64,000 nt of DNA from Cordylochernes scorpioides. Taxonomy: Eukaryota; Arthropoda; Arachnida; Pseudoscorpiones; Chernetidae. Under the pieces are notes generated by a model. That model saw only the letters and a program-made list of their open reading frames with translations. It searched no databases and was not told the DNA's origin. Position numbers and translations under genes: made by a program. This document shows positions 1-64,000 of the stretch, piece by piece (the stretch's first letter is position 1; each line of letters opens with the position of its first letter). Location: positions 63,559,404 to 63,623,403 of the forward strand of contig CP092875.1 in the NCBI GenBank assembly GCA_030710605.1, read 5' to 3'.

Positions 1-40
1 AATAACGACCATTTACAACCTTAGGGACGAGGTAATGATT

Positions 41-165
41 AATTGTGAAGAGTAATGATAAACGGAAAATAAAAGTATCCAGGCATGGGAATCAAACCCA
101 CAGATACTAGACACCAGTGTCCCCGGACACTTTTATTTTTCCGTTTATCATTACTCTTCACAATT
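41..165. repeat. Hairpin repeat with a tRNA T-arm-like core
   Basis: Positions 41-80 and 125-165 are near-perfect inverted repeats. The loop, read on the minus strand, contains GGGTTTGATTCCC, which resembles the T-arm/B-box of a tRNA, followed by an acceptor-like stretch. No complete cloverleaf or A-box is visible. It could be a MITE that captured a tRNA 3' half, or chance resemblance. Confidence 0.5.
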
Positions 166-292
166 CATCCTTTCATACTTCATCTCTAAGGTTAGAAATA
201 ATCGTTATTTCTCCTTAAAATAAATTTCGATTTTTCGTTCAAAAGAAATAAACGCGGAATATTTTCAAATGTCGTTCTACAATCTTAAGCCG
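166..292 (+). repeat. Dispersed repeat, copy 1
   Basis: About 120 bp (TCATACTTCATC onward, through TTCGTTCAAAAGAAA to GTCGTTCTACAA) recurs at 32697-32815 in the same orientation with few differences. It is non-coding and of unknown class. Confidence 0.6.
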
Positions 293-340
293 CATTATAT
301 TGTATAAAAACATTAAACTATAAACGTATTTCGAACTATT

Positions 341-439
341 AAACTATTATAAACGCGTATGATTCTTTTAAAAATAAACAATTTTATACTACCCTTACTG
401 TTTTATTTTTAAAAGAATCATACGTGTCTATAATAGTTT
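341..439. repeat. MITE-like palindrome (TAGACGCGTATGATT family)
   Basis: Arms of about 40 bp pair (left AAACGCGTATGATTC, right GAATCATACGTGTC) around a short centre containing CCCTTACTG. The same arm recurs at 2965-3030, 51982-52180 and around 52320, each next to CCCTTACTGCAATG-like sequence. This is a small non-autonomous terminal-inverted-repeat element family. Confidence 0.6.
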
Positions 440-554
440 CGAATTTTGATAACAGATGGCACGCTAATGCATCGTTATATAAACACATTTACATATTTAC
501 TAATATATATTTGCTATAAATAATATATATAGCAATACAAATTATATATTTCTT

Positions 555-680
555 TATTTATGAAGAAATTGAATTGGCCAAATATCTTTGGAACAAGCTA
601 AATCAACGTTTAGTTTATTTTTGTTCCATTAGTTGGCGCTCTGCTATCTAGAAATTCTCATGTGAGGGGTCAGAAAATGC
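555..680 (+). repeat. Ribozyme-repeat family, 3' part of a unit (copy A)
   Basis: Matches the downstream third of the hammerhead repeat (GGCCAAATATC, TCAACGTTTAGTTTATTT, TTGGCGCTCTGC, then TGTGAGGGGTCAG). The ribozyme itself is absent. It lies directly upstream of full copy B in the same orientation, so A and B form a head-to-tail pair separated by an expanded AT stretch. Confidence 0.6.
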
Positions 681-721
681 CAATTATGTTTTTAATATAT
701 ATATATATACATATACGTATA

Positions 722-1105
722 TGAAAAACAATAGAAATAAAATAATAAGTGGGTCAGGTGTTGATATCAACGCCTGACTTTTTTTTCTATTGTTTTTTTC
801 GTGTGTTAAGCGTATTTACGCAAATTTGGCCTTAAATACCCATTCCCTTGCTTTCTCAAGAAGCCACTGGGACCAAAAATATTTTTGGTTGCAGTGGTAC
901 AGCCAACTCCACGCTGACGAGCGCCAACAGCGCGAAACGCGTTCGTGGATCGCTTTTCTTGATTTATCAAGAAATTAGGTTGGTCAAATATCAGGGAACA
1001 GACTGAATCAATGTTTAGTTGATTTCTGTTCCACCAGTTGGCGCTCTGCCTTCTGTAAAGCACATGTGCTCCTGGTCAGGATATGCTTTCTTTATATATG
1101 TATAT
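722..1105 (+). repeat. Hammerhead-bearing repeat, full unit (copy B)
   Basis: Begins with a palindrome around GTCAGG/CCTGAC (754-780), then TCTATTGTTTTTTTC. An 18-nt perfect palindrome follows around 873-891 (ACCAAAAA/TTTTTGGT) inside a CCACTG/CAGTGG stem, then a hammerhead motif (909-948), then the conserved tail ending near AGCACATGTGCTCCTGGTCAGG. Other copies lie at 555, 13858, 33634, 44262 and 45735. No protein is encoded. Size and ribozyme resemble metazoan retrozymes; that assignment is inference. Confidence 0.65.
909..948 (+). ncRNA. Hammerhead ribozyme, type I, minimal stem III
   Basis: Stem I is CCACG (909-913) with CGTGG (944-948), extendable by T908-A949. The core box CTGACGA (914-920) fits CUGANGA. 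Stem II is GCGC (921-924) with GCGC (930-933) around CAACA, giving the usual G10.1-C11.1 pair. GAAA is at 934-937. Stem III is ACGCGT (937-942), only 2-3 pairs, and H17 is T943, so the cleavage triplet is GUU. All core positions conserved in hammerheads are present. The RNA would self-cleave after U943. Very short stem III is the known style of Penelope-like and retrozyme hammerheads. Confidence 0.8.
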
Positions 1106-1734
1106 ATACATATAATATATATTAAAGGGCATTTCTACCATCTAATTCAATGTAATCAAGGTACATTCTAAATATTTCAGAAATCACATTGAAAATTTAA
1201 CGCAACTCGAGTGTTTTGATAATTAAGATCTCATTATAAATTTAACATAATTAGCGTCTATATAATATATTCATTATCACAAACAAAGGGCACATTTGCA
1301 ATGCAAATTTTAATTGATATGATTATTATATTCATAATGCAATGTATTGTGTCTTCTAATTCTCTATCAATATTATAACCCACTATCTCTCTCTCTCTCT
1401 CCAATATAACAACTGAGATCTAAATTTTACCAATTTTATTTTTTAATTTTAAGCAAAACACGCAGAATACGATATATGACCAAATTTGGTCATATATTTT
1501 GAAATTTGAAATTTTGAAAATATAAATTATTTAAACAAAGTATTTAAAATTAAATTTTAAGCTATAGAGAAATATCAACTTCTTGAATATGTGTATTTTC
1601 ATATTTTGTTTCATTGATCTTTTCGCATATTTTTGAAACCTGTCCTTTTGTCATAATGCATCGAGTAGGAACTTATTTTACCTCTGTTTCTATACGAATT
1701 CCTGAAAAAAGGTTTCATTATATATGTACCGTCT

Positions 1735-1866
1735 CCAGATGGACACTTCTCAGTTTGCCAAAGATAGTGTTGTGGCTTTGTCACCGACCAGAGGCCGCTA
1801 GTTTGTGGCGACGTTCAATAAATGGCGTCAGGTTTTGACGTTTATTTTGACATGAGAGGCGCCCTA
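1735..1866 (+). repeat. Dispersed repeat (GTGGCTTTGTCACCGAC family)
   Basis: Shares CCAAAGATNGTGTTGTGGC, GCCGCTAGTTTG, CAATANATGGCGTC and TATTTTGACNNGAGAGGC with 38905-39010 and 52214-52320 (both reversed) and with 59330-59425. Non-coding; it looks like a short terminal-inverted-repeat element. Confidence 0.55.
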
Positions 1867-2917
1867 TACTTATATTTATTAAAAACAAAAAGGACATGAC
1901 CATTTTAGATGATAGAGCGCCATATATTGGAGTAGAAACAATATATAGAGAAAGGTTACCTATCTCGTATAAAAATTCAAAAGAACAATGTATTTTTAAT
2001 TATCACTCTAGTGATGAGCGCATATGTTTTGTCAAATTTAGACAAAGCTTATCCGTATACTACAACGGGAGTGATCATTGTTCATGTACATCCATTGTTC
2101 TGTTGCAAATTTCAACAAAGGAAAGGATCCCCTCTTTTTGAATAATAGTGCGAAAAAATGGTATTCTAGTGAAAAAAAATTGTATTGAGATTTATTTTAT
2201 TCAAATATATTTTAAAATCTTCAGTGGATCTTTATTTCGCATAGAATTCAAATTCAGATCAGTGAATATGCTAAAGCATTAGTTTCGACAAATTTGGATG
2301 AATAAACAAACTTCTCGACCTGTTAACTAAATTGAAATATAGAGAGCACACAATAATCCACATTAGTACAGGGACGGTTTTGATTTTGTAACGGCTATAG
2401 GGGAAATGTAATATGTATATATAGGTGATGTGCCAAAGAGTTATGTAATATGGTGAATTGATAAGGAAATCTTGGCCAGTATAAAGAGTATTCTCCAGAT
2501 AATTCGGCCTTTATGATAATAAAGATGTCAAGGCCTCTCAATCTATAATTAAATCTAGCAGAGAAATAAAATGAAATCCTCATTTGCCTGAAAATATGAA
2601 AGGAATAAAATGGGATTTTATGTGCATTAATATTGTATACCTTATTGATATTTACGATATAATTTTATCAAACCAAGGCAATTTTACAACCAGGTTATAA
2701 AATTGACTTACCCCAGTTGCCGTCAAAACCTGTTAGAATAAAATTTTGATAAAACTAGACGTGCCAGGCTCATTTCTCGCGAGTGCGACCATGAATAAAG
2801 GCTCAATATCAGCAGCTGGTACATTACTTGCACCTGAGTGAAGACTTAATATCAATAAAAAGATCGTGATTGGCAATGAGTGGATTCAGGAAGCTTGCAT
2901 GTTTAAAAGAGAAAGTT

Positions 2918-3105
2918 GTTATTGTCGTGTCTAATGAAGAGCCTCAGATGTCTCTATGCATCTCTATGAAATTTCGAAACTATTATAGACGCGTATGATT
3001 ATTTTTTTTATTTTAATTAAACAATTTCTACTTCCCTTACTGCAATGAAAATATTATTGAGAATTTTAATTACAGATGGCATGCTAATACATCATAATAT
3101 AACGC
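2918..3105. repeat. LTR scrap followed by TAGACGCGTATGATT MITE piece
   Basis: Positions 2918-2952 (GTCGTGTCTAATGAAGAGCC) match the end of the gypsy LTR at 16437-16475. Positions 2965-3105 match the CGCGTATGATT MITE family, including CTTCCCTTACTGCAATG and the flank AACAGATGGC-like (here TACAGATGGC). Both are fragments. Confidence 0.45.
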
Positions 3106-3474
3106 ATCTCTATCAGAGTAGTAGCAATGTCCTCTATCTTGGGTGTGTAAAGCTGCCTCTCTGGGTTAAAAAAGGAAAGTGAAGTATATAATTTTGACAC
3201 TATATATTGCAAATATTTATTTTTCCAGATTAAACGTTTTCTACTATTCAACAAAACAATACATTGTACCAATAATAAGGTAAATATACCAGGCAAGAAC
3301 GCCTTTCTCTGTGTTTTCTCCCGTAGATGGGCGTCAGCGTGCCCGAAAGCTAGAGATTGAAGAATTTCGAAAAGTGAATATTCCCTGGAAGGCTGACATT
3401 TTTACCTGATTACTTTCTAATGTTATATAATAAATAAACCTTCCAGGGTTAAGTTTCTTGTTCAAATGTTTATT

Positions 3475-3513
3475 TTCAAGCTTTCGGACTTGTCAGTCCT
3501 TCAACAGGAGTAT
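3475..3513 (-). ncRNA. Hammerhead-like motif, CTGT variant (N1)
   Basis: Minus strand: CTC, then CTGTTGA (3501-3507), a strong stem II hairpin (GGACT/AGTCC), GAAA (3482-3485), GCTT, then GA. The order of parts is that of a hammerhead with minimal stem III, but A6 of the core is T, and stem I is only 2 pairs. Inverted CCCTGGAAGG/CCTTCCAGGG segments lie just upstream (3386-3449). Catalysis is doubtful. Confidence 0.4.
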
Positions 3514-3519
3514 CACGTC

Positions 3520-4317
3520 ATGATAATGCACTTACTCTAGGAGATACTATTATATTTTTTTATTTATTAACTAAATTTACGGATTCACCTAATCCTTTCT
3601 AAAATTGTCAAAACCAGTCAACCTCAAGTTTATGAAGATTGAGGATAATCACGATAACCAGAATCAAATAGAGAAAATTTTGAAATCTAACAAATAAACA
3701 TTTAAGAAAGATAGACGTTCATGGGAGGTAGATGCTTAAGAGAATATCTATAGTAATTTAGTGTATGGAATAAACCAATATACATATCAATACTGAAATT
3801 CTGGTATGTGGCCAAAGTCTACCTCGGTTGGCCGGACTGGGGCCACATAAATCAGAAGAGGACCACCGCCATTTATTATGAACAAAACAAGGAATTGCAG
3901 ACGAAGCTGGTGGCAGCACGATCGATCCTTGTGTTGCCAGTCTGTTCTTTAATTATTTCTTGCTCTGTGAGAAATTTCTGCGTTTTATGGGTGTTATATT
4001 TCCTCTTACTTACTTATTCATTTTATAATATCCTAAATATTTAAATATTTTAATTATATATTCTCAAATTATTATTAAAAATATTTTTATTATCGTTTGT
4101 TTTATATATAAAATATTTTTATTAATTATATGCACACACAATAATTAAACTTAAGACATATTTTTCAAAATATAATATTCGATTTTAATCCGTTTCATTA
4201 CTTTATTATTATTTATCTATATTAATGAGATTAATGAAAACGAAAATTTTGTATTTGATTAATTATATTGTGGTGTGTGGTATATAATGGCGTTGAATAT
4301 TTTGAGAAATTTGAATT
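3520..4317. other. No recognisable feature
   Basis: AT-rich sequence. A 78-codon open frame at 3808-4044 has no recognisable motif and I do not treat it as a gene. Confidence 0.5.
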
Positions 4318-4699
4318 CTATAATTTTAACAGAGTGCCCAATCTTCCAGAACTACAGAAACCGGGAAAACATCGAATACAAGGATCTTTTTATGTTTGTA
4401 AATAGTAAGGACTCGTATTTTAAATTTAGAAAATTCTGTAAATATATCTATGATTTTCTCTCTTGGTTAAAAAAACCTTAATTATTACATATTTGTATAT
4501 ATGTATTTTTTGGTTTGTTTATTTTGTTGGTTGTGATGTAAAATCAAGAATGATTTAATGTCCTCTTTTTATCTTTTAAATCTTGTAATTATTTTTTTTT
4601 TTTTTTGATGTAATATAGTATCTGAATTTAGTGTTGTTATTGACGCAAGCATCCCTTGTAGGGATATCGCGTCTGATTTGATGGATAAATAAATAAACA
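4318..4699 (+). pseudogene. LINE 3' end fragment (R1-type family)
   Basis: Encodes the extreme C-terminus of a LINE ORF2: TECPIFQNYR, then KDLFMFVNSKDSYFKFRKF and CKYIYDFLSWL, stop at 4479-4481. It closely parallels the ends of the LINEs at 57600-57798 and 61600-61760. The 3' UTR ends with TTGACGCAAGCATCCC and a TCCC/GGGATATCGCG hairpin, then (ATAAATAA), the shared tail of this LINE family. It is 5'-truncated, as is usual for target-primed reverse transcription. Confidence 0.75.
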
Positions 4700-5143
4700 G
4701 AGTGATTATTGGGGAAAATAGATCAAATTTAGACCTTCAAAAGTCACACACCCAAAACTTTATTAGGGATCATCAAGCCCCATACAGGATTCTCCCAGTA
4801 TAGCAATGGTTTTAATTGAACATCAATCAAGTACTATATACAATTCAGTATTAACATGAGACAAAAAAAAAAGAAAACTATTTAGACATGTTTCTCATCC
4901 TTCTCGCCTTCTCATAAAATCTTTATAAATCTATTGTGTCTACTTTTCACCGTTTCTGACAGCAGAGTGATAAATGATTAACGCTCGTATTATTAAAAAG
5001 TAATTTCCTTTCTTCATACTGATGATTGTCGGTAAATATATAGTGAGTTGGTTCTGACTCAAAATCATTCCCTCACAATACTACCTTTAAAAGTCACACA
5101 GATTATTAAAGATATGGTAGGAATATATAAAATTGCCTAATAC
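4700..5143. other. No recognisable feature
   Basis: AT-rich non-coding sequence between a LINE tail and the left end of the maT-like element. Confidence 0.5.
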
Positions 5144-5145
5144 TA

Positions 5146-5171
5146 CAGGGTGTACCAGGTAAATTGGGACT
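5146..5171 (+). mobile_element. Left terminus of the maT-like transposon
   Basis: CAGGGTGTACCAGGT, preceded by TA at 5144-5145, is a typical Tc1/mariner left end lying 139 bp before the likely transposase start. I could not find its inverted partner after 6300, so the right end is diverged or lost. Confidence 0.55.
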
Positions 5172-5284
5172 AACTTTGACAGTCCATAAAACAAAAACTA
5201 CTTGAGATTAAAAACTTGTTTTTTTTTTCATTACGTAGCCATATTCATGTAAAATGCAACAGTACATGTGTGCGCAGTGTAGTG

Positions 5285-6297
5285 ATGAAGAGTAACCGAG
5301 AATTTGAAAATCGAGCTGCCATCATCGTTGCTCTGCGCGCCGGAAGGAGCCCCAAAGAGATAGTGGATTTTCTTAAGTTGCCCAAAACCACTATTTATCG
5401 TGTCAAGAAGCAGTTTGATGAGGCCGACAGTAACAAAGAGGGGATAGCTACAAGGAAAAAGCACTCGCGTCGATCGGACAGGGTAAGAGGCGAAGAATTT
5501 GTCAAAAATGTCAAGGAGAAGATTGATGGAAACCCTGGGAAGAGCATGAGGGCCATAGCCAAGGAAATGGACGTTGGCTCTATGACAATTGTCAGAACTA
5601 TCCATGAGGACCTTGGTCTCAAGTCTTATGCCCTTCGGAAAGGTCAGTTGCTGACTGAGAATATGAAGAATAACAGAAAAGGAAAGGCTGCTGCCCTCCT
5701 CAACAACCTGAAACACGACTCTTTTGGCATGCTAAGGTTCTTCTCTGACGAAAAGAACTTTGACGTGGACCAAAAGGTAAATCCCAGGAATGATCGCTGG
5801 ATCTGTAAAGACCCCTCAGAGATACCTGTCGTGATGCACACGAAATTTCCTGCCTCCGTAATGGTCCTTGGCGTTATCAGCAGTGAAGGTGATGTCATGC
5901 CTCCCCATTTCTTTGAGAAGGGCCTTAGGATGAACGTTGACACCTACATCAATGTTCTGGAGACCGTTGTGAAGCCTTGGATGGACATGGTGGCCGCAGG
6001 AAGGAAGTATGTCTTCCAACAGGACTCAGCTCCAGCCCATAAGGAAAAAAAGACACAATCGTGGCTGACACTTAACGTCCCTAGTCACTGGGGTCCTGAT
6101 ATTTGGCCCCCTAATTCTCCAGATTGCAATCCCCTCGACTACTATGTATGGGCGTTGTTGAGAGAGATGTCAACAAAGCTCCTCATACCACCATCCAGTC
6201 TGTCAAGAAAGCAGTTCACACGGTGATGACCCAAATGGACAAGGTCATCGTCGCCAAGGCCTGTGCTTCATTCCGCACTCGCCTCGAACTGTTGTAG
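5285..6297 (+). pseudogene. Tc1/mariner transposase, DD37D (maT-like), frameshifted
   Basis: Cut-and-paste transposase that would bind the element ends in the nucleus. The start at 5285 (MKSNREFENR) is preferred over the upstream ATG at 5216, because the helix-turn-helix begins soon after it (IIVALRAGRSPKEIVDFL, TTIYRVKKQF). A second helix-turn-helix is MRAIAKEMDVGSMTIVRTI. Catalytic acids: SDEKNF, FQQDSAPAH, and SPDCNPLDYYVW; the last two Asp are separated by 37 residues, the DD37D spacing of the maT group. A single-base deletion near 6162 shifts the frame: the open frame stops at 6224-6226, while homologous-looking sequence continues in another frame to the stop at 6295-6297. No intron is evident. 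Otherwise intact, so the copy is fairly young but inactive. Confidence 0.85.
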
Positions 6298-6417
6298 CTA
6301 ATAATGGAAACTACATTGAATAAATAAAAACTATTACCTTTTATCTACTACTGTGTCAAATTTCATTCGGATATTTTAATTTTTACTTGCAAAAATAGAA
6401 GATCAGTGATGTATACA

Positions 6418-6725
6418 CCAGGATGCTTTTGCGTAGGTGAATTTTCGAGACTGTAAACATCTACTTCTGGAATGGCCAATTTTTCAGGATTATAGGGAAA
6501 GAAAATTTGGTTGCATCGGACAGCTATATGAATTTGTAGATGAGAAAAGAACATATAAAATTTCTAATCAATTTTGTAGATATATATACAACTATCTTTT
6601 GAACTGGGAAATAGAGGGAAGGATATTTTGAGGGAAATTGCTTTTGTATGATTCTCTTTTTCTCCTTGACCAATTTTCTTTTGATAACTATGTAAAATAA
6701 TTGAATTCTATAAGCTTCTATAAAG
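6418..6725 (+). pseudogene. LINE C-terminal fragment
   Basis: Encodes CFCVGEF, then after a frameshift HLLLEWPIFQDYRERKFG, IGQLYEFVDEKRTY and NQFCRYIYNYLL, ending at 6629-6631. It matches the C-terminal zinc-knuckle region of the LINE at 57589-57798; the usual ECPIF Cys is replaced by Trp. The start is truncated. Its 3' end abuts the tail of a LINE on the opposite strand at about 6725-6731, so two LINE tails meet head to head. Confidence 0.7.
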
Positions 6726-6730
6726 TCAAT

Positions 6731-9035
6731 TTGTTATTTATTATTTATTTATTATCATTTACAAAGCACGCGGTATCCGTCTTGGATATATTCATGCATA
6801 CACAAGTTTGGGAGCTTATTTACAGTAATTATTAATATGATTTTAGTTATTATAACTAGAAATTATTAACGTATTTGTCAATTAGTTAACGATTTAATTA
6901 CCCTATAATGAATATTAGTGAACATCACAAATAAGAACAGAAATTTAGAGCTATTTACAGCATATAACTATATACCAGTTATTACAGCCCAGGCTATCTA
7001 TTACTAAAAAACATTCTACAGAATCTATTAAAATTTATATACATATATCTATTATTAACTATTTGATTTAAACTATTTATATTTATTTGATTTTTAACTC
7101 TCAAGTCCTCTACAAGTCGACAGTCCGTTAGAATATGTACAGGATTTTCTTCTTCTGCACCACATGAGCATTTAGGCGAATCCGTCTTTCTGACATTGTA
7201 CAAATATGATCTAAAGTTACCGTGTCCAGTAAAAAATTGGACATTGTAAAAATTTGGCTTGACATATTTGGGTATTTGGGAATCCGTGAAAAAGGACTTG
7301 AAAATGGTATTTGTCTTCTCATAGTATTTCTGCATTTTTTCTTTTATATAATTAGAAATTATATTCCTACTTGAAGAGTCAAATCGATTGTAATTTATTT
7401 CGGTTTTCAACATGTTAGATTCAATATATTCAGTAAGTTTGGGGACTTGTGCAAGTATGTGTGTACAATCCGATGATGTTGTACTGTAGGCCTGTATACA
7501 ATGTTTTAAAATATTATATTGAAGAGAATTTAGTTTGTCCTTAGACTTTTTGTTTATGAATGGATACCATATTGAATAACCATAAGTAATTGTACTTCGA
7601 TATAATGTCTTATACAATATCCACTAGCTCTAGTTACTTTTATGATCATTTCATTAACGTGAGGCGTAAAGTCCAGTTTGCTTCTGACTCGGTGATTTTT
7701 AATAGTCACTCCTAGGATCTTAAGTTCTTTAACCGGTTTAATTAACTTGCTACCTGAGACTATTATATCGCTATTGCATTTATATAAATATAATATTTTT
7801 GTTTTTTATCTGACAATTTCAATTTACGACTTTCACACCACTTATTGATTTTTCTTAATACATTATCAATTGTCTTTCTTAGTTGTTCAGGAGTTTTATT
7901 CCAACATATTAACGTAATATTATCTGCATATCCTATTGTTTCACAATTATCATCCAGATTATTATTCAGTATCTCATTAATAAGAATGTTCCATAATGTG
8001 GGAGACAGTGGTCCTCCCTGTGGACATCCTTTACTTAGTTTCTTATTAATTTCAGTTGAAGAATATCTAAATCTTACTCTTCTATTATCAAAGTATGATT
8101 GTAGAAGTTTTATCATTGAAGCCTGCACACCATCTTCATCTAGTCTTTTCATCAAGGCCGGCCACCATGCATTATCAAACGCTGCACTAATATCCACTGC
8201 AATTATTGCTGCGTATTCTCTTGTTTTATGTTCTAACGCAATTTTTATTATTTCAGTTAGTGCAGCAATGGTAGATTTCGATCTTCTAAAGCCATGTTGT
8301 CGATCACTTAGTAAATTAAAATCTTCATAATATTTTATTATTCTATTATTAATTATTTTTTCAAATATTTTAGAAATGTTGGAATTAAGACATAAAGGTC
8401 TATAATTTTTATAGTTATTAAAATCTGTTTTTCCAGGTTTCGGAATAAATATTGCCTCTGCTCTTTTCCATTCAGCAGGATAGTATTGTAGGTCTAAACA
8501 TTTTTGAAATAGTTTCACCAATATAGGAGCTATAAATTGTTTAGTGTGCCTTATCATGTTGTTAGAGATGTTGTCTATTCCGGGAGATTTCTTTGGATTT
8601 AATTTGTCAATTAAGTCGTTAACTTCAGTAATCATAACTATCGGGTTTTTCTTTATTAAGTAGTTTTAAATTATAATTTATTATACTTTTATGGGTGTTT
8701 GTATCTTCTTCACATTTATCATCTGGAAATAAGTTATTTAATAATTCCTCACCCTTCTGCAGACATTCCATATCAGTATTACCCTCCAAATTTTGCATAT
8801 TTCTCTTCCGATTAGATCCACTTTTGATGTTTTTATACACTTTATATAAGTTTCCATAAGGGTTGTTCGATTTGTTTTCCTCCAGAAATATCCTCCAGGA
8901 TGCTTTCCTAACTTTTTCTATTTCCGTAAATACTTATTTCGTATGCTTTTATAGTATTGTTTAATGTGATTAGGGCAATTATTGTTTCTATAGTAACAGT
9001 TTCTAAGATAATGACAGTGATCCTTTAGAAGCTGT
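6731..9035 (-). pseudogene. R1/Jockey-type LINE ORF2, 5'-truncated and broken
   Basis: Non-LTR retrotransposon. On the minus strand from 9035: a pre-RT segment (about 9030-8700, including WRIFLEENKSNNPYGN), RT (8635-7763) with PGIDNISNNMIRH, FIPKPGKTDFNNYKNYRPL, QHGFRRSKSTIAALTEI, motif A VDISAAFDNAWW and motif B KGCPQGGPLSPTLWN, then thumb (to about 7620). The C-terminal part (7617-6994) ends with a CxCG...HxxxxC zinc knuckle (CSCGAEEENPVHILTDC). Motif C reads GYADN instead of YADD, so one catalytic Asp is lost. Frame breaks lie near 8930, 8630 and 7620-7760. The tail has a TATCC/GGATA hairpin and AATAAATAAATAA ending at 6731. The AFDNAWW and LWNIL motifs favour the R1 group; endonuclease and ORF1 are missing. 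Confidence 0.85.
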
Positions 9036-9036
9036 T

Positions 9037-9519
9037 ATGATGTAGAGAAATGTGTTGACACAAATATTCCTTGAGTTTGGGATATCGCGTTATAGGATGT
9101 TAATAAAGTTATAATAACATATGCATATATTCCTAATAACCCATGTCACTATGTGCTGAAGGAAAGAAATGTATTGACGTAAATATCCCTGAGTTTGGGA
9201 AATGATGTTAAAGGATGTTAATAAAGTTATAATAAGGCATGCACATATCCCTAATAAACCATGTTACTATGTGCTGAAGGAAAGAAATGTATTGACATAA
9301 ATATCCCTGAGTGTGGGATATGACGTTATAGGATGTTAATAAAGTTATTAAAAGGCATGCACATATCCCTAATAAACCATGCCACTATGTGCTGAAGGAA
9401 AGAAATGTATTGACGCAAATATCCCTGAGTTTGGGATATGACGTTATAGGATGTTAATAAAGTTATTAAAAGGCATGCACATATTCCTAATAAACCATGT
9501 TTCTATGTGCTGAAGGATC
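9037..9519 (+). repeat. Tandem array of LINE 3' tails, 118-119 bp x about 4
   Basis: Four units start at TTGAC 9055, 9174, 9292 and 9410 (spacing 119, 118, 118). Each holds the LINE tail hairpin (ATATCCCTGAGTTTGGGATAT) and GATGTTAATAAAGTTAT, plus about 50 bp of linker ending GTGCTGAAGGAAAG. The tail part is nearly the same as the 3' end of the LINE at 57965-58035. It abuts the minus-strand LINE at about 9035. Confidence 0.8.
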
Positions 9520-10011
9520 TATATAGAGGTAAGGATGACGTGACAAGACACATGCTGTCACCAGTGACGTAATTAAGCGATGTCCAGCCAAGAAGCCTCT
9601 TAATAAAGACCGGAGTAGCTTGCCTCGGGCGCGAGTCACAAACAATTACCGGAGCTTGTTATTAAATCTGTGAGCCTAACAAATGGCACGTAATTGGATA
9701 TTGATTTCTGACCATTGACCCACTTCTGGCGCGCCTTCACGCTAAATAGAGAACCCCCCCTCTTTCTTCACTCAGGTTATTAAAGTAAGGTCTGTAAGGT
9801 CGATCTCTTGTTGGTCTTGGAGTCATGTGGGTTTAACTCTTTATCTCTTGGACAGAATTATTTATTATCAATTGATTAGAATCTCCTGTATTTTCAATGT
9901 CTGGTAAAATAAAATATAAATTACAAATTACTGATCAATATATATGAATTAATTCTTAAACAAATGCTACAGGTTTCTAGATATGAGTTTCTTTTATCTT
10001 TATTAAACGAA
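9520..10011. other. Unassigned, locally GC-richer stretch
   Basis: Positions 9530-9800 are less AT-rich than the surroundings (for example TCGGGCGCGAGTCAC and TCTGGCGCGCC), with no open frame or repeat partner that I can see. Confidence 0.4.
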
Positions 10012-10050
10012 TTCTCGAGCTTTCGGGAATATTTTCACTTTTACAGGAGT
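10012..10050 (-). ncRNA. Hammerhead-like motif, CTGT variant (N2)
   Basis: Minus strand: CTC, CTGTAAA (10040-10046), a weak stem II, CCC, GAAA (10021-10024), GCTC, GAG. Stem I (CTC/GAG) is intact and the NUH equivalent is CUC, but the core box differs from CUGANGA at two positions. Same repeat family as 3475, 35986 and 53420. Confidence 0.35.
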
Positions 10051-10160
10051 ACATGGAAATATATAAAGGCCGTTTATAAGTTTCTATTTACTTCTGTAGA
10101 AAGCCAGATATCCCCTAAAGCTCGATATCACGTTTAATAAAGATGAAGAAATTCATCCCC

Positions 10161-10485
10161 AGAAACCATTAACTCTGCCTTTGCCGGTCCCAAGCCCGGG
10201 TGAAAAAGGAGGAGGGGGAGCAGTAACAAGCTCGCTAAAAAATCTGGGCTCAGCTGGCCCGGCTGATAGTACCCTGTAAGGGTTCCTGATACAGGAATAC
10301 AGGATGAGCAGCGTTTGTACTCCATGTTAAGAGCGGCTGCACATGGCGTCTGTTCCTCATGTCAGAGTCGGCCATTTCTTTTGGAGCTAAGTCGGCCTGC
10401 CACTGAGTAGTGCTCCCAGTCTTAATGACAAAGGCAGACGCATTCTACTTCACCCAGTGTGGAGATAAGGAAGAAGAAGATCTCC
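10161..10485 (-). repeat. Dispersed 0.3-kb repeat, copy 1
   Basis: Runs from TGCCGGTCCCAAGCCCGGG to GACAAAGGCAGACGCATTC. Copies lie at 34425-34745 (opposite orientation) and 35027-35320 (same orientation). On its sense strand (minus here) it contains an ATG-led open frame beginning MADSDMRNR. No domain is recognisable. It may be the 5' region of a LINE, but that is a guess. Confidence 0.65.
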
Positions 10486-10744
10486 AGAATCCTGTAGCCT
10501 TTGTTTAAGAATTATTTCATATATATTAATTAGTAATTAAAATTTATATTCCTTTTTACCACAGACATATGATCATTTAAAACTGAGAATATTCCAGGGA
10601 CAGGTCTCTCATAGCTATTTGAATATATTTGTACAAGTTTTTTTTGGGGTATTTTCGCCCATCCAGTTCATTCGAAGAGGTATGATCAGTTGATATTCCT
10701 GTTGAAGAACAAAGGGTTCTGAATTTTAAGAAAATATATTAAGA

Positions 10745-10950
10745 TATCTGGTAATATTGTGACGTAGAAAATAAGGAAAGACAAACTTCAGGATGACATA
10801 GCAATTCATTTAAGGCAAAAAACAATATCCACATTAATAAGATACAAGATAAGCAATGAGGTAAGTTTCCAGAGAGTAGCAAATATATAAATAAAATAAA
10901 TATCAAAAGGTTAATAATATGTACATATAATAAATACCCTGCTACAATAC
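10745..10950 (+). repeat. Dispersed repeat (GATAAGCAATGAGG family), copy 1
   Basis: Shares AGGAAAGACAAACTTCAGGA, GATAAGCAATGAGG and ACTCTNTTAATA-type segments with 11639-11845, 41344-41530, 44905-45365 and 63040-63230, all plus strand. About 190 bp and non-coding. Every copy faces the same way. Confidence 0.65.
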
Positions 10951-11130
10951 TATATAGTATCAATACATATCTTTGTTAGAAACTCAAAAACAGCGAGCTG
11001 TCGAGCGGCTCTCTTTGACTGGTTTTTTAACGATTGAATGTGAAATACCTCGATTAAGCGTTAAAAAGACTACTTATTTTGTATTAGATTATTTTAATTA
11101 CAACAAAATGTGTTTCTGACAACGTTTATA
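10951..11130 (+). repeat. 180-bp direct repeat, left copy
   Basis: Nearly identical to 13315-13494 (AACAGCGAGCTGTCGAGCGG, TTAACGATTGAA, CAACAAAATGTGTTTC). The pair brackets about 2.2 kb. It does not begin TG or end CA, so LTR status is not supported. Confidence 0.7.
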
Positions 11131-11638
11131 TCACAATACAGAAACGAATATTATATCTGATATCTATTCCATTATTTAGATTGGTATTTATAGATTTTGG
11201 TTTTATATTAATATTTAGGGTAGTACTGTATGTGTTTTCTTTATTCAAGGTGGTTCAGTATCATTTGTATATCAAAGGAAGTTCGGTATTTTTAAAAGAT
11301 TGTATTTAATTTGCCTCCATGCCTGTTTGTTGTTCTGTCTGTCAATACAGAGCACCTAGAGGTCTGAACCAATTTTGAAATATAGGAATTCACATATTAT
11401 TATATTATACATAAATATATTACATATGTGAATTTAAATATTTGTAAATTTATAATTAATGACTAAATATTAAATAAACAATCGTTTAATAAAATATACG
11501 AGTATTTAAATATTTCATTGAAAATACATTTAAAAAGTGAAAATAAATATTTTTCATTTTCTGCCATTGAAAAATGTGATCTATAGGAGGCGATATAAAA
11601 GCGGTGAGGACCATCATCGTATATTGAGTGAAGAGATA

Positions 11639-11845
11639 AAATATTGCCACGTGGAAAATTAGGGAAGACAAAAACTTCAGGAGGAGACAAAAATTTATTT
11701 CAGGCAAGGACAAACTATGAATGATAAACAAGAGATAAGCCACGAGGGAAATTTACAGAGTAGGAAAATATAAACATAAAAAAGACCACTCTGTTAATAA
11801 TAAAAATAATAAAATTAATAAATCCTCTGTTACATATTTAGTGAA
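11639..11845 (+). repeat. Dispersed repeat (GATAAGCAATGAGG family), copy 2
   Basis: ATATTGCCACGTGGAAAATT to TAATAAATCCTCTG; same family as 10745-10950, lying between the 180-bp direct repeats. Confidence 0.6.
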
Positions 11846-12429
11846 ATATTAGATTTAATAATCAGTTGTTCATATTGAATCACGTTAAGTTAGACATTCA
11901 TGATGATCGTCCTTAGTCGCTTTTATTTTGTCTCATTAATCTAACTGTTCAATGGAGGAGGTTGAAATATGTATTTTTTCCTTTTTAATATAAGTCTTTT
12001 GAGAAAAAAACTATTTTAATTATAATATTCTATATTCAAAATGGTTCAGTATTTTTTTCCATATTCAAGGTATACCCTTTCTTTATTCAAGGCATATATC
12101 AGTATTTTTCTTATATTCAAAGGGATTAGTTATGCTAACTAAAATTAAAGTACAAGTAATTCAGTATTCAATTTTCTGTGTGTTTGTTAGATTTTCCTAT
12201 GTTTTCTCTCAATTTAAGATCCAGTTTTATTAATGGCTTTATATTGAAAGTTTCTTAAAGATTTAAATGTTCTCTTCATTTAGCTTTAGCTCATTTCCTC
12301 AATGTAGGATCAATATTGTTGGCTATAAATGTACAGATGTTTTCCTCTTTTTGTTGAATCTGGACACGCGGTCTTAAATTTGTTCTTGTATCTCTGTGTA
12401 AGGAACTTGTTTTTACCTCTGTAGACAAA
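11846..12429. other. No recognisable gene
   Basis: AT-rich sequence with loosely repeated TTCAAGG/TATTCAAAG motifs (11245-12120) and no convincing frame. Confidence 0.4.
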
Positions 12430-13045
12430 GTATCTATAGTAATTTCTGAGCGTATATTCTAGCATAGAAGTTATACGTTGTTCTTATGTTGAATTGAAAT
12501 CCTTCCTGATTTATGTTACACAAATTATACCATTATATATGATTCAACCCATGATGTCAAAATGGGAATTGAAAAGACTTTGAAAAAGGGTGTTAGATAG
12601 ACAAGTGTAACTACATGGTGAATAGCAGAATTTACTTGCGTGCTGAGGCTGTTATAGTAGAATCTGAGCATGTATCTACTAGCATGGAAGTTATACGTTG
12701 TTCTTATGTTGAATTGAACTCATTCCCGATTTATGTTACACAAATTATACCATTATATATGATTCAACCCATGATGTCAAAATGGGAATTGAAAAGACTT
12801 TGAAAAAGTGTGTTAGAAAGACAAGTGGAAGTACATGGTGTATAGCAGAATGAACTTGCGTGCTGAGGCTGTTATACGTTGTGCTTATGTTCAAATCATT
12901 CCCGAATTATGTTACACAAATTATACCATTATATATGATACAACCCATGATGTCAAAATAGAATTGAAATGACTTTGAAAAAGGGTGTTAAAAAGACATG
13001 TGGAAGTACATGGTGTATAGCAGAATGAACTTGCGTGCTGAGACT
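12430..13045 (+). repeat. Tandem repeat, about 220-bp unit, three copies
   Basis: The segment TTATGTTACACAAATTATAC recurs at 12511, 12731 and 12907 (spacing 220 and 176; the last unit has a deletion of about 44 bp). Each unit carries ATGATNCAACCCATGATGTC and a GACTTTGAAAAAG run, ending in GTACATGGTG. Non-coding; an open frame over part of it is incidental. Confidence 0.75.
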
Positions 13046-13314
13046 GTTTCTAATTGGGAAGAGAGAGAGAGGGTGTTGTTGCTTGGTACGCGGAGAACGT
13101 GTAAGGAATTAATTGGGCCTGGCGTGAGAGCATAACGTCTTAATTAATTAGCCAGTGGTCAGACACGAAACAAGATGGCTGCCCTTAACTATATTCTGGT
13201 TGGATTCATCACTTAGAAACGCAATCTTCGCTATTTGAGTGAATACAAAATGGCTGCTCATAACTATCTTCTGGTATATTCATCATATTACAAGGCAATA
13301 ACGTGCTATCTATA

Positions 13315-13494
13315 TATATAGTATCAATACATATCTTTGTTAGAAACTCAAAAACAGCGAGCTGTCGAGCGGCTCTCTTTGACTGGTTTTTTAACGATTG
13401 AAGGTGAAAACCCTCGATTAAGCGTTAAAAAGACAACTAATTTTGTATTCGATTATTTTAATTACAACAAAATGTGTTTCGCACAACGTTTATA
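13315..13494 (+). repeat. 180-bp direct repeat, right copy
   Basis: Right partner of 10951-11130 with about ten differences. Upstream, 13170-13290 has two near-repeats of AAGATGGCTGCCC/AAAATGGCTGCTC followed by TTCTGGT. Confidence 0.7.
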
Positions 13495-13857
13495 ACTACT
13501 GTCCTGCAGTAAGGACAATATATATTTTATTTACGTGTAAAAAAAAAACTTTCGTTGCTTAAATGTTTTATTTTCTTATATTCATCATATAGAAAACGTA
13601 ACATTGCTGGTTTAGGAAATAATTTTTAGTTGCATTGTCTTGGGATGGAGAGGTCGAAGAGGCAGCCCTGCAGATCCAGGGGCAGAGAAAAGATAGAGAG
13701 AGATTGAGATTGAAACTACTTTGATTGTATCGTCCATATAAGATTATATCAGGTTAAATACAAAATTGAATAAATAAGATTATATAATGATAAATATATG
13801 AATGAATAGATGTGTAAGTATATAAGATATACATATATATGTGAAAAATAGGAAAAA

Positions 13858-14130
13858 TAAAAAAGTCAGGTGTTGTAATTAAAAAACAAATAAGGGTATC
13901 CTGACCAGGAGCACATGTGCTTTTTAGATAGCAGAGTGCCATCTAGTGGAACAGAAATCAACTAAACGTTGATTTTAACCTGTTCCCTGATATTTGGCCA
14001 ACCCATTTTCTTGAGAAATCATTGGCCAAAAATCAGGGAACAGGCTATATCAACGTTTAGTTTATTTCTGTTCCACTAGATGGCGCTCTGCTATCTAAAA
14101 GGCACATGTGCTCCTGGTCAGGAAAGGCCT
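13858..14130. repeat. Ribozyme-repeat family, inverted pair lacking the ribozyme (copy C)
   Basis: Two copies of the unit's 3' part face each other (13895-14010 minus; 14015-14127 plus), both with CCATCTAG/GATGGCGCTCTGC, the TCAACGTTTAG segment and CACATGTGC. The hammerhead part is absent from both arms. Confidence 0.6.
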
Positions 14131-14365
14131 TCTTTGTTTTTTAATACATATACATATATATGAAATATATATACAAAGTCTCTTCATTGGTAGCGCTCAC
14201 CACGGGAAAGACACGCTACCGGAGAGATAATTTAAGATAGTGAATTAAGTAATTATATATTGATTCTGTCTCTATATATACAATTTATATCCATAATTAT
14301 TTCTTTAAATCGCGCTATTCCAGCCCAAACAATCCCGAGAATTAGTTTAAATGATTAGTTATATA

Positions 14366-14795
14366 CAGGGTGATCCAAAAGTCCCGCACAACTTTAAAAA
14401 TTAATAACTTCGCGAATATTTGCGCTAGAGCAATGCGGTAAACACCATTGTGTTCAGGATGCAATGGGATTTTTTTATGGCAAATAATGAAAAATTCGAA
14501 ATTGATTTTAGTTACAACTTTATTCGCTAGATGGCGCCCTACCAGAATCAGCGATTCAGAGGCCAAAATGTTTGATAAATTCAAAAATATAACTGAACGA
14601 TACGTATTTTTACTTTTTGAACACCAGGAAAGAACCCTAATAATATCAAATGATAAATTAATAAAACACCATTTCGCCAAAAGTTAGAAGAAATGGTTAA
14701 CGATTTTTAAATACAATCTGAGATATGTAAAATAGGTATATGCAAATTAAAACATGTAGCAAAAAAAAAATCTGATATTTTAGATGCGGTTTGCT
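14366..14795 (+). mobile_element. Mariner-like terminus, left
   Basis: Begins CAGGGTGATCCAAAAGTCCC after TA (14364-14365), a standard Tc1/mariner-type end. The 430-bp segment is repeated in inverse orientation at 24477-24892, so both outer ends point outward. No transposase frame lies directly inside it; the 14448-14687 frame has no known motif. Confidence 0.65.
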
Positions 14796-15596
14796 GGAAT
14801 CCTCTCAGCTATTTATATTTCGAAAATAATAATTTTCTATTTTGACGTGACAACGTCTTAAATTAGGTTGCGGCTGGGAGTCACTTATGAAAAAGTGTAA
14901 CGCCCGGTAACGTTACGATGAGTCACCGAACGAGAGTGCTGCGCGCGCAGCGCTAGAGAATTAGGCGCATTGAATCGGCGCATGCTTGTCTCTGTCTTTG
15001 TCTTTCTCGAACGTTCTTGGCGTTGGAAAAACAAGAAAGCGTCATAATACAAGTTCACACGTGTGGTTAAAGTATCGTCAGCTGTGTCTGTAGTGAAAAT
15101 GTGGAGTGCTTAGATTCGTCATTTACAACAACTACAACAATAAAGGTAAATAATTGTACACTGATATTTCATTATCGTAAACTATGATTGATTGATTAAT
15201 TGTTAGATTGACACAAAAGTTGAGAAACTGAGTTTATAGGTTATGTCATACTATTGATAAATGTTGATAGTGTTAAGTAAATTATTAGTGTAAAATTAAT
15301 TAATTATTATTTTACAAATTTTAAATAGTTTCAAATTTATTTAGCAAAAATTTGAACCTTCGATCTGCATAAATGTTTTGATTTTCGAATTGATTCTTTA
15401 AAATTACAAATATTAAGAAAAAGTGGCAGATATAAGAAAACTTTATTTAAACTGTGTTGAGCAAGAATTTTAACATCTAATTTAAGTAAATGTTTTAATT
15501 TTCAACTTCATCATTTACAATTACAAATTTTATTTAATTTCAAATTTATTTAGCAAAAATTTGAACCTTCGATCTGAATAAGTGTTTTGATATTCA
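14796..15596 (+). other. Possible untranslated leader with a 206-bp direct repeat
   Basis: 14880-15090 is GC-richer than its surroundings (GCGCGCGCAGCGC). AAAGGTAAAT at 15141-15150 resembles a splice donor. Positions 15327-15390 and 15533-15597 are direct repeats (ATTTAGCAAAAATTTGAACC and TTCGATCTG). It may be the 5' flank of the endonuclease-domain frame that follows; not proven. Confidence 0.3.
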
Positions 15597-16139
15597 AATA
15601 CCAACGCGGCTGGTGGAGTGGCGATCTATCGTAAATTATCATCGACATCTACGGCGGAAGTGTTCCAAGTTGCGATTACAGACGTAACTCGTGTCATTAA
15701 AACCAAGGGTGACATGTGCATGACTGAAGTTACTTGCTTCGCCGCTAATACTAGCTTCAAGTTTATACTCGGTGCTGTATATATTCATCCAGGAGCTAGT
15801 ATGCAGGATATTGGAATGTTACTATGGCAAGGACTCGGTCCGTACATTCACAACAGCCAGTACGTGCCACCGTTCGTGCAAGTTGATTCTAGTATACCGA
15901 TTCTTCTGTGTGGTGATTTTAACAAAAACGTAAAGCCTGACAACTCGTTTCTTAATTTCATGAAAAATACGTATAATTTTGATTGCGTATCAAACGTTTC
16001 TAAGTCAACTACGTTAAAAGGAACAACTATCGACTTGACTTTCGCAAGACACATTACAGCAGAAACACTTCCTTTCATTTCATATTTCTCCTATCATCGT
16101 CCTATCCTCAACAAAATCACTCAAATAGGAATTAGTTAA
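15597..16139 (+). pseudogene. Endonuclease/exonuclease/phosphatase domain fragment
   Basis: The open frame runs from about 15597 (NTNAAGGVAIYRKL) to the stop at 16137-16139. It reads GGVAIYRKL, FILGAVYIHPGA, the catalytic-type CGDFNKNV, GTTIDLTFARH and SYFSYHRPIL. These are hallmarks of the AP-endonuclease-like fold. The combination GTTIDLTF...FISYFSYHRPI resembles, from memory, the C-terminal endonuclease domain fused to Pif1-like helicases in Helentron-type elements more than a LINE endonuclease. No helicase or Rep sequence is visible upstream, so this is a C-terminal fragment. There is no upstream methionine in frame. Confidence 0.6.
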
Positions 16140-16414
16140 GTTTAAGTTTACATGTACAATGTTTTAGTTAACAAAATATATTTCTATAGTTAAAATTTGT
16201 GCAATTCTTATTTTCATTCAATTCCTTGTTTCTATTGTGCAATTTAATTATATTCATATCAATAAATATTCTACCGTTGTCACGTAAAATCTTCGCCCGT
16301 AAAACCGACTTTACAGGCAACCAAAAGTTTTTTTTAAAATTCAACTCTCTCTCAGTATCGATTATATATATTTTTTATTGATTTGAAAAATATTTATCTA
16401 TATCTGATGATTTA

Positions 16415-16436
16415 TTTTACTCTGGAATGTCGTTGT
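16415..16436 (-). pseudogene. LINE RT continuation beyond gypsy
   Basis: The minus strand reads AACGACATTCCAGAG (N D I P E), the expected sequel to LLFSLYI in Jockey/CR1-type RTs, then a stop. No more LINE sequence is recognisable downstream. Confidence 0.55.
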
Positions 16437-16576
16437 TGTTTTTGTCGTGTCCAATAAAGAGCCTCAGATTATTTTCGTTTGGCCAACAAAAAATGTCCAA
16501 TTTATATACACATATATTCTTACATAATGAGACTTTAAAGAATGCAAATAATCTTCATCTATTTACATACACAACA
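16437..16576 (-). repeat. Gypsy 3' LTR (140 bp)
   Basis: On the minus strand it starts TGTTGTGTATGTAAATAG and ends CGACAAAAACA (TG...CA). The partner LTR is 20397-20535. The copies agree over the first 100 bp but differ strongly near the end, so the insertion is old. It contains AGCCTCATT-like and CTTTATTGG segments. Confidence 0.8.
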
Positions 16577-16590
16577 CATCTCCCCCCTTA
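16577..16590 (-). other. Gypsy polypurine tract
   Basis: The minus strand reads TAAGGGGGGAGATG immediately before the 3' LTR, as expected for the plus-strand primer. Confidence 0.75.
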
Positions 16591-16607
16591 ATAATACTCC
16601 AGTCGGT

Positions 16608-16800
16608 CTAGGGGTTTCTTGGCTCTCTGAGGTCTAGGACTGCGGACGGGCACTTGCACAGCGGCAGCCTCCGGTTTAGGAGTGCAAGAGGGCACGTGCA
16701 CAGCAACAGGCCCTGGTATAGGAGTGCAAGAGGGTACGTGCACAGAAGCAGTCTTCTCCTTGTTTCCTGATGTAACCTCTGGAACCTCCTCTTCACTTTA
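16608..16800 (-). repeat. About 55-bp imperfect tandem repeat near the gypsy pol end
   Basis: Three imperfect units of about 54-57 bp, each containing GTGCAAGAGGG(C/T)ACGTGCACAG-like sequence. On the minus strand it gives a repeated LLCTCPLALL-type peptide, unlike any integrase domain; coding significance is unclear. Confidence 0.5.
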
Positions 16801-16974
16801 TTTCTGACTTCCCCCTACAGGCTTCTCTCCTGATGTTCGAGGAAGTATCAAATTTCTTGTCTCAACTTGTTTCTTTCTCACAGGTCGCAATTGATTGATA
16901 TGCCTCTTATACACGACGCCCTTGTAACTTATAAGGTAGTGACAGTAGCTCAATAATTCCAAAATGGTACCTTT

Positions 16975-17960
16975 TTACCGTTTAGGTCCAGTTGCATAGT
17001 TGCGGAGATAAACCTCGCAACCTGTAGTAAACTGCTCCTGCCTTCTTACGGCCTCATGAAATACCTCTCGCGGATTTCCCATCTTGGTATTAAATTCGAG
17101 AATCTTGACCTTAAACTTCTCTTCATTAGCAGTTCCGCCGGTAAATTCCTTTATTACAGTTTGGGGGAATGCTCTATGAGCAAATAGGAAACTTTGTAGA
17201 TTCGTCTCTAAATCATCCTTCCCATTATTCTTTCTCAAAAGGTTTTTGAACTCTCTTACATATCTCTCAGCTAAACCATTTGTACTAGGATTATACGGAC
17301 TGGTCTTAGTGTGCCGTATACCATTCATTTTGGTAAATTGCTCGAATTCACCGGAGACAAACTTTCTTCCGTTATCTGTAACAAAAAATTAGGGCAATCC
17401 AATTCTGGCGAGAATATCTCTAAGATGACTTATAATAGTTTTTCTGGTAATATCTTTGATGATAAAAATTTCTATTCACTTTGAGAATGCGTCCACGAGA
17501 ACCAAAAACATTCTTCCCATGAACGGACCCGCTAGATCAAGATGATGTCGATGCCACGGTTTTTCGGGCCAAGTCCATTCCGAGATGGTAGCCGGGGCAT
17601 GCTTGCCGATTCTTGGAATACTCTACATTCTCTAGTTAACTCCTCGATGTTACTGTCTATGCCTGGCCACCAGAAAATACCGTCTGGCAATCATCTTCAT
17701 TTTAACAATCCCCATGTGTATTTCATGCAAGTCATTTAAAATTAAATATCTTAATTTTTGGGGAATTACCACTCTTTCACGCCATTGAAGACAACCAAAC
17801 TCCAAACTTAATTCCTCATTGATCTTATAATGAGGAGCTAGTGGGTTTTCTCTCGGTACCCTTGTGAATTTCCACACACACACACAGTTGACTTCTCTAA
17901 CATTCCTTAATACTATAGACAGTATTTTATCTTGGGGCGTCTCATTAGCCACCTCCATAA
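16975..17960 (-). pseudogene. Gypsy integrase, fragmented
   Basis: Minus strand from 17958: zinc-binding region (LNDLHEIHMGIVKMKMIARR, with the His pair), then Cys pair region around 17640-17600 (ELTRECRVF in a shifted frame), a decayed core, and then TSPYNPSTNGLAERYVREFK (about 17300-17250) with the catalytic Glu context and FLFAHRAFPQTV. There are at least three frame breaks. Normal job: inserting the cDNA into the genome. Confidence 0.75.
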
Positions 17961-18000
17961 AAGAGAACGGTACCTCATTCGACTTCCTAAGAAGAAGTAC

Positions 18001-18590
18001 CTAGTCTTCATCAAGAGACTCCCTGACACTCGATTCTAAAGGAAGACGTGACAATGCGTCAACATTGGAATTATCACTAGTTTTTCGAAATTCCACAGTA
18101 TAATTAAATGCAGCTAATTTTAAGGACCATCTTTTAATTCTGGATGATGCACATATGGGAATTGGTTTATGAGGTGAAAATATATGAATTAAGGGTCGGT
18201 TGTCTGTGACCAATAAAAATTTTCGTCCCAGTAAGTATTGTCTGAATTTCTCAACGCCAAAGGTTATGCTCAACGCTTTCTTTTCTAGTTGAGAGAAACG
18301 TTTTTCCGCTTCAGTTAATGTTCTAGAAGCAAAGGCTATAGGGCATTCTTCCTTTCTATCATTTCTATGACTCAGAATTACGCCTAGTCCATAGTCCATT
18401 AATAATGATTTACATTTTTCAAATAACATTCGATATTCTTTCGTCCAATTCCATCTACAATTTTCATTCAAAAGTTGATAGAATAGCGCTAAAATGTTTG
18501 CTATATTCTTTATGAATCTATAATAATAAATTAAGAGTCCTATGAAAGATCTCAATTGCGAAACATTCTTTAGGTTCAGGCGCCTCTATC
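18001..18590 (-). pseudogene. Gypsy RNase H region
   Basis: Minus strand: MRSFIGLLIYYYRFIKN, CPIAFASRTLTEAEKRFSQL, then EKKALSITFGVEKFRQYL, GRKFLLVTDNRPLIHIF and NSNVDALSRLPL. These are the standard Ty3/gypsy RT-connection and RNase H motifs, including TDNRPL. An internal segment is missing between KSLLMDYG and LGVILS. It degrades the RNA strand of the hybrid during reverse transcription. Confidence 0.85.
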
Positions 18591-18599
18591 ACTGCTTTA

Positions 18600-19310
18600 A
18601 TTTTATTTTCTAAGGGATGCAGTCCATATTTATCCATTTTAAACCCTAAATATTCCAACGATTTCTTTTTAAATTTACATTTATATCTGTTTAACTTTAA
18701 ACCTTTTTATAGCAATCATCTAAACACTAGATCCAACTTTTGTTCATGATCTTCAAAGTCTTTTCCTGCAACCAAAATATCATCTATGTAGCAGGCCACA
18801 CCTGGCAAATCAGAAAATAGGCCTTCCATAAACCTCTGGAATTTATTTGGTGCTACCGCTACGTCATATGGTAGTCTTTTATAAGAAAACAACCTCTTTG
18901 TTGTGTTTATATCAACAGCTTTGGCTTCTTCCGCTAACATTACTTGTAAGTAAGCCTGTGATAGGTCTAGAGTCGAAAGTACGGTGTTGTAGATAATTTT
19001 GAAAAGATCTCATCGATCGATGGGATGTTATACCTATCTAATTCTATTGCTTTATTAGCTGTGCATCTAAAATCACCACATATCCTTACACTACCATCCT
19101 TTTTTGATGCTGGTACTATTGGAGCGGTCCAATATGCATGAACTATAGGTTATAAAGTGCAGGAATTCACTAAACGATCAATTTCATTCTCTACTTTGTT
19201 TCTTAGAGAGAAAGGTAAACTTCTGGCCTTACAAAACACAGGAGTCACATCCTTTTTTAAATTAAAATTTATTCTAACGTCCTTTAGAGACAGCCCAAAT
19301 CTTTGTTAAA
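18600..19310 (-). pseudogene. Gypsy reverse transcriptase, fragmented
   Basis: The best part is 18940-18716: LFSYKRLPYDVAVAPNKFQR, FMEGLFSDLPGV, then the catalytic YIDDILVAG. Upstream 19310-18945 contains recognisable RT pieces in shifted frames (for example around 19060-19100 and DLSQAYLQVM-like 18970-18940). Frameshifts and stops make it inactive. Confidence 0.8.
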
Positions 19311-19330
19311 CAAATCTGCATACCTATCCA

Positions 19331-19939
19331 TCAAATTTTTATATATTTAAATATATTTCTATTATATTCATTATTTAATATGTTAATGTTAAACAATATA
19401 GAATAATCAAGTTTCAACTGTTTAAGCCATTCTCTTCCTAATAAAATTACCTGGATTTTTTCATTTACAACTATTAATCGTAAATATTGGTTGGCTTCTT
19501 TCACAAAGACATTTCTTTGATCTATAATCTCTATTGATTTACCACAAAAGGATATAAATCTTAAATTTGTTGGAAATAATCTTTTACCTTGCCAATAATT
19601 CTTATAAATATATTTAGGTATCAACGTAACTGGACTTCCTGTTTCTATTGTAAAGCACAAAGAATAATCATCTACTGTTGAATTTATTGTGGCATCAGTT
19701 TCGCCCTGTACAGAATATATAGAGTCCTCTTGTACAAATTTACATCCCCACATTCTTTTACTAGCTTTGCAGACCCTACTTAAATGACCCAGTTTATTAC
19801 ATTTTAAAACAAGTCTTTGTTCTATGAGGTAAAACAGATGCCACATGTGAATGTCTTTCAACACATCTATAATACAATATTTTGCCTTTGCCACTTTGCC
19901 TGAAAGGCCTATACTGCGCCGTACTATTATTGTACTCAC
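19331..19939 (-). pseudogene. Gypsy gag zinc knuckle and protease
   Basis: Minus strand: CNKLGHLSRVCKAS is a CCHC knuckle that has lost its first Cys. Then the retropepsin active site reads FTIETGSPVTLI, with Glu replacing the catalytic Asp of DTGS, followed by LGREWLKQLKLDY, the usual protease end. Length 202 codons. It lies directly downstream of the gag fragment and upstream of RT in the normal order. Confidence 0.8.
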
Positions 19940-19952
19940 CCTTTTTATCCTT

Positions 19953-20230
19953 TCAATTCACAGGGGATATCTTGGCCACTAATTTATTTTGTAATTCTCT
20001 TGTATTTATCTCCGCCAATTCGAACGAGATCACCACTGCAAAAACTTTATCCAGGGTGACATCGTCGTCCTCTTGTACAAGCTTCTTTTGCAGAATTTCC
20101 GACTTAATTCCAGCCACAGAACGGTCTCGCATCATGGTTCCAAACATATCGACGAAATTACAATTTATTGCTAAATGTTTCAATTCTCTAAGATATTCCG
20201 AAATTGATTAACCTTCCTGTTGAATTTCTT
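19953..20230 (-). pseudogene. Gypsy gag C-terminal fragment
   Basis: Minus strand: FGTMMRDRSVAGIKSEILQ, LTLDKVFAVVISFELAE-like residues (actually VTLDKVFAVVISFELAE), the conserved gypsy Gag segment RDR..GI..EI.QKKL. Gag forms the particle that packages element RNA. Broken from the protease frame near 19945. Confidence 0.7.
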
Positions 20231-20377
20231 GATCCAGATAGTTTAAAAGATGTAATCTTAACCAATTTTCCTATTTTTCCTCTCCATAATCCGAGAGTCA
20301 GATTTGTTTAAAAGATGTAGTTGTTATACTTGCATAGACGCCGCTTTCCTCAGCTTTTTACTGGCTCTGTAGATCGC

Positions 20378-20396
20378 GCATCCTCGTCGCCACTTT
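20378..20396 (-). other. Gypsy primer-binding site
   Basis: On the minus strand, AAGTGGCGACGAGGATGCG follows the 5' LTR; the TGGCGACGAGG core fits a tRNA-3'-end-complementary PBS. I did not identify the tRNA. Confidence 0.55.
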
Positions 20397-20535
20397 TGTT
20401 GTGTCGTAATTAGACGTACAAGAGCTCAAACTTGACCATGGCCAACAACAAATGTACAATTTATATATACATATATTTTTACATAATGAGGCTTTAAATA
20501 ATACAAATAATATTCATCTATTTACATAAACAACA
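20397..20535 (-). repeat. Gypsy 5' LTR (139 bp)
   Basis: On the minus strand it starts TGTTGTTTATGTAAATAG and ends CGACACAACA. Pairs with 16437-16576. Flanking five bases are TTAAC before and ACAAC after, a degraded target duplication. Confidence 0.8.
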
Positions 20536-22680
20536 GTTAATATATAGCGAGAAGAGAAGAGGACTGAGCACAGATCCCTGAGGTACCCCAGCCCATGTTC
20601 TTCGGTCCTTGGAAAATGTTCCATTGACCCGAACCTTTATCCTTCATCCCCTTAAGAAGTCTGCAATCCAGAATAAGGTTTTTCCTCTTACTCCGATGTT
20701 GTGCAGCCTTTCAAATAATTTCTTCACTCGATCAAAAGCTGAGGTCATATCCAGGACTACGGCCGTTGTCTTCTTTGGCGGTTTTTCCTAGAAATCTATT
20801 ATTGATTGACAGAAGTAGAACAGTTTATCAGTTGTACAGTGTCTGGATCTTTAGGCAGTTTGTTAGAGTTTATTTTATTATTGATAGTGAGCCAGACTAT
20901 GATCCTAGAGTGGATAATTCATTCTATTAATTTACAAAGTATGCAGGTAAGTGCAATCGGCCGATAGTATTGCATTCCTTAGCATCTTTGTGTGGTTTCA
21001 GTATTGGCACTATAATTGATATCTTCCAATTCTTTGGTAGTTTACCAGTTTGCCATGAAATGTTCAGTTATCGTAGGAGTTGATTTTTAGCTTCGTCTTC
21101 AAAGTGTTTAATCATTTGACCAAAGATTAGAGCATCTCCAGGTGATATCTTGGATTTAACTTTCCTATTGATGAATTTAGCTCATTCAGTGTGCAGTCTC
21201 TCGAGTATATATCTTGTTAATGGTAATTTCTTGCTTGTTTAACTAACTTGTTTATATTATTTTTTAGAGTCCTGCCTTCATTCGTATAGCTGAGTCTGGA
21301 AGTGCTTGAAAGATATTCAGCAATTATGTCAGCCATCTGTTTGTTCGTTCTCGCTGTTCATATCGGTTAGAGTATTAGAGGATTAGTGTTGGTTTTGATT
21401 GTTTTATAACACTAATTATATTCCAGTGATGGCTTTCCTTTTTTGGATCCACTATTTTCGCAGAATTCTGCCCATTTATCTTGTTTGAATATCCAAATTT
21501 CTTGTTCTATTTTGTGACTAATTTCAATGAGTTCCTTTATGATTTCTTCTGTCTTATTTGTTTTAAGAAGTTCATTGATATTGTCTCTCTCTCTGCGATC
21601 ATTGCCTCGATGTTGTGGTCCTTCCAGTAAAGTATTCACAGGTCTTTACGTTTACCTCTACGTATCGATACTTTTTCAGCTTTGGATATGTTCAAAGAGA
21701 ATTTTTCCAATTTTTTGTCAATCGTTCTGTGATTTAATTCTTCGTTGCACAGTTCTTCAAGCTTTTCTGTAATTTTTTTTCCAGTGTTCTTTTATTCTGT
21801 TGGAAATTCTCAATTTTGAATTTTAGGGTTGTTAAAATTGGTATGTGGTCACTGATTGCACTTTTCAGAATTTTCCATTGTGTTGTGGGTGCGATGTTGT
21901 AATTTATCGCTGTGATGTCTATTGCGGATTCTGTGCCTGTGGACTTGGATAGATAGATGTTCTTTTGGTTATTTAACGGCGTAAGGTCGAGGTCGGTTAG
22001 CATGTCCTCAACCTGCTGACCTTTGTTATCCTGGACAGGTGATCCCCAAGTTGGTCTTTCGGCGTTGAAATCACCAAGTATGATTGCGATATCCGAAGAC
22101 GCTTCACTTAATGTATCTATCAGGCCTGTATTGATGCTAGTATTTTCGTGGTGATAAACATTTATGATTGGAATTGTTTCATCTGTAAGATAGATTTCTA
22201 TTGCCTGAGCTTCTGTCGTGCTTTCTCTAGGCTTACTCTGATTATAGGCGATTTCCTTAAATTTGATTTCTAGAGTTTTAATCAAAACGGCAAGTCCTCC
22301 TCCGAATTTTCCTGGTCTGTCAATTCGTAGTGTTGTATAATCTTTGATATTGAATCTCAAATTCTGTTTCAATTTTGTCTCCTGAGGACAATTAATATTT
22401 CCATTGTTGTCACAGAGAAGACAAGTCAGCTCTTTATTTTCCTCTGGGTACCATTTATATTGAGTTGTAGTAGATTGAATTGTGTCCTCGTAGTAGATTT
22501 CTCATCATGAGCTCGAGCTGCAGCTCCTGACGCGGCGGTTACCCCGGACTCGGTAGCATTACTGGGTGCCGTTGCAACGTTAGTCATCTTGGAAACGAAG
22601 CAGAGTTTGGTCAAATATTCCAAGGGTCCAGGGGGGACCACAAGGAGGTGTGGTCGAATTTCTCCCCTTCCCCCTGGAAT
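20536..22680 (-). pseudogene. Jockey-like LINE ORF2, split by the gypsy insertion
   Basis: Minus strand from about 22588: MTNVATAPSNATES, then LLQLNINGTQRK (start of an EEP endonuclease), a frame break near 22440, and PQETKLKQNLRF, GKFGGGLAVLIKT, IIPIINVYHHE-like, IILGDFNAERPTWGSP, SAIDITA and ISDHIPILTTL (endonuclease to about 21800). A linker follows (21640-21412). RT in shifted frames (21100-20536) shows KLPKNWKISIIVPILK and motif B GVPQGSVLSPLLFSLY at 20596-20536. The reading frame is interrupted exactly there by the gypsy LTR, and NDIPE resumes at 16434-16418 on its far side. The segment 22589-22680 looks like LINE 5' UTR and abuts the mariner start. Confidence 0.8.
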
Positions 22681-23690
22681 GCCGTCACTACAGGATAAAG
22701 CACTCTTGGTGAATTTTTTAAATTGTGATTCAGAATCTGCCACTGAAGCTTTACGAGCGTTTCGTTCCTTTAAAGATATTCGAAGCGGTAAAGGACCAAT
22801 GAGTTGCTACTCTCCAAAGCGATTGATTAGAAGTTTTGAGGAAACTGGATCTCTGGAAGCAAAACCTCGGAGTGGAAGACCATCGACATGCAAGTCAGTG
22901 GCTGTTACGGTTTTGCAGAATGCTGAAGCCATTGAAACGTTATCCACGTATGGAGAAGTAAGTGCTAGACAAGTTTCTCGACAAACGGGGATTTCGTATG
23001 GAACAGTTTGGAGAGAACACACATTTAGAATTTTTCTATAAAAATATCTTAACAAAATTCAAAGTTTTAACGAGTTGAAAGTCAGCGATTTTGAAAAGAG
23101 TCAAGAATTCGCTGCATGGGTTTTCCGGCAAATTGATATTGATGAAAACTGGCTGTCAAATGTTCTAAGAACAGATGATGCTCACTTTTATCTAAAGAGA
23201 GAATTTAACATTCAAAACTGCCTCATTTTGGCAACAGAAAACCCTAGGATTTTTACAGAAATACCACTTCATCAGCACAGAGTTACAGGTTTGTGTGGGT
23301 TCACTTCTTCTTTTATTATTGGGCCATTTTCTTTGAAAAATCAATGGAAGAACTTTTAAAACCGTTTTTGTAACTGGTGAACGTTATGTTCAACTTTTGA
23401 GAGAAAAGGTTATTCCCATATTGCAGGACAAACAAGCACTAAGCGAAATAACATTCATGCAAGATGGAGGATATCTCTCATATCTCCCGCGGTGCCAAAC
23501 AATTGCTGAAGGATACGTTCGGTGGAATTCGTTGATAAGTCGCCACTTTATATACCAGTGGCCCCCAATATCACCAGACTTGACGCCTTACAATTTTGGT
23601 TATGGGGGTACATTAAGTAGCGTTTTTATCGATGCCGTCCTACCACATTGGCCATGTTGAAGGCTTCTATCAGATGGCACGTTTTATAAA
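22679..23690 (+). pseudogene. Mariner-type transposase, decayed
   Basis: From ATG 22679: LQDKALLVNFLNCDSESATE, LIRSFEETGSLEAKPRSGRP and ARQVSRQTGISYGTVWR (two helix-turn-helix modules). After a stop at 23039-23041 and about 30 bp, FAAWVFRQIDIDENWLSNVL-like sequence (here EFAAWVFRQID) leads to the first acidic site RTDDAHF. Then FMQDGG (second Asp), SRHFIYQWPPISPDLTPYNF, with Asn where the third catalytic Asp is expected. Frame changes occur near 23350 and 23480. This is the mariner-like group common in arthropods whose products start with an N-terminal DUF4817-type domain (family name from memory). Confidence 0.8.
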
Positions 23691-24476
23691 TTTCAACTAT
23701 TTAATTGTGGCCATTCTGTCATCTATCGTCTGCAGACGGTGTTTGAGAATGAAGGGCGCCACATTGAGCAAGGATTGTGACCTAATACAAGAGAGAAGGC
23801 AGTTACCTCATGTGTTATATTTTGCAGCTCTTTGTTTTGGGTTATGGGAATAATAAATGCTGTCCTCACATCTTGACTCTTCTTTTCTGTAAACAGTTTT
23901 TTTTTTTTTTGATTGTCATTTGCCCACATTTTATATTATGTCGTGCAGGCCAAAGTTTTATAACTTCTCGAATAACACTGGTATACACAATTTTACCCCT
24001 TATGTTTAGTTTATCGCTTTTCGCTCATTAGAAGAAATAGCATAAGGAATAATCTTTGTGTGTATCCCCCCCCCCAACTTTAGATATTTTGCGCAAAAAA
24101 TAATAAAAAATGATTTTACTACCACGTTTTTCAACGCAAAAGGTCGATTTAAAAATGATTTTTTTTGAGGGGATACATTTTCAAAATTATGTACAGTGTA
24201 ATAAACAATGATAACATTTGACAAACCCATAGGATATTTGGAATAAAGTACGACAAATATATTTTGTCACTCCCCTCTATATTTCATTTTTGGATCATGA
24301 AAAATATCCAGTTAAATAGTCAAGTGTCGACAATTAGTCAAGAAACTATACATTCCTTATAGCACGAAATCCTATTAGTAGTGCCATCATATTTTTGGTA
24401 CTATATTAACATTTCAAAAATCGTGTATTAATATATGAGAGTTATTTTCAAACATTCAATTTATTTCACAAAACTC
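23691..24476. other. No clear feature
   Basis: AT-rich with short homopolymers (24067-24076 is a C run; 23900-23911 a T run). No frame with recognisable motifs. Confidence 0.45.
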
Positions 24477-24892
24477 CATCTAAAATATAAATATTTTTTT
24501 GCTACATGTTTTAATTTGCATATACCTATTTTACATATCTCAGATTGTATTTAAAAATCGTCAACCAATTCTTCTAACTTTTGGCGAAATGGTGTTTTAT
24601 TAATTTATCATTTGATATTATTAGGGTTCTTTCCTGGTATTCAAAAAGGAAAAAAGGTGTCTTTCAGTTATATTTTTCAATTTATCAAACAATTTGGCCG
24701 CTGAATCTCTGATTCTGGTAGAGCGCCATCTAGAGAATAAAGTTGTAACTAAAATCAATATCGAATTTTTCATTATTTGCCATAAAAAATCCCATTGCAT
24801 CCTGAACACAATGGTGTTTACCGCATTGCTCTAGCGCAAATATTCGCGGAGTTATTAATTTTTAAATTGTGCGGGACTTTTGGATCACCCTG
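24477..24892 (-). mobile_element. Mariner-like terminus, right (inverted copy)
   Basis: Inverse copy of 14366-14795, ending GGGACTTTTGGATCACCCTG before TA 24893-24894. It may be the 3' end of the decayed mariner at 22679-23690, or an independent MITE; the two possibilities cannot be separated here. Confidence 0.6.
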
Positions 24893-25224
24893 TACTTAGA
24901 GAGGGTAGTCATCTGAAGGTAAGACATAGAGGAATGGGTAAGATGATAGGGAGAAAGAAATATTGAAGTTTGAAAGAGAGAGCATTGTACAAGTAGATTT
25001 TATATTTTACTGATATACTAAAATAGGTTTAGTAAAGAGGTTATGGTTTTAAAATCAGTATATAGAATAGTTTTTAAAAGTTACTTCGAATTAAATCATT
25101 TTTCGACTAAATATATTATGGTGTTCAGGATTCTTCAAAAATATGATTAAATACAGTTTCACAGAACACTTAATATTGTTGCACCAAGATGCAGCTTTGC
25201 AGGGCCGTCGACCTTGGTTTCTTT

Positions 25225-25320
25225 CTTCTTGGTGTTATACACGTTTCCCGAGCGGTTTACATAGTCAAAGCAAATAAATAAGGTAAATAAATAAAATAAA
25301 ATAAAATAAATTAACTTTTA
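25225..25320. repeat. (AAATA)n tail
   Basis: 25255-25312 is built of AAATA/AAAT repeats such as AAATAAAATAAAATAAAATA, consistent with the 3' tail of a non-LTR insertion read on the plus strand. The body upstream is not recognised. Confidence 0.35.
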
Positions 25321-25971
25321 AAGTTATTGCGTTTATTTATTCGTTGTCTTCCTCGTAGGTTGTGATCCGCAGTCTTGATCCAGGGTCCTCTCTCGCTCCA
25401 ATAATCACTCAAGATTTATTAACACAAAGCAATAACGCGCCATCTATATATATAAAATGAAATGATTTAAAAGCACGAATGCTTCTTTTATACATAACAC
25501 AAACTTCTAATCAAGATATATGTACAATAAAATATTACAAAAGGAATGAAACTATTAAAAGGAATGGTGATAATCTAAATAATCTGTTTTAAATACATAT
25601 TAAATATCATAGGATATTTTTAATAAATGTAGGGCGCATTAAAATTGATGCAACAATATAGAAAATGTAAGCAAAGATTATAAAAACAATTTAAGCATAT
25701 TTCTAGGTTAGACAAAAAAGATCAATGTTTAATCTGAGAAAATTAATTTTCCTTTTAATTAGCTGAAGAACAATACTTTTTTTGTATCGTAGGCAGAATT
25801 CATTAGGGATACTTATCATTGCAATTAATTTCTTCTATTGAGACGATATTCCTCTTTCAACAAAAAATGATTATAAATTAAGTGCTAGAAATTTATAAAA
25901 ACTCAATACTCTCGAATATTTATATAGATAACTGAATTGAGAGAAATATTATAATTTTTTGAATATATATA

Positions 25972-26040
25972 TTAGATAGTAAAAAAGCATATATTTTATT
26001 CACAATCCAATATATGCCTTTTTACTATCTAATTATTTAA
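25972..26040. repeat. Short hairpin MITE (TTAGATAGTAAAAAGGC family), deleted copy
   Basis: TTAGATAGTAAAAAAGCATA and TATGCCTTTTTACTATCTAA face each other with almost no centre. Its right flank (ATGGATTGCTCTATTTTCAG) also flanks the 53570-53820 and 62289-62500 copies, so the true element is longer than the hairpin. Confidence 0.6.
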
Positions 26041-26080
26041 ATATGGATTGCTCTATTTTCAGAAAAATAAAATATATATA

Positions 26081-26738
26081 TGTAATAATACGTTGGGGTT
26101 TGGTAAGCCTGTTGTAGAATCCTGTCGACTCTCTGTAATAATGTTGAAATGTAGTAGTAGTTTATGCTGTTGAATGAATGCAGTGTGGCATGTTGGCTAG
26201 AAGCAGTCGTAGTTGTTGAGCGATGGGTGGTAAGGACACACACACAAAACGAAGCGACACAGTTTTCGAAGGAAAATTCCTTGAATAGATAAAAAGTCGA
26301 GCCAAAAGCAAAGATGGAGATAGAAGATTCCTTACTGTTTTACATGGTCGATGAGTTGGTCCCTGGAGACGACAAGGGGTGACGCTGACCGGAAGATTCA
26401 CTGCAACTGATTAACTGTCGCTAAGGCCGGTCTTATTTATACGACAGCTCTGACAAAGAGAATTGGGTCATGCACGTGGCACACGTGTCGATGGACACCG
26501 GACACTGGCGACGGTCTGACGGGGTCCAATCTATCTTTAGAAGTTACTTTGTAAATCTCTCAATCTTGCTTTTAACTTAGCTTTTAATCTATTATATAGT
26601 TTTATTTATTTATCCTCAGTACATTACATAGGGTGATGCAAGGAAACATGTCAATTATGCGTATAATTAGTTCTATATACAACATGACAATTTTGTTATA
26701 CGTATTACATAATATAGGGTAATTGGTTTAAATTATCA
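26081..26738. repeat. Left LTR of the 4.97-kb element
   Basis: Starts TGTAATAATACGTTGGGG and ends TTTAAATTATCA. Contains two copies of the GGTGATG/AGGATTT-type segments and an ATTTATTTATCC stretch that reads GGATAAATAAATAAAAC on the minus strand, a possible polyadenylation region. Confidence 0.75.
26405..26441 (-). promoter_or_regulatory. TATA plus initiator in the left LTR
   Basis: On the minus strand, TATAAATA (26441-26434) lies about 33 nt before the A of TCAGTT (26410-26405), matching the arthropod core promoter layout. The same pair is in the right LTR. Confidence 0.45.
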
Positions 26739-29700
26739 TAGATGGGCCCCGGGAGTGAAAGGGTTTATCCGGGTTTAAGCGGGTAAAGCCTCTCTAACAC
26801 AGGTAAGTAATTAAAATTTCTTTTAATTAATTAAAACTGTGAGGGTAAAGGGCTATAACAAGATGTTTATTTGGATATATCTGAAAATTATAAAAATAAA
26901 ACTTATGTTTAATTTAAAAGTTATGATATTCATTATAAAAGAGAACTTGCTAAAAAATAATGATGATAAAAAATGATGTTCTAAAAGATTGTTGGCGGGC
27001 GTTGGAAAGGGTTAGGGGTTGAAGAATATGCAATTGTAAGTGTTGCACAGACAATCAAATACTGAGATCCAGGTGCAAAGCGAGGATATAGACTTGTGCG
27101 TCTTCCTAGGCAATGTTTCACCTGTGATCCTGTATAAGGTTACAGTGCTTTGTCACAAGTGTAGGGTTATGGGGTTGAAAAGTTGTTGAAGAAAAGAATT
27201 AATATGATTGAAAGGGATGGTAGAGCCATGCGATACGTAGAATTGTTGTAGCGACAGTAGGTGGTCTGACTTGACTTGAAATCAAAGGTTGATTGTGGTC
27301 CGCTAGAGCTGAAAAAATTGAAAGTTGAAAAAAGTGAACGCTTTGTGCTTGCGTTGGTGATGTGTTCTGCGGATGATTGAAATAAACTTTTGAAACGTGT
27401 TCAGACCAAAAGTCGAGACTTGTACTTCTGGGGAACTGTGTTCAAAGAGTTTGTTGAATTACGAAATCAAAAGAAAAATTGTCAAGCAGTGCTGTCGTTT
27501 CTAGCAATGGCTGAAATAGGTAGTGAAAAAAGTATAGGGAAGTGATTAGTAAGTAGGATTATTGAAAAACGATTGTTGTATGCCCGGTAGTTGCTGATAA
27601 ATAAACATTGTCATATAATAAAGTTATTTAAACAAAAATATAGTGAATAAAAAGATAGAAATATGATTGCGGATAACAACAGTATAAGTGGATAAGATCA
27701 AACATGTAATATATAAAAGACATAATAATGAATTAGTAAAATATAAAAGATATAATAATGAATTAAAAAAAAATGATTATTGAAAGAATTAAATGTTTTG
27801 TCATACTAAAATAATATCATGAAAAATAAATTTGTTAAAATAAAGTTGTTAAAATAATGTTGGAATAAAAATTTGATTATATAATTGAAAAGTAAAAAAA
27901 AAATAAAAATAAAAATAATTATTCAAGATTTTATACAAAAAATATAATATAATTAAAGGTTATTAATGATTAGATAAATGTTAAGTAGTAACAAATGAAG
28001 CAAAAAATGTCTCTTTTGAAGAAAAGTTAAAAGAAAACAAAAAATATTCGTTCCTGAAAAAAAGAACATACTTACACACAATGTCTATGTGTAGGTGCAA
28101 TATTATTAATGTCTTTAGTTCGGCCTACGGGGAGGCAATGTGATCCTATGTCGCTTTGGTCCGGTCTGAGAAGTTGGTCTATGCCAGATCTTCCCGATTA
28201 TATTATGTGAGACCAGACGGGGAGCGATCTTGATCCCTAAAATGATGTAGTGTAGTGGAAGATGGGACTTTGGATACATGAAGTGTGTAGTGCATGTCTT
28301 AGGCGCTAAAAAGATTGCAGAGCGTTTTATGCTGTTGGTCTGCAAAATTTTTAGGTGAGCCTACCCAAACGCCGGCTTGTTACGCTTGGGAAAAATCATT
28401 TAAAATATTAACTTAACAGATATTTTCTCCATGTAACATTGCGTTACATATGGAGAAATGAGAGGTTAAATCCTTTTTTATTCCTAACGAATGAGCCGGT
28501 AATGTTGTGTTTGTTCATATTAAAAGCGTACCCAAAAGCCATATAATTGAATGATTGACAGTGAAGAGTGTTGAAGATTGGAACATTGTCGTGGCGATGG
28601 GCGCCATTTTGATGATTTAATTGTCTTTTTACGATGGTATAATATGGCGTCCTATATGGTGTCATTTAAAGGATCGATAACCTTATAAAAATAAGATTTG
28701 CTATAAAAGGAATTTTATATAACTTTCCTATCTGTTTTAATCTGGTAGGTTATTTGGACACGAAAATCTAGCATTCTGCTGTGCCAAAGATACAGCCTAC
28801 TGAAATTGGAGGTGTCATGTTAACCTGACGCCGCTGCTGTTTATTGATGTTGGCGGGCGTTGTGAGTCACCCTGCTGGCTGGAAGAACTCTCTCTGCCTC
28901 GACTGTGGTAATTTGTTTCTTGCCATTTGAAAATATAGTTTTCTCTGTGTTTGCAAGCGTTGTGTCTCGACGATGTTGCGGACTTAATAAAAATGTTATT
29001 CAATGATGTCAGGTTAGATGTGCGTAAAAGTGCGACTTTCGACGGGACACGCTTTGGGATGATAAGTGTCACAGGCATGAAGGCGTCTTTGTGGCCTGTT
29101 AAGTGAGAAAATTGTTGTGGTGCGCTGTGTAACACTAGTGGGTGAATTGTATGGAAAGGTGTCACGTGAAGTCTTCGTTTTTGGGTACAGCATCTAACCA
29201 GTTTCCGAATGAATAACAAATTTATTAGTCATGGGTGGTTGTTGTACGAAACACATCGAGAATTTTCAGATTGTTATAGAGGTGGTATGTTTATCGTGAA
29301 ATCTTTGTGTTCGCGACGATATGGAGCTCGTGTGGCCAATTGGCGAAAGTAAGGTGGGAATGTGTTGAAGTTCGTTCCGAGGGATGTGTAAATTATTAAT
29401 AATTATGCATGTAAAAAGAAAAGGACGAGGGAGTGTAGCTATGCTGGAATTTTTAACTTGTTTTGGGGAAGGACAGTTACATTTCTAGTTGTGCTTTTGA
29501 AGATATTGTATCTTTCGATTTTTGTATTTTTTAAAAAATGCGTTTCACCTTTTTTTTATTAAAATTTGAATATATTTTAAATCGTTGCTTATGTTAGTGC
29601 GAAAATTATACTTGTAAAAGGGCAATGGCATGATAGTGACTTATAATTTGAATGGGGCGTGTACATAAAATAGTGAACATAACAATGATTTTTTGCAAAG

Positions 29701-30374
29701 TTTTGTGTATTTAATTAAGACATTGGTGTTTTTTGGTATAAAAATAAGGTATTAAAAAAAAACACACAAATAAGTTTAGAATTATGATTCGAGTAATTTA
29801 AATATAATATGATTTTTTAAAACTGTAAGAATACAAGTAATGAATTAAAATTTAAAGTTGCTTATAAAAGTAAAAATTGATAAATGAGGGTGTACAATAT
29901 TTAAAATTTGGATTGAAATGCTATAAAAATGGTAAAATTTGATTTAAAAATAATTACAGTAAAAATAAACATTATATTTATGGAAAATCAAGTTGTTAGC
30001 ATGAAGAGAGAGTTAAGTAGATTTTTTAAAAACTCACAGTTTTTATGATTGTTCAGTCAGGAGACTTGGTCTTTGGTTGTTGTCCTGATGACGTGGAAGG
30101 CGTCTTGTAGAGCTTGTAGAAGCTTGTGACTTCTGTTTGGCGATGGTGGCATGTCGTCTGGATGGTTGCGTTGTAAGGTCGAAGGTGGGTAACTTCTCAC
30201 CGGCTTATTTTGCGGGATGTTCGGCTGTGTCGTTGGGGGGAAGATTGCTTGGTCGTTTCGTTGGAATGGCGTGCTTGTTTCTCCATCTTGCTTCTTGGCT
30301 CTTCTATCTATCTGGACAGTCTTTTTACCTTCTTCGTTGTGGTCTCCTTCGTTGTGGTAATCCTGTCGACTCTC

Positions 30375-31049
30375 TGTAATAATACGTTGGGGTTTGGTAA
30401 GCCTGTTGTAGAATCCTGTCGACTCTCTGTAATAATGTTGAAATGTAGTAGTAGTTTATGCTGTTGAATGAATGCAGTGTGGCATGTTGGCTAGAAGCAG
30501 TCGTAGTTGTTGAGCGATGGGTGGTAAGGACACACACACAAAACGAAGCGACACAGTTTTCGAAGGAAAATTCCTTGAATAGATAAAAAGTCAAGCCAAA
30601 AGCAAAGATGGAGATAGAAGATTCCTTACTGTTTTACATGGTCGATGAGTTGGTCCCTGGAGACGACAAGGGGTGACGCTGACCGGAAGATTCACTGCAA
30701 CTGATTAACTGTCGCTAAGGCCGGTCTTATTTATACGACAGCTCTGACAAAGAGAATTGGGTCATGCACGTGGCACACGTGTCGATGGACACCGGACACT
30801 GGCGACGGTCTGACGGGGTCCAATCTATCTTTAGAAGTTACTTTGTAAATATCTCAATCTTGCTTTTAACTTAGCTTTTAATCTATTATATAGTTTTATT
30901 TATTTATCCTCAGTACATTACATAGGGTGATGCAAGGAAACATGTCAATTATGCGTATAATTAGTTATAGTTTATAATTAGTTCTATATACAACATGACA
31001 ATTTTGTTATACGTATTACATAATATAGGGTTATTGGTTTAAATTATCA
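30375..31049. repeat. Right LTR of the 4.97-kb element
   Basis: Partner of 26081-26738. Just upstream, 30359-30383 repeats a 25-bp stretch that also occurs inside the LTR (AATCCTGTCGACTCTCTG). TATTTATA is at 30728-30735. A 17-20 bp local duplication (TTATAATTAGTT) is unique to this copy. Confidence 0.75.
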
Positions 31050-31055
31050 TATATA

Positions 31056-31635
31056 TTATATGAAATGTTATTTTATTTTGAGATTATATATATATAATTT
31101 ATAGAAAATATTACTCTGTTGAATTGACCGCCAGAGGTCGTGCTCCCCTTTATATAACCCATTGTTGTTGTTTCCCGTTGGCCGGCTCAAACCTTTTGTA
31201 AATTATGTAAATAAGTTTTAATTTTTCTATTCTTACGCCTTAAATCAGGCATTACTTTTCTCAATTTATGTTTTTTTTTAATTCCATAATCTAAATTAAA
31301 ACGATAATCATCTAAACTGTTTTTATTATCTTTCCCACAACTGAAAAACAGTATCATAATGATCAAACAACCCACTTATACAAAAGCAAAACCTTATCTC
31401 AACTATTCCAAAATCAGCAGAAAATATTTTCGTAATATATATATATTTATAACACGTATTTTAAAGTAGGTTATAAATATAGTACAATAGCCACGTTTTC
31501 CTAATATTTTATTGCATTAAGGATAGTAGGATATTGTTTTTAATTCTATGAACAAACAGTGTGTCTCACTATGATTAGTTCAGATATCTAAATACAGATG
31601 GCGCAATAATGCATTATATTTCAATTATGTCTAAA
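31056..31635. other. No recognisable feature
   Basis: AT-rich sequence; nothing with a partner elsewhere in the window except the common GATGGCGCAATAATGCATTA-like flank at 31598. Confidence 0.4.
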
Positions 31636-31689
31636 CGATATTTTATGAATTGTTTGCGGAAAACCAGACTGGAGACATGTATTTTCACT

Positions 31690-31900
31690 TATGGGCAAAA
31701 CCTTTATGGAAGTTGTACTTTTAGCACATGTATATTGGGATTCAGACAATAACTCTGAAAGATATTACAGTGACCTTTATTGAAGACACACCAGATAACC
31801 AAGTGTGAACAAAATTGCCTCTGCCTTCTTTAAAAACACAAATAACCGGCGACAACAAATACTTTTCACTTCCTTAAGCTTTGTCCATGAGCGTAATTAG
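31690..31900. repeat. MITE of the GTCCATGAGTGTA family, partial
   Basis: GTGACCTTTATTGAAGACAC, CAAGTGTGAACAAAATT and CACTTCCTTAAGCTTTGTCC are shared with 58794-59277, 41640-41760 and 63465-63670. The right end is present and the left is diverged. Confidence 0.55.
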
Positions 31901-32210
31901 TTGTATTTCTATTTTTCTCAAAGCTTATATGCTTTGTTCGTTTTAAACACCTTTGATACGAGTTCATCTTCGGTACCAGATATATAAGAAAAACACCCTG
32001 ATACAACAACAACAAAAAGCATTATTAAGTCCTTTTAGTCTTATACAGATTCTCCAAGCAGAAATGTATGATACATGCAGGAAAAAGTAATAGTACCTTG
32101 ATGGTAATATGATATTTATATACAGGAAAAATTATATAAAGACAATCAAATTAATAAAAAGATTAGTCTGGGTAAACCCTAATAAAATATAAGAAAGGTA
32201 TCGTAGTTTC

Positions 32211-32330
32211 AACTGGCCAAACCGCTGGGAGAGTTCAACACTGATTAACCAAGCACTCCCAATATTTTCCATCTTCCGTTTAAAAAGTTTGTAGAAATTT
32301 GTCTCTTGAAAATTAGAGCAAACCAATTAG
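32211..32330 (-). repeat. CTCATCAGTGGTGAAC repeat, copy
   Basis: Reverse-orientation copy (GGCCAAACCGCTGGGAGAG) of a 35-45 bp core seen at 36596, 38107, 39296, 45050, 48070, 48881, 52068 and 52585. Confidence 0.5.
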
Positions 32331-32696
32331 CGTTTATATAATACTGATGGAAATGCACATCTTTTCAATGAATTTATCTCTCTCTGTATCCTCTCTGTAT
32401 ATATAACGAAAATAATCATTACAATATCATAGTCTTGTGTAAAATTTTATAAACTAATAAGAAAGCTGATATGCCTAGCTCTTCTCAATAGTTTATCATA
32501 TTCAAGGATTGGATGATTCTACACTTACACATCTGAAAACAGTTATTATTTAATTAGCTCAAAATTGTTTAATTTAATAAATAGGTTCTGAATAACTATT
32601 GTATAAATATATTTATTTTATAATCGATTAAAGATATAACTGAATTTGGTTGAATCACATATTCAAACACAATTTATAAATATTAAATATTTTCAT

Positions 32697-32815
32697 TTTC
32701 ATACTTCATCCTTAAGGTTAGAAATAATCGTTATCTCTTCTTAAAATAAATTTCGATTTTTCGTTCAAAAGAAACACATGCGGGATAATTTTCAAATGTC
32801 GTTCTACAATTTATA
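32697..32815 (+). repeat. Dispersed repeat, copy 2 of 166-292
   Basis: Same order and orientation as 166-292 from TCATACTTCATCC to GTCGTTCTACAA; the hairpin that precedes copy 1 is absent here. Confidence 0.6.
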
Positions 32816-33594
32816 AATATTTAAAGGCTTTTATTCACTCTCTAAATATATGAGAGAATAATTTCAAAGTAATCTTTATGAAAGATTCCAAGAAAGAATA
32901 GAAGGTCTCGTAACTTACATTCACTTTGCCATTTTCCCAAGCGATAAAATATGGCAGATATTGTTACATGGGCCCATAGGGATTTTCTGGGATTTCATTT
33001 AACTCCCCTTTCATCCTAACTTCACATATTCCTAGGGTATTTTATCCCTTGTTTTTTTATAAAGATTATTTCAGCAACCCAATTTTTCACTTCTTCCATT
33101 TAATTTCCTTTCCTTCCAAGAGTTAGAAATTGGAAAGATATCTCCACACATAGAATTTCTCATCATATCATATAAGATCTACAAACTCCACACCTTTAAT
33201 TGTATTTTATTCCTATATAAATAGTTTACTAATTTTAATTAAATCTCATTAATTATTAAAGTTTACAATGTTGAGAGAGATGCATTAACTATTTATTTCG
33301 TTAAAAATTTAACTTGAATTATAATTAATTTTAACACAGAGAGGTGTCATAGTTAATTTTTAAAATTCTATTATAATTTGTGTTTCGTATATTGTAATGG
33401 AATTGGATATGTAACTATGTATATGGCCCGTGTTCTACCTGAGGGAATATTTGACTAACTAATATTCTATTTATTAGTGCTATTATTATTACTAGTATAT
33501 AAGTAATAGTAATGATAGTTAATATGGTAAAATGTGTCAATATATATGGCCAGGCAGAAATGTTAGGAGAGATAAACGTTTAGCATGACAATGT

Positions 33595-33633
33595 ACAAGG
33601 TTATCCCAAAGGTTAGTAAACATATTATGATTT
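33595..33633 (+). mobile_element. Mariner-type MITE, left part (split)
   Basis: TACAAGGTTATCCCAAAGG, then GTAAACATATTATGATTT. It is interrupted at 33633 by the hammerhead repeat and resumes at 33943. Intact relatives lie at 34128 and 34318. Confidence 0.65.
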
Positions 33634-33942
33634 TCTATTGTTTTTTCATGTGTTAAGTGTATTTACGCAAGTTTGGCCTTAAATACCCATTTCTTGGTTT
33701 CTCAAGAAGCCACTGGGACCAAAAATATTTTTGGTCGCAGTGGTACAGCCACGCTGACGAGCGCCAAAAAGGGCGAAACGCGTTCGTGGATGGCTTTTCT
33801 TGATTTATCATGAAATTGGGTTGGCCAAATATCAGGGAACAAGACTAAATCAATGAATAGTTGATTTCTATTCCACCAGATGACGCTTTGCCTTCTGAAA
33901 AGCACATGTGCCCCTGGTCAGGATATGCCTTTTTTATTTTTA
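33634..33942 (+). mobile_element. Hammerhead-bearing repeat inserted with 12-bp TSD (copy D)
   Basis: A 309-bp insertion flanked by ATATTATGATTT at 33622-33633 and 33943-33954. Intact relatives of the host MITE show the uninterrupted ATTATGATTTATATTTTG, so the empty site is known. It starts TCTATTGTTTTTTC, holds a 20-nt palindrome (GACCAAAAAT and its reverse) and a hammerhead at 33749-33789, and ends in TATTTTTA. No coding capacity. A long target duplication suggests reverse-transcription-based insertion rather than a DNA transposase, which would give TA or 8 bp here. Confidence 0.75.
33749..33789 (+). ncRNA. Hammerhead ribozyme in copy D
   Basis: Stem I CCACG (33749-33753)/CGTGG (33785-33789); CTGACGA (33754-33760); stem II GCGC...GGGC with one G-G mismatch; GAAA (33775-33778); ACGCGT, then T. 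All core positions are intact; stem II is slightly weakened. Confidence 0.7.
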
Positions 33943-34127
33943 ATATTATGATTTATATTTTGTAAGAGAAAAAAAAAGATAATAGAATGATTAAATATTT
34001 GCATATTTACAAAAAGGTTTGTGCCAGCATATAAAAACAACAGCAATAATTTATATATTACAAAGTCGTGCTATCTGACGGTCGACTTTACAGATTTGTT
34101 CTAGACTATATTTTCGAAAATTACAAG

Positions 34128-34206
34128 GTTGTCCCAAAAGTTTGTAAACAAATTATGATTTATATTTTGCAAGTGTTTACTAACTCTTTTGGGATAACCA
34201 TGTAAT
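34128..34206 (+). mobile_element. Mariner-type MITE (about 79 bp)
   Basis: Terminal inverted repeats TACAAGGTTGTCCCAAAAG and its partner CTTTTGGGATAACCATGTA, with TA ends. Centre AAATTATGATTTATATTTTG. One of three copies within 0.8 kb. Confidence 0.7.
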
Positions 34207-34317
34207 TCTGAAACTTGACCCGCCTGCTGATTTACCAACCTTGATATAGAACATCAGAGATTAAATCATTCTTTTATAAGAATTCTGTTATAATTTTACC
34301 AAGGTTACCAATATAAA

Positions 34318-34396
34318 CAAGGTTGTTCCAAAAGTTCGTAAACATTTGCAAAATATAAATCATAATGTATTTACGAACTTTTGGGACAACCTTATA
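34318..34396 (-). mobile_element. Mariner-type MITE, second intact copy
   Basis: ACAAGGTTGTTCCAAAAGTT and AACTTTTGGGACAACCTTAT face each other; the centre is inverted relative to 34128-34206. Confidence 0.7.
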
Positions 34397-34424
34397 TTTT
34401 TATCAAAATAATCAAGGCTCTTCT

Positions 34425-34745
34425 TCTTCTTCCTTATCTTCACTCAATCATAAAAGGGTCTGGGTGGAGTAGAAACGCGTCTGCCTTTGTCATTAAGACT
34501 GGGAGCACTACTCAGTGGCAGGCCTATTTAGCTCCAAAAGAAATGGCCGCCTCTGACATGAGGAACACATGCCATGTGCAGCCGCTCCTAACATGGAGTA
34601 CAAACGCTGCTCATCCTGTATCCCTGGATTATGAGCCCTTACAGGGTACTATCAGCCGGGCCAGCTGAGCCCAGGTTTTTTAGTGAGCTTGTTACTGCTC
34701 TCCTTCCTCCTTTTTCATTCAGACTTGGGACCGGCAAAGGCGGAG
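34425..34745 (+). repeat. Dispersed 0.3-kb repeat, copy 2
   Basis: Opposite orientation to 10161-10485 and 35027-35320. Carries ATGGCCGCCTCTGACATGAG on the plus strand; the frame continues to a stop at about 34668. Flanked by AAGAAG on both outer sides. Confidence 0.65.
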
Positions 34746-35026
34746 TTATAATCCAGTCCTATTTATATAAAAGAACACAGAAGAGCAAAGAGTCCAATTT
34801 TCTCAATAACAAAATATTGAATTATACATGTTTTTCAAATAATAAATATTACACTATGATGCATTACCGCGCCATCTGCTATAAGAAATATTAACTATTT
34901 TAGACGACTATATTTCTTTTTAAAATAAACGATTTAAATTGAAAAGAAACACACTCATACAATGACACACATGCGCAAAAATAATTTAAATTTATAAAAA
35001 GTCATTTTTACAATTCATATACATTT

Positions 35027-35325
35027 TCTTTGCCGGTCCCAAGCCCGGATGAAAAAGGAGGAGGGGGAGCAGTAACAAGCTCACTAAAAAACCTGGGCTC
35101 AACTGGCCCGGCTGATAGTACCCTGTAAGGGCTCCTAATCGAGGGATACAGGATGAGCAGCGTTTGTACTCCATGTTAGGAGAGGCTGCACATAGTGTCT
35201 GTTCCTCATGTCAGAGGTGGCCATTTCTTTTGGAGCTAAGTCGGCCAGCTACTGAGTAGTGTTCCCAGTCTTAATGACAAAGGCAGACGCATTCTACTTC
35301 ACCCAGTGTGGAGTTAAAAAAAGAA
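35027..35325 (-). repeat. Dispersed 0.3-kb repeat, copy 3
   Basis: Minus-strand copy lying 0.28 kb from copy 2, forming an inverted pair. About 90% identical by eye to copy 1. Confidence 0.65.
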
Positions 35326-35985
35326 GTAGATATACATTTTCTGATCCCAGAATATATTCATTATTATTTTTTCATACTAAATTGCGATTTTCTCAGAGTC
35401 TTCGCATGTTTCAGACCTAACTCTAAATCCTTTACAAATTCCACTCAGATAAAACAAACGTAATTAAAACATATGCAGATTAAACATATAACCAAACATT
35501 TTCTCATTATAAAAAATCTATTTTCGAGCAAATTATATCGAAAATTATTTTTTAGCAATATGTTTTATTTTCAACAACATTGTCTCACTTTGTTCAAGGG
35601 GATCAATATTGAAAAAGGAATTGAAGCATCTGAATTAAAATCAAAATTTCAGTCAAACTAGATATCTCAAATGGAATACTGAATTACATCCAGACCTTTC
35701 CACCATTACAGGAATACTATATTACATTATATAAGGAATAATTAATTCCTGAATTTAATTATAAATTAGAGAGATTTCCGGCACTCATTTCATAGTTCGC
35801 TAGGTCAATTCATTTCACCGGGATTGGTTTGATTAGCAGAAATTCGAAGAGGTCTTTATAATAGAGGAATTGATTGTTGAACATCAACTTTCACTTGATA
35901 TTTCAATTAAATAATCCCTTTTATCAATATTAAAGTAAAATTTCAGGCCTCCAAGGAAATGTTTCTTTTTAAATTTTTCGACAAA

Positions 35986-36025
35986 TCTCAAGATTTCGGG
36001 CAAGAAAAAGCCCTTCTACAGGAGA
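35986..36025 (-). ncRNA. Hammerhead-like motif, CTGT variant (N3)
   Basis: Minus strand: TCTC, CTGTAGA (36015-36021), stem II GGGC/GCCC with a long loop, GAAA (35994-35997), TCT, T, then GAGA. Stem I has 4 pairs and stem II 4. Only A6 (here T) breaks the hammerhead core. Confidence 0.45.
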
Positions 36026-36058
36026 AATTAATTTATAATATATCGACAATAGAATTAG

Positions 36059-36175
36059 ATTATGAAAAAGGCATCTCCTCATCGTGAAACTGAAAGTTGC
36101 TGATGACTTGCGCCATCTATCGAAATAACATCAGCAACTTTCAGTTGCACGATAAAGAGATGCCTTTTTCATAAT
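36059..36175. repeat. Hairpin MITE (GCATCTC..TCGTG family)
   Basis: Arms of about 47 bp (ATTATGAAAAAGGCATCTC / GAGATGCCTTTTTCATAAT) around GCGCCATCTATCG. Related, more diverged pairs lie at 37840-37925 and 39788-39955. Confidence 0.7.
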
Positions 36176-36179
36176 GTAT

Positions 36180-36955
36180 GCACCTTATCCCAGTACAATA
36201 TCACATTTATACTGTTTTTTCAAATAGAATTAGAGTTTTCAAGAATTGAATTCAGAGGGTGTTTTTAAAGTTATTTGAATGCAGAATCCACGCAATTTTA
36301 CTTGATATATATCGTGATAATTTACTTTGTGTTCTTTTAAAAATTAATATTGAAAATATTTATATTATTCATCGCACATAGCAACATTTGATGGCTGACG
36401 TCTTCAGTAATCTTTGTTGAGCTTAAAACACGTAAGCACTTCGAATTCATTATTATAATAATCAGCTTAGAGCCATCTATTGCTGAAATTCAGAAATAAT
36501 GTTAGCACAACTTTTACATTTAGATTTATAATTGAAATTTATTTCGACAGACTTTATATTGTTATGAATGTAAAATAAAAGAAGGAAGTCATTGCTCATC
36601 ACTGGTAAATCCTCCCAGCGATTTCGCCATTTAGCATATATGCTTAAATTTCTTAATATTGATACATTTCAAATCGGTAAAATTCTCTATCGTTAGACAA
36701 AGGCATTTTTGAAGTTATTCATCGATATAAATGAATCACAACTAAACGATAAAGATTCCTATATTTTAAACTAAAAATATGTCCTCGTTATACAGATGCA
36801 AATTCACAGATATATATATAACAAAATATGACTTTACGGTATCTTATTGAGATTTTTTTCTTCTTTTGCTTATCCCTAGTACACGTTGTACAGGCCATGA
36901 TATTCATGGTGGGTAGAAGTAGATAGATAAAGGATTGATAAGACAAAGGGTTGAA
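36180..36955. other. No gene; one CTCATCACTGG copy
   Basis: AT-rich. A short diverged CTCATCAGTGGTGAAC-family copy lies at 36594-36632. Confidence 0.4.
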
Positions 36956-36959
36956 GGTG

Positions 36960-37135
36960 CAGTCGTGATAAAAGAAATATAATTATTTACCAGGGTAGAA
37001 GTAGGGGACTGCTTTTACTGTAAGTTTCACCACATGTCTATACAAGTAAATAGCAGTTCGACTTTGCACTTACAAATGTGCCAGAGCCCCGTTTGGTTAC
37101 TTGCACTTGCTGGTGGAGTTGGACTTTTGCAAGAA
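36960..37135 (+). repeat. Dispersed repeat, inverse of 42262-42420
   Basis: Shares TTTTACTGTAAG, GCAGTTCGACTTT-like, CCAGAGCCNCGTTNGGTTAC and TTGGACTTNNCAAG with the reverse complement of 42262-42420. Confidence 0.5.
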
Positions 37136-37174
37136 TTGGGGGCCATCGGATCATTTTATTTATTTTTTTAATCA

Positions 37175-37258
37175 GAAAAAAGTGTTCAATGCGGAAATCG
37201 AACCCGGGTCGTAGCGGTTGAAAACCAATGATTTAGACCATCTTTCCACCGACCCCCC
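37175..37258 (-). tRNA. tRNA-Glu(UUC)-derived pseudogene or SINE head
   Basis: Minus strand: A-box-like GATGGTCTAAATCATTGG, anticodon loop TTTTCAA (anticodon TTC), then CCCGGGTTCGATTTCC, a near-canonical B-box/T-arm. Directly after it comes ACTTTTTTC, a Pol III terminator, then AAATAAATAAAAT. The D-arm is shortened and the anticodon and acceptor stems are poorly paired, so it is not a functional tRNA. A tRNA-derived SINE is likely. Confidence 0.65.
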
Positions 37259-37839
37259 TCTGAGATGAATTACAAGAGCTCTCTGAAATTTCCCTTTTCT
37301 GCTTTCGCAATTTCACATTTTTAGTTGAAGAAGGAAATGCTCGAAAATCCTCTGTAATTCCGGATAGTAAAAAGAAGGTTTTGACGTCATATTTTTTCAT
37401 TTTGTCAAAACCTACTTTCCTCTCGAACTCAAGAATAGTTTTCGTCTTTCAGATGCTAATTGTTACGAACGTTCTATAATCAATATTTCTGAAGTTTGAA
37501 TGTTAGATAAGATGGAGACATCTAACACCATCTAAGGTTCATGGGGCAAATAGGTTTTCATTTCTATACTACCATTTATTACAGGTAATGAAACAAGTGT
37601 TGTAATGGGTTTTTAAGGTATATGCCGATATCTATGAAATATTAAAGCTCGTGTTAGTTGGATTATGGACAATGTGAACAGATATATTATAATTTCACTT
37701 TAATGATGAGGTATCATGGAAAAAATGAATACTATTGTTAGAATGTTGGCGATTATAAGATACATAGGCTTATTACGTAGTGAAAAACAGTAAAAAAGTT
37801 AAATTGTACTGGCTTAGTGGATAAATTTAAAAAATTGGC

Positions 37840-37925
37840 ATCTCCTGCTCGGTCAAATAAAGGTTTCTGATTCCGACAGATGAGTTCCATCAGCAACCTT
37901 TAGTTACACCATCAGGATATGCCTG
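37840..37925. repeat. Diverged hairpin MITE
   Basis: GGCATCTCCTGCTCGGTCAA and ATCAGCAACCTTTAGTTACA are related to the 36059-36175 arms; pairing is weak. Confidence 0.4.
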
Positions 37926-38106
37926 ATTACGAAGTGTCAAACACTTTCGAAAGCGGTCAAAAGGATATGGCAAACTGTCATAGGAATATAAAATATTATC
38001 AGAGTAATGTCACAGAGAGGCTTTGGACCCTATCGCATATGTTTATAAATTAAATTTCCATTTATCAATAAAATTTGTAACGATTAAATTTACTGGCAGC
38101 GGTCTG

Positions 38107-38152
38107 GAAATTATTTGGCGAAACCGCTGAGAGGGTTCACCACTGATGAGCC
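38107..38152 (-). repeat. CTCATCAGTGGTGAAC repeat, copy
   Basis: Reverse-orientation copy with GGCGAAACCGCTGAGAGGG and CACCACTGATGAGCC, the best-preserved version of the core. Confidence 0.55.
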
Positions 38153-38904
38153 ACAAATTCTCTTATTCAATAACTTTATCATTGGAGTAAGGTCTGTAGA
38201 GATAATATTTGATGATATTATTAGAAATAAACACACATTTCCAGTATATTTAATTGTCACAATTTTCAACTATCCCATATGTACTGTAGGAGGTCAAAAT
38301 GGTATCAGAAGAACCTACACCCCAGTAATTTACTACGCCATATTAAGAACCTATTTAAGAATCTACATGGGTTATCTATCAACGAAGGAAGGAAGATATC
38401 GGCCCCAATTTCTCAGCTTTATGATCTCAGAACTCCATATTGCCTCGACATTTATTTATTTGCATGTTTAACGACATGTTCAAACACCCACTCGTAAAGT
38501 GTGGAGCCATAAACCCGTCTGTCGTCCTGGACGGATCTAATTGGCTGCCTGATAATTACAGATTAGCTCCATTTGATTTTATTGGCGCGAGAGGATCACT
38601 TCAATTTTCTTAGGTTGGTTGATTCTGTATATGTACCATTGCTGAAGGAACTACAGGAATATTAACGAAAATACATTCGAACTTTGCGAGAGCCCGGTAT
38701 CAATATGCATGAATTGATATTTCTATGGAAAATTGTGGAAAATATAAATAGATAACCGCAATCGTTGTAACATGAAATATCCCTTCTAAATTTAGAATTT
38801 GAATAAAATTAGATCGAATTTGTGCAGTAGAGTATTTAAAAATTTTAATATATATGTTAATATATAAACAATTCCTTTTTCTTACACACACAGTATTTAT
38901 TTAA

Positions 38905-39012
38905 AGAGACAAAGGTCGCCTCTCCCGTCAAAATAGACTTCAAAACTAGACGCCATCTATTGACTGTCGCCGCAACTAGCGGCCTTGGGTCGGTGACAAA
39001 GCCACAACACCA
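38905..39012 (-). repeat. Dispersed repeat (GTGGCTTTGTCACCGAC family)
   Basis: Minus-strand copy of the family at 1735 and 52214 (CGCCATCTATTGAC, GCCGCAACTAGCGGCC on plus). On the minus strand it lies immediately downstream of the hammerhead at 39038-39081, and both may be one unit. Confidence 0.6.
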
Positions 39013-39037
39013 GCTTTGGCAAATTGAAAAGCATCCA

Positions 39038-39081
39038 CCTAGAGACCATGGTTTCGGGCTAATGGCCCTCGTCAGCCTAGG
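39038..39081 (-). ncRNA. Hammerhead ribozyme with GUC cleavage site
   Basis: Minus strand. Stem I: CCTAGG (39081-39076) with TCTAGG (39043-39038), six pairs including one G-U. Core CTGACGA (39075-39069). Stem II: GGGC/GCCC with loop CATTA. GAAA (39055-39052). Stem III: ACC/GGT around AT (39052-39045). H17 is C39044, giving the preferred triplet GUC. All core bases fit the hammerhead consensus. This is the best single ribozyme candidate in the window and is unrelated in its stems to the 909 family. Confidence 0.82.
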
Positions 39082-39295
39082 GCGGGCTTTATTCCATGAG
39101 ATCCACAAGGGATCTAAGAGATCAAGATATAAAATACTATACCTCTTATTTCTTGTATTGAAAACTGAGAGCTAGCTTTCAAGGCAAAATATCATCCTCA
39201 GGCGTCTTAGCTAAACATATTCACAAGATACTAGGAAATCTATATAAAGAATAAATTTACTGCAAGATAGAGAGAGATATGAAACATATTGGAAG

Positions 39296-39390
39296 GGCTT
39301 GGCTCATCAGTGGTGAACCTTTCGTTGGTGAACTCCCAGTGGTAAACGGTTTCGTCACTATAATCCACCAGAATTATTTTTAGAGCTTTA
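39296..39390 (+). repeat. CTCATCAGTGGTGAAC repeat, copy
   Basis: GGCTTGGCTCATCAGTGGTG, followed by ATAATCCACCAGAATT and AGAGCTTTAA, which matches the longer form at 45050-45150. Confidence 0.55.
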
Positions 39391-39510
39391 AATATTATAA
39401 TGGACGATTCTGCTTGTGAATACGACCCTATGGTGTTGTTGAATGGAATTTTAGATATGTTATTTGAACAAACTATAAACATAGGATTCAAGAACAGCAG
39501 AATTCATAAT

Positions 39511-39660
39511 TATATGTGTGGTGTGGGTGTTGTTGTGTGTTGTGCTGTGTTGTGTGTGTTTTTTATTTGTGTGTTGTGTGTTATGATGCGATGTGTTGTG
39601 TTGTGTGTGCTGTATTGTCTGTGTTTTTGCGTGTATTGTTGTGTGTGTTGTTATGTGTGA
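39511..39660 (+). repeat. TG-rich microsatellite
   Basis: Built of TGTG, TTGTGTG and GTGTT runs. The 86-codon open frame across it (Cys/Val-rich) is low complexity and not a gene. Confidence 0.85.
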
Positions 39661-39784
39661 ATGTTGGGATCGAGCAATAATACTTTTCAGAAAACAATAA
39701 AGATGAGGTCAGTTATGAATAAATTAAATATAAGACAATAACGTACCATCTATTTATAAGAAATATAATTAATTTATACTTAAG

Positions 39785-39955
39785 AAAATTACATCTCCTG
39801 ATAGTGAACCTAAAAGTTGATAATTGCCATCTGTCGTTGATTTTTTATTCAAATTCTGGAATAATTAAAATCTCACCGAATAGTTTATATTTATCCAGAC
39901 AGATGGTGCAAACAACTTTTAGTTTCACGATAGGAGATAGCTTTATCTTAAAACA
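39785..39955. repeat. Diverged hairpin MITE
   Basis: CATCTCCTGATAGTGAACCT and TTTCACGATAGGAGAT face each other; also CCATCTGTC and CAGACAGATGG. Same family as 36059-36175. Confidence 0.55.
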
Positions 39956-40699
39956 TCCAACTGATCTCAGTACATTTTCACTTTTGTACTATTTGTTTCA
40001 CATTATGTTTAAGACGTGTATATCTTAAATATAGAACTCGCGCTTTATATAGCTTTATAATTACAATAGGAATATATAGAATTCATTATCACAGGTTTGC
40101 GAATTTCGACAAATTACAAAAAAAGCATAAGACTCCGCAAGCTACTTTATACAATTAATAAAATATATATTACGACGCCTTTTTGTAATATATAGAATTT
40201 CTGTAGAGTAAGCCTGTAGAGTCTACAATCCAAGAGAATGATCCAAGCGGTAGATAATTCAATAGAAGGTAGTACATATTAAGAGCCCCGGAATCTCGAT
40301 CGATTGAAGCAGAAGACAACATAAATGTTTCATCCGAACACCTTTGCGCATGCTCCAACACCTTCCGGTAATAGAGCAGTTATCACAAACTGATGGCCTT
40401 CATTCTTGACATCAGCGCCGCCTGCCGCTCTTAAACGGAACTACTCAACCAATGGAACTCCAGGGGATTCCTCTCCTCTTATATCGCCTTCTTGGAATAC
40501 TCTGGATATCCATGGCAACCTTTTCTATAAGTCATTTAATAATATGTTATATGGTCTTGTTGTTCTAATCTTTATGAATAAAAATCTAATTTAATTTGTT
40601 CCACATATGATCTTGTTTACTTGATACTCCCCGGGTAAAAATATAAATTAGTTATTATTAGTTAAATTATTAATTCTTCTTTAAATTACTATATAATAA

Positions 40700-40775
40700 G
40701 GAAAAATAGCCTAGCTGCGAAAGCTCTAGACTTAAGAACCTGATGTCCCTGGTTCGAACACGCTTTTTGCTATCT
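40700..40775 (+). tRNA. tRNA-Leu(UAA)-derived pseudogene or SINE head
   Basis: Plus strand: A-box-like TAGCCTAGCTGCGAAAGC, anticodon loop CTTAAGA (anticodon TAA, the usual Leu loop), then TCCCTGGTTCGAACACGC with a canonical B-box. CTTTTTG and CTTTTT runs follow. The T-stem and anticodon stem are poorly paired, so this is a decayed tRNA-like sequence. Confidence 0.6.
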
Positions 40776-41250
40776 TTTTATTTTCTCTAATTATTTTTAT
40801 GATCTCTTCCTTATTTTGTAAATATTGAATGAGTTGTCAATAAATTTGTTTTAATTGTCAAAAAACAAATTGTCATATAAGATCTTGATTATTTAAAACA
40901 CTAATGACGATCCTTAACAATAATTTAATATGTATGAAATTACTGTTATAGTTGCATCTCCATATTATGCAAAGTTGCTAGATAACTGAAAATGATAATA
41001 CTGATAATGAATTCTATATCATTAATACTTTGCTATAAATAAATGTGTGATTGTTCTATATACATATGCAACCAAAATTTGACCTATCTAGATGACAGAC
41101 CTGTTGAAGTGAGTCTCTCATACTTTCGAAAACGGTGTATATAAAAAAGCCATATAACAAGAGTTTTTATTTTTTTATTTTTAATAATATGGATCCGAAA
41201 TTAAAATAAAAAATGTTAATAATATAGTAATAGATTCTTTAAAATCGTCA

Positions 41251-41313
41251 CTGTTTTTTATTTATTTATTACAAAACACACGCTATATCCTATGTGGATA
41301 TTTGCATGTAAAT
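41251..41313 (-). repeat. Solo LINE 3' tail
   Basis: On the minus strand: ATATCC/GGATATAGCGTG hairpin, then TTTTGTAATAAATAAATAAA. Same tail as the LINE ending at 6731; no coding part is left. Confidence 0.65.
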
Positions 41314-41343
41314 GTTTAAACTATTTTATGTACATAGTTTCAA

Positions 41344-41530
41344 AATATTGCCATGTAGAAAATTAGGAAAGACAAACTTCAGGATGACACAGCAATTTAT
41401 TTCAGGCAATAACAAATATGAATGATAACAAAAGATAAGCAATGAGGGAAGTTTAAAGAGTATCAAAGTATAAACATCAAAAATGATACTCTATTAATAA
41501 AATAATAATACTTTGCGACAATATATATAC
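41344..41530 (+). repeat. Dispersed repeat (GATAAGCAATGAGG family), copy 3
   Basis: ATATTGCCATGTAGAAAATT to TACTTTGCGACAATATA; well preserved. Confidence 0.7.
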
Positions 41531-41639
41531 AAGTTATTTCTTATTTTAAAGATAGAGTAAGTTATTTATTAATTCTAATAATAATACACTTATAAAGAAA
41601 ACTTGAGGAAGTGGAATGTGTTGTGTGTGCTTGATGTCA

Positions 41640-41760
41640 CCAGTCGTCAGTTTTTTTCTTTTTTAAGACACAGGAAAATTTGTTCGCACTTGGTTATCTT
41701 GTGTCTTCAATAAAAGTCACTGTGTATCAAATATCTTTCAGAGTTATTGTTTAAATCCCA
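41640..41760. repeat. MITE piece (GTCCATGAGTGTA family)
   Basis: TTCGCACTTGGTTATCTTGT, TCAATAAAAGTCACTGTGTA and ATCTTTCAGAGTTATTG match internal parts of 58794-59277 and 63465-63670. Confidence 0.5.
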
Positions 41761-42261
41761 TATACATGCTAAATCTTCCTTAATGTTCGGTCATAGGTGT
41801 ATAACACTTAAAAAAGATGATCATAAATCTATGTTAAGACAATCTTGGTTGAGTAAACATGCATTCGATCAGAACCCAGGCGTAGCCGAATTATATTACT
41901 ATTTGGTACTAAAAAAGTCAATTACAGATATTAAGACTATTTTATGAATTGTATCACAAAAGGCAAACTTTGGTTTTGAGTTTTAACACTTATTTTCTAC
42001 ATCTGTAGATAGGTGGCTAATTACAGTAAACCCAGAGTCGCTAACTATCCTCCATGATTATAAAGGCCTGTAACTCGTGTACTTGGGATAAAGATGCAAG
42101 GATAGGTCACACAGCGAGAAATATAGATTTGAATATATTAAAAACCTATTTACATACGTATGAGTGATAAAACTGTCTATTTTCGACAGACACGATTCGA
42201 AATTGAATTCCGCTTTGGGCATTTTTCTTCTGAAGAAATAATTACTTCAATGGCCCTAATT

Positions 42262-42420
42262 CTTGCCAAGTCCAACCAAAATAACAAGTGAAAGTAACCC
42301 AACGAGGCTCTGGAAAATTTGTAAGAGCAAAAGTCGAATTGCTTTCTTTTTGTTTAGACATTTGGTGCACTTACAGTAAAATCAGTCGCTAACTACCTAC
42401 CATGGCGCTATCATGGCCTT
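42262..42420 (-). repeat. Dispersed repeat, partner of 36960-37135
   Basis: Inverse copy with CCAAGTCCAACCAAAATAAC and GCACTTACAGTAAAATCAG. An additional direct piece (TTACAGTAAACCCAGAGTCG) is at 42021. Confidence 0.5.
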
Positions 42421-42539
42421 ACATATTTATGCTATCTTAGTATAATGTCACCATCAATATTTTCTTATAATTCTCTACTGGAAGCACGACCTATGGTTGA
42501 TGTCGAATGTTGGGAAGTCTTCAATCCTCCACTAGGCTA

Positions 42540-43090
42540 GGTACCAGGGTCCAACCTTGACCATCATACAAGGAAATGATGAGTACTGGGGAATCTTCCT
42601 GTTGATTCCATGTTTTTGAGTTTACTTCAAGTTTACCATAGTTCTCTGCATGTAGAAGTGGTTCCACTGGTCTCCATAAATATTTGAAACGAAAATGTCA
42701 TTGAATTATATAAGTTGTATAAGTCAATATCAATCAGGAATAATAGAGCGATCTGCTTGTCATACTGTCGAAGATGCTAAGAGCAGTATCATACAAGGAA
42801 ATGAAGAAAGCCGGTGACCCTTCCTGTGGAATCCGTGTTCTCGCAAATACTGTAAGTTCACTGCATGTAGAAGCATTTCTACTGGTGGCAATAAATATTT
42901 GGAACGAAATATGACTGATGTATATAAGCTGTCAATTAAATCAGGAATAATAGAGCGATCTGCTTATCATACTAGCCAAATGCAAAGAACGGTATCATAC
43001 AAGGAAATGAAGAAAGCCAGGGAACATTCTTGTTGATTCCATGTTCTTGAGGTTTCTGTAAGTGCACCACAGTTCTCTTGATGACCCAAG
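42540..43090 (+). repeat. Tandem repeat, about 206-225 bp, three copies
   Basis: ATCATACAAGGAAATGA recurs at 42563, 42788 and 42994. Units also share TGTTGATTCCATGTTNTTGA-like, CTGCATGTAGAAG and AGGAATAATAGAGCGATCTG segments. Non-coding. Confidence 0.7.
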
Positions 43091-43094
43091 ACCT

Positions 43095-44025
43095 TTAGAT
43101 ATGTTTACTTGTCATTAAGATAAAATTTCAGACCAAATTCTGATATTGAAACCTATATCAAACACCCTTATTTCTGATATTGTTATATTATTCAATTATG
43201 TCTAAGGCCCATCAAAAAAAGACAAAAGAATATTGTAAAAGATATATTATAAAAAGCAATTGATTTATAAATATATTTATAAAACTAATGAAAATGAAAT
43301 GGTATGAAGAAGAGATATATTAGTCTAATAAATTGGATAGGAATAAAATTCTATAAAGACATAAAGAACTCAGTATAAAGAAGAATCACGCCACTATAAA
43401 CAGGAACCTGCTCAAAAACAGAGAAACTAAAGTAGAATAGATATTAATAATGTGAAAATTTACTTTTTATTTGCTGAATTAACATAAACCTTATTTCCAT
43501 ATATCCATATATACTTTTTATTATTAATAAATATATTTTACTCCAAAAAGCAGTTTAAATCACGATGGTAAACATACTTTACTGATTTGTTCTATCCAAC
43601 CTTAAAATTAAAGAGCGTTAAAATCTTGCAAATGCAAACAAAATTTAAAAAAAAATTAATTCTAAATATTATAAGAGGAAGTAAACTGGAAAATAAAATT
43701 TCAGTAAACTTAAGAATTGTGTTGTATAATAGAAAAGATAATTTAAATAATTATGGGATCCTTTTATGATGAACGGTTATCTTTTTCATTTGTATTCTTC
43801 CAGTTCGTAATTGTAGGAATATTTTTCAGAATTAATTACACAATCTCTAATAAAAAGATCATGTGTAATTGTATCAGATTGTTTATTTAATTACAATTTT
43901 AACTGTGTATTATCTGTGTTTACAATCTCTTATTGTGTATGTATAATGACGTTCTTGTATTGTAGTTTGACATATTTAATATCGAACAGTTTCATGTTTA
44001 TTTGTTAATAAATAATTGTTTAATT
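43095..44025. other. No recognisable feature
   Basis: Very AT-rich; the short frame at 43587-43769 has no motif. Confidence 0.45.
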
Positions 44026-44027
44026 AG

Positions 44028-44225
44028 AAAGGCATATCTTGGATTAAAATATAATATATTTTATCAATATTTCATTTAGCTGAACGCCAACCTTTTTCAA
44101 AGTATTATAACATATTAATGTGTGTCAACAACAAACTCAACGCCACATTTTGTTGTTAACAAAAAAGGTTGGCGTTCAGGCAACTGAAATATTGGTAAAA
44201 TAAAGATATCTTTATGGATTTCCCT
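44028..44225. repeat. Hairpin MITE (GAACGCCAACC family)
   Basis: Arms: AGCTGAACGCCAACCTTTTT and AAAAAGGTTGGCGTTCAGG, with AATATT at the outer part; centre about CAACGCCACATTTTG. Relatives: 53570-53820 and 62289-62500. The arm has hammerhead-like layout but a badly degraded core here. Confidence 0.65.
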
Positions 44226-44261
44226 ATTTTCATAATAAATAATTGTGTTTCCTAAAACATA

Positions 44262-44650
44262 TACTAACTTATAGTGGAACAGAAATCAGCTGAACATTGA
44301 TTTAGCCTGTTCCTTGATATTTGGCCAACCCAATTTCTTGATAAATCAAGAAAAGCCATTCAAGAACGCGTTTCGCGCTGTTGGCGCTCGTCAGCGTGGA
44401 GAAAGTTGTACCACTGCGACCAAAAAGATTTTTGGTCCCAGAGGTTTCTTGAAAAACCAAGAAATGGGTATTTAAAGCCAAACTTGTGTAAATACGCTTA
44501 AGACATGAAAAAATGATAGAAAAAAATAAAAAGGTCAGGTGTTGATATTATAAATAAAAAGGCATATCCTGACCAAGAGCACATGTGCTCCTGATCAGGA
44601 TATGCCTTTTTTATTTTTAATATCAACACCTGACCTTTTTTTTTTTCTGT
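44262..44650 (-). repeat. Hammerhead-bearing repeat with unit-unit junction (copy E)
   Basis: Read on the minus strand: end of one unit (CACATGTGCTCTTGGTCAGG, ATATGCC), linker AATATCAACACCTGACC, then the start of the next unit (CTATCATTTTTTCATG), its hammerhead region (44358-44399), and its tail to GTTCCACTA. So a head-to-tail junction is preserved. A second inverted copy of the junction at 44590-44650 makes a 130-bp palindrome at 44515-44650. Confidence 0.65.
44358..44399 (-). ncRNA. Hammerhead motif with damaged stem I (copy E)
   Basis: CTGACGA (44394-44388), stem II GCGC/GCGC, GAAA, ACGCGT, T are all intact, but the 3' stem I strand is CTTGA instead of CGTGG, so stem I does not close. Confidence 0.55.
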
Positions 44651-44904
44651 CATATTTTCACTAACTTATATTTAAATACATAACGCTACTATTTAAAGAA
44701 ATAAAATAACTTGACCCACAATATAAAATTGATGTCTTTAGATGGGTTTTTCCCGAATAGGATATTGATCAATACAAAATATAGGCCGGTTCTCTTCTTA
44801 CATTAAAGAATGTGAAACGTCTTATAGGTGTTAATCTATTAGGAATTATAAAGACACAGACTTGCCAACTATATATAAATGTATAACAGTGAGAATAGCA
44901 GCTT

Positions 44905-45365
44905 AATATTGCCACGTGGAAATTTAGGGAAGGCAAACTTGAGGATGAAACATAAATTTATAAAATGAAAGGATTTAAAAGCACGAATGTTTCTTTTATA
45001 CATAATACAAACTTATACTGCCCTTACTGCGATGAAAAAATATATTGGGAGAGCTTGGCTCATCAGTGGTGAACCCTCCCAGCGGTTTAGCCAATTTAAT
45101 CCACCAGACCGCTTCTCAGAGCTCTAATACTGTATTGGACGATTCTGCTTATATACGCAGCACTGAAGGATGACATCTCAGAAATGGTTTTCAAGAAAAC
45201 TATGGACATAAGCTTATTTAAGGACTTAATTTATTTAAGGCAAGAACAAATTATGAAGGATAAACAAAAGATAAGGAATGAGGGAAGTTTACAGAGTAGT
45301 AAAATATAAAAATTAAAAAAATGATACTCTGTTAATACTAGTGTATAAATACTTCGCTACAATAT
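44905..45365 (+). repeat. GATAAGCAATGAGG repeat (copy 4) split by an insertion
   Basis: 44905-44958 (ATTGCCACGTGGAAATTTAG) and 45222-45365 (ATTTATTTAAGGCAAGAAC onward) are the two halves. The 0.26-kb insertion carries TTAAAAGCACGAATGTTTC (also at 25466), CTGCCCTTACTGCGATG and a CTCATCAGTGGTGAACCCTC copy. Confidence 0.6.
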
Positions 45366-45734
45366 TAATAGAGATATAATAATAAATATAGTCCTTCTAT
45401 AATAAATATTAACAAAAGCCTTTTATATTAAACAATACATCACGTCTTATATTGATTAATCCTTGTTTTCACAAAGAACAAACAATAGAAAGAGTACCAA
45501 TAAAGAAATAAGTAATCATCTATGGAAGGTTTTGATGATGAGACATTAAAATCACTAAGTAAATTATAAATATATATATATTCTTTTATAAAGATATTAT
45601 TGAATTATCTTATGAGAATTAGCAAGATAAGTATATATAAACGTTCTTATAGGTAAATGAATCTGAGAAAATCTTTGACTCTAGGAATATAAAACTGTCG
45701 ATTTTTGTGTTTTCCACTACGACTTATATAATAT

Positions 45735-46010
45735 AAGGTTTTGGTCGCAGTGGTACAGCCTACTTCACGTTGACGAGCGCCAAAAGCGCGAAACGCGTTC
45801 GTGGATGGCATTTATTGATTTATCAAGAAATTGGGTTGGCCAAATATCAGGGAATAGGCTAAATCAATGTTTAGTTGATTTCTGTTCCACCAGATGGCGC
45901 TCTACCTTCTGTAAAGCACATGTGCTCCTGGTCAGGATATGCCATTTTTATTTTTGATTTCAACACCTGACCTTTTAACTTTTTTTTCTTTCGTTTTTTC
46001 ATATATATAT
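45735..46010 (+). repeat. Hammerhead-bearing repeat, 5'-truncated, with following junction (copy F)
   Basis: Starts within the unit at TTTTGGTCGCAGTGG, has the hammerhead (45765-45804), the tail CACATGTGCTCCTGGTCAGG and ATGCC, then the linker TTTCAACACCTGACC and the start of a next unit (TTTTTTTTCTTTCGTTTTTTC). Confidence 0.6.
45765..45804 (+). ncRNA. Hammerhead motif, one core change (copy F)
   Basis: TTGACGA (45770-45776) has C3 changed to T. Stem II GCGC/GCGC, GAAA (45790-45793), ACGCGT, T and stem I CACG/CGTG are intact. Probably inactive. Confidence 0.55.
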
Positions 46011-46019
46011 GTAATATTG

Positions 46020-46400
46020 TTGCAATGTGCCTACGTATGGATGAACTGGCAGTCGTGTACGTGAGGCGAATGTTGATGATCTTCCCACACGCGGACAACA
46101 AGAAGCAGAGGCAGGGCTAGATGTTAGCACAAAAAGGGATCGGGGACAGCCCACGGGACAGAGGTAGAGGTCATGACACCAACTTTGATGTTTATCACCG
46201 AGACATGGAGAGACAGACTGCGTGAGAGAGACAGCCTGAAGCGAACTCCCGAGCAACACCTCTAGAACATCTGCTGACCCCCTGTCAAAACTTGTCTTGT
46301 TTTCAGGGGTCGTCTATAAAGAGTCCCTGGGGGGCCGCCCCACATGGGCTTTGGCATTTTCCTCCTTCTCCCCCGCTGTCCCCAGCTGACCGCTATTTGG
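46020..46400. other. GC-rich island without recognisable gene
   Basis: Distinctly GC-richer than the surroundings (for example GGGGGGCCGCCCC near 46330). A minus-strand open frame (46259-45999) is Ser/Cys/Pro-rich with no motif. It contains GTCTATAAAGAGTCCC on the plus strand, TATA-like. Origin unknown. Confidence 0.3.
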
Positions 46401-48880
46401 ATTTTTATTTAGACGTCACCATTTTTAGTTTTTATACAAATAGGGTGTACAGGTTATATTAATAAAGATATAGCGATAAAGATATTGGGGTGGTAGCAAA
46501 TAGAAACTATACATTTTAATAGAAGGTAGGATATTTTAAGGCATCGGCTTTAACTAATTGGGAGATATGTGGCATATACTAAAAGTGACATTATTATACA
46601 GTTTTAAAATATACGATATATATATATACATATATAATTCAACAAAAATTAATTCAACTCAAACCAGAAAAAAAATGCTGATCAAACATTTTTTTAAATC
46701 CTATAATCAATATTGATTGATTTCAATTCAAAGCATCTAAATTTATACAATAACGAGAAGATCTGTAAATATGTCAATTACTTATAAAAGTTCCAAAATA
46801 AGAATATTCTTATATATTACACAGAACCAAAGCACAACGTATCCTATATAGGCTATATAAATGTGGTAGTTATAGAGAGCAATTACCAAGGATTGTGAAT
46901 TGATCCGTGCGGTGGTATAGTACAGGCTGAAGTAGCGTCCAGCCCCAGGGGAACATTTATCAAATTTGGAAAGGGCCATTAGCAACGCTACCTGCCCCAG
47001 ATTATGCCCTCTCTACCTTACTGTAGTATTTTTCTTTAATACTCCTTTCTATACAGCTTAATACATCCGTTTAGAACATAGAGACCACTAAAATTACATT
47101 TATTTAAAGGAACGATTAATAAATTGGTAGCATTATAGAATATCCCCGCATTATTCATTTAAACGGTGGTGAAATGCTTTCAATTTATCGAATGAACTGT
47201 CCATGCAATTGTATGTTATGATCTTGGTATACATTTACCGATTTATATTTACATTAAGTGATAAGATGCTATATTAAATTATATTTTTCTGTAAATGTAT
47301 AAACATTGTACATAAGTGTTTACATATATATATAAATACGTTCCAAGAGTTATAAAATACTTCCACAGAGTATGATTCAATTTTTGACATATAGATGATG
47401 CTCTATGTGCTGTTTAATATATTTTCTAATAGACACTAATGATTGTCTGCTACCTAAATGTGAGTGGACATGTTCAAAGCTGAAATATATGTAAAATTTC
47501 TAAAATTACAAAACTCTCCATTATTTGGTTAAACGCTAGATTTATATATAAGTATGCATACTCAAATACAAACTATATGAGTAAAATGACCACTATGCTA
47601 TCTGGGATTACACTTAAGTAGAATTCATAAGACACTTTATTTGAATAATCGCTCAAGGATATTTAGAAAGGTTCCAGGTCTATGCAACTCTTAAAGAAGC
47701 CATTATATAGAGTGGTCGAGCCAAGAAGCGACAAATCCTCAAAAATGTAAATTTGAAATTATCACCAGTTGTTTCATAGCAGTTCCACACACAGCCAAGA
47801 GTTCTTCTAAACCAAGATACATTCTCAATCATTCTCATAATTATTACCAACCAACGGTACAACAAGATTATATATCCCTCAATACTCGAACTTATATCGT
47901 CCAAATTGATACGGTGAAGTATCTCCACAATACCTAGCCAGGAACTTCTGATTTGGGACGCCTGCCACTCATCGCTGGGGTCACTAGGGGGTAACCACAG
48001 GTGATCCGGGTAGTGGCAAGAAGTTTCGGTTGTTGTCAGCACAGGGAGGAAATCCAGATTCCTTGGAGACCAAACAAGAGGGTTCTTCACTGATGAGCCA
48101 TGTTCGGAAATGTCTTTTTTACGGAGCTGCTAACCAAAATGGATGATTTTTGAGCCCCGATAATGAGCCATGTTCTCCCTTCAATTTCTAATCATAGCAG
48201 GAGAAATGATGTAGAGAAATCATTTTAATTATATATCTTTTAAAAGAACTATAGCGTTAAATATGTTTATTATTTTCATCGTTAGATGGCACTAAGTTAA
48301 TGAATTCTCATATTTAGAAAATGTTGTTTGGATCAAATATTGAGATATGCTTTTAAAGTTGTATAAATTACAGACGTTTTAGTTACGAGTATAGCTTTTC
48401 ACCTTAATAGTAGAGTCGTAAACAGAAAAGACTTTTTAGGCAACATACTTCCATAACTGATGAGACAAGATCACCCAGTAATGTTCATCTTTCGCCTATA
48501 AATTGAAGATATATGACTTGAAAATATAATGTTATTGACGATTATATAATTCGGAATTGTTCACGTCAACAGTAGTGTCGTCTCTTTAGCCACACATTGT
48601 GGTTAAATTTCCTCACGGATTTTGGATTAACTAGAATTAAATTCTGGTTAAAAACATAGATTTTTAAAAACGATTTAATCTTTCAAGTTATTTGTGAATA
48701 CATTTGTTCTATTAATGCATACACAGAAAAGAGTTACTGATATCAGTTTAGTGTGAAGTCAATATTCACTGAAATTGTGAAATATTCTCTCATCATTATT
48801 ACTGCTAATTATTAAGTTAATACCTTTAAAGACAATTTTCTACAACCATCAAATAAAAGATTAAACATATTAAAGAATTT
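46400..48880. other. No gene recognised; one unexplained 136-codon frame
   Basis: AT-rich. The minus-strand frame 48090-47680 (136 codons, MKNPLVWSPRNLDFLPVL at its start) has unusual length for this base composition but no domain I recognise; it starts next to a CTCATCAGTGG-family copy (48070-48110) and may be an old coding relic. Confidence 0.3.
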
Positions 48881-48912
48881 GGCTCATCAGTGGTGAACAC
48901 TACCAGTCATTT
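48881..48912 (+). repeat. CTCATCAGTGGTGAAC repeat, copy
   Basis: TTGGCTCATCAGTGGTGAAC followed by ACTACCAGTCATTTC. Confidence 0.5.
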
Positions 48913-49118
48913 CATTAAGTTTGATTGAATTCACCACTGATAATTGATTCAGTCTTTCAAATACCAGCTAACCTCCATTGGTTAGGGGTTAGTTGTATTT
49001 GAAAATCTACTTATATATTTGCCTTATTCTGTCTGTTTGTCTGTATGTCTGAAGCTCACGGATAGAATGCGCGCCCATTGGCTGCCAGCAAACACGTGAC
49101 CTCCCTGACCGCCCCCCT

Positions 49119-50516
49119 CTAGACAACCCTGTTATCAGCTGTGTGATACATACACCTGTCTATAGCGGCCATTCTAAACAACCCTGTTATCAGCAGTGTG
49201 TTACATCCACCTGTCTATACAGACCACCCTGTCTATAGCGGTCACTTTAGACAACCCTGTTATCAGCTGTGTGATACATACACCTGTCTATACAGACCAC
49301 CCTGTCTATAGCGACCACTCTAGACAACCCTGTTATCAGCTGTGTGATACATCCACCTGTCTATACAGACCACCTGTATATAGCGGCCATTCTAGAAAAC
49401 CCTGTTATCAGCTGTGTGATACATACACCTGTCTATAGCGGCCACTCTAGACAACCCTGTTATCAGCTGTGTGATACATCCACCTGTCTATACAGACCAC
49501 CCTGTCTATAGCGGTCACTTTAGGCAACCCTGTTATCATCAGTGTGTTACATTCACCTGTCTATACAGACCACCCTGTCTATAGCGACCACCCTAGACAA
49601 CCCTGTTATCAGCTGTGTGATACATCCACCTGTCTATACAGACCACCCTGTGTATAGCGGCCATTCTAGATAACCCTGTTATCAGCGTGATACATCCACC
49701 TGTCTATACAGACCACCCTGTATATAGCGACCACCCTAGACAACCCTGTTATCAGCTGTGTGATACATCCACCTGTCTATACAGACCACCCTGTGTATAG
49801 CGGCCATTCTAGATAACCCTGTTATCAGCGTGATACATCCACCTGTCTATACAGACCACCCTGTATATAGCGGCCACTCTAGACAACCCTGTTATCAGCT
49901 GTGTGATACATCCACCTGTCTATACAGACCACCCTGTCTATAGCGGTCACTTTAGGCAACCCTGTTATCAGCAGTGTGATACATACACCTGTCTATACAG
50001 ACCACCCTGTCTATAGCGACCACTCTACAGCTGTGTGATACATCCACCTGTCTATACAGACCACCCTGTCTATAGCGGCCACTCTAGGCAACCCTATTAT
50101 CAGCTGTGTGATACATCCACCTGTCTATACAGACCACCCTGTCTATAGCGACCACTCTAGACAACCCTGTTATCAGCTGCCTGTCTATACAGACCACCCT
50201 GTCTATAGCGGTCACCTTAGGCAACCCTGTTATCATCAGTGTGTTACATTCACCTGGCTATACAGACCACCCTGTCTATAGCGGTCACTTTAGGCAACCC
50301 TGTTATCATCAGTGTGTTACATTCACCTGTCTATACAGACCACCCTGTCTATAGCGGTCACTCCAGACAACCCTGTTATCAGCTGTGTGATACATCCACC
50401 TGTCTATACAGACCACCCTGTCTATAGCGGCCACTCTAGGCAACCCTGTTATCAGCTGTGTGATACATCCACCTGTCTATACAGACCACCCTGTCAATAG
50501 CGACCACCCAAGACAA
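49119..50516 (+). repeat. 73-bp minisatellite inside the Helitron, about 19 units
   Basis: The unit contains ACAACCCTGTTATCAGCTG, TGTGATACATCCACCTGTC, TATACAGACCACC and CTGTCTATAGCGGCCACTC. CCTGTCTATA occurs twice per unit. Units differ by point changes and small deletions (for example near 50030 and 50180). Open frames across it come from the period being one more than a multiple of three only over short runs and are not genes. Confidence 0.9.
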
Positions 50517-50548
50517 CGTTTTTAAAATATATTCGCACTCGGGTAAAC

Positions 50549-50565
50549 CCCGGGCGTTGCCCGGG
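50549..50565 (+). terminator. Helitron 3' hairpin
   Basis: CCCGGGC (50549-50555), loop GTT, GCCCGGG (50559-50565). In Helitrons this hairpin marks the end of rolling-circle transfer. Confidence 0.88.
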
Positions 50566-50642
50566 CCATTCGTCTAGTATAAGATAAACTTATTAGAATC
50601 AACACGCACTCCAGAGCTAGATTTCTTTAACAGTTTTTATTT

Positions 50643-50682
50643 CTCTATCTTTCGGGGGCCAAAATGCCCTTCAACAACAAGA
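50643..50682 (-). ncRNA. Hammerhead-like motif, degraded (N4)
   Basis: Minus strand: TTGTTGA (50677-50671), stem II GGGC/GCCC, GAAA (50653-50650), GATAGAGAA. The first core base and A6 are changed; it belongs with the CTGT variants by its GTTGAAGG...CCCGAAAG frame. Confidence 0.35.
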
Positions 50683-51977
50683 AACCTAACCAGGATTGCT
50701 TGTTGTTTTTAATAAATTGTAAAGGCGGGGATAAGCATGTATTATCAAATAAAATAGAGCGTTAGTCCTCGAATGTAAGACGCTGCATTTCCAGAATAAT
50801 TGAATATATCGAAGTAATAAAGTCAAACCATTTTAACACATCTAAATTTGACCATTGCGGAATAAGGAATAAACTCTCAGAGAGAGAGATATGTATTAAA
50901 AATATTTTAAAACCTAACTTGATATGATTCATAAAATCAAACCTGACATACATTTGATTATTAAAGACATATATAAAAATGACCAAAATATAAACATTTC
51001 AGCGTCGACAACCTAAACAAAATTCCTAGAAAACCCCGAATCCACGATCTTGTATTTAAAATAGAACTTTGTCCCCTATGCAACCACTGAGCTAATAAAA
51101 CACGGTAATATGATAAGATAATGAACTCAACACCCATTGGTTGATCAAGGTCACCTGATAGTTGAGAACCAATCATCAGGCGAATAATATTATAGCATAT
51201 GATTATCGCACAAATAATGATGATATTTCCTTTTTCACCTAGAGATCCTATGTATTGTTATTGGATTAACATTAGAATTGGTTTATTTGAAGATAAGACC
51301 ATTTTAAAATTAAGAATTGATAATTAATTAGTATAATATATTTTTAAAACTACTTAATTAAGTAATCCAATAAATACCTCTCTATGTTTGATATTAATTA
51401 TCCAAAGAAAATATTATCTCAATGAACCATAGAATAGATAAATAAAGGAAATTAATTAGATTATTTCATCATTATAATTAGTTTAATTCTCTTATTAGTG
51501 AAATGTGCTAACATATAGGAATGTAATAGAGCTATTATCAGAGTTTCTAACAAGAACTTAATTTGCTCTCTATTTGTTTATATCTTGAAGACAATTTTGT
51601 GATACGTAAAACAAAAGATCTATGTCAGAACAATCTTAAATGGCTGTTTGAAGCGATATGAATCTTGCCATCATTGGAACAAAGGAGAAGTTGATAAATA
51701 GACTGAAGATATATGTTTAATGGAGCGAATAAGTTGGTTAAAATGGAAATCGCTTCTCCATATTCCCATGTACATATATCTTGCAAGATTTAGTGGAAGT
51801 TATAAATCGATTTGTGTTACTTCTCCTCATCAATTCATAGGTTGGTGGCTGGCTGGCTATTCTTGTGCCAGAGCTATCGTAGAGTCTTCGTCTGAAATGG
51901 CCCATGAATTCCATTCTCAAGCTATCTCCGCCTATCTTAATATATCCTTCAGTTATTTATATGTAATTCTACTGTGA

Positions 51978-52184
51978 ATTCGAAACTATTATAGAAGGGT
52001 ATGATTCCTTTAAAAACGAAACAAATTCTATTCCCTTTACTGCAATGGAAAAATTAATGGGAGGGCCTGGCTCATCAATGGTGAACCCTCCCAGCGGTCA
52101 GTTTAATCTACCATTGCTGTAAGGGCAGTAGAAATTGTTTAATTTTTAAAATAATCATACGCGTCTATAATAAATAGAAATTTT
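51978..52184. mobile_element. MITE with 65-bp terminal inverted repeats (TAGACGCGTATGATT family)
   Basis: The left arm starts AAACTATTATAGAAGGGTAT and holds TCCCTTTACTGCAATGG. The right arm ends CATACGCGTCTATAATA and holds CCATTGCTGTAAGGGCAG. The centre is a CTCATCAATGGTGAACCCTC repeat copy, so one repeat sits inside another. Confidence 0.75.
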
Positions 52185-52213
52185 GCCGGGAGGATATTAA
52201 TCTAAAGAGACAA

Positions 52214-52320
52214 AGGTCGCCTCTCCCGTCAAAATAGACGTCAAAACTAAACGCCATCTATTGACCGTCGCCGCAACTAGCGGCCTCAGGTCGGTGACAA
52301 GCCACAACCCCAGCTAGCGT
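52214..52320 (-). repeat. GTGGCTTTGTCACCGAC-family repeat inserted in a MITE
   Basis: Nearly the same as 38908-39012. Bounded on the right directly by AGCGTCTATAATAGTTTTGG, part of the CGCGTATGATT MITE, indicating nesting. Confidence 0.65.
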
Positions 52321-52703
52321 CTATAATAGTTTTGGATTTTCATAACAGATGGCGCTCTAAAGCATCATAATTTAATTCTACTGTCCAAAAAGCTTATGTC
52401 CATAGTTTTCTTAAATACCATTTCTAAAATTCCACCCTTCATTGTAGCATATAAAAGCAGAATAATCCAATAAAGTATTAGAGCTCTAAAAGGTGGTCTG
52501 GTAGATTAAATTGACTGTATCGCTGGAAGGTTTCGAGGGCCTTAGAACTATTTATATAAATACATTAATCGTTGGAACACTATTTTAAACCCCTAACTCA
52601 TCAGTAGTGAACCCTTCCAGAGCTGTTTCGCCAGTATTATTGTTGAGATAATAGTAGTAATTATTCATGATAAAATTATGAAAAAAGTATTAAAATTACA
52701 AAT

Positions 52704-52820
52704 ATATTCTCACAATGAGTATCTTTTTTATTTAAAAAACGCTAGCTTTCGCTCTGAAGAGCGATTAACGCTTGAAAGCTAGCGTTTGTTAAATAAAAAA
52801 GGTACTCATTGTGAGAATAT
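52704..52820. repeat. Perfect-arm palindrome with CTGAAGA...GAAA core
   Basis: Arms ATATTCTCACAATGAGTA and TACTCATTGTGAGAATAT, then TTTTTTATTTAA, ACGCTAGCTTTC/GAAAGCTAGCGT. The centre reads CTCTGAAGAGCG, ATTAACGCTT, GAAAGCTAGCG. CTGAAGA, a GCG/CGC stem II and GAAA are present, but two extra T before GAAA spoil the fold. Confidence 0.65.
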
Positions 52821-53419
52821 TTTTATAATTTAAGTAGTAATTATACAAGGAGTTATAATTATTTGCATCTCTATACTTCCATCCCTGGAATATGCTAATT
52901 GTTCCGTCAAGGGGTAAATTCTGACTTCTTCCAGAACTAGCTATATATATTGTGTCAGCGTTTCATCTTGATGGATCATATATTCTAGAAACTTATATAC
53001 AGAACAAAAAAAAAAACATTTTAGATTTTTTATATTGTTTAGCACGAGAGGAGTACATTGAAATGTATTTATGAACACCAATAATTCGAAGAGCAGCACT
53101 AGAGTTTCCTCAAGGTTGCTGTTACTACAACAAAGACATAGTTTAAGTCCGTTGTATATTCGTCTCTATATATAGCTACAATTTATATAAATTTTCTCAA
53201 AATGTCGCTTCAATTCGCATATGATATGATATGATAAACAGAGAAAAGTCTAAGAGCGTTGAAACGCTTGATATAAGTGGACTAGACAAAATCATACCTC
53301 CAGGAAATGCGTCATGTAGTTATCGATTTGCTTCTTGGCCTCTATGGTAAATTCAGCTACATATCTGTGAAGCGATAATAACCCTATAATGTCTACTATA
53401 TATGAAAAATATACTCATA

Positions 53420-53460
53420 TACTCCTGTAGAAGGATTTATAATACCCGAAAGCTTGAGAG
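53420..53460 (+). ncRNA. Hammerhead-like motif, CTGT variant (N5)
   Basis: CTC (53422-53424), CTGTAGA (53425-53431), weak stem II AGG...CCC, GAAA (53448-53451), GCTT, GAG (53456-53458). Stem I CTC/GAG closes. A6 is T. Confidence 0.4.
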
Positions 53461-53569
53461 AATATATTAAAAAAAGCAAAAAACACTTATCCTCGGAGGC
53501 CGTTTTTTATTATTTCTACTATATATAATATAATATCGTTCTGAAAATAGAGCAATCCATACTTAAATC

Positions 53570-53820
53570 ATTAGATAGTAAAAAGGCATATATAGGATTT
53601 AATAAAAGATTTATTTGCCAATATTTCGGCTGGCTGAACGCCAACCTTTATCAAGGCATTACATTTTTGTATACACAAATTCAGCGCCGCATGAGTATGA
53701 GTAGTATGAGTTTGTGTATGCAAAAATGTAATGCCTCGATAAAGGTTGGCGTTCAGCCAGTCGAAATATTGGCAAATAAATATTTTTTAAAATCCAATAT
53801 ATGCCTTTTTACTATCTAAT
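53570..53820. mobile_element. Long-hairpin MITE (GAACGCCAACC family), best copy
   Basis: Arms of about 115 bp: TTAGATAGTAAAAAGGCATA/TATGCCTTTTTACTATCTAA, then CCAATATTTCGGCTGGCTG/AGTCGAAATATTGG and AACGCCAACCTTTATC/GATAAAGGTTGGCGTT. Each arm, read outward, gives GCC, TTGATAAA (or TCGATAAA), GGTTGGC/GCCAGCC stem II, GAAATATT, GGC: hammerhead order with a changed first box. Non-coding. Confidence 0.75.
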
Positions 53821-53824
53821 ATTA

Positions 53825-55499
53825 AAATATATATAGTATCAATTATAAACCTCTCTCTGTGTTTTACGTCATGATTATTTCGTGCGTGAATTTTAGGACA
53901 TCCTGCACAAGATGTCTGAAGAATGGCAATTTATAACGAAAGTTTAAGTTTATTAACGGTATATGCAAATATGAAGATACTTTTCTGTACTTGAACTACG
54001 TTTTATAAAAGCGGATGAGTATATAATCTCTAATTAATCATCTAGCAGGGGAATTGTATGTTGTCCTAGAAAGTCCAGTCCAAGAACATGCCGAGTATGC
54101 TATCACCAAGTACATAAATCTCAACCAATAGACAGCCTGTCTGTTTATCGAACCCCCCATAATTCCTTGTGATTTACTGACGGTGGAAGCGCCCTCTTTT
54201 TATATTATTTAAAGTTTGTCTTGGCATGTCGCTTATTGCACTCCTGTGATATCTATCTCTTACATTGATTTATCCACAGGCTCTATACCTAGGTGTGTTC
54301 GTATAGCCTTCCAATTCCTTATGTCGCTTCTTGAACTTAATTATATCTTTGATTCAAACTCGTATCTTGGTTTAGCAATTGCTTATAGCTAAATATATGC
54401 TTACAGTTTTAAAGTTTTACTGCTTCTTTCTTGCATTCTATCGTAATTTTTGTGTGTTGTTGTTTGTTTTGTACTGTGTGTGTGTGCCTTGTACCTACAT
54501 TTACATGCTGTTGCTTTCACCCTATCAGAAATTTCTATATGGAAAGATATATGATTCTACTAGTGAAGGTGTTTGTTATATCTCATCTTGTACTTTTCTC
54601 GACCTCTGTGATGCAGTGTTTTACCTTGGTTAATAAATGATTGTATTGAATCTGAACTGAACTATATTGGAATATATGTGCACGCGCTTCCCTTCTTGGC
54701 GTATTTTGGAGTTTGAATCTTGCACTTATTCAGCTGTGAAGCCTTTATTTTATATATATTTTACAATAGAAGTCTTAACGGCTTGGTGTGAAAATGTCCA
54801 CATTTTTAAAGAGGTGCGTTATTCGCTTATATATAACACATATAGAATATATTTTCTACTAGAGAAAACATACCTATATTGAGAATTCGTAAATTCGTAA
54901 ATGATTTATCATGTGTATGTGGGAAATGGTATTATATTATTATATATTTGTTTAGATTAGATGACACATGAACATTCACAAACTTTAAGAAGACATCTCC
55001 TTTTTTTTTTTCTTAATTTTTACTTGGGTTTGGAGATAAAGGGCAAAACATTTTCATCTATATATATTTTAATACACCTTTAGTAAGTGTAAAAACTTTC
55101 TTTTTTAAATATTCAATCTCAAGAATGTAAAATTTATTGGCAATATTGATGATTAGCTATAGCGGTTCAACTGTACTTGGATTATTGTCGGCGCGAATGG
55201 GGGATAAGACTATTCCAAGACTAAGGCTAATTCAATACTTTCATTGCAAAAAGAAATCACACAGTAGAAAGTTACATTTTTATAGAAAACAATTTTCATT
55301 TAAAAATAGATTGTTTTAAATTTTCATTTTGCTTATTATATAATTTATAAAAGTCTTATAAATTATTTAATTAAAAATATTATAACTTTTTTTAATTGGC
55401 AAAATCACTGTTTAAGAGTTTAGAAGATTTCCTTTTTTTTTGGTTTTGTTATTATTATTTTTGAAAGTCTTTTCAATTGTTGTTTTCGCACAAATATGC
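53825..55499. other. No gene recognised
   Basis: AT-rich; short frames at 54379-54633, 54667-54882 and 55137-55319 show no known motif and are within chance length. Confidence 0.45.
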
Positions 55500-58041
55500 A
55501 AAAATAGAATATTGAAATAATTATTCAAACATTAAATGATAAGTTGGATGAAATTTATAACTATTTTGACAAAAATGTTCAACAAAATAAAATAAAAATA
55601 TAACTAAAAATGATATTACATTTTTGTCAACTATGGTTAGGCAAACCAAGGATGGTATTTCAACTTCAAAAGAAATAAATAACCAAGATATATTGGAACT
55701 AATGACAACAACAATTACAAATGTTATGGACCAAAAACTCTGTAAGGGATCTAAGATGAATTAGTTAAAACAACTCCAACATATGCTCAAGTAGCTCGTA
55801 CAGAAACACCACAAGATTACATGGAGAATTTTTATAGAAGAAAGTCATTCAACTAACTCATCTGGTAATGCTTACAGGATTTTCAAGTCATTGAGATCGA
55901 AAAATAGAAATTTAAGATTACCACTAATAGATAATTTACCAGATCATTTAAAGATCGACAAAATAAAAAGTTTAATGAACGATCTATTTCAGGATGATAT
56001 TGGAGGTTTAGATAAAAATGATCATATTTTGATTAGAAATTATACGCCTAGATATAAAAATAAAAGTAGTGTTTATATCGAATCTAAGGAAATAGAGGAA
56101 ACAATTTTAAAAACAAATATTAAAAAAGCACCGGGCCCTGATTACATTAGTCACAATATGATCAGACCAGCTAAAATAAAAATAATCCCAATTCTGCATC
56201 AATTATTCAATAAATGTATAGAAATGGGATACTATCCGGATGAATGGAAAAAAATCATTCTTAAAAATAATTCCAAAACCAGGCAAAACGAATTATAAAG
56301 TAATTAAAAGTTATATACCTATATCATTGACATCTAATCTCTCTAAAACATTTGAGAATATAATAAAAAATAAATTAAGTAACTATTATTTAGAGAATAA
56401 TTTAATGAGCTCAAGGCAGCATGGTTTTATGAAATCTAGATCAACAATTACTGGAATGGATAAAATTATAGAAACTATATTGAAACATAAACAAAAAAAT
56501 TGACTTCCTTGATGGCTATAGATATTGCGGGGGCATTCGACAATGCATGGTGGCCTGCGATTATAAAAATAATGGATAATAATGATGTTCCCTCAGATTT
56601 AATACGGATCATAAAATCTTTTATTTGAATAATGAAAGGGAGGTGAAATTTACATACGAATCAGAAACTTTTTATAAGAAACTAACTAAAGGATGTCCAC
56701 AGGGTGAACCTTTATCACCACTTCTATGGAATATTTTGCTAAATGATTTGTTGATAAATTTTGAATCAATGAATGCAGATATTATATGTTATGCAGACGA
56801 CGCTACAATAAGTTGCTGGAATAAGACTATTGAAGGACTAAAAACCGCAAGTGAATACTCCTTTAATTATGTAATCCAATGGTGTAATAGAAAATAATTA
56901 ACGATCAGTACAGAGAAAACTAATATGATATACCTACATAACAGACAAAAAAAATACCTATTAAGGTTAATAACAATATAATAATGCCGGTAAAGCAAGT
57001 AAAAATTCTGGGAATGAAATTTTCAAATCATAAATGGAAAAACAAAGTTAACTTTACACCGCATGTTAATGATATTCTGTGTAAGGCAGGGCGTATGAAA
57101 AATTTATTATGTTCACTAAGTGGCAATATGTGAGGTTTAGATACTCAAAAAAGGTTAACTTTATTTAAAACAATCATTAGGCCTGTACTTACATACGGTT
57201 CTGAAATTTGGTTCAAATTTTTAAACAATCGTTGTAAACAAAAACTGAACTCCATGCAGTACCAGATCATTTTATGGACAGTTAGAGCATACAAAACCAC
57301 TTCATCAAACTGTGTGCATAGCTTAGCAAAATTTTCACTCCTAACAGACTATATAGAATCCAGAATAATCAAATTTGATCTAGCTCAACTGTCCATTGAA
57401 GATATAATTACTTACGAACCCAATGCTCCAAGTATAGTCAAATCATTCTTACACGCAAAAATGAATGAAATTTTTGATAATACAAATGAAATTTTCAGAA
57501 GCTTTTCGTATTCGGAATTCCAAGATTTTTCCGTCCAAATTTTTATAATATCCAAATCATTACAGATCATGGCAATTTTGGGAAATTTTTGGTAACTATC
57601 GGCGCGGTGAAGGAACCAGGATGCTTCTGTGGAGGTGAAATTCAAGAAGCGAGACATCTACTTCTGGAATGCCCAATTTTCCGGGAATTTAGGAAAAATA
57701 GATTTGGTCGTATTGGACAGCTTGATGAATTTGTAGACAAAAAAGAAAAGTATAAAAATTTGATCAATTTTGTAAATACGTATACAACTTTCTTTTAAAT
57801 TGGAAAAAAGAGAAGGAATCTTAGAAAAAAAAAGAATTGCGATGCTTGATATGTGTGTTTTGCTTTGTTGTTTGTTTTTCTCTTTAGACAATTTTCTTTA
57901 GTTAATTATGTAAAATAATGAATTGAACAGGATTGTATATAGCCGATTTGTTGTGATGCAGTGTAAGATATTGACGCAAATATCCCTGAGTTTGCGATAT
58001 CGCGTTTCATGATGTTAATAAAGTTTAATATAAATAATATG
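55500..58041 (+). pseudogene. R1-type LINE with internal deletion and frameshifts
   Basis: Same family as 6731-9035. 55500-55815 looks like ORF1 (LNDKLDEIYNYFDKNVQQN, then TPTYAQVARTETPQDYM). It passes at about 55819 into the ORF2 pre-RT region (WRIFIEESHSTNSSGN), so the ORF1 end and the whole endonuclease are gone. RT: KKAPGPDYISHNMIRP, QHGFMKSRSTITG, motif A IDIAGAFDNAWW (56518-56553), motif B KGCPQGEPLSPLLWN, motif C CYADDATISCW (intact). The C-terminal knuckle is CFCGGE...ARHLLLEC (57620-57675). Frame breaks near 56250, 56503, 56626, 56895, 57130 and 57590. The 3' UTR has the ATATCCC/GCGATAT hairpin (57970-58000) and GATGTTAATAAAG. Confidence 0.85.
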
Positions 58042-58064
58042 ATACCCAAATGTAATACTCTATA

Positions 58065-58239
58065 CAGTAGAACCTCCCTGAGAGAACACACACACTAGAG
58101 GACATCTCTCTACAAAGGACAGTTTACATTTGCAAAATTATCATTTTTACTATTTGAAAACTCTCCGGTAAGAGGACACCTCTCCCTAAAGGACACTTTG
58201 GCTTTGCAATTAGGTGACCTTTACAGGGAGGTTTTACTG
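58065..58239. mobile_element. Pogo/Tigger-type MITE (175 bp)
   Basis: Terminal inverted repeats CAGTAGAACCTCCCTG and CAGGGAGGTTTTACTG, flanked by TA on both sides (58063-58064, 58240-58241). Internal GAGGACA repeats are typical of these elements. Non-coding. Confidence 0.85.
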
Positions 58240-58793
58240 TATAAAAATAATGATAACTCTGAAGAATCGTAACTCAGGGAAAATATTTAACATCAAAATT
58301 CAGCGATTTTTCATACTGCTATTGGATTAATTCATTTTATAAGCTTTTAAAATGAATATATATATTTTTAGATGATATTGCCTGGATGACGTACTTAAAA
58401 AAAATAGGTTTCTATTATATATTTCTTCCCTGATGATATTTATACATATAACATAGAATTAATAAATTTAATATTTTTAGTGCCTTTCAATATCCAAAAC
58501 GAATCCGTAGAAAGTGAAATCACATCAATTTCAGTAGAAAGGAAGGTTTGGATCAAAATTGGGGAAAGTTATTTGATTCCGACAAGTGTTGACGACTTTA
58601 AAAGTTGTAATTTAATAAAGAAGTTGGAGAGAAGCTCTCGAGAGATGTTCCCTTGTCGCTGCGGATACAAACTTTTATTGCCGTATATCTGTTACATCGT
58701 ACATTGGCCTTCGTATACTGAATGTATGGCAAATTACACTTATCAATAAATTATATTAATTTAATATAAAAAATCGTCTATCCCGTTAAAATA

Positions 58794-59277
58794 CACTCAT
58801 GAACGAAACTAAAGGAAGTTGTACCTTTTATCATGTATATCGTGATTCAGATAATAACACTGAAATATATTTGATACGCTGTGACCTATATTGATGAGAC
58901 ACATGATAACCAAGTGTGAACAAAATTATCACTCGTAGAGATAGAGGCTGCCTGGCTGGCATTTATATTTCTTTAAAATAAAGTTACTTCTTTATTTTCA
59001 AGAAAAATTATCACTGTCTCCTTTTAAAAAAAAAATAATAAATATAAATAAATAAATTCTCAACCTGCAACCCTAAAACACATTATTGACTGTATTGACT
59101 CATCCATTAATGCGCTCAACTCTTATCTGACAGACACCATCAAAAGTCTCAAGCTTTAAAGGTTTAATACCTTAATTTGAATAAATGGAGATAAAAAAGA
59201 AGAAGAAAAATAACTATATAGACGAGCGACATAAAGGATTTTCCACTTCCTTAAGTTTTGTCCATGAGTGTATACGT
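58794..59277. mobile_element. MITE (ACACTCATG..GTCCATGAGTGTA ends), about 484 bp
   Basis: Left end ACACTCATGAACGAAACTAA and right end TTAAGTTTTGTCCATGAGTG are inverted repeats, as are AGGAAGTTGTA/CCACTTCCT. Internal segments recur at 31690, 41640 and 63465. No transposase frame. Confidence 0.65.
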
Positions 59278-59430
59278 TAAAACTGTGCGCTATCTAGTGA
59301 CCGCCTGAATTGGCGTTCTTAATTTACCAAAGATGGTGTCGTGGCTTTGTCAAAACCCGAAATCGCTAGTTTGACCGTCAATAGATGGCGCTCAGTTTGT
59401 CGTCTATTTTAACGGGAGGAGTGGCTTTTA
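59278..59430. repeat. Palindromic member of the GTGGCTTTGTC family
   Basis: GTTAAAACTGTGCGCTATCT and AGATGGCGCTCAG...TTTTAAC face each other; the centre shares CAAAGATGGTGTCGTGGC with 1750-1770. Confidence 0.55.
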
Positions 59431-60010
59431 TTTCTAAAATAAATGACAAATTAACCTGCTAAGTATCACGTCGAAGTATATTTGATCGGTCCTTATGAAA
59501 TAAAAGAAGTATTTTGTTATCTTGAGTTAGTCTGATATTCCAGGCATCTGTTAACGAGCACCGTCTATCCCACCGGATGTCAACTGGGGGAGAAAGTCCT
59601 CAGATCAGATTGGAGCGACAACTTTGGAATCCGAGATTAGAGAATTGGTGGGTATAGTTGTTTCCGCTGGTACGTCAGTGATTTTATCATCCAGCCTTGT
59701 GTAGCTGTGTTTAAACTTGGGTTGAGTTAAGGAGATATTATATAAGTTAGAAGCTAAGCTGATGGACTTACTCAATAAGAACTTAATATTTATCTTGGCG
59801 AAGGGAATCTTATTACAAGCAAGCGAAGATGGGACAATCCATAGCTTTCATCGGCGATTCATCTCAAATCAACTCAAGTAGACAACTTCGATCACAAGCC
59901 TGGATTTGGTACTAAAATCTCTTATACAGCATTATTCCCTAAATCACTTCATCCAATGTTGTTTTATTTATATGAAAAATAGACACTTCGGCCAGTTGGA
60001 ATTTTTTTTT

Positions 60011-60051
60011 TCTCAACGTTTCGACAAAATTCTTATGTCTTCTTCAGGAGA
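60011..60051 (-). ncRNA. Hammerhead-like motif, left arm
   Basis: Minus strand: TCTC (60051-60048), CTGAAGA (60047-60041), extra A, stem II GACA/TGTC, GAAA (60022-60019), ACGT, T, GAGA (60014-60011). Core boxes, NUH (GUU) and stem I fit; one unpaired A before stem II is atypical. Confidence 0.5.
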
Positions 60052-60105
60052 GGTAAATGTTCTGAACAATTTTTAACGCCTTGCCAAATATTTTATTTTA
60101 TTTAC

Positions 60106-60148
60106 TTCTCCTGAAGAAAACAAAAGATTTTTGTCGAAACGTTGAGAA
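60106..60148 (+). ncRNA. Hammerhead-like motif, right arm
   Basis: TTCTC (60106-60110), CTGAAGA (60111-60117), stem II ACAAAA/TTTTGT with two extra A and one extra C at its base, GAAA (60136-60139), ACGT, T60143, GAGAA (60144-60148). Stem I has 5 pairs. The base of stem II is mispaired. Confidence 0.5.
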
Positions 60149-60199
60149 AATAAAAAAAAAAACTCCAACTGGCCGATGTGTCTATTTTTCATATAAATA

Positions 60200-61187
60200 T
60201 GAATGCCGGCCAGGCAGCCTCTCTATACGACAATGTTGTTTTACGTGAAGCTGAAATGACGTTCCATGATGTCCAACTTCCATTTCCGAGATGGAATTTT
60301 ATTATGATGATACAATTAACGATATTAATTTTCAATGAGTTTAGATTCAAAATAAGATTTGATGCCAATTTGATTAATTTAAGTTGTTTAAATACCTCGT
60401 GATAGAAGTACTGACTACCGTATATTTGAAAGGATTCTCTCATATCTCAGATATATGAATTATAAATATTTCTGTGTTAGAGAATAAAACCCTTGTCTTA
60501 TTATTACATCGTTACATCTTTAATATAGGGTCAGACATCATGGTCTCTTTGAACCGGGTCATGATTTGAAGAAAGAAACCTAATGTAAAACGTATTCAGA
60601 TATCTCTTTTAAATACAAATGTATGCTTATAGTTGTCTTTATTATCGAATGTTTTTCTCCTCTTTGATGAATAATAAGTACTGATAAGAAGTTCATTTTA
60701 AATCTACTTTTAAATTCAGGCTGACAAGGCCTATCTCAACACTTTTATCTTAGAAATCGAAATCAAATATAAGTAAAAATACTAAAATTGAAATGTGTGC
60801 CTTTCTCTTTTATAAATATTCGAAACTTTTAAGCGTTAATTCTCCATCAGTTCTATTGCTTTGGGTTATTAACCAAAGTGATTACATTGGAGTTTATTCG
60901 GCATAGAATGTATAATGCAACTTATTGTCTAACAACAGCTTGTTAATACTGCCGTTGTTCAAACCCTCAACTGCTTATTGACCATCTATACTTAGGTACA
61001 GACTTGCTTAAAAATAGAAGTAGAGATGTGTATCAGGAGGTTGGGTAAATCTAGAGTGCATCTCCAGAGCATGCAACTGCAGGTTGATGATTGCCCACTG
61101 CCATCTATCATATTATAAAATCATTCAGTTATACGATCATGTGTTATTTTCTTTAATTGACCTACCTGCTCAAATTTTCTCTAATTT
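60200..61187. other. No gene recognised
   Basis: AT-rich; open frames at 60178-60402 and 61084-61311 have no motif (the latter's end overlaps LINE sequence in the wrong frame). Confidence 0.45.
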
Positions 61188-61914
61188 TAACTCTTTTAAC
61201 TCTATCAAATTCTTCTTTGGGCGATCAGAGCCTACAAAACTACATCTTCCAACTGTGTCCATAGTTTTACGAACATCCCTCTTCTCACAGATTATATTGA
61301 ATCTAAAATAATTAAATATGATTTGGCTCATTTTTCGATGGAGGATCAGAATGCTTTTAGACCGCATTCTCCGAGTATAATTGGTTCATTTTTAAGTGCA
61401 AAAATGGATGAATTATTTCTAAAAACAAATGAAACATTCCAAAGCTTTTTCCCGTTTGGAATTCCAACATTTTTCTGTTCGAATTTTTATAATACTCAGT
61501 TTACAACAAACCATGGAAATTTTAAGGGATTTTTATCAAAAATTGGAGCGATTAAAGACTCTAGCTGTCATTGTGGCAACGAATTCCAGGATTCAAGACA
61601 CCTACTGCTGGAATGCCCACTCTTTTCTAACGCCAGACAAGAGACAATAAATAATGTTGTAGATCTATATCTATTTGTAAATAGCAGAGAGAATTATCAT
61701 AGGTTTAACTATTTTTGTAAATATATTTATGATTGTCTTTCGGGCCTGAGAAAGGTTCAGGTTCCTAATATATATTATTTTTCTCTTTTTATTTTTAATT
61801 CCTTTTCTTGTATAATATGTTTATAACTATTTCTGTTTAAAAAAAAATGTAAATCGACGCAATTATCCCTAGCCGGGATATCGCGTTTTGTGTGTTGAAA
61901 TAAAATAAATAAAA
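61188..61914 (+). pseudogene. LINE ORF2 C-terminal fragment (R1-type)
   Basis: From about 61203: YQILLWAIRAYKTTSSNC, LLTDYIESKIIKYDLAH, then the open frame with FNKAKMDEL-like residues (here LSAKMDELFLKTNETFQSF), NFYNTQFTTNHGNFKGFL, the CHCGNEFQDSRHLLLEC knuckle and FCKYIYDCLSGL. It is intact over about 180 codons to the C-terminus, stop at 61824-61826 or earlier. The tail has ATTATCCC/GGGATATCGCG and AATAAAATAAATAAA. 5'-truncated, and the least damaged LINE 3' end in the window. Confidence 0.8.
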
Positions 61915-62288
61915 GCTCTTTTGACGCATGTTTTATCATGTATGGCGCACAATTGGCCCTTAAATATCTCTTTTCGAAGTCAAAAGAAACATTGAATATC
62001 TACCTGATCAATTTACATACTGTACCATGTTGAAAAAGGTCGACAGCCCGAAATACCTATGAAAATTGTTTTATTTTAAAAAGAAACTTACTCGTCCAAA
62101 ATAGTTTACATTTCTTTTAACAGATGGTGCCTAATGCATTATATAAATACATATGTTACATATTAGTTCATGAAATGGCATTTTTCAAATTTTCTGGAAT
62201 TGAAAAAAATTCAAATTTCACAGTTGATATTTTTCCTATGAATGGCAGTGGACTATTAGATACACATATTCAGTTGGACAATCAGATA

Positions 62289-62500
62289 TTTAGATAATAA
62301 AAAGGCATATATTGGTTTGAATAAAATATTTATTTGCCATTATTTCTTTTGGCTAAAGATTCAGAATGTAATGCCTTGACAAAGATTGCCGTTCGGTCAA
62401 CCGAAATTATGTCGAATACATCTTTATTCAATCCAATATATGTATTTTTTATTATTTTAAGACTTAAATATGGATTGTTCTGTATTCACAACTATCAGAT
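62289..62500. repeat. Hairpin MITE (GAACGCCAACC family), decayed copy
   Basis: AGATAATAAAAAGGCATATA at the left and CCAATATATGTATTTTTTAT at the right, with GATTGCCGTTCGGTCAACCG inside. The left-arm internal part is deleted. Right flank ATGGATTGTTCTG matches the flank of 25972-26040. Confidence 0.6.
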
Positions 62501-63039
62501 ATAGTTTTAAAATATTGTTATATGGATATGATAATTGATTTTAGACACTATGTAGATATATAAATATATGATTCGAATTAGAAATTCCAAAAATCTCTAA
62601 ATATCATTTTATAATCTCTCAATAGAATATTCTATGATATAAAATATATTGGGCGTTTAAAAAAATATTTTTAAAAACTAGATAGCTCAAAGATCAGTGC
62701 ATATTAACACACAAATAAATTAATTATATATATATACATTTTATTCTATCTTTTTCTCTCTTTAAATTTGTATTAGAAAATGAAAGAATAACCTAATATA
62801 GATTTATCAATATATTTGAGTTTTTCTATGATATTTTGACCAACAATTCAGTTAAAATCTACTTTATCTATATAAAGTAATATGTTTTTCACCTACCGCA
62901 TTTGCCGATCGTACATGCGACGTATAAATTCCTATGAACCAAGAGAAAGATATATATTAAGCTTGCTTACATCTTAAATATTAAATTGAAGATATATCAG
63001 AGAATTTTACTTATCTTTAATGACAGCACCTTCTTCATA

Positions 63040-63230
63040 TTGCCACGTGGAAAATTAGGAAAGACAAACTTCAGGATGACACAGCATTTTATTTAGGACA
63101 AATACAAACTATGAATGATAAACAAAAGATAAGCAATGAGGGAAGTTTACAAAGTATCAAAATATAAACATAAAAAATGATACTCTATTAATAAAATAAT
63201 AAATACTTTGCTACAATATTATATATATTT
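63040..63230 (+). repeat. Dispersed repeat (GATAAGCAATGAGG family), copy 5
   Basis: ATATTGCCACGTGGAAAATT to ATACTTTGCTACAATATT; the best-preserved copy, closest to 41344-41530. Confidence 0.7.
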
Positions 63231-63464
63231 CGCATATATTTTTTTAATTCAACTCTAAAACATATAAACCTGTTACTTCTTATTAGAAAGATTCTTTGCA
63301 TCTAATTGGCCGGCGATCTAAAAAAATGTTCAACCACAATCAGCTGCGAGGTCAGCCAATCAGAAACAAAAGGAATACCTAGCTGCATACCGTCGCCTGC
63401 GCATGCAGCAGCGACAGAACTGCGTTGGAAAATACAACTGAACGGTGATATAAAGTGTACACAC

Positions 63465-63672
63465 ACATTGATGAACTTAAGGAAGTGGAAAGTATTTGAT
63501 ATCGCCGGTCATCCGTCTTTTTGAAGAAGGCAGAGTAAATTTTGTCACAATTGGTTATATCGTGTGTCTTCAATATATAAAGGTCACTATGTATCTTTCA
63601 GAGTTAGTGTATGAATCCCGATATACATGCTTAAAGGTACAAATTCCTTAAAATTTGTCCATGAGTGTAGTA
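63465..63672. repeat. MITE piece (GTCCATGAGTGTA family)
   Basis: CTTAAGGAAGTGGAAAGTAT at the left, TTGTCCATGAGTGTAG at the right; shares GAAGAAGGCAGAG and TCTTTCAGAGTTA with 31690-31900 and 41640-41760. Confidence 0.6.
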
Positions 63673-63683
63673 TATAAATCGAC

Positions 63684-63712
63684 AAACGTATATATATATA
63701 TATATATAATGT
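63684..63712. repeat. (TA)n microsatellite
   Basis: An uninterrupted TA run of about 24 bases after ACG. Confidence 0.85.
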
Positions 63713-64000
63713 TATTTTTATGTCACTAGAACTGAATCCAAACCTTTATACTCATAACAACGTGGAAGGAAACACCCACTTTTTAAAAACCTTTAAGCAT
63801 AAGCTTCTTCTAATTTATGATTTAATATTAATATTTTCTATAATGTAAGAACATTCTATATATATATGGGTCATATTTACACATAACTTTCTCAACCTTA
63901 TTACCAAATAATCCAATAAAAGATTGTTACACACAAGATTGCATTTCTGCCTATATATATTTTTCTTACCAGACGAAACTTGGCACTCAGCGACAAAGAA

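Follow-up and report, generated by a model that had tools for sequence, protein, structure and literature searches.

Positions 908-949 of the 64-kb window, by which is meant the whole stretch of DNA analysed, hold a correctly read hammerhead ribozyme (HHR) motif of an already known kind, lying within a multicopy noncoding repeat some 310-400 bp long. In the window this repeat has eleven main copies, divided between two families, and the element is probably a non-autonomous, non-LTR retrozyme of the animal type.

HHRs are recognised by the core CUGANGA and GAAA, together with the A15.1-U16.1 pair and H17 of the standard numbering. The motif is placed as follows:

908-949, plus strand: HHR of type I layout, from the sequence, the strict scan, pair counts and a palindrome check

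The core reads C914TGACGA920 followed by GAAA at 934-937, with A937-U942 taken to be A15.1-U16.1 and U943 to be H17, and every conserved core position is present in the sequence and recovered by the strict scan; the predicted cut lies after U943 (U943/C944). Stem I (908-913/944-949) has 6 bp and stem II (921-924/930-933) has 4 bp closed by a loop at 925-929, while stem III comprises the 2 bp A937-U942 and C938-G941. The original prediction was right as to the location and the complete core (914-920, 934-937 and U942-U943). Its statement that all three stems close holds for stems I and II, seen both in the sequence and in the strict scan, and is not borne out as worded for stem III, taken as a helix closed within one monomer; being only 2 bp over a 2-nt loop, stem III leaves the monomer with three closed stems on paper only, and its 6 bp between two copies are likewise drawn on paper. 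The repeat context was borne out by BLAST, self-comparison and profiles, as was the lack of protein coding, the sole ORF of at least 85 aa over the HHR (809-1075, minus strand) having no Pfam match. The overall reading of a minimal-stem-III hammerhead in the style of Penelope-like elements (PLEs) or metazoan retrozymes, within a noncoding repeat, is thus supported.

The copies were located by BLAST or self-comparison and by profile searches. Family A contributes seven main copies (c1 to c6, with c5 being two) and family B four (b1 to b4). Since c1-c4 and b1-b3 served to build the profiles, their own matches are given by construction, leaving c5a, c5b, c6 and b4 as independent matches:

784-1095, plus strand: c1, family A, with HHR; BLAST to other copies, profile 373 bits (by construction)
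549-687, plus strand: c6, family A, no HHR, upstream of c1 at a spacing of 405; BLAST, profile
13888-14021, minus strand, and 14008-14140, plus strand: c5a and c5b, family A, no HHR, head to head; BLAST, independent profile match
33622-33954, plus strand: c2, family A, with HHR (core C3 at 33754); self-comparison, profile, Rfam Hammerhead_1
44272-44522, minus strand: c3, family A, HHR with decayed stem I, 3' side cut short; self-comparison, profile
45733-45954, plus strand: c4, family A, HHR with core C3 changed to T (U in RNA); self-comparison, profile, HH9
38880-39110, minus strand: b1, family B, complete HHR (C3 at 39075, H17 at 39044); strict scan, profile
1729-1882, plus strand: b2, family B, no HHR, starting 3-5 nt before the predicted cut; profile (used in building)
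52161-52328, minus strand: b3, family B, no HHR, starting at about +28; profile (used in building), TSD
59316-59444, plus strand: b4, family B, no HHR, starting at about +14; independent profile match

An HHR region is thus present in five of the eleven copies, one in each of the fuller copies; it is complete in c1 and b1 and damaged in c2 (a stem II mismatch and loss of 6 nt from the 5' internal loop), c3 and c4. The HHR of b1, spanning 39075-39044 on the minus strand, is a diverged second hammerhead of the window, and in the HHR region the two families align locally, agreeing at 31 of 41 positions. The family A profile also picks up the b1 HHR at 39051-39091 (9.8 bits, E 0.0069), which was not counted separately; equally left uncounted were its minor matches to tail pieces at 44555-44617 and to the internal palindromic arms at 33710-33744 and 864-898. 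Upstream of c3 lie a tail piece (44597-44555, minus strand) and an inverted tail piece (44574-44617, plus strand). Upstream of the six copies that lack an HHR, a search for remnants of one was negative, with shuffles scoring at least as well in 26 (c5a), 6 (c5b), 146 (c6), 267 (b2), 105 (b3) and 287 (b4) of 300 trials; the c5 matches fall in the adjoining inverted arm.

Two further observations concern these repeats. Inverted stretches resembling the family A tail adjoin the 3' end of b2 at 1865-1941 on the minus strand (72% over 39 bp and 79% over 33 bp). In addition, CCASYAGRKGGCRS, which we take to be a CTCF-like consensus, has five matches in the window (three exact and two with one mismatch), all within family A, against 0.05 expected; since the family A copies are homologous, the five sites do not count as independent. 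For the shorter AGATGGCGC, 0.07 occurrences would be expected and 10 were found, three in families A and B and seven elsewhere. The CCASYAGRKGGCRS sites are:

1031-1044; 13936-13949 (minus strand); 14073-14086; 33873-33886; 45887-45900: matches to CCASYAGRKGGCRS

Marks of insertion are clearest at c2 and b3. The former is a 309-bp insert between the 12-bp repeats ATATTATGATTT at 33622 and 33943, a length of repeat reached in 2 of 300 mononucleotide shuffles, and the latter a 144-bp insert between the 12-bp repeats TATTATAGACGC, equalled in none of 300. These are the two clear target-site duplications (TSDs) among the 12 places examined. Candidates at c6 and at c6 plus c1, being 11 nt of A and T (0.03 and 0.013), are not trusted, and the remaining eight places gave no TSD. 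By eye, tail-to-head junctions can be made out at c3, c4 and c6-c1, none of them with a long ORF. The apparent start of a next unit after c4 is short and T-rich, and the c6-c1 junction may instead reflect two independent insertions. Neither a unit with an HHR at both ends nor an array was found in the 64-kb window. When the stretch 549-943 (GC 0.35) was folded as a circle, it reached -121.5 kcal/mol; 100 dinucleotide shuffles averaged -76.5 (sd 4.6), and none of them was as stable (z -9.7). Of 60 random segments of the window, 5 were as stable. The 3' arm of stem I falls outside the folded stretch, whose most stable circular fold is not a hammerhead.

Animal retrozymes are described in passages of Cervera and de la Pena 2020 (PMC7229834) as tandem repeats of about 170-400 nt, low in GC, with TSDs of more than 4 bp when present, and known from insects and crustaceans as well. 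The window's repeat resembles the metazoan non-LTR retrozymes portrayed there in having a type I HHR within low-GC noncoding repeats of about 170-400 bp, TSDs longer than 4 bp and some tail-to-head junctions, and differs from them in that its copies are dispersed and single or partial, without an array. The retrozyme reading fits because size, low GC, absence of coding, junctions and TSDs all match this class: at about 310-400 bp, the noncoding repeat with its type I HHR lies within the roughly 150-450 bp of the class, and where TSDs occur they are 12 bp long, at c2 and b3. Counted against it are that only two of the five HHR regions are complete, that stem III is minimal and that c2 spans the HHR. 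According to passages of PMC7761336, most invertebrate retrozyme HHRs fold a stable helix III and act as monomers, and minimal HHRs belong to the PLE type; the minimal, palindromic stem III of the window departs from the retrozyme pattern.

The stem III region of c1, ACGCGU at 937-942 (family A), is self-complementary, and so is the stem III of the b1 HHR, ACCAUGGU; because both are self-complementary, cutting by two HHRs joined through stem III is suggested. Double hammerheads require a palindrome in the stem III loop and tandem HHRs, according to a passage in PMC6466107. As a non-autonomous retrozyme, the element would give rise to oligomeric transcripts that are cut at each HHR, mostly through two HHRs pairing by their palindromic stem III, so that tandem RNA would be cut best. 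The resulting unit-length RNA, either linear or closed into a circle by a host ligase, would be the template of an enzyme, not encoded by the element, that begins reverse transcription at the A/T-rich tail. HHR-spanning copies would then trace back to RNA that was circular or uncut, and those beginning immediately past the cut to cut linear RNA.

The minimal stem III, being more typical of PLEs, makes solo or broken pseudo-LTRs (pLTRs) of an autonomous PLE, with its ORF elsewhere and a minimal PLE-type HHR cutting as a dimer, a serious rival, to which we nevertheless give a good deal less credence than to the retrozyme. Penelope elements are prone to inverted pieces, and those at c3 and c5 match such behaviour. 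According to passages of PMC7761336 and PMC6466107, the pLTRs of PLEs harbour minimal type I HHRs that lack a full helix III and may be active as dimers; the window HHR is like the dimer-cutting minimal HHRs of PLEs (Lunse et al. 2017; Cervera and de la Pena 2014, in the passages concerned) in its type I layout, very short stem III and palindrome, dimeric cutting being predicted here too. It is unlike them in its setting, where no Penelope ORF was seen in the window and c2 is a short, complete-looking insertion. The minimal HHR expected of PLE terminal repeats is present, and terminal repeats flanking an ORF were not seen in the window. The three junctions without a long ORF also speak against a PLE, as does c2 as a 309-bp insertion with TSDs, and no GIY-YIG domain was detected in the 20 of the 60 ORFs of at least 85 aa in the 64-kb window that were searched, although a solo pLTR would adjoin no ORF.

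Nine of these 20 ORFs matched Pfam families of the RT, RNase H, integrase, endonuclease or transposase type, some below the cut-off; to judge by these genes, the host animal is probably an arthropod. Four of the ORFs, with our own reading of each, are:

5180-6223, plus strand: mobile-element ORF (Pfam), probably mariner-like
7766-8665, minus strand: mobile-element ORF (Pfam), probably an RT
18004-18585, minus strand: mobile-element ORF (Pfam), probably the RNase H of an LTR-type element
21737-22501, minus strand: mobile-element ORF (Pfam), probably an endonuclease

In the mariner-like ORF, the HTH domain scores above the cut-off and DDE_3 below it. Type-P1 twister ribozymes of Rfam were matched at 10166-10217 (plus strand, 46.9 bits), 34698-34752 (minus strand, 35.1 bits) and 35016-35066 (plus strand, 28.5 bits), against a cut-off of 67.2; the three are copies of one repeat, 90.6-94.3% alike over 123-160 bp. 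Shortened twisters are described at the 5' end of RTE elements in a passage of PMC7761336, and by analogy the twister-matching repeats may be the 5' ends of such elements. Families of miRNA precursors were also matched in Rfam below the cut-off, at 60014-60144, 25-181 and 52726-52798, two of the three on both strands; these are likely to be plain hairpins, as the match at 25-181 coincides with a long inverted repeat.

That the repeat is merely decayed and its HHR a relic, with an ancestral function and no present role, is improbable. Three of the five HHR regions are indeed damaged, by the stem II mismatch, the decay of stem I and the change of C3 to U; against this, the core and stems are kept in c1 and b1 despite the divergence of their families. 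Across the five HHR regions, 94.9% of cells pair, a figure equalled by 11 of 500 shuffles and compared with 20-46% for slid structures. Four of the 12 pairs are changed on both sides, as many as in 14 of 500 shuffles; all four such changes come from a single row, b1, and the two counted stem III pairs are invariant.

A chance match in AT-rich DNA, for which it may be said that loose pattern matches are common, is scarcely credible given a structure common to homologous copies and a strict scan (core, A15.1-U16.1, H17, stem I of at least 5, stem II of at least 3 and stem III of at least 2 bp) that returned two motifs in the window (914, plus strand; 39075, minus strand) against two in 300 simulated 64-kb windows (first-order Markov). 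With the loose HHR pattern, 18 rows representing 11 distinct cores were obtained where 5.9 would be expected, and 1 of 100 shuffles likewise reached 18, so that the significance is carried by the stems; loose matches outside the named copies fail the strict scan and were rejected.

Covariance models and folding energies count against the motif. The original prediction had proposed a structure-aware search of Rfam as its check, and nothing in the whole window reached the gathering threshold, a score which is a test of inclusion in the database and not a structural definition. Rfam was run on the whole window and on four sub-regions (c1, b1, c4 and c2). The best match for c1 was HH9 (RF02275), at 22.8 bits against a cut-off of 52; its E value was 0.0026 in a search of 451 nt and 0.36 in the whole-window search, where it ranked 21 of 22. 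In that listing the three hammerhead matches rank 15, 21 and 22, and none of the 22 passes its cut-off. The core, stem II and outer stem I of c1 align with HH9, and its stem III is much shorter. HH9 was also the best match for the c4 region (22.4 bits, below the cut-off) and Hammerhead_1 (RF00163) for that of c2 (27.5 bits against 34); the b1 region gave no Rfam hammerhead match in its own sub-region search, and c3 no Rfam match in that of the whole window. Isolated HHR pieces fold no better than many shuffles, with z values of -0.74 (c1), -1.83 (c2), -1.44 (c3) and -0.81 (b1). The energy minimum of the 48-nt c1 piece is a different fold, 49 of 200 shuffles being as stable. The HHR fold of c1 without stem III has -13.3 to -14.7 against a minimum of -18.1 kcal/mol, and in co-folding the double hammerhead has -33.9 against -42.1 kcal/mol, again not the minimum, in energy models that omit Mg2+ and tertiary contacts.

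Scans of viral contigs (at least 120 stretches with one pattern and 24 with another) and of prokaryotic contigs (at least 117 stretches) with exact HHR patterns, at least 261 stretches altogether, gave one strict motif among the matches listed, these collections being uninformative on relatives in animals. It lies in an IMG/VR contig (L048), where 1925-1990 on the minus strand form a hammerhead-like motif whose stem III has 8 bp; it was not aligned to the repeats of the window.

Returning to the repeat, the 5' ends of its HHR-less copies lie near the predicted cut. Relative to it, they start approximately at -5 or -3 (b2), +12 (c6), +13 (c5b), +14 (b4), +17 (c5a) and +28 (b3); except for b3 these are alignment ends, and none of the six falls exactly on the cut. 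Under uniform truncation over 267 positions, Monte Carlo sampling put the chance of six within 33 nt at 0.0001 and of five at 0.001. With c4 added, six of seven gave 0.001, and five of six, with c5a and c5b taken as one event, gave 0.005. The test was made post hoc on six copies, of which two are one head-to-head pair; both families were pooled, c1-c3 were excluded as untruncated and the limits were taken from family A. The clustering may be a sign of reverse transcription of cut RNA, a lead and not proof. For the lizard PLE PAc, a passage of PMC11167929 reports insertion in vitro without need for HHR cutting and zero reads starting or ending at the cut.

It is a tentative and rather doubtful proposition that the genomic copies record ribozyme action in vivo, those without an HHR arising when reverse transcription of cut linear RNA reached the template's 5' terminus and those bearing one from circular or uncut RNA, with the palindromic stem III tying cutting to tandem RNA. 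Two families with different, yet equally palindromic, stem III sequences make the dimer requirement directly testable. The movement of short HHR repeats through animal genomes has so far been inferred and not demonstrated; should 5' ends cluster at the cut genome-wide, ordinary assemblies would show which form of the template, cut linear or circular, is used.
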